DNA from: a virus | Strand: one strand, 5' to 3' | IMG/VR virus record: IMGVR_UViG_3300013131_000183 | Span: 1-29,144 of that record | Length of the DNA: 29,144 nucleotides | Shown: positions 1 through 29,144 of the stretch, in pieces | How positions within the stretch are numbered: the first letter of the stretch is position 1 | How the letters are laid out: every line of letters begins with the position of its first letter | Position numbers and translations under genes: made by a program | Notes under the pieces: model-generated | Database searches by the model: none | Seen by the model: the letters and a program-made list of their open reading frames with translations, nothing else | Told to the model about the DNA's origin: nothing

Positions 1-169
1 CCTCGCGGGCGTTGATCTCCAGCTGGGCGATGACCTGCTTCAGTTCGCCCTGCATGGCCATCGCCATGAACTGCGCCTCGGCCTCGCGCTTCTTCTCGGG
101 GTCCGGAAAGAAGCGGTCGATCAGCGTCTTGCCCACCTCAAACAGCGGGCCTACCAGCAGTGGGTTCAT
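1..169 (-). CDS. 3TM-type phage holin, N-terminal part (cut by window edge)
   Basis: The visible 56 residues begin MNPLLVGPLFEVGKTLIDRF, followed by FPDPEKKREAEA and a Gln/Glu-rich helix. This opening is typical of the GTA/3TM holin family (PF11351), in which the N-terminal helix precedes membrane segments that lie beyond the left edge here. Such proteins permeabilise the inner membrane at lysis. The ATG overlaps the TGA of the upstream secreted-protein gene by four bases. The membrane segments themselves cannot be seen, so the family call rests on the N-terminus only. Confidence 0.72.
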   Translation of the reverse strand, partial: MNPLLVGPLFEVGKTLIDRFFPDPEKKREAEAQFMAMAMQGELKQVIAQLEINARE

Positions 170-438
170 AACTTCTCCGGTTCTCTGAACACGCTGATCG
201 GCAGCACGGTCACGTCGCCGTCCATCCACGCGATGGCAATCTGATCCGGTGGCCTGACGCGCCAGCATCCGCTTACGCGCCGAGTGCCGTCCGTGATCAC
301 CGCCCACAGCGCACGATCCTGGCACGGGCCGGCAACGTCGTGGAGTTCGAGGCGAATGTTCTGGTACGTGGCAATGGCCACGACGTCGGCGTTTGCAGCA
401 CCGGCCGCGATGAGTAGAGCCAGTGCTGCGTGTTTCAT
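166..438 (-). CDS. Small secreted protein of the lysis region, function unknown
   Basis: This is a 90-residue protein with a clear Sec signal peptide. A short basic start (MKH) is followed by a hydrophobic Ala/Leu stretch to about residue 14 and a probable AxA cleavage at ANA, near residue 17. The mature part is about 73 residues, predicted mostly beta, with two cysteines that could form a disulfide in the periplasm. I do not recognise the family. The ATG overlaps the TGA of the holin-like gene by four bases, and its own stop overlaps the 3TM holin start. This places it in the lysis cassette, where a periplasmic helper or inhibitor is conceivable. An upstream in-frame ATG at 519 was rejected because it lies deep inside the preceding gene. 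Confidence 0.6.
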   Translation of the reverse strand: MKHAALALLIAAGAANADVVAIATYQNIRLELHDVAGPCQDRALWAVITDGTRRVSGCWRVRPPDQIAIAWMDGDVTVLPISVFREPEKL

Positions 439-698
439 TTCACCCACCTCGCTCCAAATTCCAGCAGCGCAAACAGCGTCACCGCCAGGCCCCAGACGCC
501 GATGCCACGGTTGACCCACATCTCGACCTTGCGATCCAGCTTCCAGTGAGCAGTCTCTAGGCTGGCGACGCGCTGCTCCACCACGCCGATGCGTGCGCCC
601 TGCGTGGCCTGTCGCTCCTCGACAAGGATCAGCTTCTGGATCGCCTCACCGAGCTGGTCAACCTTGGTCTCCAGGCGCTTGAAGTCGTCGTCAGTCAT
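435..698 (-). CDS. Coiled-coil, single-TM holin-like protein (XhlA-like)
   Basis: This 87-residue protein has a long charged amphipathic helix at residues 1-60 (MTDDDFKRLETKVDQLGEAI and onward, with regular heptad hydrophobics). One hydrophobic segment follows at about 66-84 (IGVWGLAVTLFALLEFGA), then a short basic end. This layout matches small phage membrane proteins of the XhlA/haemolysin type, which sit in the inner membrane and act with a holin. The start codon overlaps the stop of the HExxH gene (ATGA), and its stop overlaps the secreted-protein gene. The holin role is inferred from architecture and position. A spanin or antiholin role is the main alternative. Confidence 0.6.
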   Translation of the reverse strand: MTDDDFKRLETKVDQLGEAIQKLILVEERQATQGARIGVVEQRVASLETAHWKLDRKVEMWVNRGIGVWGLAVTLFALLEFGARWVK

Positions 699-964
699 GT
701 CTGATTCTCTGCCGCTCGGGCCTCAACTTCCATCGGGTGATTGCGATAACCGTGGCGCAGCAGGCCCCACAGGTACGCCGCATAGAACCTGACCGTGCCC
801 ATGCGCTGCCACTGCCTCCAGTGCGCCTGTTCGTGCCGTATCAGCCGTTGGCTGTGCAGGTGCTCGGCCAGGATGTAGATTCCCACCGGCGGCAGCGCGA
901 TGCCTCCGTACCCGAAGGTGCGGAGGAACCAGCGGATGATGTGACGAGCGATGCGCAGGGGCAT
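695..964 (-). CDS. Mini HExxH putative zinc metallopeptidase
   Basis: This 89-residue protein carries a canonical zinc-binding HExxH motif, HEQAH at residues 44-48, inside RLIRHEQAHWRQWQRMG. A conserved-looking NHPMEVEARA at 75-84 follows, whose glutamates (E79, E81) could supply a third zinc ligand. A hydrophobic, aromatic N-terminal half precedes the motif. Known short phage and bacterial zincin-like proteins share the HExxH to NPxExEA spacing, but the substrate is unknown. The gene begins two bases after the tailspike stop and overlaps the holin-like gene. It could assist lysis, cleave a virion or host protein, or be inactive. The start is ATG at 964; an in-frame start 123 bases upstream would lie wholly within the tailspike gene. 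Confidence 0.6.
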   Translation of the reverse strand: MPLRIARHIIRWFLRTFGYGGIALPPVGIYILAEHLHSQRLIRHEQAHWRQWQRMGTVRFYAAYLWGLLRHGYRNHPMEVEARAAENQT

Positions 965-966
965 GG

Positions 967-3291
967 TCACGGCGCCAGATTGGCCATTGCTTTCCAGGTG
1001 CCAGGTGTACCGCCAGTCGTGCAGACCCAGCCCGGATTGCCGCCAGCAGATGGTGTGTTGTTCCAGATGATGTCTCCACGCGCCCACTCACCAGAAGCAG
1101 GCGTGGCCGCTGCAAACGTGATGACGTTCTGCGGGTAACTCGGCATGGTCACATTGGGCAGACTCTTACCAATCCAAAGTTCAAGCTGATAGATCAGCAG
1201 ATCGCCGGTCGCCGTTGCCGTGTCAATGCTAACTCCGACGTTTGTCGGGTTTGCAGATGGTGTGGCCAATGGAAACACAAGACGTATATCTTGGCCCGAT
1301 GTGTAGTTTGCAGGATTTGCTAGTGTTGTCCCGTTAACTAGCATGTTGACTGCTACGATTCCAGACGATAGCGTCGGCATCGTTGCTCGCAAAACCACAA
1401 AGAACTGCGCGCCAAGCGGAAAATCTCCGCGTGTCAGCCCTTGGAACCGACAGTTGATCACACCGGCGCTTGGAGAAACACGCAACGCACGCCCAAATGC
1501 GGCGTTGACCGTCGGTGTAGATGTTGTACCGCTGAAAAATTGCGCGTTGACTTTCCCTGGGTCCGGGTATCCACCATCAAACGCCCACAGAAGTTGCGGC
1601 TCCTGGTTGTTGTGGCATATGGCTCGAAACTCTGTACCATCCGCGCCAGAGGTAACATTGGAACAGGCATCAAACGTGAACTTCGGATCAACGATGGTAG
1701 TGCCTGCATTACGATAGTTGCAGTTGGTCAGTTTGACCTGCGCGGCAGCGGAAAGATTGAAGTAGTTCTGCAGCGGGTCTGCTGTGCCAGAAAAAGACGT
1801 GTCCCGAATTTCCGTTGCGCCATCTTCATTGATTCGGAACGGAGCAAGCGCCCCATTGTTAAAAATCGGCGCAATAAACAGGGTTCTGCCGCGTTCTTGG
1901 TAGACGCTATACGCAAGCCCAGAACCTGTGACTTCGATCCAAAATCCCCTGAATGTGGCATTAGGGAAACGAGTCCAATCTGGGTCATAATCATTTCTTA
2001 GAAACAAGGCAATCCAACCAGCCGATGGTGTGCCTGGTTCGATGAGAAAGTTTGTAGCTTGAATTTCCCGGATGCCGCCGAGATTGCAGATGATTTTTTC
2101 TGTGTTGGCCGGAATAAAACCTTCGACATCACAGTTCTCGATCAGCATGAACGTGCCGATCAGCGTTCCAGCGGTGGAGTGGAAGCTGCCGGAGTTCATA
2201 AAGCGCACGTTGGTGTAGCTGCTCAACTGGAAGTAGGTTCCAGTCAGGTACACAATCGGTCGCTCGACTGCTGAGAAGTGGACATTCCGGAAGATGTGCC
2301 GCACAGAAGATGCCGACTGAACAAAGAACTTGCGGTCCAGGACATATTGCGCACATGCGAACTGCATGTTGCTCACTTCAAGGTTGCTGCCAGCGCTTTG
2401 GTGGTAAAAGAAGCTGTTCGGGTCGACACTGTCGAGAATCACGCATGAGCCATTAGCGTTTGCTGCGCTGCTTGCGTAGTAGTCAAGACCTTCGCCATAC
2501 AGCATGACGCTGTTGGTAGTCGAGTTTGTGTACCCAGACGTAACACGATATCTGCCAGCCGGGAAATACACAGCGCCGTTGACTGCCTTGGCTGCGTCAA
2601 TGGCTGCCTGAATCGCCGCCGTATCATCCGCAACCCCATCCCCCACCGCCCCAAAGTCCTTCACCGACACCACGTCCCGCAGCTTGGCCTGCACGGTGGT
2701 GGCGACTGCGCCGGAGCCGGCTGCGATGTGGCTGATGCCGGCTGAGCTGCCTGGGCTTGCCGCTGCGATGGTCTGGATTGTGGTGACGGCTGCGTCGATG
2801 GCGGCCAGAGTGCTGGAGCTTTGCGTGGGATTGCCGCTGGCGTTGAAGCCGAGTGCCTTGCTGGCACGGGTGGCTTGGGGCGGCAGCATCATGTTGATGG
2901 TGGTCGGGTCCGTCACCGGGGCGCGGATGGCTCGCTCGGCCTTCTCGTCGATCTGCTGGGCGTAGATCGTCTGGGCGTCGAGCTCGGCGTTCAGCGTGTT
3001 GGCGAACAGGTCGCCGCCGGTCACGAAGTCCGAGGTGCGCTCAATGGTTCGGTCGCCCACCAGGGTCACGGTGTCTGCACTGGTGGCGGCCACCACCAGG
3101 GTGACGGTGCCGGTGCCCGTGCCGGTGTTGATGCTGACGGTGTAGTCCGTCGTCAGCGTCAACAGGGTGGCGTTCTTGTAGACGGCAATGTCGGTATTGG
3201 TCAGCACCTCGAAGGTGAAGGCATACGGGCCGACGCCAGCAGAGCCAGAGTAGACGATGCGGCGGGGGACGTCACTGATCGGGTAAGCCAT
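967..3291 (-). CDS. Tailspike / tail fibre with T7-like adaptor and pectate-lyase-type beta-helix
   Basis: This is a 774-residue receptor-binding protein. Residues 1 to about 125 resemble the T7 gp17-type N-terminal adaptor that plugs into the tail (YPISDVPRRIVYSGS, then FTFEVL). An Ala/Ser/Thr-rich linker spans about 150-205. KDFGAVGDGVADDTAA at about 211-226 is the signature opening of the pectate_lyase_3 right-handed beta-helix. The body to about 700 is predicted beta-helical, and the end carries a Gly/Trp-rich module (WARGDIIWNN). Such spikes bind and often hydrolyse surface polysaccharide; no catalytic residues can be assigned here. The reading frame is intact, but the DNA from about 1140 to 2570 has clearly lower GC than both ends. 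The ATG overlaps the upstream TAA by one base, with AAGGAG ahead of it. Confidence 0.9.
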   Translation of the reverse strand: MAYPISDVPRRIVYSGSAGVGPYAFTFEVLTNTDIAVYKNATLLTLTTDYTVSINTGTGTGTVTLVVAATSADTVTLVGDRTIERTSDFVTGGDLFANTLNAELDAQTIYAQQIDEKAERAIRAPVTDPTTINMMLPPQATRASKALGFNASGNPTQSSSTLAAIDAAVTTIQTIAAASPGSSAGISHIAAGSGAVATTVQAKLRDVVSVKDFGAVGDGVADDTAAIQAAIDAAKAVNGAVYFPAGRYRVTSGYTNSTTNSVMLYGEGLDYYASSAANANGSCVILDSVDPNSFFYHQSAGSNLEVSNMQFACAQYVLDRKFFVQSASSVRHIFRNVHFSAVERPIVYLTGTYFQLSSYTNVRFMNSGSFHSTAGTLIGTFMLIENCDVEGFIPANTEKIICNLGGIREIQATNFLIEPGTPSAGWIALFLRNDYDPDWTRFPNATFRGFWIEVTGSGLAYSVYQERGRTLFIAPIFNNGALAPFRINEDGATEIRDTSFSGTADPLQNYFNLSAAAQVKLTNCNYRNAGTTIVDPKFTFDACSNVTSGADGTEFRAICHNNQEPQLLWAFDGGYPDPGKVNAQFFSGTTSTPTVNAAFGRALRVSPSAGVINCRFQGLTRGDFPLGAQFFVVLRATMPTLSSGIVAVNMLVNGTTLANPANYTSGQDIRLVFPLATPSANPTNVGVSIDTATATGDLLIYQLELWIGKSLPNVTMPSYPQNVITFAAATPASGEWARGDIIWNNTPSAGGNPGWVCTTGGTPGTWKAMANLAP

Positions 3292-6275
3292 TACCTTGCT
3301 CCTTGGCCAAACTCTTTGAGTTGCTGCGCCTTGTTGGAGATGCGCAACTGTATCTGCGGCGAGAACTTGCTGTCCATCAGAACTTTCTGACGGGCACCAG
3401 TGAACACCCGCTCGAACACCTTGTCGATCTGCTGCTGGTAGAAGATCAGGTCGTACTGGTCTGTGATGTTGCTGATCTTGATTTCGTTCAGCACTTCCTC
3501 GACCAGGCCCTCGAGGCCGAGCTCCTTGTTGGCCACGCGCAGCATCTCGTTGTACTCATCCGGCAGCATCTTGGTGTCGGCGGTGATGCCCGTCACCGGG
3601 TCGCGCATCGACACTGTATTGGATGGCATGGCAACCCGGGAGCCCATTGCGATCAGGCCCTGGTCTGCCTTGCGGGTCTTGCCTTCCTTTGTGCGCAGCG
3701 GACTCCATGCGTACTCGTACTCGACCGGCTCGCTCCAGATGTTCAGCTTTGGCGGCAGGTCATCAGACAGGCCAGGCGTGTCGGCGCGGAACTTGTTCCA
3801 TCCATCCATCAGGCCACGCATGCCAGCAGGCGCATTCGGGTCAAGCCGGTACTCGCGCACCATCGGGTCGACTTCCTGGCGCACCGTCCGCATCGGCCGC
3901 TGGAAGGGGTTTGCGATGGACTGCGTGACGCGCATCGTTTCCTGCGTCATGTAGTCGATCATGCCGATGGCACGCTCTGATCCAGTGGCGAAGGCAGATC
4001 CGAACAAAGCCGTGATGTTCTGCACGCCAGTCAGCATGGGGTGTTCCATGATGTAGTTGGCGAACCCGAACACAGCGCCGCCGACAGCAGCATTGATGCG
4101 GCTGTCGTCGTTCTCGTACTTCACATAATCGTTGTAGTCGGATGCCATTGCCAGCATCGCGCCTACTGGCTCGAGGCCCTGATAGCTGATGTAGAGCTTG
4201 CCCTCGTAGTCGCCAGAGCCAAACCTGTATGTGCCAGGGAATCCAGCCAACCGCTGGCGCAGCTGCTCCGAGACGCCATCAGACACATCGACAACGATGC
4301 TGTACGGCTGCCAACCTTGGCGCACCATTGCTTCGCGCTGTGCCTTGTTGCCGGGCCCGGATCCGGTCATGTAGTCCTGGCCGTACTGGCTCAACGTGTA
4401 CATCGCTGCGCCAGACATACCGACCTTTGCCAATGCCATGTCGCCTTCTTTGCCACCCATTGCAATGGCAGCACGAACGTCCTTGCTGGCGAAGGCCAGA
4501 GGCGTGCGCTCGACAACGGCAGAGATGACGTTGATCGGGGCGGACAGGAACGGGATCTGCGTGCGCAGCGCAAAGCGCATTGGGTCGGTCGGCCCCAACT
4601 CGGCCAGCACCGCACCCATCTTGCCCTCGACCCGCTGGCTGAAAGTAGACGCCGCAGCCACCTCTTGCAGGAACTCTGGTGGGCTCATGGCCACGTTTTG
4701 CGATGCGGCCTCAGACACACGTCGAATCTCATCCGCGGATGCACCGGCCAGCCGCGCCTCGTCAGCGGCAGACAGCGCCGCACGGGTCTGCTCGGCCACC
4801 AGCTCGTAACGGTAGTTCATCCCCTTGAAGAACTGGTCCGTTGTCAGGATGGTGCGGCCTGGCAGCGTGATGGCAGCGTTCAGCCCCCACAGGCCGGCAT
4901 CCAGCAGACTGCCATTCGGGTTCCAGAACCTGGGATCACCACGCTTGAACAACTCCAGCCGTTGCTGGCTGCGGGCGATCTTGTCAGGGTCCAGCCAGTC
5001 CTGCGGGTAACCCTTGGTGAATGCGTGCTTCGACGCCTGCCACCCATCCGACACGGCTTGGCGAGATGCTGCCAACATGGCACCAACCTCTTGGATGCGA
5101 TACCGATCCGCAGAGCCCAGGCCAATGACTTGCCGGGTCGCACCAATGCCGGCTGCCAGGCTGCGCTCTGCCATTCGATAGGGCGTATAGATGGCGCTGG
5201 ACAGGAAGTTCTTCAGCAGCGTGCCGGTGCCCATCAGCAGGGAGTTGACGTAGACGGTGAAGGCCTTCTCCCAAGGCGTGCCCGTGGCCATCTTCGAGAT
5301 CAGCGCCGCCTTGCCCTCAGGCGTGCCAGCATCCAGATAGGCCTGGGCGAACTTCACCAGATCGGTCTCGGTGCCCAGCGACTCAACAATGGTCTGCATT
5401 GGCACGATGCCATCCCGCGGGATGCGCATGACCGACAGACTCTGCGCCACGTTGGTCTGGTAGCCCTTCACCGACTCTTGCAGCACCGAGTGGAAATGCA
5501 CCCACTGCGCAGCCTGGGCTTTCTCTTCGAGCGTGGCCGAGCCGGTGGCGATCTTCTGCATGAACCCGTCCAGCTTGGCAGCGCTGGCGGTCATCGCGTT
5601 CAGAGCGCGATAGGTGTTCTCCGGGTTGACGATCATCTTCCCGCTGGTCAGCTGGTTGATGAACGTCATGTCCATGCCAGCCCGCACCGCGGAGTCTTTC
5701 ACCTCGTCAAAGGTGATGGTCTTGACCTTGATGCCGAGCTCGTCGTTGATGGCATCCACCGTCGCCTTCACCGACTCCGTGGTGTCCATCCGCCCGAGGT
5801 TGAACTGCGCCAGCGGCGGCCGATCAGACTCTGGCGTGCGGGCGGGGCGCTCCTGCACCCTGGCCTCGCGGGCAGCCGCCACGCTTTCCGGCGTGACCTT
5901 GGGGCGGGCACGCTTTGATGCCTCGACCTTGGTCACCACACCAACCGTGGGCTGGTCACCCAGGCCCAGGGTGGTGGCCGCCTTGGCTGCATCACGCTGC
6001 GCCTGGATCTGTTCTGCCTCGGGTGACACAGGTGGAGGCATCGTCGGCTCGACGCGAGGCTCAGGCGGCGGCTTCTCGCCACGCAGGCGCTTCAGCAGCT
6101 TCAGACCTTCGCTCACCCTGCCGGCAACAAGCACGCCCTCATCCTCTGCGGGCGCGATCTCCGGCATCGATGGCTCTGGCAGCGGCTGCGTCTCGGAGAT
6201 CGCCTTCCGCTGATCCGCATCGGCCAGCGCTTCCGCGGCCTTGTCCAGACGTTGCTCAAGGGGTGCGATTGCCAT
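3291..6275 (-). CDS. Large internal virion / DNA-ejection protein (gp16-like position)
   Basis: This 994-residue protein is the longest in the window. Residues 1 to about 150 are Pro/Glu/Ala-rich and low in complexity. The rest is mainly helical, with hydrophobic stretches such as VYVNSLLMGTGTLLKNFLSS and GGAVFGFANYIMEHPMLTG that could interact with membrane. Its C-terminal two thirds resemble the region shared by large phage ejection and polyvalent proteins (LPD38-like), by memory only. No lysozyme or transglycosylase motif was seen. The position, last of three internal proteins and just before the tailspike, matches T7 gp16, which is injected to form the DNA conduit. ATG 6275 forms a TGATG junction with the preceding gene and has AGGAG seven bases ahead. 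A TTG directly upstream is the alternative. Confidence 0.75.
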   Translation of the reverse strand: MAIAPLEQRLDKAAEALADADQRKAISETQPLPEPSMPEIAPAEDEGVLVAGRVSEGLKLLKRLRGEKPPPEPRVEPTMPPPVSPEAEQIQAQRDAAKAATTLGLGDQPTVGVVTKVEASKRARPKVTPESVAAAREARVQERPARTPESDRPPLAQFNLGRMDTTESVKATVDAINDELGIKVKTITFDEVKDSAVRAGMDMTFINQLTSGKMIVNPENTYRALNAMTASAAKLDGFMQKIATGSATLEEKAQAAQWVHFHSVLQESVKGYQTNVAQSLSVMRIPRDGIVPMQTIVESLGTETDLVKFAQAYLDAGTPEGKAALISKMATGTPWEKAFTVYVNSLLMGTGTLLKNFLSSAIYTPYRMAERSLAAGIGATRQVIGLGSADRYRIQEVGAMLAASRQAVSDGWQASKHAFTKGYPQDWLDPDKIARSQQRLELFKRGDPRFWNPNGSLLDAGLWGLNAAITLPGRTILTTDQFFKGMNYRYELVAEQTRAALSAADEARLAGASADEIRRVSEAASQNVAMSPPEFLQEVAAASTFSQRVEGKMGAVLAELGPTDPMRFALRTQIPFLSAPINVISAVVERTPLAFASKDVRAAIAMGGKEGDMALAKVGMSGAAMYTLSQYGQDYMTGSGPGNKAQREAMVRQGWQPYSIVVDVSDGVSEQLRQRLAGFPGTYRFGSGDYEGKLYISYQGLEPVGAMLAMASDYNDYVKYENDDSRINAAVGGAVFGFANYIMEHPMLTGVQNITALFGSAFATGSERAIGMIDYMTQETMRVTQSIANPFQRPMRTVRQEVDPMVREYRLDPNAPAGMRGLMDGWNKFRADTPGLSDDLPPKLNIWSEPVEYEYAWSPLRTKEGKTRKADQGLIAMGSRVAMPSNTVSMRDPVTGITADTKMLPDEYNEMLRVANKELGLEGLVEEVLNEIKISNITDQYDLIFYQQQIDKVFERVFTGARQKVLMDSKFSPQIQLRISNKAQQLKEFGQGAR

Positions 6276-6868
6276 CAACGTGCTCCTGCCATTTCGCGTG
6301 CCGCGCCCCTGATTGTCTTGCCGGCCTTGGCCGCCGCCCTGCCAGCCGCCTTCGCGCCCTTCACCAGGGTCGCAGGGCCAGATGTCAGTTCACCGGCCAG
6401 CTGCCCCACCTCGGCCACACCAGCACGCTCCTTGGCCATCGGCGCACCGGGCGGCACCACCGGGCCGACGTTGGTGTCCAGCCACTTGCTGACATCCTCG
6501 CTCGTCGGCAGGATGGTCTTCTCTTCCATGCCTGTCAGGAAGGCATCCAGCTTGCCCTGGTCGCCGCCGCGAGTGAAGATGCCGCGGATGCCGCGCACCA
6601 GGCTCTCGATGTCACCTGGCAAGCCGACGCCTCCAGTGATCGTGCCCTTCAGCGCACCAGCCGCCACGTCGGCAGGCAACATGCGGCCAGCGGAGCTGAT
6701 CTCCCCCGTGCGTGATGCAGCGCTTTTCATTGCGGGGGCGATGCCGAATGCTGCGCCACCCGGGCCAGTGACAGGTGCCTGCGCCACCTGCTGCTCCGGC
6801 ATCTCGGGGCCTGGCGGGTAGAACAGGCTCTGCCAATCCTGCGCCAGTTCGCGCTCGAGTGCGATCAT
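6275..6868 (-). CDS. Probable internal virion protein, 197 aa
   Basis: I do not recognise this 197-residue protein. It has a short acidic-aromatic N-terminus (LERELAQDWQSLFYPPG) and Ala/Gly-rich hydrophobic stretches around residues 65-90. The last 30 residues are strongly basic and helical (KGAKAAGRAAAKAGKTIRGA), which suggests membrane or DNA contact. It lies between the two large internal proteins and overlaps both (by four bases at its start and one at its end), so it is probably translated with them in fixed ratio. A role in the ejection apparatus is inferred from location. It may correspond functionally to the front part of longer ejection proteins in related phages. Confidence 0.62.
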   Translation of the reverse strand: MIALERELAQDWQSLFYPPGPEMPEQQVAQAPVTGPGGAAFGIAPAMKSAASRTGEISSAGRMLPADVAAGALKGTITGGVGLPGDIESLVRGIRGIFTRGGDQGKLDAFLTGMEEKTILPTSEDVSKWLDTNVGPVVPPGAPMAKERAGVAEVGQLAGELTSGPATLVKGAKAAGRAAAKAGKTIRGAAREMAGAR

Positions 6869-8538
6869 GGTGCTGCCCTCAATCGTTCAAGTTCTGTCTG
6901 CAGTCGCTTGCGCATTGCGTCAGAGATGGGCCGGCCTCTGCCATCACGCAGAGCGCCGATGTCCATGTTCTCAATGTCCACGTTGGGCATTGCAAACCCG
7001 CCGTCCTCCAGTATCGTGCGCACGCTTTCGCTCACGCGCTGCTTGACTGCTTCGCGTTTCTTCGTGCTCTCTGCGCCGTCATACTGGCGAATCGCTTCTC
7101 GCGCCGCCTCCTCCGGCGGGATGTTCTTTCCGAGGTTGATGCGGTACAACTCGTCCAGCGCCAGCATCTTCTTGATCTTGGCCTCTCCTGGGTTCATTTC
7201 AAAGCCAATGATCCCAGCAGAAGATGTCAACAGGGACTTAGCCCGCCTGTAGTTCTCGTCCAGCAACTCTTTGCCCAGGCGCTTGGTTTGCTCATCTGAC
7301 AGGCCATTGCTGTAGGCCTCTTTCAAGAACTGATCCAGAGAACTGAGATAGCCAGACCTGATCATCTGGCTGACCATCAGTTCTGTCCCGACAGAAACAC
7401 CGGCAGCAGCGGCAGGCTTCAGCGCGGTGCGAGCAGACTCCAGGGACATGTGCCCGCCACGCACCAGATCATTGACGACAGCCCTGCGCCGGTCTGCCGT
7501 GGTCTTCGGGTCTAGTAGTTCCAACTCCAACGTTTTGGCAGCACGGGCAGCATCATCCTTGCGCCGATCATCTTCTGCCTTCTGCGCCGCCGCCTGGTCG
7601 ACGTTGTAGTCACGCACGCGCTTGCGGATGACCTCCTTGTCATCCTGCGACAGACCCTTGTAAATCTCGCTCAGTCTGCCCAGGTCGCCATCGGCCAGAC
7701 GACGCAGCGCCTTCAGCGGGTTGGCAGCGAACTCATCCTTCGTGGCCAGCGACACGATAGCATCGACCTTGGCCTGTCGGATTGTCGACAGCACAGTCTC
7801 AAGCGGCTTGGCATGCCCGGTTTGAGACACCAACCTCTCGAACGGAAGCAGCTGAGAACGCAGCATCTTCTCGACATCGACAGGCCGGCCAGTGCTCGGA
7901 TCAATGGTGCCTGACTGCGAGATGATGCCTTCGATCACCGGCTTTGCGGCATCAGCCGCTGCGTCCATGTTGGTGTTGACCAACGTGATCTCGCGCTTGA
8001 CCTGTTGCGCCGCGGCTTCCTCGAACAGAGACTTGCCGGCAATTGACAGCGATGCCCGCAGGCGCACGCTCTCCTCCGGGTCCAGGGCCGACACACTGGC
8101 CGCGTACCCATCGATCATGTCTCGCAGATCAGACTGCGCCTGCTGGAGATCAATGGTTCCGCCGGCTTTGACAACTGCCAGTGCCTGGCCGATCTTGCGC
8201 TGGCCCTCGGCCTGCAACTCGGCCGACAGCATGGCACCCTGCATCGCCTCGTAGGTGCGCTGGAACACGGTGCCAGCACCAGGCACTTGCAGACTCGGGC
8301 CTTCGCCCCTGACGGCTGCATCGATCTGCTCTTGCGTCAGCGGGTTCTCAATCGCGTACTGCTTGGCCTTGCGCTGCGCCTCTGTCTCGCGTTCGCCTTG
8401 CAGGAAGTTCAGCATGCGGTCAACCTGCTGGCTCATGCGGCTGTAGGCCTCCGCAGCTATCTGCAGGTTGGCGGTGCTCACCCGCGGCAAGTCCGCGTAC
8501 TGCACGCCCATCGGTTCGTAGCGAGGTAGCGTTGCCAT
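6865..8538 (-). CDS. Internal virion protein, coiled-coil (gp15-like position)
   Basis: This 557-residue protein is almost entirely charged helix rich in Ala, Gln, Glu, Arg and Leu, with few Cys or Trp. That is typical of T7 gp15-type internal core proteins that form a helical ring stack and are ejected with the DNA. The N-terminus is MATLPRYEPMGVQYADLPR, and heptad-like stretches occur around 20-70 and 300-370. There is no enzymatic motif. It begins one base after the stop of the gp14-like gene, and its stop overlaps the next internal protein start. The assignment rests on composition, size and order rather than recognised sequence identity. Confidence 0.72.
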   Translation of the reverse strand: MATLPRYEPMGVQYADLPRVSTANLQIAAEAYSRMSQQVDRMLNFLQGERETEAQRKAKQYAIENPLTQEQIDAAVRGEGPSLQVPGAGTVFQRTYEAMQGAMLSAELQAEGQRKIGQALAVVKAGGTIDLQQAQSDLRDMIDGYAASVSALDPEESVRLRASLSIAGKSLFEEAAAQQVKREITLVNTNMDAAADAAKPVIEGIISQSGTIDPSTGRPVDVEKMLRSQLLPFERLVSQTGHAKPLETVLSTIRQAKVDAIVSLATKDEFAANPLKALRRLADGDLGRLSEIYKGLSQDDKEVIRKRVRDYNVDQAAAQKAEDDRRKDDAARAAKTLELELLDPKTTADRRRAVVNDLVRGGHMSLESARTALKPAAAAGVSVGTELMVSQMIRSGYLSSLDQFLKEAYSNGLSDEQTKRLGKELLDENYRRAKSLLTSSAGIIGFEMNPGEAKIKKMLALDELYRINLGKNIPPEEAAREAIRQYDGAESTKKREAVKQRVSESVRTILEDGGFAMPNVDIENMDIGALRDGRGRPISDAMRKRLQTELERLRAAP

Positions 8539-8539
8539 G

Positions 8540-9091
8540 TCACTGCACCACAGGAGTTGGCGTGGCAGTCACCACGGGCGCTGGTCTGGTTGTTGTCGGC
8601 GTTGCCGTGCGGCCGATCTCGTACAGCCCACCGACCACGCTGGACAGCGCCGATGTCAGACCCATAGCCTGGGTGGTCCTGGCAGCGGAGCGCAATGACT
8701 GCGAGTCAGCCAGCCCGCCATAGATCGCCAGTTGCGCGTTCTCCTGCGCAATCTGCATCTCGCGGCCGGCCGTCAGTGCGTTGACCTCTTGCATCGTCAG
8801 CGGTGACCCGGTGAACGGATCCACGCCACCAGCTGCTGCGCGAGCGCGGGCAGTGGCTGCAAGACGCTGTTGTCGCTCGAACACTTGCAAGGCCTGACGG
8901 TTGTACTGCAAGGCATTCTGCCTGCCCTGCAGTTCAGCCTGCCTGGCCTGCATACGCTGGGCAGCGGCCTGCGCCTGGGCCGCCTGGATCTGGCCCATTG
9001 CAGAGAACAGGGTTCCAGCGACTTGCAGCGCTGGGCCGAATGCGGAAACGGCCGATCCGATTGCGGAGCCAATACCGGCAAGGAAAGCCAT
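8540..9091 (-). CDS. Internal virion protein B-like (gp14-like)
   Basis: This 183-residue protein opens with a glycine-zipper-like membrane-active segment (GIGSAIGSAVSAFGPALQVA). A Gln/Ala-rich helix (about residues 32-75) and a conserved-looking patch (RAAAGGVDPFTGSPLTMQEV) follow, with a Thr/Pro tail at the end. This pattern is common to podovirus gp14-type proteins that insert into the host outer membrane during DNA ejection. It directly follows the nozzle gene with a one-base TGATG overlap and precedes the gp15-like gene, the same order as in T7. Confidence 0.78.
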   Translation of the reverse strand: MAFLAGIGSAIGSAVSAFGPALQVAGTLFSAMGQIQAAQAQAAAQRMQARQAELQGRQNALQYNRQALQVFERQQRLAATARARAAAGGVDPFTGSPLTMQEVNALTAGREMQIAQENAQLAIYGGLADSQSLRSAARTTQAMGLTSALSSVVGGLYEIGRTATPTTTRPAPVVTATPTPVVQ

Positions 9092-11526
9092 CAGGTGCCT
9101 CCGTACAGATTGACCTTGTACTCAAGGCCCAGCAGGGTCATTTTCAACGGCAAGGTCTGAGTTACCGTGATCTGCGCTGTCTCGCTCCATCCGAGGATGC
9201 CGCCTACCTGCTTGATGCCGGTGTACGGAATGACAGGCGCATCCAGAATCAGCGTGTTGAATGCACGGATCGGAACCAGATTCCCGTTGACGATCATGTG
9301 CTGCGTGTCGTTCAGAATCGCGTTGACCTCAACGATGCGTTTCTTGAACGACACCCGGACACCGGACTGCAACCTCGGCTCGACCGGCATGGTCTTCACC
9401 GTCACGCTGAACGGCAGACCCACCTCGTAGCTTGTCACGCTCGAGCGGTCGAACGTCACTGCGCCGCCGGACGATACCGTCTCATCGGCCTGCACCGCGC
9501 CATCAAGGATGACGTTCAGCGCCTCGCCAACATGCGGCAGGCTGGACGCGCCCGCAGCAGCGCCGCCCTGGAAGCCGCAGTCAGTGAAATACCCGCTGTC
9601 GAAAACCTCGACAAAGTAGCGGTTGACACTGTTGAACGTGCGCTTTACGACGACATAGATTGTCGAGATGTCGACACCCACGTCCATGAACTGGCCGTCT
9701 GTGGTGAATCTGCTCGGGGCCACGACGTTCTGTTGGCGCAGCAAAGAGTACACGGCGAATGTGCCGTCCTCGTTCAGCACCAGCAGGGTGTCCGTCTCCT
9801 CGGTGCTGGTTGCCTTGCGCAGCGCCATCTCAATGGGACCGGTCAGCAGATGGCTCGAAAGCAGGCTGATGCTGGTGCTGATGTAGGCCTGCGTGGTGTC
9901 AGAGAACAGAAACTCGTTCAGCGCTTTGCCCTGGCGCTGGATGTACAGCGTCCCGCTCTGAAGCGGCTGCACGCGGATCCCCGTGCGGCTGCCATTGCGG
10001 CTGATCATCTTGGCAAAGAAGTTGGCCGGCGTGATCGGCTCCAGCCCCTGCTGCGGCACATAGAACTCACCGCCCACAGTGAAGACCTGCAGGTCACGGG
10101 CGGATGTGATGTCGGTGATCGCGTTCAGCGAGTTGGTGTCGAGCGTGGCCTCAACCGCATCATCGTCATATGCCTGGTCTGGCAGGAAGTCGAAGAACTG
10201 CCCGACCTTGCTTCCCCAGATGGTGCTGGGCCTGCTCTTGCTGCCGCCAAAGTACAGCCGGCCCTCATGGAAGGTGGCAGTGCGCGGCCAGCCTCGAGCG
10301 GAAGACCACACATCCTCGTAGCCGGATTCGATCTCCCAGGATCCGGCCGAGATGGTCTGCGTGTCGAAGAAGGGAATCTCCGTCACCACCCGCACGCTCA
10401 CCGGGGATTCGTACTCCACGATTCGCCCGCGGCCCTGCGGGGAGGCCATGACGTACTGGCCAACAGACGTGCTGTCGAAGACGCCGACGCGGTAGGTGCT
10501 GGTGTTGTCCGGATTGGTCGCCCAGGCCGAGTCCACCGTGGCCACTTTGGTCGAGCCCACATAGTCCGTGATGCGCCGCACCTGGCCAGAGCCTGTGCCG
10601 CCAGTGATGCGAACCAGCATCCCGTTGTAGAAGTCATCGGTGGCAGACTCACCAGATGCCAGGGTGATCGTCGTCGATGCGCCGGCCTGCGCCGTGTCCT
10701 CGTAGCCGCTGAGGATCCGATAGACGCTGGTGTTGTCCGGGTTGGTTGTCCAGCCTCCGCTGATCGTCACCACCTTGGACGAACTCACATAGTCGACGAT
10801 CCTGGCCCACTGGTTTGATCCCGTACCGCCGGTGATCTCGACCACCATGCCGTTGTAGAAGTCATCGGCATTGGTGTCGCCAGAGGCCAGGGTAATGGTG
10901 TTGGCGCTGCCGCCTTGGGCCGTGCCGGTGGCCTGCTGCTTGCCGTAGCTGGCCAGCAGGTAGACGCTGCCGGATGATGCGTCAGGACGCAGCGTGCCAG
11001 GCGGCGAGTAGGTGACGGGCGTGAATGCGTACTTCGGCTTGCTTCCGAATGACAGATCACCGGCCGTCCACGACGCATCATTGGCACCGCGCACGATGCG
11101 CTGCGTTTGAAGATCCTCATGCGTGATGATCAGCGTGTCAGCGCTCTGCGTCCACGTCATCGTGGACAGCACAGCCGTGGTGATGGCTGCAATGGCAAGG
11201 AAGTCATTGCCACTGCCGTTGATGTTGGTGATCAGCGCACCGTCCTTGAAGACGCACATGCGGCCGGTGGTGAACACCAGCATGTAGCTGTCGGAGACGG
11301 AGAACTCGAACGGCACCATCCGCGTGCCAGAGGCCGGGCTGGCCGCACTCGGCAACTCGTACACATGCTTCAGCCCAAGCCTGCGCTTGACGCCGCCCTG
11401 CGGCTGCACCAGCACATTCGTCAGCGTCTCCGCAGCGTTCTGATACTGGTTCAGATCGACGCGGGCCTTCAACAGCGGATCGATCTCTCCGCTGCTGAAG
11501 TTGGTCTGGATGGTGACGATCCGCAT
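9091..11526 (-). CDS. Tail nozzle protein (tail tubular protein B, gp12-like)
   Basis: This 811-residue beta-rich protein begins MRIVTIQTNFSSGEIDPLLK, continuing with LTNVLVQPQGGVKRR. That is the characteristic start of podovirus tail tubular protein B, which forms the hexameric nozzle below the adaptor. The order after the gp11-like gene, with a one-base overlap, supports this. Residues 210-271 and 286-347 are near copies of one another (42 of 62 identical by hand alignment), an internal tandem module discussed separately. The region after about 400 (WSSARGWPRTATFHEGRLYF) is typical of the nozzle family. No enzymatic motif was noticed. Confidence 0.88.
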   Translation of the reverse strand: MRIVTIQTNFSSGEIDPLLKARVDLNQYQNAAETLTNVLVQPQGGVKRRLGLKHVYELPSAASPASGTRMVPFEFSVSDSYMLVFTTGRMCVFKDGALITNINGSGNDFLAIAAITTAVLSTMTWTQSADTLIITHEDLQTQRIVRGANDASWTAGDLSFGSKPKYAFTPVTYSPPGTLRPDASSGSVYLLASYGKQQATGTAQGGSANTITLASGDTNADDFYNGMVVEITGGTGSNQWARIVDYVSSSKVVTISGGWTTNPDNTSVYRILSGYEDTAQAGASTTITLASGESATDDFYNGMLVRITGGTGSGQVRRITDYVGSTKVATVDSAWATNPDNTSTYRVGVFDSTSVGQYVMASPQGRGRIVEYESPVSVRVVTEIPFFDTQTISAGSWEIESGYEDVWSSARGWPRTATFHEGRLYFGGSKSRPSTIWGSKVGQFFDFLPDQAYDDDAVEATLDTNSLNAITDITSARDLQVFTVGGEFYVPQQGLEPITPANFFAKMISRNGSRTGIRVQPLQSGTLYIQRQGKALNEFLFSDTTQAYISTSISLLSSHLLTGPIEMALRKATSTEETDTLLVLNEDGTFAVYSLLRQQNVVAPSRFTTDGQFMDVGVDISTIYVVVKRTFNSVNRYFVEVFDSGYFTDCGFQGGAAAGASSLPHVGEALNVILDGAVQADETVSSGGAVTFDRSSVTSYEVGLPFSVTVKTMPVEPRLQSGVRVSFKKRIVEVNAILNDTQHMIVNGNLVPIRAFNTLILDAPVIPYTGIKQVGGILGWSETAQITVTQTLPLKMTLLGLEYKVNLYGGT
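10486..10899 (-). repeat. Tandem duplicated 76-residue module inside the nozzle gene
   Basis: The protein segments encoded at 10899-10714 and 10671-10486 align without gaps over 62 residues with 42 identities. Shared strings include TITLASG, DDFYNGM, ITGGTG and TNPDNTS. The period is 228 bases. The unit looks like a small beta domain rich in Gly/Thr, similar to add-on domains on tail tubes. The bases are similar but not identical, so the duplication is not very recent or is under codon drift. Confidence 0.85.
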
Positions 11527-12140
11527 CAGAACCTCACCGCGGTCAGCGTGAAGTCTTCAAAGCTGGGCGTGGTGTTGCCCTGGCCATCGATCACCATTGC
11601 GGTGCGCATGTAGCCGCCGCGGTTGTTCTCTGCCGGACTGCCGACGGCCACGCTCTGCCAGTACTGAGCCTTGCTTTCCTGATCGGTCACCGGCGCTGCC
11701 AGGTGCCACGCCATCATGTACTTCATCAGCTGCACGAAGTAAGCCGGCCACGCGGACTCAAGCGGCGAGAACTGGTAGTCGACAACCACCGTCTCCTGAT
11801 TGGTCAGCAGCTTGTCGCCCTGGATCGTCCATTCGACATAGGTGCCTGCGCCGATGGCCGTGCTGTTGAACACGCGACGGATCGGTCCGATGCGATCAGA
11901 TGGCAGCACATACTCGTATTTCCACTCGTTGACCGGCGTGTTGATCGTGCGGGCCAGCTGGATCTTCTTGAACGAGAAAGACCAGGGATAGGCCAGCAGC
12001 GTGGAATCCTTGATGTTTGGATACAGACGGTCACAGATGTTGGACTCGTCAGTGCCCTCGTTGAACGATGAAATGGGCCGAGCACCCAGCATCAGCAGTG
12101 CGTCGGAACAGATGCTCAGGGATGTATCACCGGCTGCCAT
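11526..12140 (-). CDS. Tail adaptor protein (tail tubular protein A, gp11-like)
   Basis: This 204-residue protein belongs to the gp11/tail tubular A type, the ring that joins portal to nozzle. It has the typical start SICSDALLMLGARPISSFNE, then NICDRLYPNIKDSTLLAYPW with a central FSFKKIQLARTINTP, and a C-terminal segment about sample-size helices and MKYMMAWHLAAP. Length is in the family's usual range. It overlaps the methyltransferase gene by 14 bases at its start and the nozzle gene by one base at its end. Confidence 0.85.
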   Translation of the reverse strand: MAAGDTSLSICSDALLMLGARPISSFNEGTDESNICDRLYPNIKDSTLLAYPWSFSFKKIQLARTINTPVNEWKYEYVLPSDRIGPIRRVFNSTAIGAGTYVEWTIQGDKLLTNQETVVVDYQFSPLESAWPAYFVQLMKYMMAWHLAAPVTDQESKAQYWQSVAVGSPAENNRGGYMRTAMVIDGQGNTTPSFEDFTLTAVRF

Positions 12141-12687
12141 AGGACACCTTGAACATTTCAGAGATTGACCCGCAGCGCGGCATCCACGTCACCGAGCCCG
12201 AGAACGTGCTGCGGAAGAACTCATGCCAGGCCTCGTAGGACTCGCGCCGGTTGATGTGCAACTCGACACCATGATGCTGCGACGATCCATTGTGGACGGT
12301 CAGCAGAATGTGACGCCGAGCCACGCGCTCGAGCTCGCGGCACACAGCTTCGGTATCCTCCGGCACCAGATGTTCCATGACGTCGAACATGGTGACAACA
12401 TCGAACGATTGGTCACCGTGAGGGATAGCATGCGCGTAGCCCTGATCCACATCCGGGCCGCACAGATACGGCACCACCTCGAGCCCACGCACCGGGGAAT
12501 AGCCCAGGTCTTCCGCCATGCGCATCGTCTCACCGCGGCCACACCCGACATCCAGCAGTGAGCCACGCGGGATGGATTGCAGGCCCACCGATGCGTGATG
12601 CTTGCGCATGTCGCCCATGCGATATGTCACAGCCTGATAGGCCTTGACGTACTTGGCCACCTCGGCCTGGCGTGCCATCTCAAGCAT
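12127..12687 (-). CDS. Class I SAM-dependent methyltransferase
   Basis: This 186-residue enzyme contains methyltransferase motif I, SLLDVGCGRGETM, near residues 42-54, and an acidic LEVVP in the motif II position. HGDQSFDVVTMFDVMEHLVP in the motif III-IV region has the DVMEHL wording common in glycan, lipid and small-molecule methyltransferases. There is no DPPY-type adenine or PCQ-type cytosine motif, so DNA methylation is not suggested. It would transfer a methyl group from SAM to an unknown acceptor. ATG 12687 was chosen because GGGGGTG lies just ahead; ATG 12678 is possible. It overlaps the DUF115-like gene by eight bases, and the two probably act together. Confidence 0.8.
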   Translation of the reverse strand: MLEMARQAEVAKYVKAYQAVTYRMGDMRKHHASVGLQSIPRGSLLDVGCGRGETMRMAEDLGYSPVRGLEVVPYLCGPDVDQGYAHAIPHGDQSFDVVTMFDVMEHLVPEDTEAVCRELERVARRHILLTVHNGSSQHHGVELHINRRESYEAWHEFFRSTFSGSVTWMPRCGSISEMFKVSYGSR

Positions 12688-13285
12688 TCGGCACCCCCAG
12701 GATGCTGGCCGTCTCGCCAGACATCGATGTGATGCCATCTGTCTTGCCATTGGCCTTGTGCGTGCGAAGATGGTTCAGCCAGTTCTCGACCTGATGGTCC
12801 TCGGCAAAGTCCCTGCCGAATTTCGGCGTGGATGCGTAGCCATCAGCGTAGGTTCGCTGCTTTCTGTTGAGCGGGATTCCGGCCATGATCACCTCGTCAT
12901 AGCCCATGCCGTGCCGAGCCCACAGCGCCCCGGCAATGCCGCTCGAGCCGCACACCCATGTCAGGGTAGGCCACTCGTAATCGACCAGTGCCCACCGATG
13001 ATCAGGCACCGGCAGAAACCATGTCCCGCCGCCGTCGCTGTACTTGCGAGGCCTGGCGTGGACGAACACCTCGCGGCCGGCAGATGCCTTGATGCTGGCG
13101 GCGACATCGCCGTGCTGCGTCCAGACATGCTGAATCTCCGGCACCAGGGAAGGAGTGTGGTTCACGCCAAGGATGTCGGCGTGCGGACGCAAGGCCTTGG
13201 CCTTGGCCAAGTCCTCGAAAAGAGAAGGGGCCGCGCCACACACGATGGCGCAGCCCCCATGACGCTGCTGGTAGATAGCGGCCAT
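12680..13285 (-). CDS. DUF115 / sialyltransferase-like Rossmann protein
   Basis: This 201-residue protein has an N-terminal nucleotide-binding-like strand-loop (GCAIVCGAAPSLFEDL) and a VNHTPSLVPEI stretch. WVCGSSGIAGALWARHGMGY, followed by DEVIMAGIPLN, comes next, and SMSGETASILGVPNA closes the protein. This G.GPSL to SSG.A to G.DL pattern matches DUF115/CST-like folds that use nucleotide-activated sugars or pterins. The family match is from memory and the reaction is not known. It sits in the virion operon between the decoration protein and a methyltransferase, suggesting modification of a virion or cell-surface glycan. A stable hairpin lies between it and the upstream gene. Confidence 0.58.
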   Translation of the reverse strand: MAAIYQQRHGGCAIVCGAAPSLFEDLAKAKALRPHADILGVNHTPSLVPEIQHVWTQHGDVAASIKASAGREVFVHARPRKYSDGGGTWFLPVPDHRWALVDYEWPTLTWVCGSSGIAGALWARHGMGYDEVIMAGIPLNRKQRTYADGYASTPKFGRDFAEDHQVENWLNHLRTHKANGKTDGITSMSGETASILGVPNA

Positions 13286-13291
13286 CAGGAT

Positions 13292-13307
13292 GGGGCGTTT
13301 CCGCCCC
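13292..13307 (-). promoter_or_regulatory. GNRA-capped hairpin ahead of the DUF115-like gene
   Basis: Read on the minus strand the RNA is GGGGCG-GAAA-CGCCCC, a perfect 6-bp GC stem with a GAAA tetraloop. It fills the 28-base gap between the decoration protein stop and the next ATG at 13285. A GGAGGGGG Shine-Dalgarno-like tract enters the stem. No U-run follows, so it is not a standard terminator. It could lower ribosome access, stabilise the capsid message 3' end or cause partial attenuation. Confidence 0.7.
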
Positions 13308-13313
13308 CTCCGA

Positions 13314-13619
13314 TCAGTCGCTGTCCGTGCCGCCCAACGCGGTGGCGTTGGTCACGTCGATGATGCCCGCCGTGCTGATCTGCGTCACGATGTGCAGACC
13401 ATACGTCGGCGTGGTGCCGGCCGCATTGGCGTGGACATAGATCAGATCACCCAGACGGAACACGTTGCGCATGCCCGTGTTGGTGGTGGAACCGTTGTCG
13501 AAGTAGCCAGCGGTGTCCACCGTGCCAGCGGTGTCGTTGGTCTTGTAGGTCCACATCTGCGGGGCATTGCCCGCCTTGGACCCACCGACCAACATCAGGC
13601 CGTCCTTGTTGAATGCCAT
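13314..13619 (-). CDS. Small capsid-associated (decoration-like) protein
   Basis: This 101-residue beta-rich protein lies 12 bases downstream of the major capsid gene and has an AGGAGG ribosome site in that gap. It begins MAFNKDGLMLVGGSKAGNAP, continuing with QMWTYKT and VDTAGYFDNGS. GDLIYVHAN lies in the second half, and the end is acidic and Gly-rich. Similar proteins follow the capsid gene in many BPP-1-like podoviruses and are thought to be head proteins. The head-decoration role is inferred from location and size; no experiment-based family function is known to me. Confidence 0.68.
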   Translation of the reverse strand: MAFNKDGLMLVGGSKAGNAPQMWTYKTNDTAGTVDTAGYFDNGSTTNTGMRNVFRLGDLIYVHANAAGTTPTYGLHIVTQISTAGIIDVTNATALGGTDSD

Positions 13620-13631
13620 GATGAATCCTCC

Positions 13632-14474
13632 TCACTCGCGGCAGATGATCTCGACGATACCGCTGGCATCGATGGTCGTCGCACCAGCAGACAGCATGGA
13701 GGCAACCAGCCAGGAGGTTTTCTCCGGGATGTAGTTGATCTCCGAGCGGATGCCCATGCCTTCGGCCATGCCGACAGCAGACTTGTGCCATGCCCAGCAC
13801 TTGCGGTCCTGGCCGGAGCCGCCACCCACCAGGCCGCCTTCAGTCCGGTCACCGATGGTGATGAACTTGAAGCCCAGGAAGGTGTCGACCTCGCCCTGCA
13901 CCAGCGCCTTGACCGTGTTGAAGTCCGTCGAGGTGACGGCCGTCTCGGTCAGCAGAGCCTGCAGGTTCTCGGCGTGGATCAGCAGGTAGCGGTCACCCAT
14001 CGGCACGTTGGCGGTGTCGAGGAAAGACTTGGCCTTGCGCAGCTTCGCCACGTTCAGGTTCGAGTCAGTGCCGCCGATGTCGTTGATGACAGACAGCGTG
14101 GTGCCCGAGGCCGCGATGGCATCGATGACCAGCTGGTCCGCACGGCGACCGATGGCCTTGCCGACCACTTGCACCAGCTCGGAACGCTCGTCGAAGTTGA
14201 CCTTCGCCTGGTTGAAGATGTCCGAGTACTCGGCCGCGATCCAGTCGCTCAGCGTGACCGTCGCCTGCGAGTAGGAGACGTTCAGCGGGCTGACGTCGGT
14301 CTGCGGGATGCGGACCGAGGCGACGCCTGCGCCGATCTTCGGGAACTTGTGGGTGGACGCCGTGACCCCGGTGCGAAGACGGACGGTGTTGCGCAGGACG
14401 GCATCAGCCTGGTAAGCCTGCTTCACCTCCGCATCGAACAGGGTCACAAACGCATTCGAGATGCTGATTGCCAT
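13632..14474 (-). CDS. Major capsid protein
   Basis: This 280-residue protein, MAISISNAFVTLFDAEVKQA and onward, matches podovirus major capsid proteins with an HK97 fold. It has a helical N-arm, a central YSQATVTLSDWIAAEYSDIF region and FDERSELVQVVGKAIGRRAD (spine helix). WAWHKSAVGMAEGM and the RSEINYIPEKTSWLVASML end are common in phage capsid_2-type proteins. The gene is the first after its own sigma-70 promoter and the terminator that closes the scaffold operon, consistent with very high late expression. GGAG lies eight bases before the ATG. Confidence 0.88.
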   Translation of the reverse strand: MAISISNAFVTLFDAEVKQAYQADAVLRNTVRLRTGVTASTHKFPKIGAGVASVRIPQTDVSPLNVSYSQATVTLSDWIAAEYSDIFNQAKVNFDERSELVQVVGKAIGRRADQLVIDAIAASGTTLSVINDIGGTDSNLNVAKLRKAKSFLDTANVPMGDRYLLIHAENLQALLTETAVTSTDFNTVKALVQGEVDTFLGFKFITIGDRTEGGLVGGGSGQDRKCWAWHKSAVGMAEGMGIRSEINYIPEKTSWLVASMLSAGATTIDASGIVEIICRE

Positions 14475-14596
14475 GTGACTGCTCCGATGGAATTGAGGTT
14501 CTCGCCGCTGGTTCTCTGACTCGCGTCAGGCCTTGACTTGCGCTGCAACTCCGCGCCCGAGGTTGTTACGGGCCTGGCGGTTATCCGTGCCGAAAT

Positions 14597-14625
14597 TGTA
14601 TAGCGAAAGAACGGTTCGTTGTCAA
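14597..14625 (-). promoter_or_regulatory. Strong sigma-70 promoter for the capsid-tail operon
   Basis: On the minus strand a consensus -35 TTGACA (14625-14620) is followed by exactly 17 bases and a -10 TATACA (14602-14597). Initiation would fall near 14590, giving a leader of about 115 bases before the capsid ATG. The promoter starts only 11 bases beyond the T-run of the upstream terminator. This indicates that the capsid operon is transcribed independently by host RNA polymerase. Confidence 0.88.
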
Positions 14626-14636
14626 TACACAACACC

Positions 14637-14663
14637 AAAAAAAACCCCGGCACTTGGCCGGGG
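14637..14663 (-). terminator. Rho-independent terminator after the scaffold gene
   Basis: On the minus strand CCCCGGC-CAAGT-GCCGGGG forms a perfect 7-bp GC-rich stem. It is followed immediately by eight T residues (plus strand A-run 14637-14644). It lies 36 bases after the scaffold stop codon and ends the portal-scaffold message just before the capsid promoter. Confidence 0.92.
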
Positions 14664-14698
14664 CTAAGAGGCTCGGGGGGAGCACTCAGGAGACGCGC

Positions 14699-15454
14699 TC
14701 AACCATACCGCTTTTGGAAGGCCTTTTCAACCTTTGCCCGATAAGCGGGGTTGGTCTTGTACTCAGGGTTGGCGACCATCTGGTGCAGTTCTTCGTCGCT
14801 CATACCGACGTCTGCGGGCGCAGACTCCACAGGCACGCGGCCCTCGTAGGTCTCGCGCAGCTTCATCAACGCTTGAAGCCCGCGTGCGGTCCCGCCCCAG
14901 ACTTTGAACTCCTCGAAGTCATCGCCTGACCAGATGCCCTTGGACACCATTCCGCGGCCCCAGGTCACCATGTTGCCGATGATCGCATCAGCATTCGGGC
15001 CGAGTGCTTCGCGCTCTTGCTGGATGCTGCGTTGCACCGCTTCGGCCTGGTTCGCGCCCATGCCGACGATCTGACCCGCAAGATCCTCGAAGGCCTGCTG
15101 GCTGATGCCGTACTTGCTGGCCCATCCAACATAGGCCTGGGTCACCGGATCATCTTCCCGCATGCCGTCGACCAAGGCGTACTTGCCACCTTCCGGGGCC
15201 TTGTGCTTGCCGGATCGGAACTGCTTTTCCAATTCCAGATAGGACTTGCTGATCCCTTCCAGATCAGGTTCGTTGGCGTCCTTCTTCCAGAACTTCTCCG
15301 GCCAGAAGTCGGGCCTTTCCAGCGGGCCGTCGTCTTCCTCCGGTTGGGTGGTGTGACTGATGGTCGGCTGCTCTTGGCTCTCGGTTGTCTGCTCCTCCTC
15401 GACGATTGCCGAGTCCAGCAGGCCGGAGTTGTCATTCGCTTCGACGTCGCTCAT
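14699..15454 (-). CDS. Capsid assembly scaffold protein
   Basis: This 251-residue, strongly acidic protein has an acidic, disordered N-terminal quarter rich in Glu, Gln, Ser and Thr. The phage scaffold signature RPDFWPEKFWKKD comes next, at about residues 48-60, followed by SYLELEKQFRSGKHKAPEGG. A helical middle and a short basic C-terminus (VEKAFQKRYG), which usually touches the capsid shell, complete it. Its place between portal and capsid genes is that of T7 gp9. The start overlaps the Bbp19-like stop by four bases, and an intrinsic terminator follows. Confidence 0.85.
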   Translation of the reverse strand: MSDVEANDNSGLLDSAIVEEEQTTESQEQPTISHTTQPEEDDGPLERPDFWPEKFWKKDANEPDLEGISKSYLELEKQFRSGKHKAPEGGKYALVDGMREDDPVTQAYVGWASKYGISQQAFEDLAGQIVGMGANQAEAVQRSIQQEREALGPNADAIIGNMVTWGRGMVSKGIWSGDDFEEFKVWGGTARGLQALMKLRETYEGRVPVESAPADVGMSDEELHQMVANPEYKTNPAYRAKVEKAFQKRYG

Positions 15455-15705
15455 TGGCGTTGCTTCGCTTTCCTGATGCGGCCTTCAAGATCACGGATGA
15501 CAGCGTTCTGTCCTTCTCGCCACTGGCCAAGTGACGGATCCGCGCCGGGTTGCCAGCATGGCTGCTCGAGGTATCTCTCGCGCATCCATGCCAGTACCTT
15601 CTGTCCTTCATCGGTTGAGAATGTCCTGGCAACCAGCAGGTCGATGTCCACCGCCTGCGGCTGCGGATCAGCGGGGGCCGCGTCCAGATCATCCCATCCG
15701 CTCAT
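15451..15705 (-). CDS. Bbp19-like phage protein
   Basis: This 84-residue protein has an acidic Pro/Asp-rich start, then VARTFSTDEGQKVLAWMRER, YLEQPCWQPGADPSLGQWR and EGQNAVIRDLEGRI. This 'truncated gene, EGQ' pattern is that of the Bbp19 family named from Bordetella phage BPP-1. The function is unknown. Location between portal and scaffold with four-base overlaps on both sides suggests a head-assembly role. The family call is from memory of the motif. Confidence 0.68.
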   Translation of the reverse strand: MSGWDDLDAAPADPQPQAVDIDLLVARTFSTDEGQKVLAWMRERYLEQPCWQPGADPSLGQWREGQNAVIRDLEGRIRKAKQRQ

Positions 15706-17258
15706 GCCATGACCTCTGCCTGGGTGGCCGGCTGTTGCGCGGCCTGGGCCTGCATCGCCATCTGCTGCATCTGCTGCATCATCGCCGCACGCTCCTCGGG
15801 GCCGGCACGCAGCGCAGCTGGCACACCGAGCTTGTCAGCGATGTAGTCCACCGCGGCACCGGCCTTGATCGCCATTTGGCCTTCCGGCCCCATAGCCTGC
15901 GCGATCTGCATGAACTGCATGATGTTGTTGATCTCGTCCATGTTCTGGGCCATCGCCAGCGGAGACACCGGGGAGACTTTGACCTCGAGCCCGTTGACCC
16001 GCAGCGGCATGTCGATGATGCCGGCCTGATCCATGACCTCGAGGATCTTGCTGACCATTGGGATCATCGTCTCGTTGATCAGTCGGCCGAATGCGCTGCC
16101 CAGGTTCTGCGCCAACTCCTTCATGCGCTCGACCACCTCGGTGGCGCTGCGGGCGCTCATGTTGTCGGGCGGCAGGCTCTCGTCCAGCAGCGTGCGCTTG
16201 ATGTTCATGCGCAGGTCGTTGATCACGATCTGGCTGACGTTGAAGTCACCAGCCCGCGGCAGCGGACGCAGCGCCTCGCCCTGGGGGCCGCCATTGCGGG
16301 CAACCGGGATGATGGCACCCGGGGTGATGCGCACGGTAGCAGGGTTCAGCACGCCGTCGTCGGCCGCGGTGTAGACGCCGGTGATCGCCAGAGAGGCGTT
16401 CTTGAGCAGGAGCTCCAGCGTCTTGTTCAGCGTCTTGATGTCGGGCAGAGCCGTCAGCACCGGGCCTCGGCCGTAGATCTCACCGGCCACCTTCATGTAG
16501 CGGCTGACCACCCACGGGCTGGTCTTGTTGCGCCGGTACACCAGTTCCGTCTTCGACTTCTCATGGATGACGTGGTAGCAGTAGTCGCCACGCTTGTAGT
16601 CAAGGATGGTGGCCTCGATCAGGTCGACGTCCTCGGTCGGCTTGTCTTCGATCTGCTTGGCCAACTCGTCCGGGATCTTGGCATCCTTCCACTGCATAGA
16701 GATGCTCTCTCCCTTGACGCGCATCTTTCGATACACGTTGTCGACCTGGCCATTCGCGCCTTCCTCGAAGCTGACCAGATACTGCGGCACTGGGATGAAG
16801 TTCACCGGGCTGATCGCGTCACCCGGCTGGATCAGCATCACCGCAGTGCCGACAGACAGATCCAGCAGGAATTCTCCCATCGCAATGTCGAAGTTGCTCT
16901 GCTTCAGCACGGCGAACATCTTCTCGCTGTACAGATCCAGCACGCGCTGCGCATCGGTGCGCCGATCCTGAGGCATCTCGGCACCCGGCTCGAGGCGGCA
17001 CCACTTGCGCTGCGGCGGGAAGATCCCGGACTGCAGCCGGTTGGCAAACCGCTGCGTGCTGTTGATCGCAGTGGAGTCGAAGACCCGGCTCATCTTCTGC
17101 CGGCCGCCGACCTTGCTCTCGTAGTCGCCAGAGTACAGGTTGCGCTGCGGCAGCGCGAACTCCATCGCGTCCTCGTACAGAGAGCGGAAGTCTTCCTTGC
17201 GATTGAGCGCGATCTTGTGTCGCGCCAGGATCTGCTCTACAGTCAGTTTCATCGCCAT
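15702..17258 (-). CDS. Portal (head-tail connector) protein, T7 gp8-like
   Basis: This 518-residue protein is close to T7 gp8 in length. Diagnostic segments are LYEDAMEFALPQRNL, VFDSTAINSTQRFANRLQSG, IFPPQRKWCRLEPG, an ISRYMKVAGEIYGRGPVLTA-type stretch (here WVVSRYMKVAGEIYGRGP) and RSATEVVERMKELAQNLGS. The C-terminus is Gln/Met/Ala-rich (MMQQMQQMAMQAQAA). It forms the dodecameric ring at the capsid vertex through which DNA is packaged and ejected. ATG 17258 lies four bases beyond the preceding stop with AAGGA ahead. In-frame upstream sequence to 17363 lies inside the DUF6321-like gene. Confidence 0.92.
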   Translation of the reverse strand: MAMKLTVEQILARHKIALNRKEDFRSLYEDAMEFALPQRNLYSGDYESKVGGRQKMSRVFDSTAINSTQRFANRLQSGIFPPQRKWCRLEPGAEMPQDRRTDAQRVLDLYSEKMFAVLKQSNFDIAMGEFLLDLSVGTAVMLIQPGDAISPVNFIPVPQYLVSFEEGANGQVDNVYRKMRVKGESISMQWKDAKIPDELAKQIEDKPTEDVDLIEATILDYKRGDYCYHVIHEKSKTELVYRRNKTSPWVVSRYMKVAGEIYGRGPVLTALPDIKTLNKTLELLLKNASLAITGVYTAADDGVLNPATVRITPGAIIPVARNGGPQGEALRPLPRAGDFNVSQIVINDLRMNIKRTLLDESLPPDNMSARSATEVVERMKELAQNLGSAFGRLINETMIPMVSKILEVMDQAGIIDMPLRVNGLEVKVSPVSPLAMAQNMDEINNIMQFMQIAQAMGPEGQMAIKAGAAVDYIADKLGVPAALRAGPEERAAMMQQMQQMAMQAQAAQQPATQAEVMA

Positions 17259-17262
17259 GATG

Positions 17263-17583
17263 TCAGTCCTTGGTGGCCTCGTAGCGCTCCAGCAGACGCC
17301 GGCCCTTCGCGGCCAGACGTGCAGCAGCTGCTGTCGTGGTGGGCACGGGTTCGCCCCAGGCATTCGCCGCCAGCGCCAGCCGAGTTGGCTCGCCGTTTTC
17401 TTTCCGTAGCGGGCCGGATGGATTGGTGTAGAACCGGGTCAGGAACGCCCCCTTGCGCCGCATCTTCTCCGGCGTGTCAGCCGCGCCCTTCACACCCGGC
17501 TTCAGATCAGCGCCTTCCTTGCGCTTGAAGTAGGCTCGGCCGGCAGCCGTCAGGCCACCCTTCGGGTCTTTCAGTTGGCTCAT
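17263..17583 (-). CDS. DUF6321-like phage protein
   Basis: This 106-residue basic protein has the conserved core GGLTAAGRAYFKRKEGADLK, PGVKGAADTPEKMRRKGAFL, TRFYTNPSGPL and TRLALAANAWGEPVP. These are recognisable as the DUF6321 type found in many podoviruses near the portal gene. The function is unknown; the short basic sequence could bind DNA or a head protein. The start overlaps the preceding TGA by four bases. The alternative start three codons upstream is less likely. Confidence 0.72.
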   Translation of the reverse strand: MSQLKDPKGGLTAAGRAYFKRKEGADLKPGVKGAADTPEKMRRKGAFLTRFYTNPSGPLRKENGEPTRLALAANAWGEPVPTTTAAAARLAAKGRRLLERYEATKD

Positions 17584-18164
17584 TCGTACCACTCCAGTTG
17601 GAGGTGGCCAGCGTGATCTGTGCCGTTGACGTTGGTCATCCTCACCAGATAGTTGGTCAGCGGCTTGAGGACGTACTCAAGACTCTGCGCACCGCCACCA
17701 CCAGCCTTCTTCCCGACACCGCCAGCCAGGAACTGCGCATCGATCAGCGTGCCGGTGCCGGTGACCGTGGGATTGATCGCCATCGCCACGTTGCTGGAGG
17801 TGGTGTAGTTGCGATTGCGGTTGACCGGCGTGAACAGCGTGCCGCCCGTGGTCGTCGCACCCTCGTAGACGTAAAGCTCGGCATTACCAGCCAGCACCGC
17901 GTCAATGGTCAGATGCGGCCGGACACCGGCAGCAGCAGCCAGCACGATATTGCAACTGGCCCCAGCAACCAGCGGGGCGGATGCCGGGTACAGCCGCCAA
18001 GCCAGCCACGCCCTGCCGTCATGGTTGCGCTGGTGGTTGATGTCAATACTGATCATCGGCGCATCAGCGCCCGTCAGCGCGGCAGTGCCGTCCTCCAGCT
18101 TCTGCACCAGGCTGACATGGCGGGCCTTGGTGGTCAGCGATTCGAGTTCGATGCTGGTAGCCAC
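17580..18164 (-). CDS. Beta-rich phage structural protein, 194 aa
   Basis: This 194-residue protein begins with GTG (GTGGCTACC), one base after the preceding stop. The middle has GATTTGGTLFTPVNRNRNYT, then VAMAINPTVTGTGTL, a Gly-rich loop, and QSLEYVLKPLTNYLVRMTN and LQLEWYE at the end. This pattern recurs in phage virion genes near the portal and looks like a jelly-roll or head-fibre fold. I cannot name a family with certainty. The composition and context support a minor head or neck protein. Confidence 0.62.
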   Translation of the reverse strand: MATSIELESLTTKARHVSLVQKLEDGTAALTGADAPMISIDINHQRNHDGRAWLAWRLYPASAPLVAGASCNIVLAAAAGVRPHLTIDAVLAGNAELYVYEGATTTGGTLFTPVNRNRNYTTSSNVAMAINPTVTGTGTLIDAQFLAGGVGKKAGGGGAQSLEYVLKPLTNYLVRMTNVNGTDHAGHLQLEWYE

Positions 18165-18165
18165 G

Positions 18166-18324
18166 TCACTTCTTCATCTGAGCGGCACGCATGTTGTCCA
18201 CCAAGTTGGGGTAGGGGCGGCCAGACTTCCTGGCCATCATCTTGGCCGCCTTCTTCTGCAAGGCGGTCAGCTTCTCGGGCTCGCCCAACTTCTTGGGCCG
18301 ATCCTTTTCCCAGACCTCTTTCAT
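18166..18324 (-). CDS. Small basic phage protein, 52 aa
   Basis: The sequence begins MKEVWEKDRPKKLGEPEKL and ends NLVDNMRAAQMKK. It is lysine-rich and helical (LQKKAAKMMARKSGRPY). The function is unknown; short basic proteins of this look are common beside phage terminase and portal genes. Its ATG overlaps the preceding TGA by four bases, and its stop is one base before the next GTG, so the reading frame fits the operon exactly. Confidence 0.68.
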   Translation of the reverse strand: MKEVWEKDRPKKLGEPEKLTALQKKAAKMMARKSGRPYPNLVDNMRAAQMKK

Positions 18325-18476
18325 GGCTTCCTCTTGATGCCGGCCTCAGACATCGCAATGGCCACGGCCTGCTTCTGACTGGTCACCTTGTCGCCGCTGC
18401 TGGACTTCAGCTTGCCGGCCTTGTACTCGCGCATGACCTTGGCGACCTTGCGCTGCATCTTCTGCTTCATGTCCAT
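18321..18476 (-). CDS. DUF6496-like small basic protein, 51 aa
   Basis: The sequence runs MDMKQKMQRKVAKVMREYKA, GKLKSSSGDKVTSQKQAVAI, then AMSEAGIKRKP. The core 'KVMREFKxGxLKSxSGxKVTxxKQAxAIAxSEA' is a recurrent small phage and bacterial protein (DUF6496-like). The function is unknown. The ATG forms TGATG with the upstream gene, and the stop overlaps the next ATG by four bases. Confidence 0.74.
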   Translation of the reverse strand: MDMKQKMQRKVAKVMREYKAGKLKSSSGDKVTSQKQAVAIAMSEAGIKRKP

Positions 18477-18712
18477 CACATGCCGCCCCCCAGCTTGTTG
18501 GGCTGCACGCCGAGCTCATCCGGGCGCTCGGCCGACAGCAGCATCCTCAGGCCGCCACCGCGGCGGGCGCGCATGGATGCCATCGAGCGGGTGGCCAACT
18601 CCGTGCGCTCTCGGGCCTGCTCGGCTTCCTGGCGCTTGAGTTGTTCATCCTGCTTGCGCATCTGCGCTTCCTGGGCCGACGTGTCAGGCCCTCCTCCGAA
18701 CAGTCCAGACAT
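18476..18712 (-). CDS. Small Gln/Arg-rich phage protein, 78 aa
   Basis: This 78-residue protein starts MSGLFGGGPDTSAQEAQMRK. A charged Gln/Glu/Arg helix to about residue 45 (predicted coiled coil) follows, then MRARRGGGLRMLLSAERPDE and a Gly-rich end. Proteins with the FGGG-helix-RRGGxxLL layout are usual downstream of podovirus terminases, function unknown. ATG 18712 makes a one-base overlap with the acetyltransferase-like stop and has GAGGA ahead. A TTG one codon upstream is less likely. Confidence 0.65.
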   Translation of the reverse strand: MSGLFGGGPDTSAQEAQMRKQDEQLKRQEAEQARERTELATRSMASMRARRGGGLRMLLSAERPDELGVQPNKLGGGM

Positions 18713-19194
18713 CAAGTCCTCGCCATCATCCAGTAGTCCATCTTGTCAGCGCCGTAGCAGCGCATGACGCCCTCAGTCTCCAGGCCCAGGCTCTCAGCCC
18801 ATCGGTGAGCCCGCAGGTCGTCGCATCGTACTGTCGCCTGGACGCGATGGAGACGCCCTGCTATCACACGATGCAGCACGAACATGCGTCCAGCCTTCGT
18901 CATGATGATAGGGTACTTGCGGGCTCGCTCCTCGCAGATCATCCATATCTGCTCGACACCATCCCATATCTTGACAGAGCCGAACACGGCCGCTGGCCGG
19001 TCGTGCAGGAAGGCAGTGATAGCGTCACCTCGCGCTGCCTGCCATTGCAGCATTTCCTTGACCGGCATGGTCTGACTGATCGACCGGATGTTCTGCGCCT
19101 GGACATCCATCACGATGTAGTGGCTGATGTCGAATGGCCGCCACTGAATGCCAGGTCGGCGAGGCAGGGATTCCAGCAGATCATGCAAAGACAT
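18712..19194 (-). CDS. GNAT-like acetyltransferase-type phage protein
   Basis: This 160-residue protein lies directly downstream of the terminase large subunit. It has the GNAT-type order of strands: early RPFDISHY, a central AAVFGSVKIWDGVEQIWMIC, then MTKAGRMFVLHRVI. A helix with HRVQATVRCDDLRAHRWAES follows, and LGLETEGVMRCYGADKMDYW at the end is the typical 'N-x-xA-x-x-xx-LGF-x-xG' closure. T7 gp13-like and DUF2833-type virion proteins share this fold. I cannot tell whether acetyl-CoA binding is retained, since the RxxGxG/A loop is not clear. ATG 19194 overlaps the terminase stop by 14 bases with GGGGGA ahead. Confidence 0.65.
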   Translation of the reverse strand: MSLHDLLESLPRRPGIQWRPFDISHYIVMDVQAQNIRSISQTMPVKEMLQWQAARGDAITAFLHDRPAAVFGSVKIWDGVEQIWMICEERARKYPIIMTKAGRMFVLHRVIAGRLHRVQATVRCDDLRAHRWAESLGLETEGVMRCYGADKMDYWMMART

Positions 19195-20737
19195 CGAAGT
19201 CCCCCGTGACAACAGTCTGCGCCATGAACGGCACGGCCGATGACTTGTTCTGCGGGCGGATCATGCGGTTGTACTCGCCGCCGCCCAACATCAGGTAGCC
19301 GAATGAGTCGCCGATGTGAGAGTGCTCGTTCTTGTTTGGCGCATCGCGGAAGCGCTCCTGGCCAGCACCGATGGCCACGCGCTTGAAGTGATACCCGCCT
19401 GCAAGAGCCTTGCGCAGCAGACGGCACTCGCGGCTGACGATCAGCCCGGGCTTGCCGCCGATCAGGCGTTGCATCGGGGCGGCAGCGGACTCACGGCGAA
19501 CCTTGAAGTCATTGCTGGGTGTGGGCTGGGCCTTCAGTCCCAGGCTGCGCAGATGATCGAAAGCGGTGACCTCGTAGATGGCATCACGCGCCATGCCGGC
19601 GGGGTCACCCCACAGCATGACCTGATGCTGCGGGTATCGCTGGTTCAGTTCCGCCAGCAGCTGCTGCGCGAAGCGCTCGAGGCCCATGTCGAAGGTGACG
19701 ATCTCATGCAGGACGATCCATCGACCATTGGGCAGACGCTGGCCGATGGTGGCCGCGGGTGTCAGGCCGAAGTCCAGCCCGACCTGTATGGGAACAGACG
19801 GCTCGACCAGCACATCACCTGACATGGTGCTGTCGTCGTACTCCGGCCAGACGGGACGTCCTTCCTGCACATAGGTGTACTCGCCACCGGCGTAGCAGCG
19901 GATCCAGTCGAGGTTCTTGCCGCCCAGCATCTGCAGGTAGTAGCCGGCCGGCAGGTTGTTCAGGTTCTCCGCGACGGGGTTGATCTTCCACCACTTGCCG
20001 GCGGCCAGGATGTGATCATTGGCCTCGGGGTTCTCCGGCAGGTCTTCGGAGGATACTTGCACGACGCCGCCTGGTTGCTTGTAGAACTTCCAGGCGAACT
20101 GACCAGACAGCTTCTCCACCTCGGCCAGCTTGAACCACCAATGGTCATCGTCCATCGGGTTCGTGTCCATCCAGATGCCCGACCATGTGGCACCGCCGTC
20201 GCGTTTGGTGGGGTATCGGCCGACGCGATGTGTCAAGCCATCGATGACGGCTTTGGGCAACTCGCGGGCCTCGTTGACCCAGGCACCCGTCAGTTCCAGG
20301 GACAGCAGCTTGCGGACGTCCTTGGGCTGGTCCAGGGCCAGGAAGATTACTTCGCAGTCAATGCCGGCAGCATCACCCCGGGCCGGCAGACGGATGTGGT
20401 GGGTGATGGGAGGCGTCCAGAGCAGTGGGCCGAACGTTGCCTCGGGGAACAGATCCAGCCACGTCTTGATGGTGGTGGTCTTCAACATCGGGTAGCTGTT
20501 GCGCACGATGGCGAAGCGGCTGTAGCGGATGCCGTCGACCGGTGACGGCTTTTGCTTGACGGCACGCATCATCACCTCGGCGCAGCAGGCATAGGACTTG
20601 CCGGAGCCGACAGGCCCCATCATGCCGCGGACGAAGCCATCGTCCTGCAAGAACTTCCAGACAGTGGGCGACTTGCGGAAGTCGAGGTTCAGAGCCGCGG
20701 TGGCCAGCTCTTTCTGCGAGGCCTCTTTGGTCTTCAT
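19181..20737 (-). CDS. Terminase large subunit
   Basis: This 518-residue packaging ATPase-nuclease has Walker A GPVGSGKS at 41-48. A Walker B-type strand with the catalytic glutamate is in LTGAWVNEARE (E156). The RNase H-like nuclease has its three acidic residues at GLDFG (D322), WGDPAG (D378) and HIGDSFGY (D477). The protein pumps DNA into the prohead through the portal and cuts the concatemer. ATG 20737 overlaps the HNH stop by four bases; a longer in-frame start lies inside that gene. Length and motifs are normal for a complete enzyme. Confidence 0.94.
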   Translation of the reverse strand: MKTKEASQKELATAALNLDFRKSPTVWKFLQDDGFVRGMMGPVGSGKSYACCAEVMMRAVKQKPSPVDGIRYSRFAIVRNSYPMLKTTTIKTWLDLFPEATFGPLLWTPPITHHIRLPARGDAAGIDCEVIFLALDQPKDVRKLLSLELTGAWVNEARELPKAVIDGLTHRVGRYPTKRDGGATWSGIWMDTNPMDDDHWWFKLAEVEKLSGQFAWKFYKQPGGVVQVSSEDLPENPEANDHILAAGKWWKINPVAENLNNLPAGYYLQMLGGKNLDWIRCYAGGEYTYVQEGRPVWPEYDDSTMSGDVLVEPSVPIQVGLDFGLTPAATIGQRLPNGRWIVLHEIVTFDMGLERFAQQLLAELNQRYPQHQVMLWGDPAGMARDAIYEVTAFDHLRSLGLKAQPTPSNDFKVRRESAAAPMQRLIGGKPGLIVSRECRLLRKALAGGYHFKRVAIGAGQERFRDAPNKNEHSHIGDSFGYLMLGGGEYNRMIRPQNKSSAVPFMAQTVVTGDFDVFA

Positions 20738-21225
20738 AGCTGCATTGCCATCAGCGCGAATGGGTTGGTGGTGTCCTTCCACCCGGAGCCTGACCGGATT
20801 TTGTGGATGACGCGCTGGTGGACTCCGTACTGCTGGGCCAGCTGCCTCTGCGTGAAGCCTTCAGCGTTGCGGATCTGGCGAACCATGTCCATCGTCAGCT
20901 TGGACTTGCGCCTGGTTGCCGCGATGTGCTTCATCTTCCATTCGATGGTTCGAGTGGAGGCGACCAGGGTCTTGCGGGCCAGGTCAGGCCGAGAGATCAG
21001 GGACAGGTGAGCCGGGTTCACGCACAGCTTGTTGTTGCACTTCATGCGTACCACCTTGCCATCAACCTTCATCCCCAGGCGCGTGGCAACGGATCGAGCA
21101 ACGGTGGAGCTTTTGCCGCCATTGGATGTGTACGGGTGGCCGCTGGTGGCAACGTACCCCGTCCACAGCCAGCAGTCACCCTCCTCGACTGACTTTTCTC
21201 GGATGACATCCAGAATGTTTCTCAC
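20734..21225 (-). CDS. HNH-type endonuclease with C-terminal HTH, altered active site
   Basis: This 163-residue protein has CWLWTG at 18-23 and the HNH_3-like finger MKCNNKLCVNPAHL at 61-74 (N70 and H73 present). A C-terminal helix-turn-helix follows at about 108-145 (SKLTMDMVRQIRNAEGFTQR, then QLAQQYGVHQRVIHKIRSG), typical of free-standing phage homing nucleases. Where relatives read V-x-H-x-C, this protein has a methionine (M61), and the usual upstream AHR is ARS. The general-base histidine therefore appears missing. It sits between the two terminase genes, a frequent insertion site. The GTG start at 21225 overlaps the previous gene by 50 bases. Confidence 0.8.
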   Translation of the reverse strand: MRNILDVIREKSVEEGDCWLWTGYVATSGHPYTSNGGKSSTVARSVATRLGMKVDGKVVRMKCNNKLCVNPAHLSLISRPDLARKTLVASTRTIEWKMKHIAATRRKSKLTMDMVRQIRNAEGFTQRQLAQQYGVHQRVIHKIRSGSGWKDTTNPFALMAMQL

Positions 21226-21367
21226 GTCTCTTGTCCTCTAGGAAGCGGATGAAGTCCTTCAGATGCTTGCGCTCTTGCGGCAGGATGTAGACATCCACCC
21301 GGATCAGGCCCTGCTGCAATCTGCGCTCGCGCAGCGCACGCACGCGCTCTGTAGATGTAGGCGTCAT
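21176..21367 (-). CDS. Small putative ribbon-helix-helix DNA-binding protein
   Basis: This 63-residue basic protein reads STERVRALRERRLQQGLIRV, then DVYILPQERKHLKDFIRFLE. The pattern is an N-terminal helix, a beta strand (LIRVDVYIL) and a helix, followed by a basic tail. It recalls phage ribbon-helix-helix regulators and antitoxin-like proteins. No partner toxin is visible. The ATG overlaps the terminase small-subunit stop by four bases. A longer frame upstream is only a shadow of that gene. Confidence 0.6.
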   Translation of the reverse strand: MTPTSTERVRALRERRLQQGLIRVDVYILPQERKHLKDFIRFLEDKRREKHSGCHPRKVSRGG

Positions 21368-21804
21368 TTCTGTTGCGCATCTACAACATCTGGCGACAGC
21401 ACGTTGATGCCCAGCACGGACGGCTTCTCGTTGTCTTCCGGTGAGTCCAGCAGACCGGAGGCCTTGGCCAGCAGACGCAGGACACCCACCTTGTCGTAGA
21501 GCTCGATGTCCAGCGTGCGGGTGATGTTGCCTTCCTTGTCGGCACGCTCGTTGACCTTGATGGACTTGATGGCCTGCAGGGCGTGCTCGGGGATCTCGTC
21601 TGACGGCTTGACCTGAATGTTGCCCTGGTCGTCCCAGGTCATGATGTCCGTGATCTTCGTGTTGGCCATGCACAGCAACGCATACGCCACAGCCTCACGG
21701 TTGTGGACGATGGTGGCACTGCGCTCGAGACGACGCTGGACAGAGCGGATGCCACCCCAGCCGTTGAGCGACGGGATGGCTTTGGAGACTGGTGTGCGTG
21801 CCAT
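21364..21804 (-). CDS. Terminase small subunit
   Basis: This 146-residue protein has C-terminal features of phage small terminases: KSIKVNERADKEGNITRTLD, then IELYDKVGVLRLLAKASGLL, followed by an acidic, variable tail. The N-terminal half is basic (SVQRRLERSATIVHNREAVA). It recognises the packaging site and loads the large subunit. The genes between it and the large subunit (a small DNA-binding-type protein and an HNH protein) look like insertions. The start makes a one-base overlap with the SSB-like stop. Confidence 0.76.
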   Translation of the reverse strand: MARTPVSKAIPSLNGWGGIRSVQRRLERSATIVHNREAVAYALLCMANTKITDIMTWDDQGNIQVKPSDEIPEHALQAIKSIKVNERADKEGNITRTLDIELYDKVGVLRLLAKASGLLDSPEDNEKPSVLGINVLSPDVVDAQQK

Positions 21805-22049
21805 CAGAACGGGATGTCGTCGTCTTCGACAGGACGCGGCTTGGCAGCGGGGCGGCTTTGCTGCTCCTCCTTCGGCTCGAAATTGAAGGACATGAACTTC
21901 CGCCCGGACTCGCTCTCCTTGATCCAGGCAGCCATGCGGAACACCTCGCCACCAATCATGCAGTCCCCGGTGTAGTCGGGACCACGCTCGTTCTTCTTGT
22001 CCTGCACCTTGAACAACGTGCCGGTTCCATCCTTCATCTGGTACGCCAT
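21804..22049 (-). CDS. SSB-like OB-fold protein with acidic C-terminal tip
   Basis: This 81-residue protein is predicted beta (GTGTLFKVQDKK, then DYTGDCMIGGEVFRMAAWIK, KFMSFNFEPK). It ends in a Pro/Arg linker and the tip EDDDIPF. A DDDIPF end is the hallmark of bacterial and phage single-strand DNA-binding proteins, used to recruit partner enzymes. The body is much shorter than cellular SSB and resembles DUF736-like mini OB proteins. It is the first gene after the long non-coding region and has a strong AGGAGGTCGC ribosome site at ATG 22049. Confidence 0.72.
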   Translation of the reverse strand: MAYQMKDGTGTLFKVQDKKNERGPDYTGDCMIGGEVFRMAAWIKESESGRKFMSFNFEPKEEQQSRPAAKPRPVEDDDIPF

Positions 22050-22113
22050 GCGACCTCCTGTAGTGAGGCTGGAAGTGTAACCAGTTGCCGGGAACAAACG
22101 ATGCAGTCGAAGA

Positions 22114-22170
22114 TCATCCTGTGCATGAAGTCATGCAAAAGATGCATAGGATGAACATCCCACTGGATGT
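22114..22170. promoter_or_regulatory. Nested inverted repeats ahead of the SSB-terminase operon
   Basis: TCATCCTGTGCAT (22114-22126) pairs with ATGCATAGGATGA (22142-22154) over 13 positions with one G-T. Within it TGCATGA-AG-TCATGCA (22122-22137) is a perfect 7-bp palindrome, so the two structures are mutually exclusive. ACATCC-CACT-GGATGT (22155-22170) adds a third hairpin. It may be an operator for a dimeric regulator or a structured leader. It lies about 65 bases before the SSB-like start. Confidence 0.68.
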
Positions 22171-22293
22171 AACATCAGGGGAACGGGGCCATCACCCAGC
22201 CCGGACGCAGGCGGTCTGCTAGCCAAGTCCATAAGCGTGTCGAATCCTCAGCACCCTCTAGTAGCGTAAGCGAACGGGAGCAACCCAGGGGAG

Positions 22294-22319
22294 CCAGCAT
22301 CTGACACATGCTGGTCAGA
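22294..22319. repeat. Two overlapping, mutually exclusive hairpins
   Basis: CCAGCAT (22294-22300) pairs with ATGCTGG (22308-22314). TCTGAC (22300-22305) pairs with GTCAGA (22314-22319). The arms overlap, so only one can form at a time. There is no T-run on either side. Confidence 0.55.
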
Positions 22320-22338
22320 CTAGATAAACGATAAGCAG

Positions 22339-22376
22339 CACTCCCAAAGAGTGAAACACCCACCCCCCCGTGGGTG
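22339..22376. repeat. Two hairpins in series with a C/G-tract loop
   Basis: CACTC-CCAAA-GAGTG (22339-22353) is followed by CACCCAC-CCCCCC-GTGGGTG (22357-22376), a perfect 7-bp stem. On the minus strand the second is followed by TTTCACTCTTT, a weak T-rich stretch. It could therefore act as an imperfect terminator for leftward transcription after the Rep-like gene. Confidence 0.5.
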
Positions 22377-22440
22377 CTACGGACTGCACAACCTACACCG
22401 TCCCCGCGGAGCGTGCCCAGCACATCGCGGCGGGAGGGAT

Positions 22441-22459
22441 GGCAGCATTGAGTGCTGCC
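22441..22459. repeat. Perfect 7-bp hairpin
   Basis: GGCAGCA-TTGAG-TGCTGCC forms a perfect stem with a five-base loop. No U-run follows on either strand. It is one of several structured elements in the non-coding region. Confidence 0.55.
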
Positions 22460-22500
22460 ACCCACCCGCGAGACAGAGCAGCACTCGGCCAGGATTACAG

Positions 22501-22524
22501 GGGAAAAATTGAGGGAAAAATTGA
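22501..22524. repeat. 12-bp tandem repeat, two perfect copies
   Basis: GGGAAAAATTGA occurs twice head to tail and is followed by GGAGGA. The A/T core (AAAAATT) is the most AT-rich stretch of the non-coding region and could be a duplex-unwinding or protein-binding element. Confidence 0.72.
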
Positions 22525-22544
22525 GGAGGACATCCCTATCGGTA

Positions 22545-22570
22545 GGGTGAGGGCCGGGGGGGGCAAGGGG
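22545..22570 (+). other. G-quadruplex motif
   Basis: Four G-runs on the plus strand (GGG-TGA-GGG-CC-eight G-CAA-GGGG) satisfy the G3+ with 1-7-base loops rule. A small hairpin CCCTA-TCGG-TAGGG at 22534-22547 shares the first run and would compete with it. Confidence 0.6.
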
Positions 22571-22609
22571 TCGGCTCGCGCTGCCGCAGTGCCTCGCGCC
22601 GCTCAGCGC

Positions 22610-22654
22610 CACCACCCCGGCCTGCTCGGTCAGACCACCCGGCACCACCCCGGC
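22610..22654. repeat. Iteron-like direct repeats
   Basis: CACCACCCCGGC occurs at 22610-22621 and 22643-22654, exactly 33 bases apart, about three helical turns. A shorter relative, ACCACCCGGC (22635-22644), lies between them. They sit about 55-100 bases beyond the end of the Rep-like gene and could be its binding sites. GC-rich chance repeats are the alternative. Confidence 0.48.
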
Positions 22655-22663
22655 ACACCGGGC

Positions 22664-22697
22664 GTCACGGACTCAAACGGACGATTGGATCCGTGAC
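22664..22697. repeat. Inverted repeat just after the Rep-like gene
   Basis: GTCACGGA (22664-22671) pairs with TCCGTGAC (22690-22697), with partial further pairing inside (TCAA with TTGG). It lies 11 bases past the Rep-like stop. With no T-run it is not a standard terminator; it may be an mRNA 3' end or a binding site. Confidence 0.58.
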
Positions 22698-22708
22698 ACC
22701 CTGCCTGC

Positions 22709-23437
22709 TCAGAGTGACAGGCCCTGCCTGGCTCGCATGCTGGCCAGCATCGCCGCTTCGCGTTCGAGGGCGTGACCGGTCGGTGGCTTCAGACCCTCGC
22801 CGCGGTAGCGCTCGAGCACATCGCCGATGAGTGCCGCGGCCGTGGACTCGAGCACCTCGACCCTCGACCTATCGACTACCTTTCCATTCGCGCTAGTTAT
22901 CGCCCCATTCGATTCTTGAATGTTAGACAGAAGCCGTCCCTCATCCCGCGAGTCTCTGGCAAGCACGTCCTCTGCCGACATGGTGGGATCGAACACGATG
23001 CGCAGGGTGGCCGTGCGCGCTGTCGGGCCGCTGTAGTAGGGTTTCGCTGTTTGTTCGATGTACCCGGCTTTCTTGAGCCACAGGATCTGCTGGCTCACGG
23101 CTTCCTGGGTGACGCCCAGGTCATCTGCGATCTTCTGCTCGCCGCACCATAGGAACCCGTTGCGGTTTGCGTGGGCTGCCAGCATGACGAGCACGCGCAG
23201 GGCTTGCCGGCTCATCTCTCTGTCGTGATAGACGCGGAAGGGCAGGACGATGAACTTCCGTGCGTCCTCTTTCTCTTGTTGTCCTACTTGCGGCCTTGCC
23301 GGTATATCGAAGCCATGGCTGCCCGCAGCTGCTGCAGGTGGTTGCTTCCGCGGCCGGCCAGGTCTTCGAGTCTGTCCCTGACTGTCTGAGGGTGATGCTT
23401 GCTTCTGCGTGTGGTCGGGTAGGTTTGCAGGATCCAT
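22709..23437 (-). CDS. Winged-helix replication-initiator-like protein
   Basis: This 242-residue protein has a disordered N-terminus with an AT-hook-like RRPGRPRKQP at 24-33. A winged-helix domain follows at about 64-130 (FIVLPFRVYHDREMSRQALR, then NGFLWCGEQKIADDLGVTQE and AVSQQILWLKKAGYIEQ), of the kind found in phage and plasmid replication initiators. The C-terminal part is helical (AALIGDVLERYRGEG). It may bind the repeats directly downstream. Start ATG 23437 is the only ATG, GTG or TTG before the conserved domain, yet it lies 154 bases inside the Cys-rich gene and has only a weak ribosome site. A transcriptional regulator is the alternative role. Confidence 0.66.
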   Translation of the reverse strand: MDPANLPDHTQKQASPSDSQGQTRRPGRPRKQPPAAAAGSHGFDIPARPQVGQQEKEDARKFIVLPFRVYHDREMSRQALRVLVMLAAHANRNGFLWCGEQKIADDLGVTQEAVSQQILWLKKAGYIEQTAKPYYSGPTARTATLRIVFDPTMSAEDVLARDSRDEGRLLSNIQESNGAITSANGKVVDRSRVEVLESTAAALIGDVLERYRGEGLKPPTGHALEREAAMLASMRARQGLSL

Positions 23438-23538
23438 CTGGCTTCACACTCCATGCGCCAGTGCTCGCAGTAGTTGCAAACCTGGCGGTTGTCGATCAGG
23501 GTCTTCGTCTTGTCTCTGTCGCACCGGTCGCAGTTCAT
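23284..23538 (-). CDS. Small CxxC zinc-binding-type protein
   Basis: This 84-residue protein has a four-cysteine knuckle, CDRCDRDKTKTLIDNRQVCN then YC, at about residues 3-24. HWRMECEARWILQTYP and a basic helical C-terminus follow. The 'C-x2-C...CxxC...W..ECEAR.IL' layout recalls short phage proteins of the DUF7696 type, from memory and uncertain. A role as a DNA-binding or adaptor protein is possible. ATG 23538 overlaps the RusA stop by four bases. Its C-terminal 50 codons are shared in another frame with the Rep-like N-terminus. Confidence 0.66.
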   Translation of the reverse strand: MNCDRCDRDKTKTLIDNRQVCNYCEHWRMECEARWILQTYPTTRRSKHHPQTVRDRLEDLAGRGSNHLQQLRAAMASIYRQGRK

Positions 23539-23990
23539 GCCGGGCTCAGCGTCACCGTGGTTCCCGGCTCGGCCTTCGCGTATCGCTTCGTGACGGCCAG
23601 CATCACTACCTGGCTGTCATCCTCATACAGGATCCCGTTCAGGGCGTCCAGTACGGTTTTGCCCAGGTTGTCAACGTCTGGCCTGCTGGTGTGCCATCGG
23701 TCGAATCGCTGGGCGTCCTCTCTGCGTGCTCGAGGCCAGCTCTTGGGTATCGGCATATGGCAGACCACGCTGCAGATCAGCGGGCCTTGCATGGGCGCCA
23801 GCGGCTTGCCATCTGTCGACCGCATCGATGCGACAGCCGCGGCTTCCCTGCGGATCTTGTCTTCGTGCTCTGCTGTCCTGGCCGGTGTGTAGGTGCGGCC
23901 TGCTCGCGTCACCCTGGGTCTGGCCTTGCCCACGGGAGCTCCCGGGATCCACACGATGCAGGATGAACCCGACCAATAGCTGAAGCTCAC
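23535..23990 (-). CDS. RusA-family Holliday-junction resolvase
   Basis: This 151-residue enzyme carries the RusA core RPDVDNLGKTVLDALNGILY, then EDDSQV. D105, D107, K111 and D125 match in spacing the catalytic Asp and Lys residues of E. coli RusA. The N-terminus (IVWIPGAPVGKARPRVTRAG) is also typical of the family. It cuts four-way junctions during phage recombination and before packaging. GTG 23990 was chosen: it overlaps the previous TGA by four bases with GAGAGG ahead. The ATG at 24026 lies far inside the preceding gene. Confidence 0.88.
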   Translation of the reverse strand: MSFSYWSGSSCIVWIPGAPVGKARPRVTRAGRTYTPARTAEHEDKIRREAAAVASMRSTDGKPLAPMQGPLICSVVCHMPIPKSWPRARREDAQRFDRWHTSRPDVDNLGKTVLDALNGILYEDDSQVVMLAVTKRYAKAEPGTTVTLSPA

Positions 23991-24169
23991 CTGTAGGCCC
24001 TCTCGATGCTGCCCAGGAAGGCCCAAAGCTCTGCAGTAGCCAGAAGACCCTGGCCCGGGATGTCCCCGCTAACCTCGAGTGCCCAGTTCATGGCCTCTTC
24101 TGGCATCTGCATCCCTGCCCTGGCCAGCTGGACTACCGTCTCTGCTGTTTTGCGTGGCGATTCAACCAT
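23987..24169 (-). CDS. Unknown 60-aa protein between RHH and RusA genes
   Basis: The sequence is MVESPRKTAETVVQLARAGM, then QMPEEAMNWALEVSGDIPGQ and a helical end (LLATAELWAFLGSIERAYR). I do not recognise it. It is acidic and helical and could be a partner of the neighbouring ribbon-helix-helix protein. The start overlaps that gene by 37 bases and its stop overlaps the RusA GTG by four bases, which supports it as a real coupled gene. The ribosome site is weak. Confidence 0.55.
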   Translation of the reverse strand: MVESPRKTAETVVQLARAGMQMPEEAMNWALEVSGDIPGQGLLATAELWAFLGSIERAYR

Positions 24170-24333
24170 CTGGCGATTGACTCCATGCTGTGCTGCTGCT
24201 GCTCGATCCCGCCCAGGTGGCGCAGGATCAGCCGCTCGATCAGCGCCGTCCTGCTCTGGCCTGTCCTGGCCGCGGCCTGATCCAGACACTCCCGGGCGGA
24301 CTCGCTAAGCCTGATCAGGGTCTGTCGGCGCAT
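24133..24333 (-). CDS. Ribbon-helix-helix (CopG-type) transcriptional regulator
   Basis: This 66-residue protein is classic in layout: a strand (RRQTLIRLSE), helix A (SARECLDQAAARTG), turn and helix B (QSRTALIERLILRHL). A basic helical extension follows to the end. Such dimers bind short operators in DNA. It is the first minus-strand gene beside the divergent control region at 24334-24448, whose direct repeats and palindrome are candidate sites. Autoregulation and control of the plus-strand early operon are plausible. Confidence 0.78.
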   Translation of the reverse strand: MRRQTLIRLSESARECLDQAAARTGQSRTALIERLILRHLGGIEQQQHSMESIARWLNRHAKQQRR

Positions 24334-24373
24334 GCCCGATTGTTGCGCGGATCAGACATTAGGGAAAGTCCTA

Positions 24374-24419
24374 GGTGTTTGGGTGTTTGACAGTTCCCGG
24401 TAACGGTGTACAGTTCACC
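24374..24419. promoter_or_regulatory. Operator-like repeats in the divergent control region
   Basis: GGTGTTTG is repeated head to tail (24374-24381, 24382-24389) and overlaps the -35 box. An imperfect palindrome GGTGTACAGTTCACC (24405-24419) covers the -10 box, and ACAGTTC is repeated at 24390-24396 and 24410-24416. These are the likely targets of an early regulator such as the adjacent RHH protein. Confidence 0.6.
24387..24414 (+). promoter_or_regulatory. Sigma-70 promoter of the early operon
   Basis: A consensus -35 TTGACA (24387-24392) is followed by 16 bases and a weaker -10 TACAGT (24409-24414). Initiation near 24421 would leave a leader of about 28 bases before the 41-aa gene ATG at 24449. 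A matching minus-strand promoter for the RHH gene was not clear. Confidence 0.72.
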
Positions 24420-24448
24420 CCATCGACACCAACCCAGGAGCACGCAAG

Positions 24449-24574
24449 ATGACATGCACCTACTTCACCACCGAATCCGAAGCTCACGCCTACTGCGCCG
24501 CCCGTCGGGCTGCAGGGTTCCGGGCCTACGTTCTGTCGATGCGCGACAACTTCCACGAAGTCCGTTCCTTCTAA
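24449..24574 (+). CDS. Small early protein, 41 aa
   Basis: The sequence is MTCTYFTTESEAHAYCAARR, then AAGFRAYVLSMRDNFHEVRS and F. It looks like one beta-alpha-beta unit of the kind seen in tiny phage proteins with 'A..R..GF.AYV...D..HEV'. The function is unknown. AGGAG lies eight bases ahead of the ATG, and it is the first gene after the early promoter. Confidence 0.62.
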   Translation: MTCTYFTTESEAHAYCAARRAAGFRAYVLSMRDNFHEVRSF

Positions 24575-24602
24575 TCACACTCAGCACCCAGGAGAAAACA
24601 AA

Positions 24603-25274
24603 ATGACAAAGCAAAAGCAAACCACCGGACCGAAGATCAGCGTCACGTCCAAGCTTGACGGGATCCGTTCGTGGTCCCTCGAGGCCCTGGAAACCTGCCC
24701 GGGTTCCGTCAACGGTGATGGAACCCTTGTCGACGCATGCAAGGGCTGCTACGCCACCACCGGAAACTACAGGTTCGCAAACGTGAAGGCCCCGAGGGCC
24801 TACAACAAGCTGGACTGGCAGCGTCTTGACTGGACCGACAGCATGGTTAGGGCCCTGGATTCTGACCGCTATTTCCGGTGGTTTGACTCCGGCGATATGT
24901 ACTCGCTGGCCCTGGCCGAAAAGATCCTTGAGGTTTGCCAGCGTACCCCATGGGTGTCGCATTGGATCCCTACCCGCATGGCCAAATTCCCGAAGTTCCG
25001 GGAGGTCATCCGCAAGCTGCAGGCCCTGCCGAATGTCATGCTGCGATTCTCATCCGACAGCGTCTTCGGGGAGTTCCTGCCCGGCACGCATGGCAGCGTC
25101 ATAGTTCCGGATGCTGAGTCTGCCCCTGCCGGCACTGTTGTCTGTCAAGCCTATCAACATGATGGCAAGTGCAACGGCTGCAGGGCATGCTATTCGAAGG
25201 ATGTTCCGGTTATCGCCTACCCTGCCCACGGCCAGAAGATGGCCAAAGTAATCACCATTCGCCGGGCTGCATGA
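24603..25274 (+). CDS. GP88-like cysteine-rich phage protein
   Basis: This 223-residue protein has two cysteine clusters. CPG (C32) and CKGCYATTGNYRFANV (C46, C49) lie near the N-terminus, and a C-terminal C181 joins GKCNGCRACYSKDVPVIAYP (C190, C193, C196). The central WFDSGDMYS (D95) and SHWIPTRMAKFPKF match the 'gene product 88' family of mycobacteriophages (by memory). The clusters could hold an iron-sulfur centre or zinc. The D-S-G-D strand-loop and repeated beta-alpha pattern are reminiscent of a TIM-barrel enzyme, but no CxxxCxxC radical-SAM motif is present. The role is unknown. It has a good AGGAG site, and its stop overlaps the recombinase start. Confidence 0.68.
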   Translation: MTKQKQTTGPKISVTSKLDGIRSWSLEALETCPGSVNGDGTLVDACKGCYATTGNYRFANVKAPRAYNKLDWQRLDWTDSMVRALDSDRYFRWFDSGDMYSLALAEKILEVCQRTPWVSHWIPTRMAKFPKFREVIRKLQALPNVMLRFSSDSVFGEFLPGTHGSVIVPDAESAPAGTVVCQAYQHDGKCNGCRACYSKDVPVIAYPAHGQKMAKVITIRRAA

Positions 25275-25933
25275 TCATGGCCTATATCGCTTACTACCGT
25301 GTTAGCACGGATCGGCAGGGCCGTTCAGGCCTGGGCCTTGATGCCCAGCGTGAAGCCGTGCGCAGGTTTGCCGGCCGCGATCAGATCCTGGCCGAGTATG
25401 TCGAGGTCGAGTCCGGCCGCAAGACTGACCGTCCTCAGCTGGCCGCGGCGATGCAGCATGCACGCAAGGCCGGGGCCGTCCTGCTGATCGCGAAGCTGGA
25501 CCGCCTGGCCAGAAACGTGCATTTTATTTCGGGCCTGCTCGAGTCCAAAGTAGCATTCCGATGTGCCGACATGCCAGAAGCCGATGTCACGTTTCTACAG
25601 ATGATGGCTGTCTTCGCTGAGCTTGAAGCTCGCAAGATCAGCGAGCGGACCACGGCTGCGCTGCAAGCCCTGAAGGCCCGCGGCCGCAGACTGGGCAGCC
25701 CGAATCCGGCCGCAGGAGCGGCTGCAGCTGGCGCAGTCAAGGCCAGACAAGCCCAGGCCTATGCGCAGCGCGTAGCGCCGATCCTGGCCGATGTGAAGGC
25801 CTCTGGCGCACGCTCACTGCGCGAAATCGCCGCTGGCCTGCAGGCCCGCAACATCGCCACGCCGGCCGGATCTGCAACCTGGCATCCTCAGCAGGTGTCG
25901 GCCCTTCTGGATCGATTGGAGCTCGCAGCATGA
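25271..25933 (+). CDS. Small serine recombinase (resolvase/invertase type)
   Basis: This 220-residue protein has the resolvase domain AYYRVSTDRQGRSGLGLDAQ, with catalytic Ser12. KLDRLARN lies at 75-82 and FLQMMAVFAELEARKISERT at about 108-127. A C-terminal helix-turn-helix (SLREIAAGLQARNIATPAGS, then the WHPQQVSALLDRL end) is of recombinase type. It would exchange strands at short sites to invert, resolve or integrate DNA. No partner sites were found here. At this size it lacks the long zinc-rib domain of large serine integrases. ATG 25271 overlaps the GP88-like stop; ATG 25277 is possible. Confidence 0.87.
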   Translation: MIMAYIAYYRVSTDRQGRSGLGLDAQREAVRRFAGRDQILAEYVEVESGRKTDRPQLAAAMQHARKAGAVLLIAKLDRLARNVHFISGLLESKVAFRCADMPEADVTFLQMMAVFAELEARKISERTTAALQALKARGRRLGSPNPAAGAAAAGAVKARQAQAYAQRVAPILADVKASGARSLREIAAGLQARNIATPAGSATWHPQQVSALLDRLELAA

Positions 25934-26037
25934 AACAGCACTATCGCCCTGCCCGGCGCAGCACCTGGGCTGATCTAGGCGCGGCCGTGGTCATCGTCGC
26001 CCTGGCCCTGCTGATCGGTTACGCCCTCGCATCATGA
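25930..26037 (+). CDS. Single-helix membrane protein, 35 aa
   Basis: A basic N-terminus (MKQHYRPARRSTW) precedes a hydrophobic stretch, DLGAAVVIVALALLIGYALA, which spans one membrane pass. It overlaps both neighbours by four bases (ATGA junctions), which is the main evidence that it is real. The function is unknown. Confidence 0.6.
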   Translation: MKQHYRPARRSTWADLGAAVVIVALALLIGYALAS

Positions 26038-26348
26038 GCTCGAGCAGGCCAGACCAGGCCCGCGGCCAGGCCCTGCGCGACGCCGGAATCGCCCGCGTCG
26101 CGTCGCAGAGGGCTACTGTACTTGGGGCGCTGAAAAATCTCGCACGGAACCTCGCCTGGGAGCGCGAGGAAATATCGATCAACGATATACGCGAGGCAGC
26201 GAACCTGCCGAGCGACACCACCCCCCTCGTTTTCTCGGCCGTGTTCCGAGGCAGCGAATGGGAACCCTGCGGCTATGTCACAGCCGCTCACCCGCAGGCC
26301 CACGCACGCACCGTGCGCCTGTATCGACTCAGGAGAGAACAGTGGTAG
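26034..26348 (+). CDS. Putative winged-helix phage protein, 104 aa
   Basis: This 104-residue protein begins SSSRPDQARGQALRDAGIAR, then VASQRATVLGALKNLARNLA. REEISINDIREAANLPSDTT and LVFSAVFRGSEWEPCGYVTA follow, with a basic tail. The recurring phage pattern 'GxxRVA...A...ftxxDvr...P...gxxfra..r.Glixx.Gy....P..h' is known in early regions, and a winged-helix fold is likely. Its role could be in replication or regulation. The start overlaps the membrane protein stop by four bases, and the end overlaps the exonuclease start by seven. Confidence 0.58.
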   Translation: MSSSRPDQARGQALRDAGIARVASQRATVLGALKNLARNLAWEREEISINDIREAANLPSDTTPLVFSAVFRGSEWEPCGYVTAAHPQAHARTVRLYRLRREQW

Positions 26349-26998
26349 GCAAGGTCACATCCGACACCGTGATGAGCGCGTCACGGCTGCCGGCACTATT
26401 CGGCGTGTCGAAGTACTCGACACCGAACGATGAGCTGCGCAAGTCCATCGCCGCGATGGACGGCGCGGAGCGCGAGGACATCACCAACGAGGCGATGCGA
26501 TGGGGGAACCTGCTCGAGCCGCTCATCCTGCAGGAGTCCGTGTCTCGCCTGGGGCTGGATCCGAACGGGGTCTGCACCATCTGGCCAGAGGCGCAGCGCC
26601 ACCTCGAGTGGCCGCTGCAGTGCTCGCTCGACGGCACCGCCACCGGCGACGGCCGGCAGGTCGTCACTGATAAGGGCGCGGGAATCTATGTCATCGGGGC
26701 CGAGTCCATTTTCTTGGACGGCATCGGTGTGCTCGAGGCGAAGCTGACCAGGGTCTGGCCGGAACCCTCCCCCGCTATCTACCGTGGGCCGCTGCAGTTG
26801 CAAGGGCAGATGGCCATCATGAGTGCTACCTGGGGCGCAGTGTGCGTGCTGTATCAGGGTGTTGAGTTGCGCATCTTCCTGTTCGAGCAGGATCTGCGCG
26901 TGCAAGAGTCCATCCGCGATGCGGTGTGGGAGTTCGACGGCAAGCTGTCCCGGTATTACCAGACCGGGGAGATCGACCTGTATCAGGAGGCAAAGTGA
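26342..26998 (+). CDS. YqaJ/lambda-Exo-type recombination exonuclease
   Basis: This 218-residue PD-(D/E)XK nuclease has MRWGNLLEPLI (E59), CSLDGTA (D97) and VLEAKLTR (E132-x-K134). A downstream PLQLQGQMAI gives the conserved glutamine. Such 5'-3' exonucleases resect DNA ends and hand 3' tails to an annealing protein, encoded next. The GTG at 26342 has AGGAGAG ahead. Upstream in-frame residues to 26258 lie inside the winged-helix gene and were excluded. Confidence 0.86.
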   Translation: MVGKVTSDTVMSASRLPALFGVSKYSTPNDELRKSIAAMDGAEREDITNEAMRWGNLLEPLILQESVSRLGLDPNGVCTIWPEAQRHLEWPLQCSLDGTATGDGRQVVTDKGAGIYVIGAESIFLDGIGVLEAKLTRVWPEPSPAIYRGPLQLQGQMAIMSATWGAVCVLYQGVELRIFLFEQDLRVQESIRDAVWEFDGKLSRYYQTGEIDLYQEAK

Positions 26999-27738
26999 GT
27001 GCTATCGCAAAGGCCTTCGTGGCCGCCAAGAAGGGCTTCGCCCCTGCGCTGAAGACCAGCAGCAACCCGCACTTCAAATCGAAGTACGCGGATCTCTCCG
27101 GCTGCCTGGAGGCAGTCAACGACGCCCTGCTGGATGCCGGCATCGCCGTGTATCAGGAGACGGCCGAGTGCTCGGACGGGGTCATCGTCGAGACGGTCTT
27201 CCTGCATGAGAGCGGCGAGGTGCTTCGCGGCGGGAAGCTCCACGTCCCGGCAGCAAAGTCAGACCCGCAAGGCTACGGGTCTGCACTCACCTACGCCAGG
27301 CGCTACAGTCTGATGGCTGCGTGCGGCATCGCCGCGGAGGACGACGACGGCAACGCTGCCAGCAAGCCAAAGCCGAAGGCCGAGCGGGGCGGCAACCCGC
27401 TCGACCAGATCCGCAGTGCAGGCAGCGGCGATCCCAAGCCCGAGCCGAAACCCGAAACCAAAGCCGGCCTGCCCTTGCTGATCCCGCGCAGTGAGACGCC
27501 GCACTCGTTTCACCCCGACATCGGGACATGGTTTGAAGCCTATGAGCGCATGGCTCGCACCGTTGCAGGCAATGGCAAGACGCCACCTCGGCAGGCCATG
27601 ACGAAGCTGCGCGAACTGCGCGAGGCCAACGAGGCCATGATGGGTCAGCTGTCGCCGGAGCAGAACGCCCGAGCTGCGGCTGCGTACAAGAAGCGCCTGG
27701 CAGAACTGGGTGCGCAGATCGAAGGAGATCCCCTGTGA
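26995..27738 (+). CDS. ERF-family single-strand annealing protein
   Basis: This 247-residue protein has the ERF signature SSNPHFKSKYADLSGCLEAV, then DALLDAGIAV and LHESGEV. DPQGYGSALTYARRYSLMAA lies at about 90-109. A disordered, Pro/Lys-rich linker (PKPKAERGG to PETKA) and a helical C-terminal domain follow. It pairs complementary strands and works with the exonuclease encoded directly upstream, like P22 Erf or lambda Red beta with Exo. GTG 26995 overlaps the exonuclease TGA by four bases with CAGGAGG ahead. The longer ATG frame from 26926 is a shadow. Confidence 0.9.
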   Translation: MSAIAKAFVAAKKGFAPALKTSSNPHFKSKYADLSGCLEAVNDALLDAGIAVYQETAECSDGVIVETVFLHESGEVLRGGKLHVPAAKSDPQGYGSALTYARRYSLMAACGIAAEDDDGNAASKPKPKAERGGNPLDQIRSAGSGDPKPEPKPETKAGLPLLIPRSETPHSFHPDIGTWFEAYERMARTVAGNGKTPPRQAMTKLRELREANEAMMGQLSPEQNARAAAAYKKRLAELGAQIEGDPL

Positions 27739-28049
27739 GCAACGATTACAAGACCCTCGAGTCCCAGGTGCTGGCCTGGGCCAATGCCCGACAGATCATC
27801 CCGAACAGTACCTGCACGGCGCAGGCCATCAAGACGCTGGAGGAGGTCACCGAACTGCTGTCAGCCCTGCACCGCAAGGATTGGGGCGAAGCCCGCGACG
27901 CATACGGCGACGTGCTGGTGACGCTGATCATCGGCGCTGACCTGGCCGGCCTGGATCTGGTGGACTGCCTGGCCCTGGCATACGACACCATCAATGACCG
28001 CCGCGGTTACCTGCGCGAAGACGGGGTGTTCGTGAAGGAGCCCAGGTGA
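27735..28049 (+). CDS. MazG-like nucleotide pyrophosphohydrolase
   Basis: This 104-residue all-alpha protein has the metal-binding pattern LEEVTELLSAL (E36, E37, E40), then EARDAYGDVLVTLI (D55, D59) and a TINDRRGYL end that fits MazG-like enzymes. These hydrolyse nucleoside triphosphates such as dUTP or noncanonical (d)NTPs to monophosphates, protecting phage DNA synthesis. Substrate preference cannot be told. GTG 27735 makes a four-base overlap with the ERF stop. Confidence 0.8.
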   Translation: MSNDYKTLESQVLAWANARQIIPNSTCTAQAIKTLEEVTELLSALHRKDWGEARDAYGDVLVTLIIGADLAGLDLVDCLALAYDTINDRRGYLREDGVFVKEPR

Positions 28050-28288
28050 TGGAGGAGGACATCACGCTCGAGCAGAGGTTCGAGGAAGCCATTCGGCAGA
28101 TCAAGATCCACGAAGGGTGGATGCCGCTGGGCATCTATCAGCAGGTCGTGCAGGATCTGGAGAAGATCCTGGCCGAGCCGCCGGTGATGTGGCGGTGGCG
28201 TCATGTGTCGAACCCGCACTGGTCGACGCAGATGACGGAGGTCGAGCCCTGCGAGGGGCACATCGTGGAAGCGCTTTACAGGAGATGA
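28049..28288 (+). CDS. Unknown early protein, about 79 aa
   Basis: A helical N-terminal half (ITLEQRFEEAIRQIKIHEGW) is followed by a Trp/Arg-rich end (VMWRWRHVSNPHWSTQMTEV). That end resembles the small 'W.YR...W' phage family, function unknown. ATG 28049 (TGATG junction) or the GTG at 28046 (GTGA) may be the start. AAGGAG spacing favours the ATG slightly. Confidence 0.6.
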   Translation: MEEDITLEQRFEEAIRQIKIHEGWMPLGIYQQVVQDLEKILAEPPVMWRWRHVSNPHWSTQMTEVEPCEGHIVEALYRR

Positions 28289-28293
28289 CAGAC

Positions 28294-28590
28294 ATGAAAC
28301 GCAACGCATGGGGGCTGAACGTCGGCCCCAACTATTGGTCGGTGCAGGACACCTCCGGTGTCCACATCTGCAGCGGCACGGGTGGTGGCATGCAGTTCGC
28401 TGACCAGATGGTCGCAGATGCCCGCCTGATCTGCGCCGCGCCTGTGTTGCAGGAGGCACTGGCCAGGCTGCTGGACTGCTCGACCCGAATGGTCGGGCAT
28501 CAGCGGGCGTGGCCCACCGAGGCGGAGTTGCTGGCCGCCGAGCAGGCCGCCGCCCAGGCACTGGATCTGGCTCGAGGGGTGACAGCATGA
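28294..28590 (+). CDS. Unknown early protein, 98 aa
   Basis: The protein starts MKRNAWGLNVGPNYWSVQDT with a beta-like Gly/Trp region. It continues with MVADARLICAAPVLQEALAR and ends in an Ala-rich helix. A 'DArLIaaaP.l.eal..l' segment is frequent in small phage proteins of unknown role. ATG 28294 has AGGAG nine bases ahead. An in-frame ATG at 28285 overlaps the previous stop (ATGA) but has no ribosome site of its own. Confidence 0.62.
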   Translation: MKRNAWGLNVGPNYWSVQDTSGVHICSGTGGGMQFADQMVADARLICAAPVLQEALARLLDCSTRMVGHQRAWPTEAELLAAEQAAAQALDLARGVTA

Positions 28591-28784
28591 GCACCTCGTT
28601 CTCAATCCACCACGTCCATTCTGTCGAGGTGCAGGAGCCCAAGATCCTGGACATCAATGGCGGCACGCCGTTCGTGCATCGCACCATCGTGGTCATGGAT
28701 GAGCGCGGCCATCGTCACGACATCACCCTGTTCTGCAACGGCCGAGACGCATCGCCGCTGACGATCAAGGAGGCGCAGACATGA
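28587..28784 (+). CDS. Unknown early protein, 65 aa
   Basis: The sequence MSTSFSIHHVHSVEVQEPKI, then GGTPFVHRTIVVMDERGHRH and DITLFC, is mainly beta strands with several histidines. I do not recognise it. It overlaps both neighbouring genes by four bases (ATGA) and has GAGGGG ahead. Confidence 0.62.
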   Translation: MSTSFSIHHVHSVEVQEPKILDINGGTPFVHRTIVVMDERGHRHDITLFCNGRDASPLTIKEAQT

Positions 28785-28930
28785 ATACCCGCATGCTGCG
28801 CCGTGCGCGTACCTTGTGGGCATCCGGCGACCGCCGGACCGATCGTCACAACACCCGGCAGTGGATCCGCTCGATCCGCCTGCTGGGCGACAAGTGGCTG
28901 CTGGCAGTGCCGGCAAGGAGAATCAGATGA
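28781..28930 (+). CDS. Small basic protein, 49 aa
   Basis: This Arg/Trp-rich sequence (MNTRMLRRARTLWASGDRRT, then NTRQWIRSIRLLGDKWLLAV) is strongly basic and likely helical. The function is unknown; DNA or RNA binding is conceivable. ATGA overlaps at both ends support the frame. AAGGAGG lies ahead of its start. Confidence 0.58.
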   Translation: MNTRMLRRARTLWASGDRRTDRHNTRQWIRSIRLLGDKWLLAVPARRIR

Positions 28931-29109
28931 GCGACAGAAACTGCTGCGACGGCCTTTGCGAACAGGGCCGGGCGTGCCCGTACCGCGAGGCTGCACGCCT
29001 CGAAGACCTGCCCGTGCCGAAGCGCGACGTGGCGCTGGAGGTGCTGTGCTGGGTGGCCGCTGCGGTCACCGTCTGTGCGCTGGCTGTGTCGTTGTGGGTG
29101 GTGGGATGA
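28927..29109 (+). CDS. Cys-rich single-TM protein, 60 aa
   Basis: MSDRNCCDGLCEQGRACPYR has Cys at 6, 7, 11 and 17. A linker leads to a hydrophobic span at about 37-58 (VLCWVAAAVTVCALAVSLWV). Small phage proteins combining a Cys cluster with one membrane pass are common in early operons, role unknown. Start and stop overlap neighbours by four bases, and GGAG lies ahead. Confidence 0.64.
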   Translation: MSDRNCCDGLCEQGRACPYREAARLEDLPVPKRDVALEVLCWVAAAVTVCALAVSLWVVG

Positions 29110-29144
29110 GCACAAAACCTGACGCACTGCGGCTGGCTGATGCG
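29106..29144 (+). CDS. Start of a further early gene (cut by window edge)
   Basis: Thirteen codons, MSTKPDALRLADA, are visible after an ATGA overlap with the previous stop. The wording 'KPDALRLADALE' opens many short phage proteins, but too little is present for a call. Confidence 0.5.
   Translation, partial: MSTKPDALRLADA

Follow-up and report, generated by a model that had tools for sequence, protein, structure and literature searches.

A conserved element behind the initiator gene in a probable O-type origin module of MEP301-like podophages

The locus and its phage family

The question raised by this locus is whether a repeat-bearing, non-coding stretch beside a Rep-like gene belongs to the replication origin of the phage. 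The DNA analyzed here (the window) is a linear virus record of 29,144 bases whose minus strand encodes head, connector and tail proteins of podophage type. Its TerL was 74% identical to that of Methylophilales phage MEP301, and at least 599 TerL-relative stretches of this podophage family were present in IMG/VR. The minus-strand coding order was RusA, the Rep-like gene, about 660 nt without an assigned gene, SSB, TerS, HNH and TerL. The gene for SSB (single-strand DNA-binding protein; 21807-22049, minus strand; PHROG E 1.3e-8) is the first gene past the candidate origin region. An HNH endonuclease gene with a helix-turn-helix adjoins TerL in the window (20734-21225, minus strand), and none is annotated at the matching place in MEP301.

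MEP301 (MW452941) shares with the window family a homologous Rep, the gene order and both the conserved element and the structured RNA described below. Its record carries CDS features only, without origin or RNA annotation, and the main text of the MEP301 paper (PMC8024684) never uses the word 'origin'. In literature searches outside subscription journals and preprints, no paper was recognised as describing the structured RNA or this origin. The distant TerL relatives BcepC6B, Hodr, SI2, Ss1 and VA-RY-3, searched as stretches of 8.7-15.6 kb rather than whole genomes, yielded neither a Rep match nor an RNA with E below 0.38, and no match to the element was convincing (VA-RY-3, E 3e-4).

Named repeats and the conserved element

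The original prediction placed an iteron-like origin at 22501-22697, just behind a winged-helix Rep-like gene. The features that it named were present: a perfect 12-bp tandem GGGAAAAATTGA at 22501-22524, four G-runs on the plus strand at 22545-22570 (read from the sequence), 12-bp direct repeats CACCACCCCGGC at 22610-22621 and 22643-22654 (33 apart) and an inverted repeat whose arms, 22653-22679 and 22682-22708, are 74% complementary. The wHTH Rep-like gene (22709-23437, minus strand) directly adjoins the flagged stretch.

As iterons, these repeats did not hold up. The CACCACCCCGGC pair (22610-22654; GCCGGGGTGGT on the minus strand) occurred in the window and in no other of the 316 loci, and the exact tandem of the TCAATTTTTCCC box (22501-22524, minus strand) was confined to the window among 175 segments. 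Absence from relatives had been named in the original prediction as an outcome that would speak against it, and the repeats of an iteron origin in 22501-22697 were not conserved in relatives. With up to two mismatches allowed, TCAATTTTTCCC had three matches against 0.78 expected, a number equalled in 5 of 100 shuffles. GCCGGGGTGGT had 39 matches across the window against 15 expected and, because these were spread over the whole window, is not specific to the flagged place. By themselves the named repeats were weak, lying near chance, as low-complexity features without function would. The inverted repeat right behind rep (22653-22708, minus strand) had counterparts in many relatives, which carry hairpins of different sequence behind rep.

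The feature exceeding chance was the conservation of a C-tract/AT-box element among relatives. When the intergenic region was compared by blast with the first 84 records, mostly fetched by TerL, 22501-22573 recurred in relatives. This element of about 73 nt (22501-22573, minus strand; nhmmer E 1e-10 with a family model including the window's copy) consists, in the late-gene sense, of a C-tract, a G-run and then a AATTTTTCCC or AAATTTTCCC box. With an iterated profile, 58 of 83 records matched at E < 0.001, MEP301 among them (E 6e-9), in a model that includes its own hits and a count that includes any records with missing upstream DNA. Altogether it was found in 211 of 316 loci as 175 distinct segments, once per locus except in L033, where the AT box is repeated beside it.

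The tandem of the original prediction is the doubled AT box of this element, and its four-run G motif (22545-22570, plus strand) is the reverse complement of the C-tract part. In L002, a second AT-box copy stands 49 bp further on and is not an exact tandem. A C-run of at least five was found in 174 of the 175 distinct element segments and a four-run G motif (loops of up to 7) in 66, compared with 1.4 in shuffles. Hairpins of the element were hardly more stable than those of shuffles (z -1.9 to +0.25, five tested). Chance features without function are nevertheless a hardly credible account of the element, which was recovered at a fixed place in separate fetches and whose conservation already contradicts chance.

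Linkage of the element to rep and to packaging genes

Among 108 loci fetched by the element only, rep lay just upstream on the same strand in 95, with a gap of 96-611 nt from the aligned Rep end. Twelve of the other 13 had at most 1.5 kb of upstream sequence and one was a chimera (L302). In this chimeric contig, bacterial genes are joined through a poly-G/C run to phage DNA just before the element. Loci fetched by the RNA pattern included 45 with a Rep homologue in which the element was downstream of rep on the same strand, and 22 Rep loci without the element. In twenty of these 22, the sequence stops no more than 571 nt from the aligned Rep end; the MEP301-like L137 and L167, with Rep present and no element match, were true misses. 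The element was detected without a Rep match in L086, L117, L122, L145 and L195, where the available DNA ends at most 493 nt upstream. All RNA loci from other lineages were without it.

In 84 of the 86 loci that have both the element and a complete Rep ORF, the element lay 0-264 nt after the rep stop. It is not always adjacent to rep, because about 2.2 kb separates them in L157 and L176, where it is still near the RNA and SSB. Some loci were cut from one contig (e.g., L006/L085, L015/L230, L016/L207, L032/L118), so that the locus counts are not all independent.

The location upstream of terS and terL and the G+C-rich composition would also suit a packaging site (cos or pac) recognised by terminase. 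TerL was detected in 85 of the 108 element-fetched loci and, because the other 23 are short downstream (at most 3.5 kb), the linkage to rep and that to the packaging genes were never uncoupled. However, the distance from the element to TerS was looser, varying from 251 to 2356 nt (99 loci), and the element was internal in the eight matching records among 22 searched (28-40 kb), for example at 3401 of 33017, 27020 of 35989 and 29532 of 35324. A cos site is disfavoured because contigs run through the element at varying places and because MEP301 was assembled as a circle (PMC8024684). A packaging site is therefore considered improbable.

On the coding strand, the element also separates rep from the SSB-TerS-TerL genes, and its predicted transcript would be C-rich and then enter a U-rich box. 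This arrangement would be accounted for if the element controlled transcription where replication genes give way to late genes (as a Rho-loading site, a terminator with antitermination, or a late promoter). Against it, a scan of 21900-23600 of the window gave no sigma-70 promoter-like or intrinsic-terminator-like site, and by eye no shared -10-like box followed the element. In MEP301, L071 and L060, TerS is at least 1.5 kb away and the element still stands beside rep. Transcription control is thus rather unlikely, and within it a Rho or antitermination site is a possible function of the element.

The cos, promoter and terminator readings are less likely than an origin module. Sequence comparison suggests that the flagged interval is probably the 3' flank of the initiator gene and part of an O-type origin module of MEP301-like podophages, with the element as its most conserved part. 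The origin reading of the original prediction is thus retained for a Rep-like gene with a conserved non-coding element just behind it and abandoned for the named repeats as iterons.

The initiator and its iterons

The window rep (22709-23437, minus strand) encodes an O-like replication initiator of 242 aa with a winged helix, as judged from PHROG replication-initiation families, AlphaFold and weak PDB fold matches. Within the Rep family, 37 of 41 members matched the PHROG 'replication initiation protein' family phrog_270 and 36 of 41 the O-like phrog_391 (window E 2.6e-5); an O-like initiator protein, as expected of a lambdoid O-type origin, is present. The AlphaFold model of the window Rep had a mean pLDDT of 81.7 and a winged-helix core. 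Its top PDB fold match was the 'initiator' 4pt7, a weak one (E ~1e-3), with many MarR-like regulators among the matches and the 'Rep-DNA complex' 5kbj, also weak, lower down. The Rep alignment A3 comprised 41 of the 42 Rep representatives (L164 left out), and alignment A4 comprised 36 of these 41 (L083, L170, L157, L176 and L054 left out).

In relatives with long Reps (at least 290 aa), the latter half of the gene carried palindromic repeats of about 20 bp, and behind them came an AT-rich tract. The 34 distinct long-Rep genes had 462 repeat pairs, compared with 92.5 in synonymous shuffles, and 18 of the 34 were above all 40 shuffles; TerL control pieces had 97 pairs versus 73.8, with 2 of 60 above all shuffles. 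Long-Rep relatives thus have iterons inside the initiator gene, in the manner of lambdoid origins. Short-Rep genes were mostly without such repeats (109 pairs vs 41.1 in 54 genes, 5 above all shuffles). This lambdoid feature was not seen in the window rep, in which no recognisable iterons were found (four pairs; shuffle mean 1.6, maximum 7).

In long-Rep loci, AT excess reached its peak, +35 points, some 200 nt ahead of the rep stop. At the place matching this tract, the window has an AT-rich patch inside rep (22883-22932, no strand assigned), a candidate unwinding region, with a modest 28/50 A/T against a mean of 19.1 (sd 3.3). Four of the 14 most AT-rich 50-bp patches of the window fall within 22128-22932, the rep patch among them.

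Exact DnaA boxes numbered 18 in 102 kb of near sequence versus 8 in 556 kb elsewhere, and 14 of the 18 fall within rep, at -502 to -581. Arrays of seven DnaA-box-like sites (at most one mismatch, 11-14 bp apart) run from behind rep into the element edge in L133 and in L006, which shares its contig with L085. The window was without this origin feature: in 21800-23600, no exact DnaA box was found and one box with one mismatch was present at 22120. In L135, L147 and L183, paired DnaA-box-like TTATCCAC(A) were seen by eye inside the 5' part of the RNA region. The cumulative GC-skew minimum of MEP301 falls in rep (34562); the extremes coincide with switches of gene strand, and GC skew is confounded because its extremes track gene direction.

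A structured RNA or folded single strand behind the element

A structured RNA (or ssDNA) candidate of about 196 nt occupies 22183-22378 (minus strand), delimited by alignment with the close relative L002 and by its covarying family, with the 5' boundary set by eye. The approximately 200 nt between element and SSB were nearly unchanged in L002, the closest relative, and by eye other short-Rep loci had similar sequence behind the element. The candidate RNA is present in most short-Rep relatives. At least 120 IMG/VR stretches matched a search pattern for the 3' part. In the bacterial/archaeal genome collection, this pattern was detected in one contig, a MAG contig with a TerL relative. For Rfam 15, no covariance model matched the window at gathering score, and far sub-threshold hits were the only ones (E 0.2-0.7).

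The 3' domain (22183-22241, minus strand; model match 39.8 bits, E 8e-8) consists of two covarying stems and a terminal hairpin. Across 49 distinct 3' domains, pairing held in 91.8% of cells. Covariation scored 0.630, compared with 0.154 for shuffles and no more than 0.197 for slid controls, and each of the seven main-helix pairs showed changes on both sides. Pairs of the terminal stem are partly fixed by the search because this stem lay inside the search pattern, whereas the main helix lay outside it. The 42 distinct model-aligned rows, in an alignment fitted to the structure, scored 0.608 versus 0.154. Alignment A2 comprised the window and 48 of 50 distinct 3' domains, L092 and L107 being omitted. 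The window copy was found at 22183-22241 by a second model, from which both the window and L002 were withheld; its 72 sequences had been aligned by the first model, which had included both.

A first RNAalifold run with 37 sequences recovered the 3' stems only. A 5' hairpin of at least five pairs was found in 28 of 48 sequences, compared with about 10 of 48 shuffles. The whole window copy folded no better than shuffles (z +0.91), which counts against a stable RNA in the window. G-U intermediates were nearly absent in the main helix, in alignments A2 and A5 alike (4 one-side versus 144 both-side changes in the 49 distinct 3' domains), which might also fit a folded DNA strand; the tRNA control for G-U content comprised two distinct tRNAs and was too small.

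Two further ideas were dropped: a pseudoknot in which 5' AACCU would pair with the GGGUU of the 3' loop, as L010 and L176 do not covary by eye, and a single-strand origin based on the TAGCG loop, which resembles the CS-6 motif, as this loop is not conserved in the wider set. A minimal RNA form was noticed by eye in L155 and L181, where the central domain is reduced to a few bases between two GTTTATC motifs. In L054, L087 and L129, the RNA is located behind TerL on the opposite strand.

The orientation of the RNA differed between groups, being sense and behind the element in one, antisense and in front of rep in another. In the antisense loci (L088, L089, L092, L093, L103, L112 and similar ones), the RNA 5' end lies right at, or almost at, the rep start codon, and the 5' AACCTCACC of the RNA is complementary to the rep Shine-Dalgarno sequence. 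It is quite possible, from this arrangement, that the structure is simply a leader or antisense RNA controlling translation of rep or ssb and is unrelated to initiation. However, sense-type loci, the window included, had no such match before rep by eye, and RNA presence goes with short Reps and few iterons. The RNA was also found on contigs without a match to this Rep (L095, L098, L100, L109, L110, L111, L126, L130, L146, L152, L155, L166, L193, L194 and L201), where it was located, in those scanned, near RecE/RecT-like or exonuclease genes, primases/primase-helicases, or terminase. The broad model phrog_270 matched one of these 15 records, several of which are fragments.

RNA presence and initiator type

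RNA presence was compared with Rep length in TerL- or element-chosen loci with 105 distinct Reps and 1 kb downstream. Rep had 198-281 aa in 16 of the 17 RNA-positive loci, the exception being L068 with 314 aa, and 280-371 aa in 83 of the 88 RNA-negative loci. The remaining five RNA-negatives were two extraction errors (L252 and L227, 13 aa) and the short Reps of L207, L267 and L293, for which the RNA was not found; RNA absence is uncertain because the loci are partial. For RNA-negative loci, iteron pairs numbered 1166 vs 230, and 45 of 88 loci exceeded all 30 shuffles; for RNA-positive loci they numbered 59 vs 19, with 4 of 17 loci exceeding every shuffle. Among records of 28-40 kb, the exact RNA pattern was present in none of 14 with long Reps, the model finding one RNA, in L068. 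The eight pattern-matching records of this size have short Reps, and seven of them were fetched by RNA.

On a TerL tree including RNA-fetched loci and thinned from 101 to 86 rows, RNA and initiator type each need nine changes, and at least five of the nine RNA changes are forced by well-supported branches. The two traits were concordant in 3.7 of five independent pairs on supported branches on average, and opposite in 0.0; with only five such pairs, the test cannot reach significance (median p 0.125).

A tentative reading, which we hold with considerable doubt, is that the RNA family (about 200 nt, or a folded ssDNA), common to this family and unrelated phages, might be a replication-start module replacing initiator-bound iterons. 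There would then have been repeated switches between a long O-like Rep with iterons and a short Rep plus RNA, with the same element kept.

Comparison with known origins and a model of initiation

Lambdoid origins have iterons and then an AT-rich tract inside the initiator gene, according to PMC7466680. The MEP301-like family resembles them in its O-like initiator and, in long-Rep relatives, in the iterons and AT tract within the gene; the tract beside the iterons is clear in these relatives, and the window has a modest AT patch in the matching position. It differs from them in the conserved C-tract/AT-box element behind the initiator gene, and in that the window and most short-Rep members are without recognisable iterons in rep.

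In one group of mycobacterial prophages, some origins depend on a Rep protein and some are RNA-based, as shown experimentally (PMC7157519). The likeness to these RNA-based origins is the use of protein or RNA within one phage group; the difference is that a short Rep is still present in the window family. Our RNA model gave no match in Alma 25500-28000, the one mycobacteriophage region tried. We take the G-rich tract followed by an A/T-rich box to be reminiscent of R-loop priming of the ColE1 RNA II type, although, unlike in ColE1, an initiator gene is present and no transcript is known at the element.

If the interval belongs to an origin module, Rep would bind an origin in its own gene and flank, melt AT-rich stretches and load the helicase. 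The role of the element within the module may be in melting, helicase entry or priming, and this unwinding, entry or priming part would be used whatever the iterons. In the window, the initiator is short and has no recognisable iterons, and the candidate structured RNA or folded strand is located between the element and the SSB gene. The element may also do something else, because the iterons and AT tract of long-Rep relatives sit in rep, about 400 nt away.

Comparison alone thus marks a probable start of copying in a large phage family whose sole isolate found carries no annotated origin. Comparison also yields a structured RNA that is absent from Rfam and shows strong covariation. The family would offer a testable case in which an RNA or folded strand and protein-bound repeats may replace each other at a phage origin.

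Follow-up and report, generated by a model that had tools for sequence, protein, structure and literature searches.

Closest described systems

Aquatic phages commonly carry GP88 (Pfam PF17338, PHROG 1392), a gene still unexplained, and each scan for it matched at least hundreds of environmental phage contigs. In the open literature that we searched on GP88, on DUF5131 and on the "radical SAM mobile pair" we found no relevant paper, and none that assigns a chemistry to GP88. The described families with which it can be compared are DUF5131 (PF07505, Gp37/Gp68-like), together with the NCBIfam model TIGR04471 ("radical SAM mobile pair protein A"), and the radical SAM enzymes proper, whose canonical members carry the motifs Cx3Cx2C and GGE. 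Other cysteine spacings occur in recognised non-canonical members of this superfamily. For the recombinase that follows GP88 in the locus studied here, the closest described systems are Methylophilales phage MEP301, in which gp04, a protein with an N-terminal resolvase domain, is followed by gp05 (YqaJ) and gp06 (ERF), and "recombinase family" proteins on plasmids of Rhodobacterales, which have ParA, RHH and Rep genes as neighbours.

The DNA analysed (the window) is a linear virus record of 29,144 bp, possibly a fragment. The GP88 protein encoded in it is a full member of the family, with the same cysteine pattern and no essential difference. Its small serine recombinase (REC) is 36% identical to MEP301 gp04 and stands in the same operon order, but in MEP301 we found neither GP88 nor a small membrane protein gene between the recombinase and YqaJ. 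The plasmid proteins are about 50% identical to REC and share its length and its catalytic residues, whereas their setting is that of a plasmid, without the YqaJ/ERF operon. Taking the evidence below together, we consider it fairly likely that GP88 is a small, divergent, radical-SAM-like enzyme carried as early cargo, and that REC is an unrelated neighbour belonging to the phage recombination operon.

Organization of the early operon and its control region

In the left 24 kb of the window the minus strand encodes podovirus-type late functions, including the head-tail connector, the capsid and the terminase; the large terminase and its MEP301 counterpart share 74% identity. The late genes run leftwards and extend up to a gene for a DNA-binding RHH protein of the CopG/Arc type (24133..24333, minus strand; Pfam RHH_1, E 7.4e-6), the likely regulator of a divergent control region (24334-24448), beyond which lies the early operon on the plus strand. 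RHH genes are divergent to the recombinase gene in many relatives, too. The operon begins with a 41-aa ORF that matches no known family (24449..24574, plus strand) and continues with GP88, REC, a 35-aa protein with one helix, a 104-aa protein, a YqaJ exonuclease and ERF. A promoter scan of positions 24000-26400 gave a single promoter-like site, TTGACA-16-TACAGT at 24387-24414 on the plus strand; one match against 0.5 expected is weak taken alone. The earlier note had placed the GP88/REC set at the head of the early operon, and both the leftward late genes up to RHH and the position of the promoter-like site agree with this placement. The promoter region is 80% identical over 97 bp to that of the environmental contig L082.

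The control region also contains the element TTAGGGAAAGTCCTAG at about 24359-24374. It is one base shorter than the dyad-like element TTAGGGWAASYMCYTA and is not matched by the TTAGGGWAASYMCYTA pattern. TTAGGGWAASYMCYTA precedes the early operon in 50 of the 80 best REC loci; 18 GP88 loci that lack REC have it at this place too, and nearly every one of these loci holds a single copy. It is possibly an operator or a replication element. We rejected it as a target site of REC because GP88 loci in which we saw no REC contain it too. Another conserved upstream block, which we had first read as a site, proved to be RHH coding sequence. In L104, L114, L157 and similar loci, TGTATATC / GATATACA half-sites lie on both sides of a TTAGGG element upstream of REC, one of them within the spacer of a promoter-like sequence. 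They resemble operators to which the divergent RHH protein could bind.

Conserved cysteines of GP88

GP88 (24603..25274, plus strand) has 223 aa and scores 109.7 bits against the PF17338 profile (E 2.5e-31), well above the curated cut-off of 24.4; it is also a member of PHROG 1392 (E 1e-24). The earlier note had described seven cysteines in two clusters that flank a DSGD core. This holds with one refinement: the protein contains eight cysteines, seven of which are conserved, namely the three-Cys motif C32, C46 and C49 and the four-Cys motif C181, C190, C193 and C196, on the two sides of D95-S-G-D98 (SGD, 96-98), while C112 is the non-conserved one. The pattern is thus Cx13Cx2C-Y, then W-x-D-x-GD, then Cx8Cx2Cx2C. 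In 32 aligned relatives the seven cysteines, W93-x-D95-x-G97-D98 and H120-W121-x-P123-T124 are invariant. When the cysteine spacing was counted in 185 distinct GP88 stretches out of the fetched loci, C-x13-C-x2-C[YF] was exact in 180 and off by one in the other five, and the second cluster was kept in 182 of the 185. A cysteine pattern of this constancy is far beyond chance. The three-Cys site, W-x-D-x-GD and the HWxPT motif are conserved even between clades of GP88 that are only about 33% identical.

Comparison of GP88 with DUF5131 and with radical SAM enzymes

Profile searches link GP88 to DUF5131 in both directions. The GP88 of the window matches DUF5131 weakly (E 0.018), and the Pfam GP88 profile finds DUF5131 proteins in bacterial genomes above its own cut-off (E 5e-7). 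One of these DUF5131 proteins in turn matches TIGR04471 with an E of 3e-26; the link from GP88 over DUF5131 to TIGR04471 is transitive, and the cut-off of TIGR04471 was not reached. By eye, the DUF5131 motifs C-x7-C-x2-C-Y, SxSD and HxxQxLTKR could be aligned in matching order with C-x13-C-x2-C-Y, DSGD and HWxPTR of GP88, so that the elements C..C-x2-C-Y, SxxD and HxxxxTKR/PTR are common to both families. DUF5131 differs by its shorter Cx7Cx2C spacing and has no counterpart of the four-Cys site, the second one in GP88. That the two families are homologous is well supported. Profile-profile comparison between them was weak (E 2e-4, probability 44) and the same comparison with QueE was empty, both partly owing to the shallow GP88 alignment. 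A sequence search of the PDB with GP88, as a single sequence or as a profile, returned no meaningful match, and the PADLOC defence models matched none of the proteins tested.

The AlphaFold model of the window protein, built from 52 sequences (pLDDT 80, pTM 0.82), has six strands in order (22-24, 90-93, 119-124, 145-150, 165-168 and 204-207), which we read as a barrel. The three-Cys motif follows strand 1, and SGD stands directly after strand 2, which is the arrangement expected of a radical SAM barrel. A second model was made for a GP88 of a marine clade, about 33% identical to the first (pLDDT 88, pTM 0.86). VIA-align of the window model gave radical SAM enzymes at all ranks from 1 to 14 (Z 6.7 to 4.7), with ordinary TIM barrels lower; SuiB was at Z 6.7 (rmsd 4.0, 150 aligned) and QueE at 6.2, and LAM, ChlB, NifB, BtrN, TYW1, PqqE and BlsE were listed as well. 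For the second model ranks 1 to 14 were again all radical SAM enzymes (Z 5.8 to 4.7), among them QueE (5.8), viperin (5.6), BtrN (5.4), lipoyl synthase (5.3) and EpeE (5.1). QueE and BtrN are common to both lists. None of these Z values reaches 8, and in that range one match by itself carries little proof; Foldseek, used alone, found no significant match for the GP88 models in the PDB. Thus, the weight of the fold argument comes from two diverged models picking one superfamily, together with the chain of sequence profiles; the two models are not fully independent, since the alignments behind them share some sequences. Among viral models the best matches were other GP88, DUF7227 and Gp37/Gp68 proteins, followed at an insignificant E of about 0.1 by viral radical SAM proteins.

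The best fold matches, QueE, SuiB, BtrN, viperin, lipoyl synthase and NifB, share with GP88 three cysteines after strand 1 and an acidic glycine motif after strand 2. However, GP88 has Cx13Cx2C and SGD in the places of the canonical Cx3Cx2C and GGE, and the identity to these enzymes is very low (6-14%). Since GP88 itself lacks the canonical spacing and has no direct match to a Pfam or NCBIfam radical SAM profile, we use the label radical-SAM-like and do not call it a canonical member. We regard a radical-SAM-like fold of GP88 as likely. The metallo-enzyme that the earlier note had guessed at is in this way supported and narrowed to a predicted radical-SAM-like fold by the DUF5131/TIGR04471 profiles and the two model searches.

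Proposed chemistry of GP88

Starting from the motifs and how they are conserved, from the DUF5131 homology, from the position of the gene and from the fold predicted for its product, we infer metal clusters, a radical chemistry and a substrate. C32, C46 and C49 would hold a site-differentiated [4Fe-4S] cluster that binds S-adenosylmethionine, and SGD, in place of the usual GGE, would aid this binding; the product would be a 5'-deoxyadenosyl radical. The second site, formed by C181, C190, C193 and C196, may be occupied by a further [4Fe-4S] cluster or by a metal with a structural role. Judged from sequence and model, radical SAM catalysis by GP88 seems reasonably probable. A concrete proposed chemistry makes the family directly testable.

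Alternatively, GP88 could be a non-catalytic Fe-S or zinc protein, that is, a decayed TIM-like barrel which binds DNA or protein early in infection. The non-canonical spacing of the three cysteines would suit such a protein, the four-Cys site fits zinc equally well, and the VIA-align scores stay below 8. On the other hand, motifs that are kept between clades with about 33% identity fit an active site better than a scaffold, and the homologous DUF5131 matches a model which is named radical SAM. We therefore regard a non-catalytic GP88 as rather unlikely.

If GP88 is the radical-SAM-like enzyme that we favour, it would most likely act as infection begins, with a nucleic acid, a nucleotide or a host protein as its target, in host takeover or counter-defence. 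Such an early role is conceivable at somewhat less than an even chance, and a nucleic acid or nucleotide as the substrate is only a guess. It is tempting to speculate, as a tentative and somewhat doubtful extension, that GP88 represents a large phage-centred family of minimal radical SAM enzymes with two metal sites, which act as immediate-early effectors of counter-defence or takeover from the promoter-proximal slot of ArdC and would add a new chemistry to the early proteins of phages.

GP88 as proposed early cargo beside the recombination operon

The stop codon of GP88 overlaps the start codon of REC in an ATGA (25274 versus 25271), exactly as described before. This overlap implies coupled translation, and the pair is found again in L071, L078 and L079, separated there by small ORFs or a gap. 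Both observations would suit the view that GP88 and the recombinase are one functional module, either a mobile element or a pair for host takeover. However, co-occurrence in IMG/VR argues against the coupling that the earlier note had proposed: REC was present in three of the 80 best GP88 contigs and GP88 in none of the 80 best REC contigs, numbers that are lower bounds, since many of the contigs are short. GP88 has neighbours from several terminase families and is carried by unrelated phage backbones, and in L048, L063 and L064 it stands at the head of a YqaJ operon without REC; no large common partner was found among its neighbours. REC and the small membrane protein gene behind it are linked by an ATGA overlap as well, and this looks like the ordinary layout of a compact operon. 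For a mobile module in particular we found neither sites nor junctions, and elsewhere the neighbours of GP88 and of REC differ. A single module is thus largely refuted and highly improbable, while the gene organization described above, without a fixed coupling of GP88 and REC, is well supported.

The locus L082, which has the REC closest to ours among the matches listed (81% identical), also speaks against one module and suggests another explanation. Where the window has the 41-aa ORF and GP88 after the shared control region, L082 has ArdC (Pfam ArdcN, 2e-39; PHROG anti-restriction, 3e-88), followed by another small ORF and then by REC. Because ArdC stands there behind a similar promoter, we propose that GP88 occupies a slot for exchangeable early cargo. 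It looks like swappable early cargo, and its contact with REC would result from the insertion of cargo between the early promoter and REC. The host-takeover function considered in the earlier note is plausible for GP88 by itself, as a similar promoter drives the anti-restriction gene from the same slot in L082. ArdC was also found close to GP88 in L015, L045 and L163, the third case being given elsewhere as MW202796; this amounts to two of the 80 best loci and one named phage, which is suggestive but few.

The recombinase and its operon

REC (25271..25933, plus strand) is a small serine recombinase of the resolvase/invertase type with 220 aa (Pfam Resolvase, 3e-28) and an HTH-like C-terminal part, which reaches 18.6 bits against HTH_62, under the cut-off of 27 bits, and shows a conserved IA..L..R.I.T pattern. 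Among the 80 best REC loci, YqaJ is present in 60 and ERF in 54. The order is REC, YqaJ, ERF; genes for RHH, RusA or RuvC and a replication-type HTH protein are often divergent to this run. In the window REC is followed by the 35-aa membrane protein with a single helix (25930..26037, plus strand; overlapping the REC stop), which had been noticed before and was confirmed, then by the 104-aa protein (26034..26348, plus strand; phrog_27658, E 9e-7), which recurs in 17 REC loci, the YqaJ/RecE-like exonuclease (26342..26998, plus strand; start probably the GTG at 26342, the longest ORF beginning at 26258; Pfam YqaJ 1.1e-6, phrog RecE-like 5e-17) and the ERF single-strand annealing protein (26995..27738, plus strand; start probably the GTG at 26995, the longest ORF beginning at 26926; Pfam ERF 7.8e-21, phrog Erf-like 2.4e-41).

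In 39 of 52 unique loci REC is followed within 330 bp by a short ORF that encodes one hydrophobic helix, and in 30 of them this ORF starts within about 50 bp; random windows contained such an ORF in 6.5% and 3% of the cases, respectively, and it follows YqaJ in 4 of 57 and ERF in 5 of 52 loci. The difference between 39 of 52 loci and 6.5% of random windows links REC to this mini-membrane ORF, to which the 35-aa protein belongs by position. The encoded proteins have about 27-75 aa, one helix and no common sequence. The place is conserved, whereas the 35-aa protein does not belong to a conserved family. REC is part of a conserved operon of REC, mini-membrane ORF, YqaJ and ERF, the phage's own recombination operon.

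The Pfam domain PF07508 is a mark of large serine recombinases. For lack of this domain, the authors of the MEP301 study doubted that gp04 (ORF4) is a functional recombinase (PMC8024684). In our alignment of 27 sequences, MEP301 included, R10, S12, R54, D77, R78, R81, E119 and R126 are invariant, and to judge by these residues REC appears catalytically intact and active. Since the catalytic residues are invariant and PF07508 belongs to the large enzymes, the doubt is not decisive for a small recombinase. For MEP301-type phages, the printed doubt about the "resolvase" is thus set against a family which keeps all catalytic residues, often with a mini-membrane neighbour.

Possible roles of the recombinase

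The plasmid relatives of REC listed at about 50% identity are largely alphaproteobacterial and come from small plasmids; three of the four examined have partition-type genes (ParA or RHH) and Rep close by. These neighbours favour multimer resolution or a related upkeep role. By analogy, the chances that REC is a multimer resolvase are about even, and it would probably resolve multimers or rearrange a segment of the phage genome, as the plasmid relatives may do.

A role as integrase of a temperate phage was considered because a serine recombinase lies near the head of the early operon and resembles phage serine integrases over its catalytic part (phrog_95). However, with its 220 aa it lacks the full C-terminal half of the large serine integrases (PF07508, E 0.058, below cut-off), and the plasmid relatives suggest upkeep. 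A scan of 84,980 species genomes, which finds close relatives only, gave five REC matches; only one, on a MAG contig of 4.5 kb, was more than 60% identical, and integrated prophages with REC were not seen. An integrase is thus very unlikely.

REC might also invert a segment of the phage genome, such as a tail-fibre or promoter switch, given that its nearest solved structures in the PDB are the invertases 4m6f and 3uj3 and that phage invertases are known. Repeats and dyads gave no convincing recombination sites in the window, possibly a fragment, or in MEP301, and no paired inverted sites stand out in either, in agreement with the earlier note. In the relatives examined no perfect dyad with arms of at least 9 bases lies near REC, and in the window one is found, inside the YqaJ coding region. 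This makes an inversion function quite unlikely, and resolution of multimers or a related upkeep role remains our preferred reading of REC. A perfect 17-bp inverted repeat exists in the window (7620-7636 / 25001-25017); both copies encode EVIRK in unrelated proteins, and the repeat is probably due to chance.

A leader hairpin in related loci

Rfam gave no match in the window or in four relatives, including the leader hairpin described here, which was seen in relatives only, ahead of an early gene in 43 of the 80 best REC loci, and is absent from the window. It consists of TTCAAC, a 4-bp stem with a 7-nt loop AGATRAM, the sequence AAGGAGTT and the start codon; examples are L086:4137-4177, L143:5965-6003, L157:5737-5777 and L124:2814-2853. 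Changes on both sides were observed in all four stem pairs, and 98% of the cells pair.
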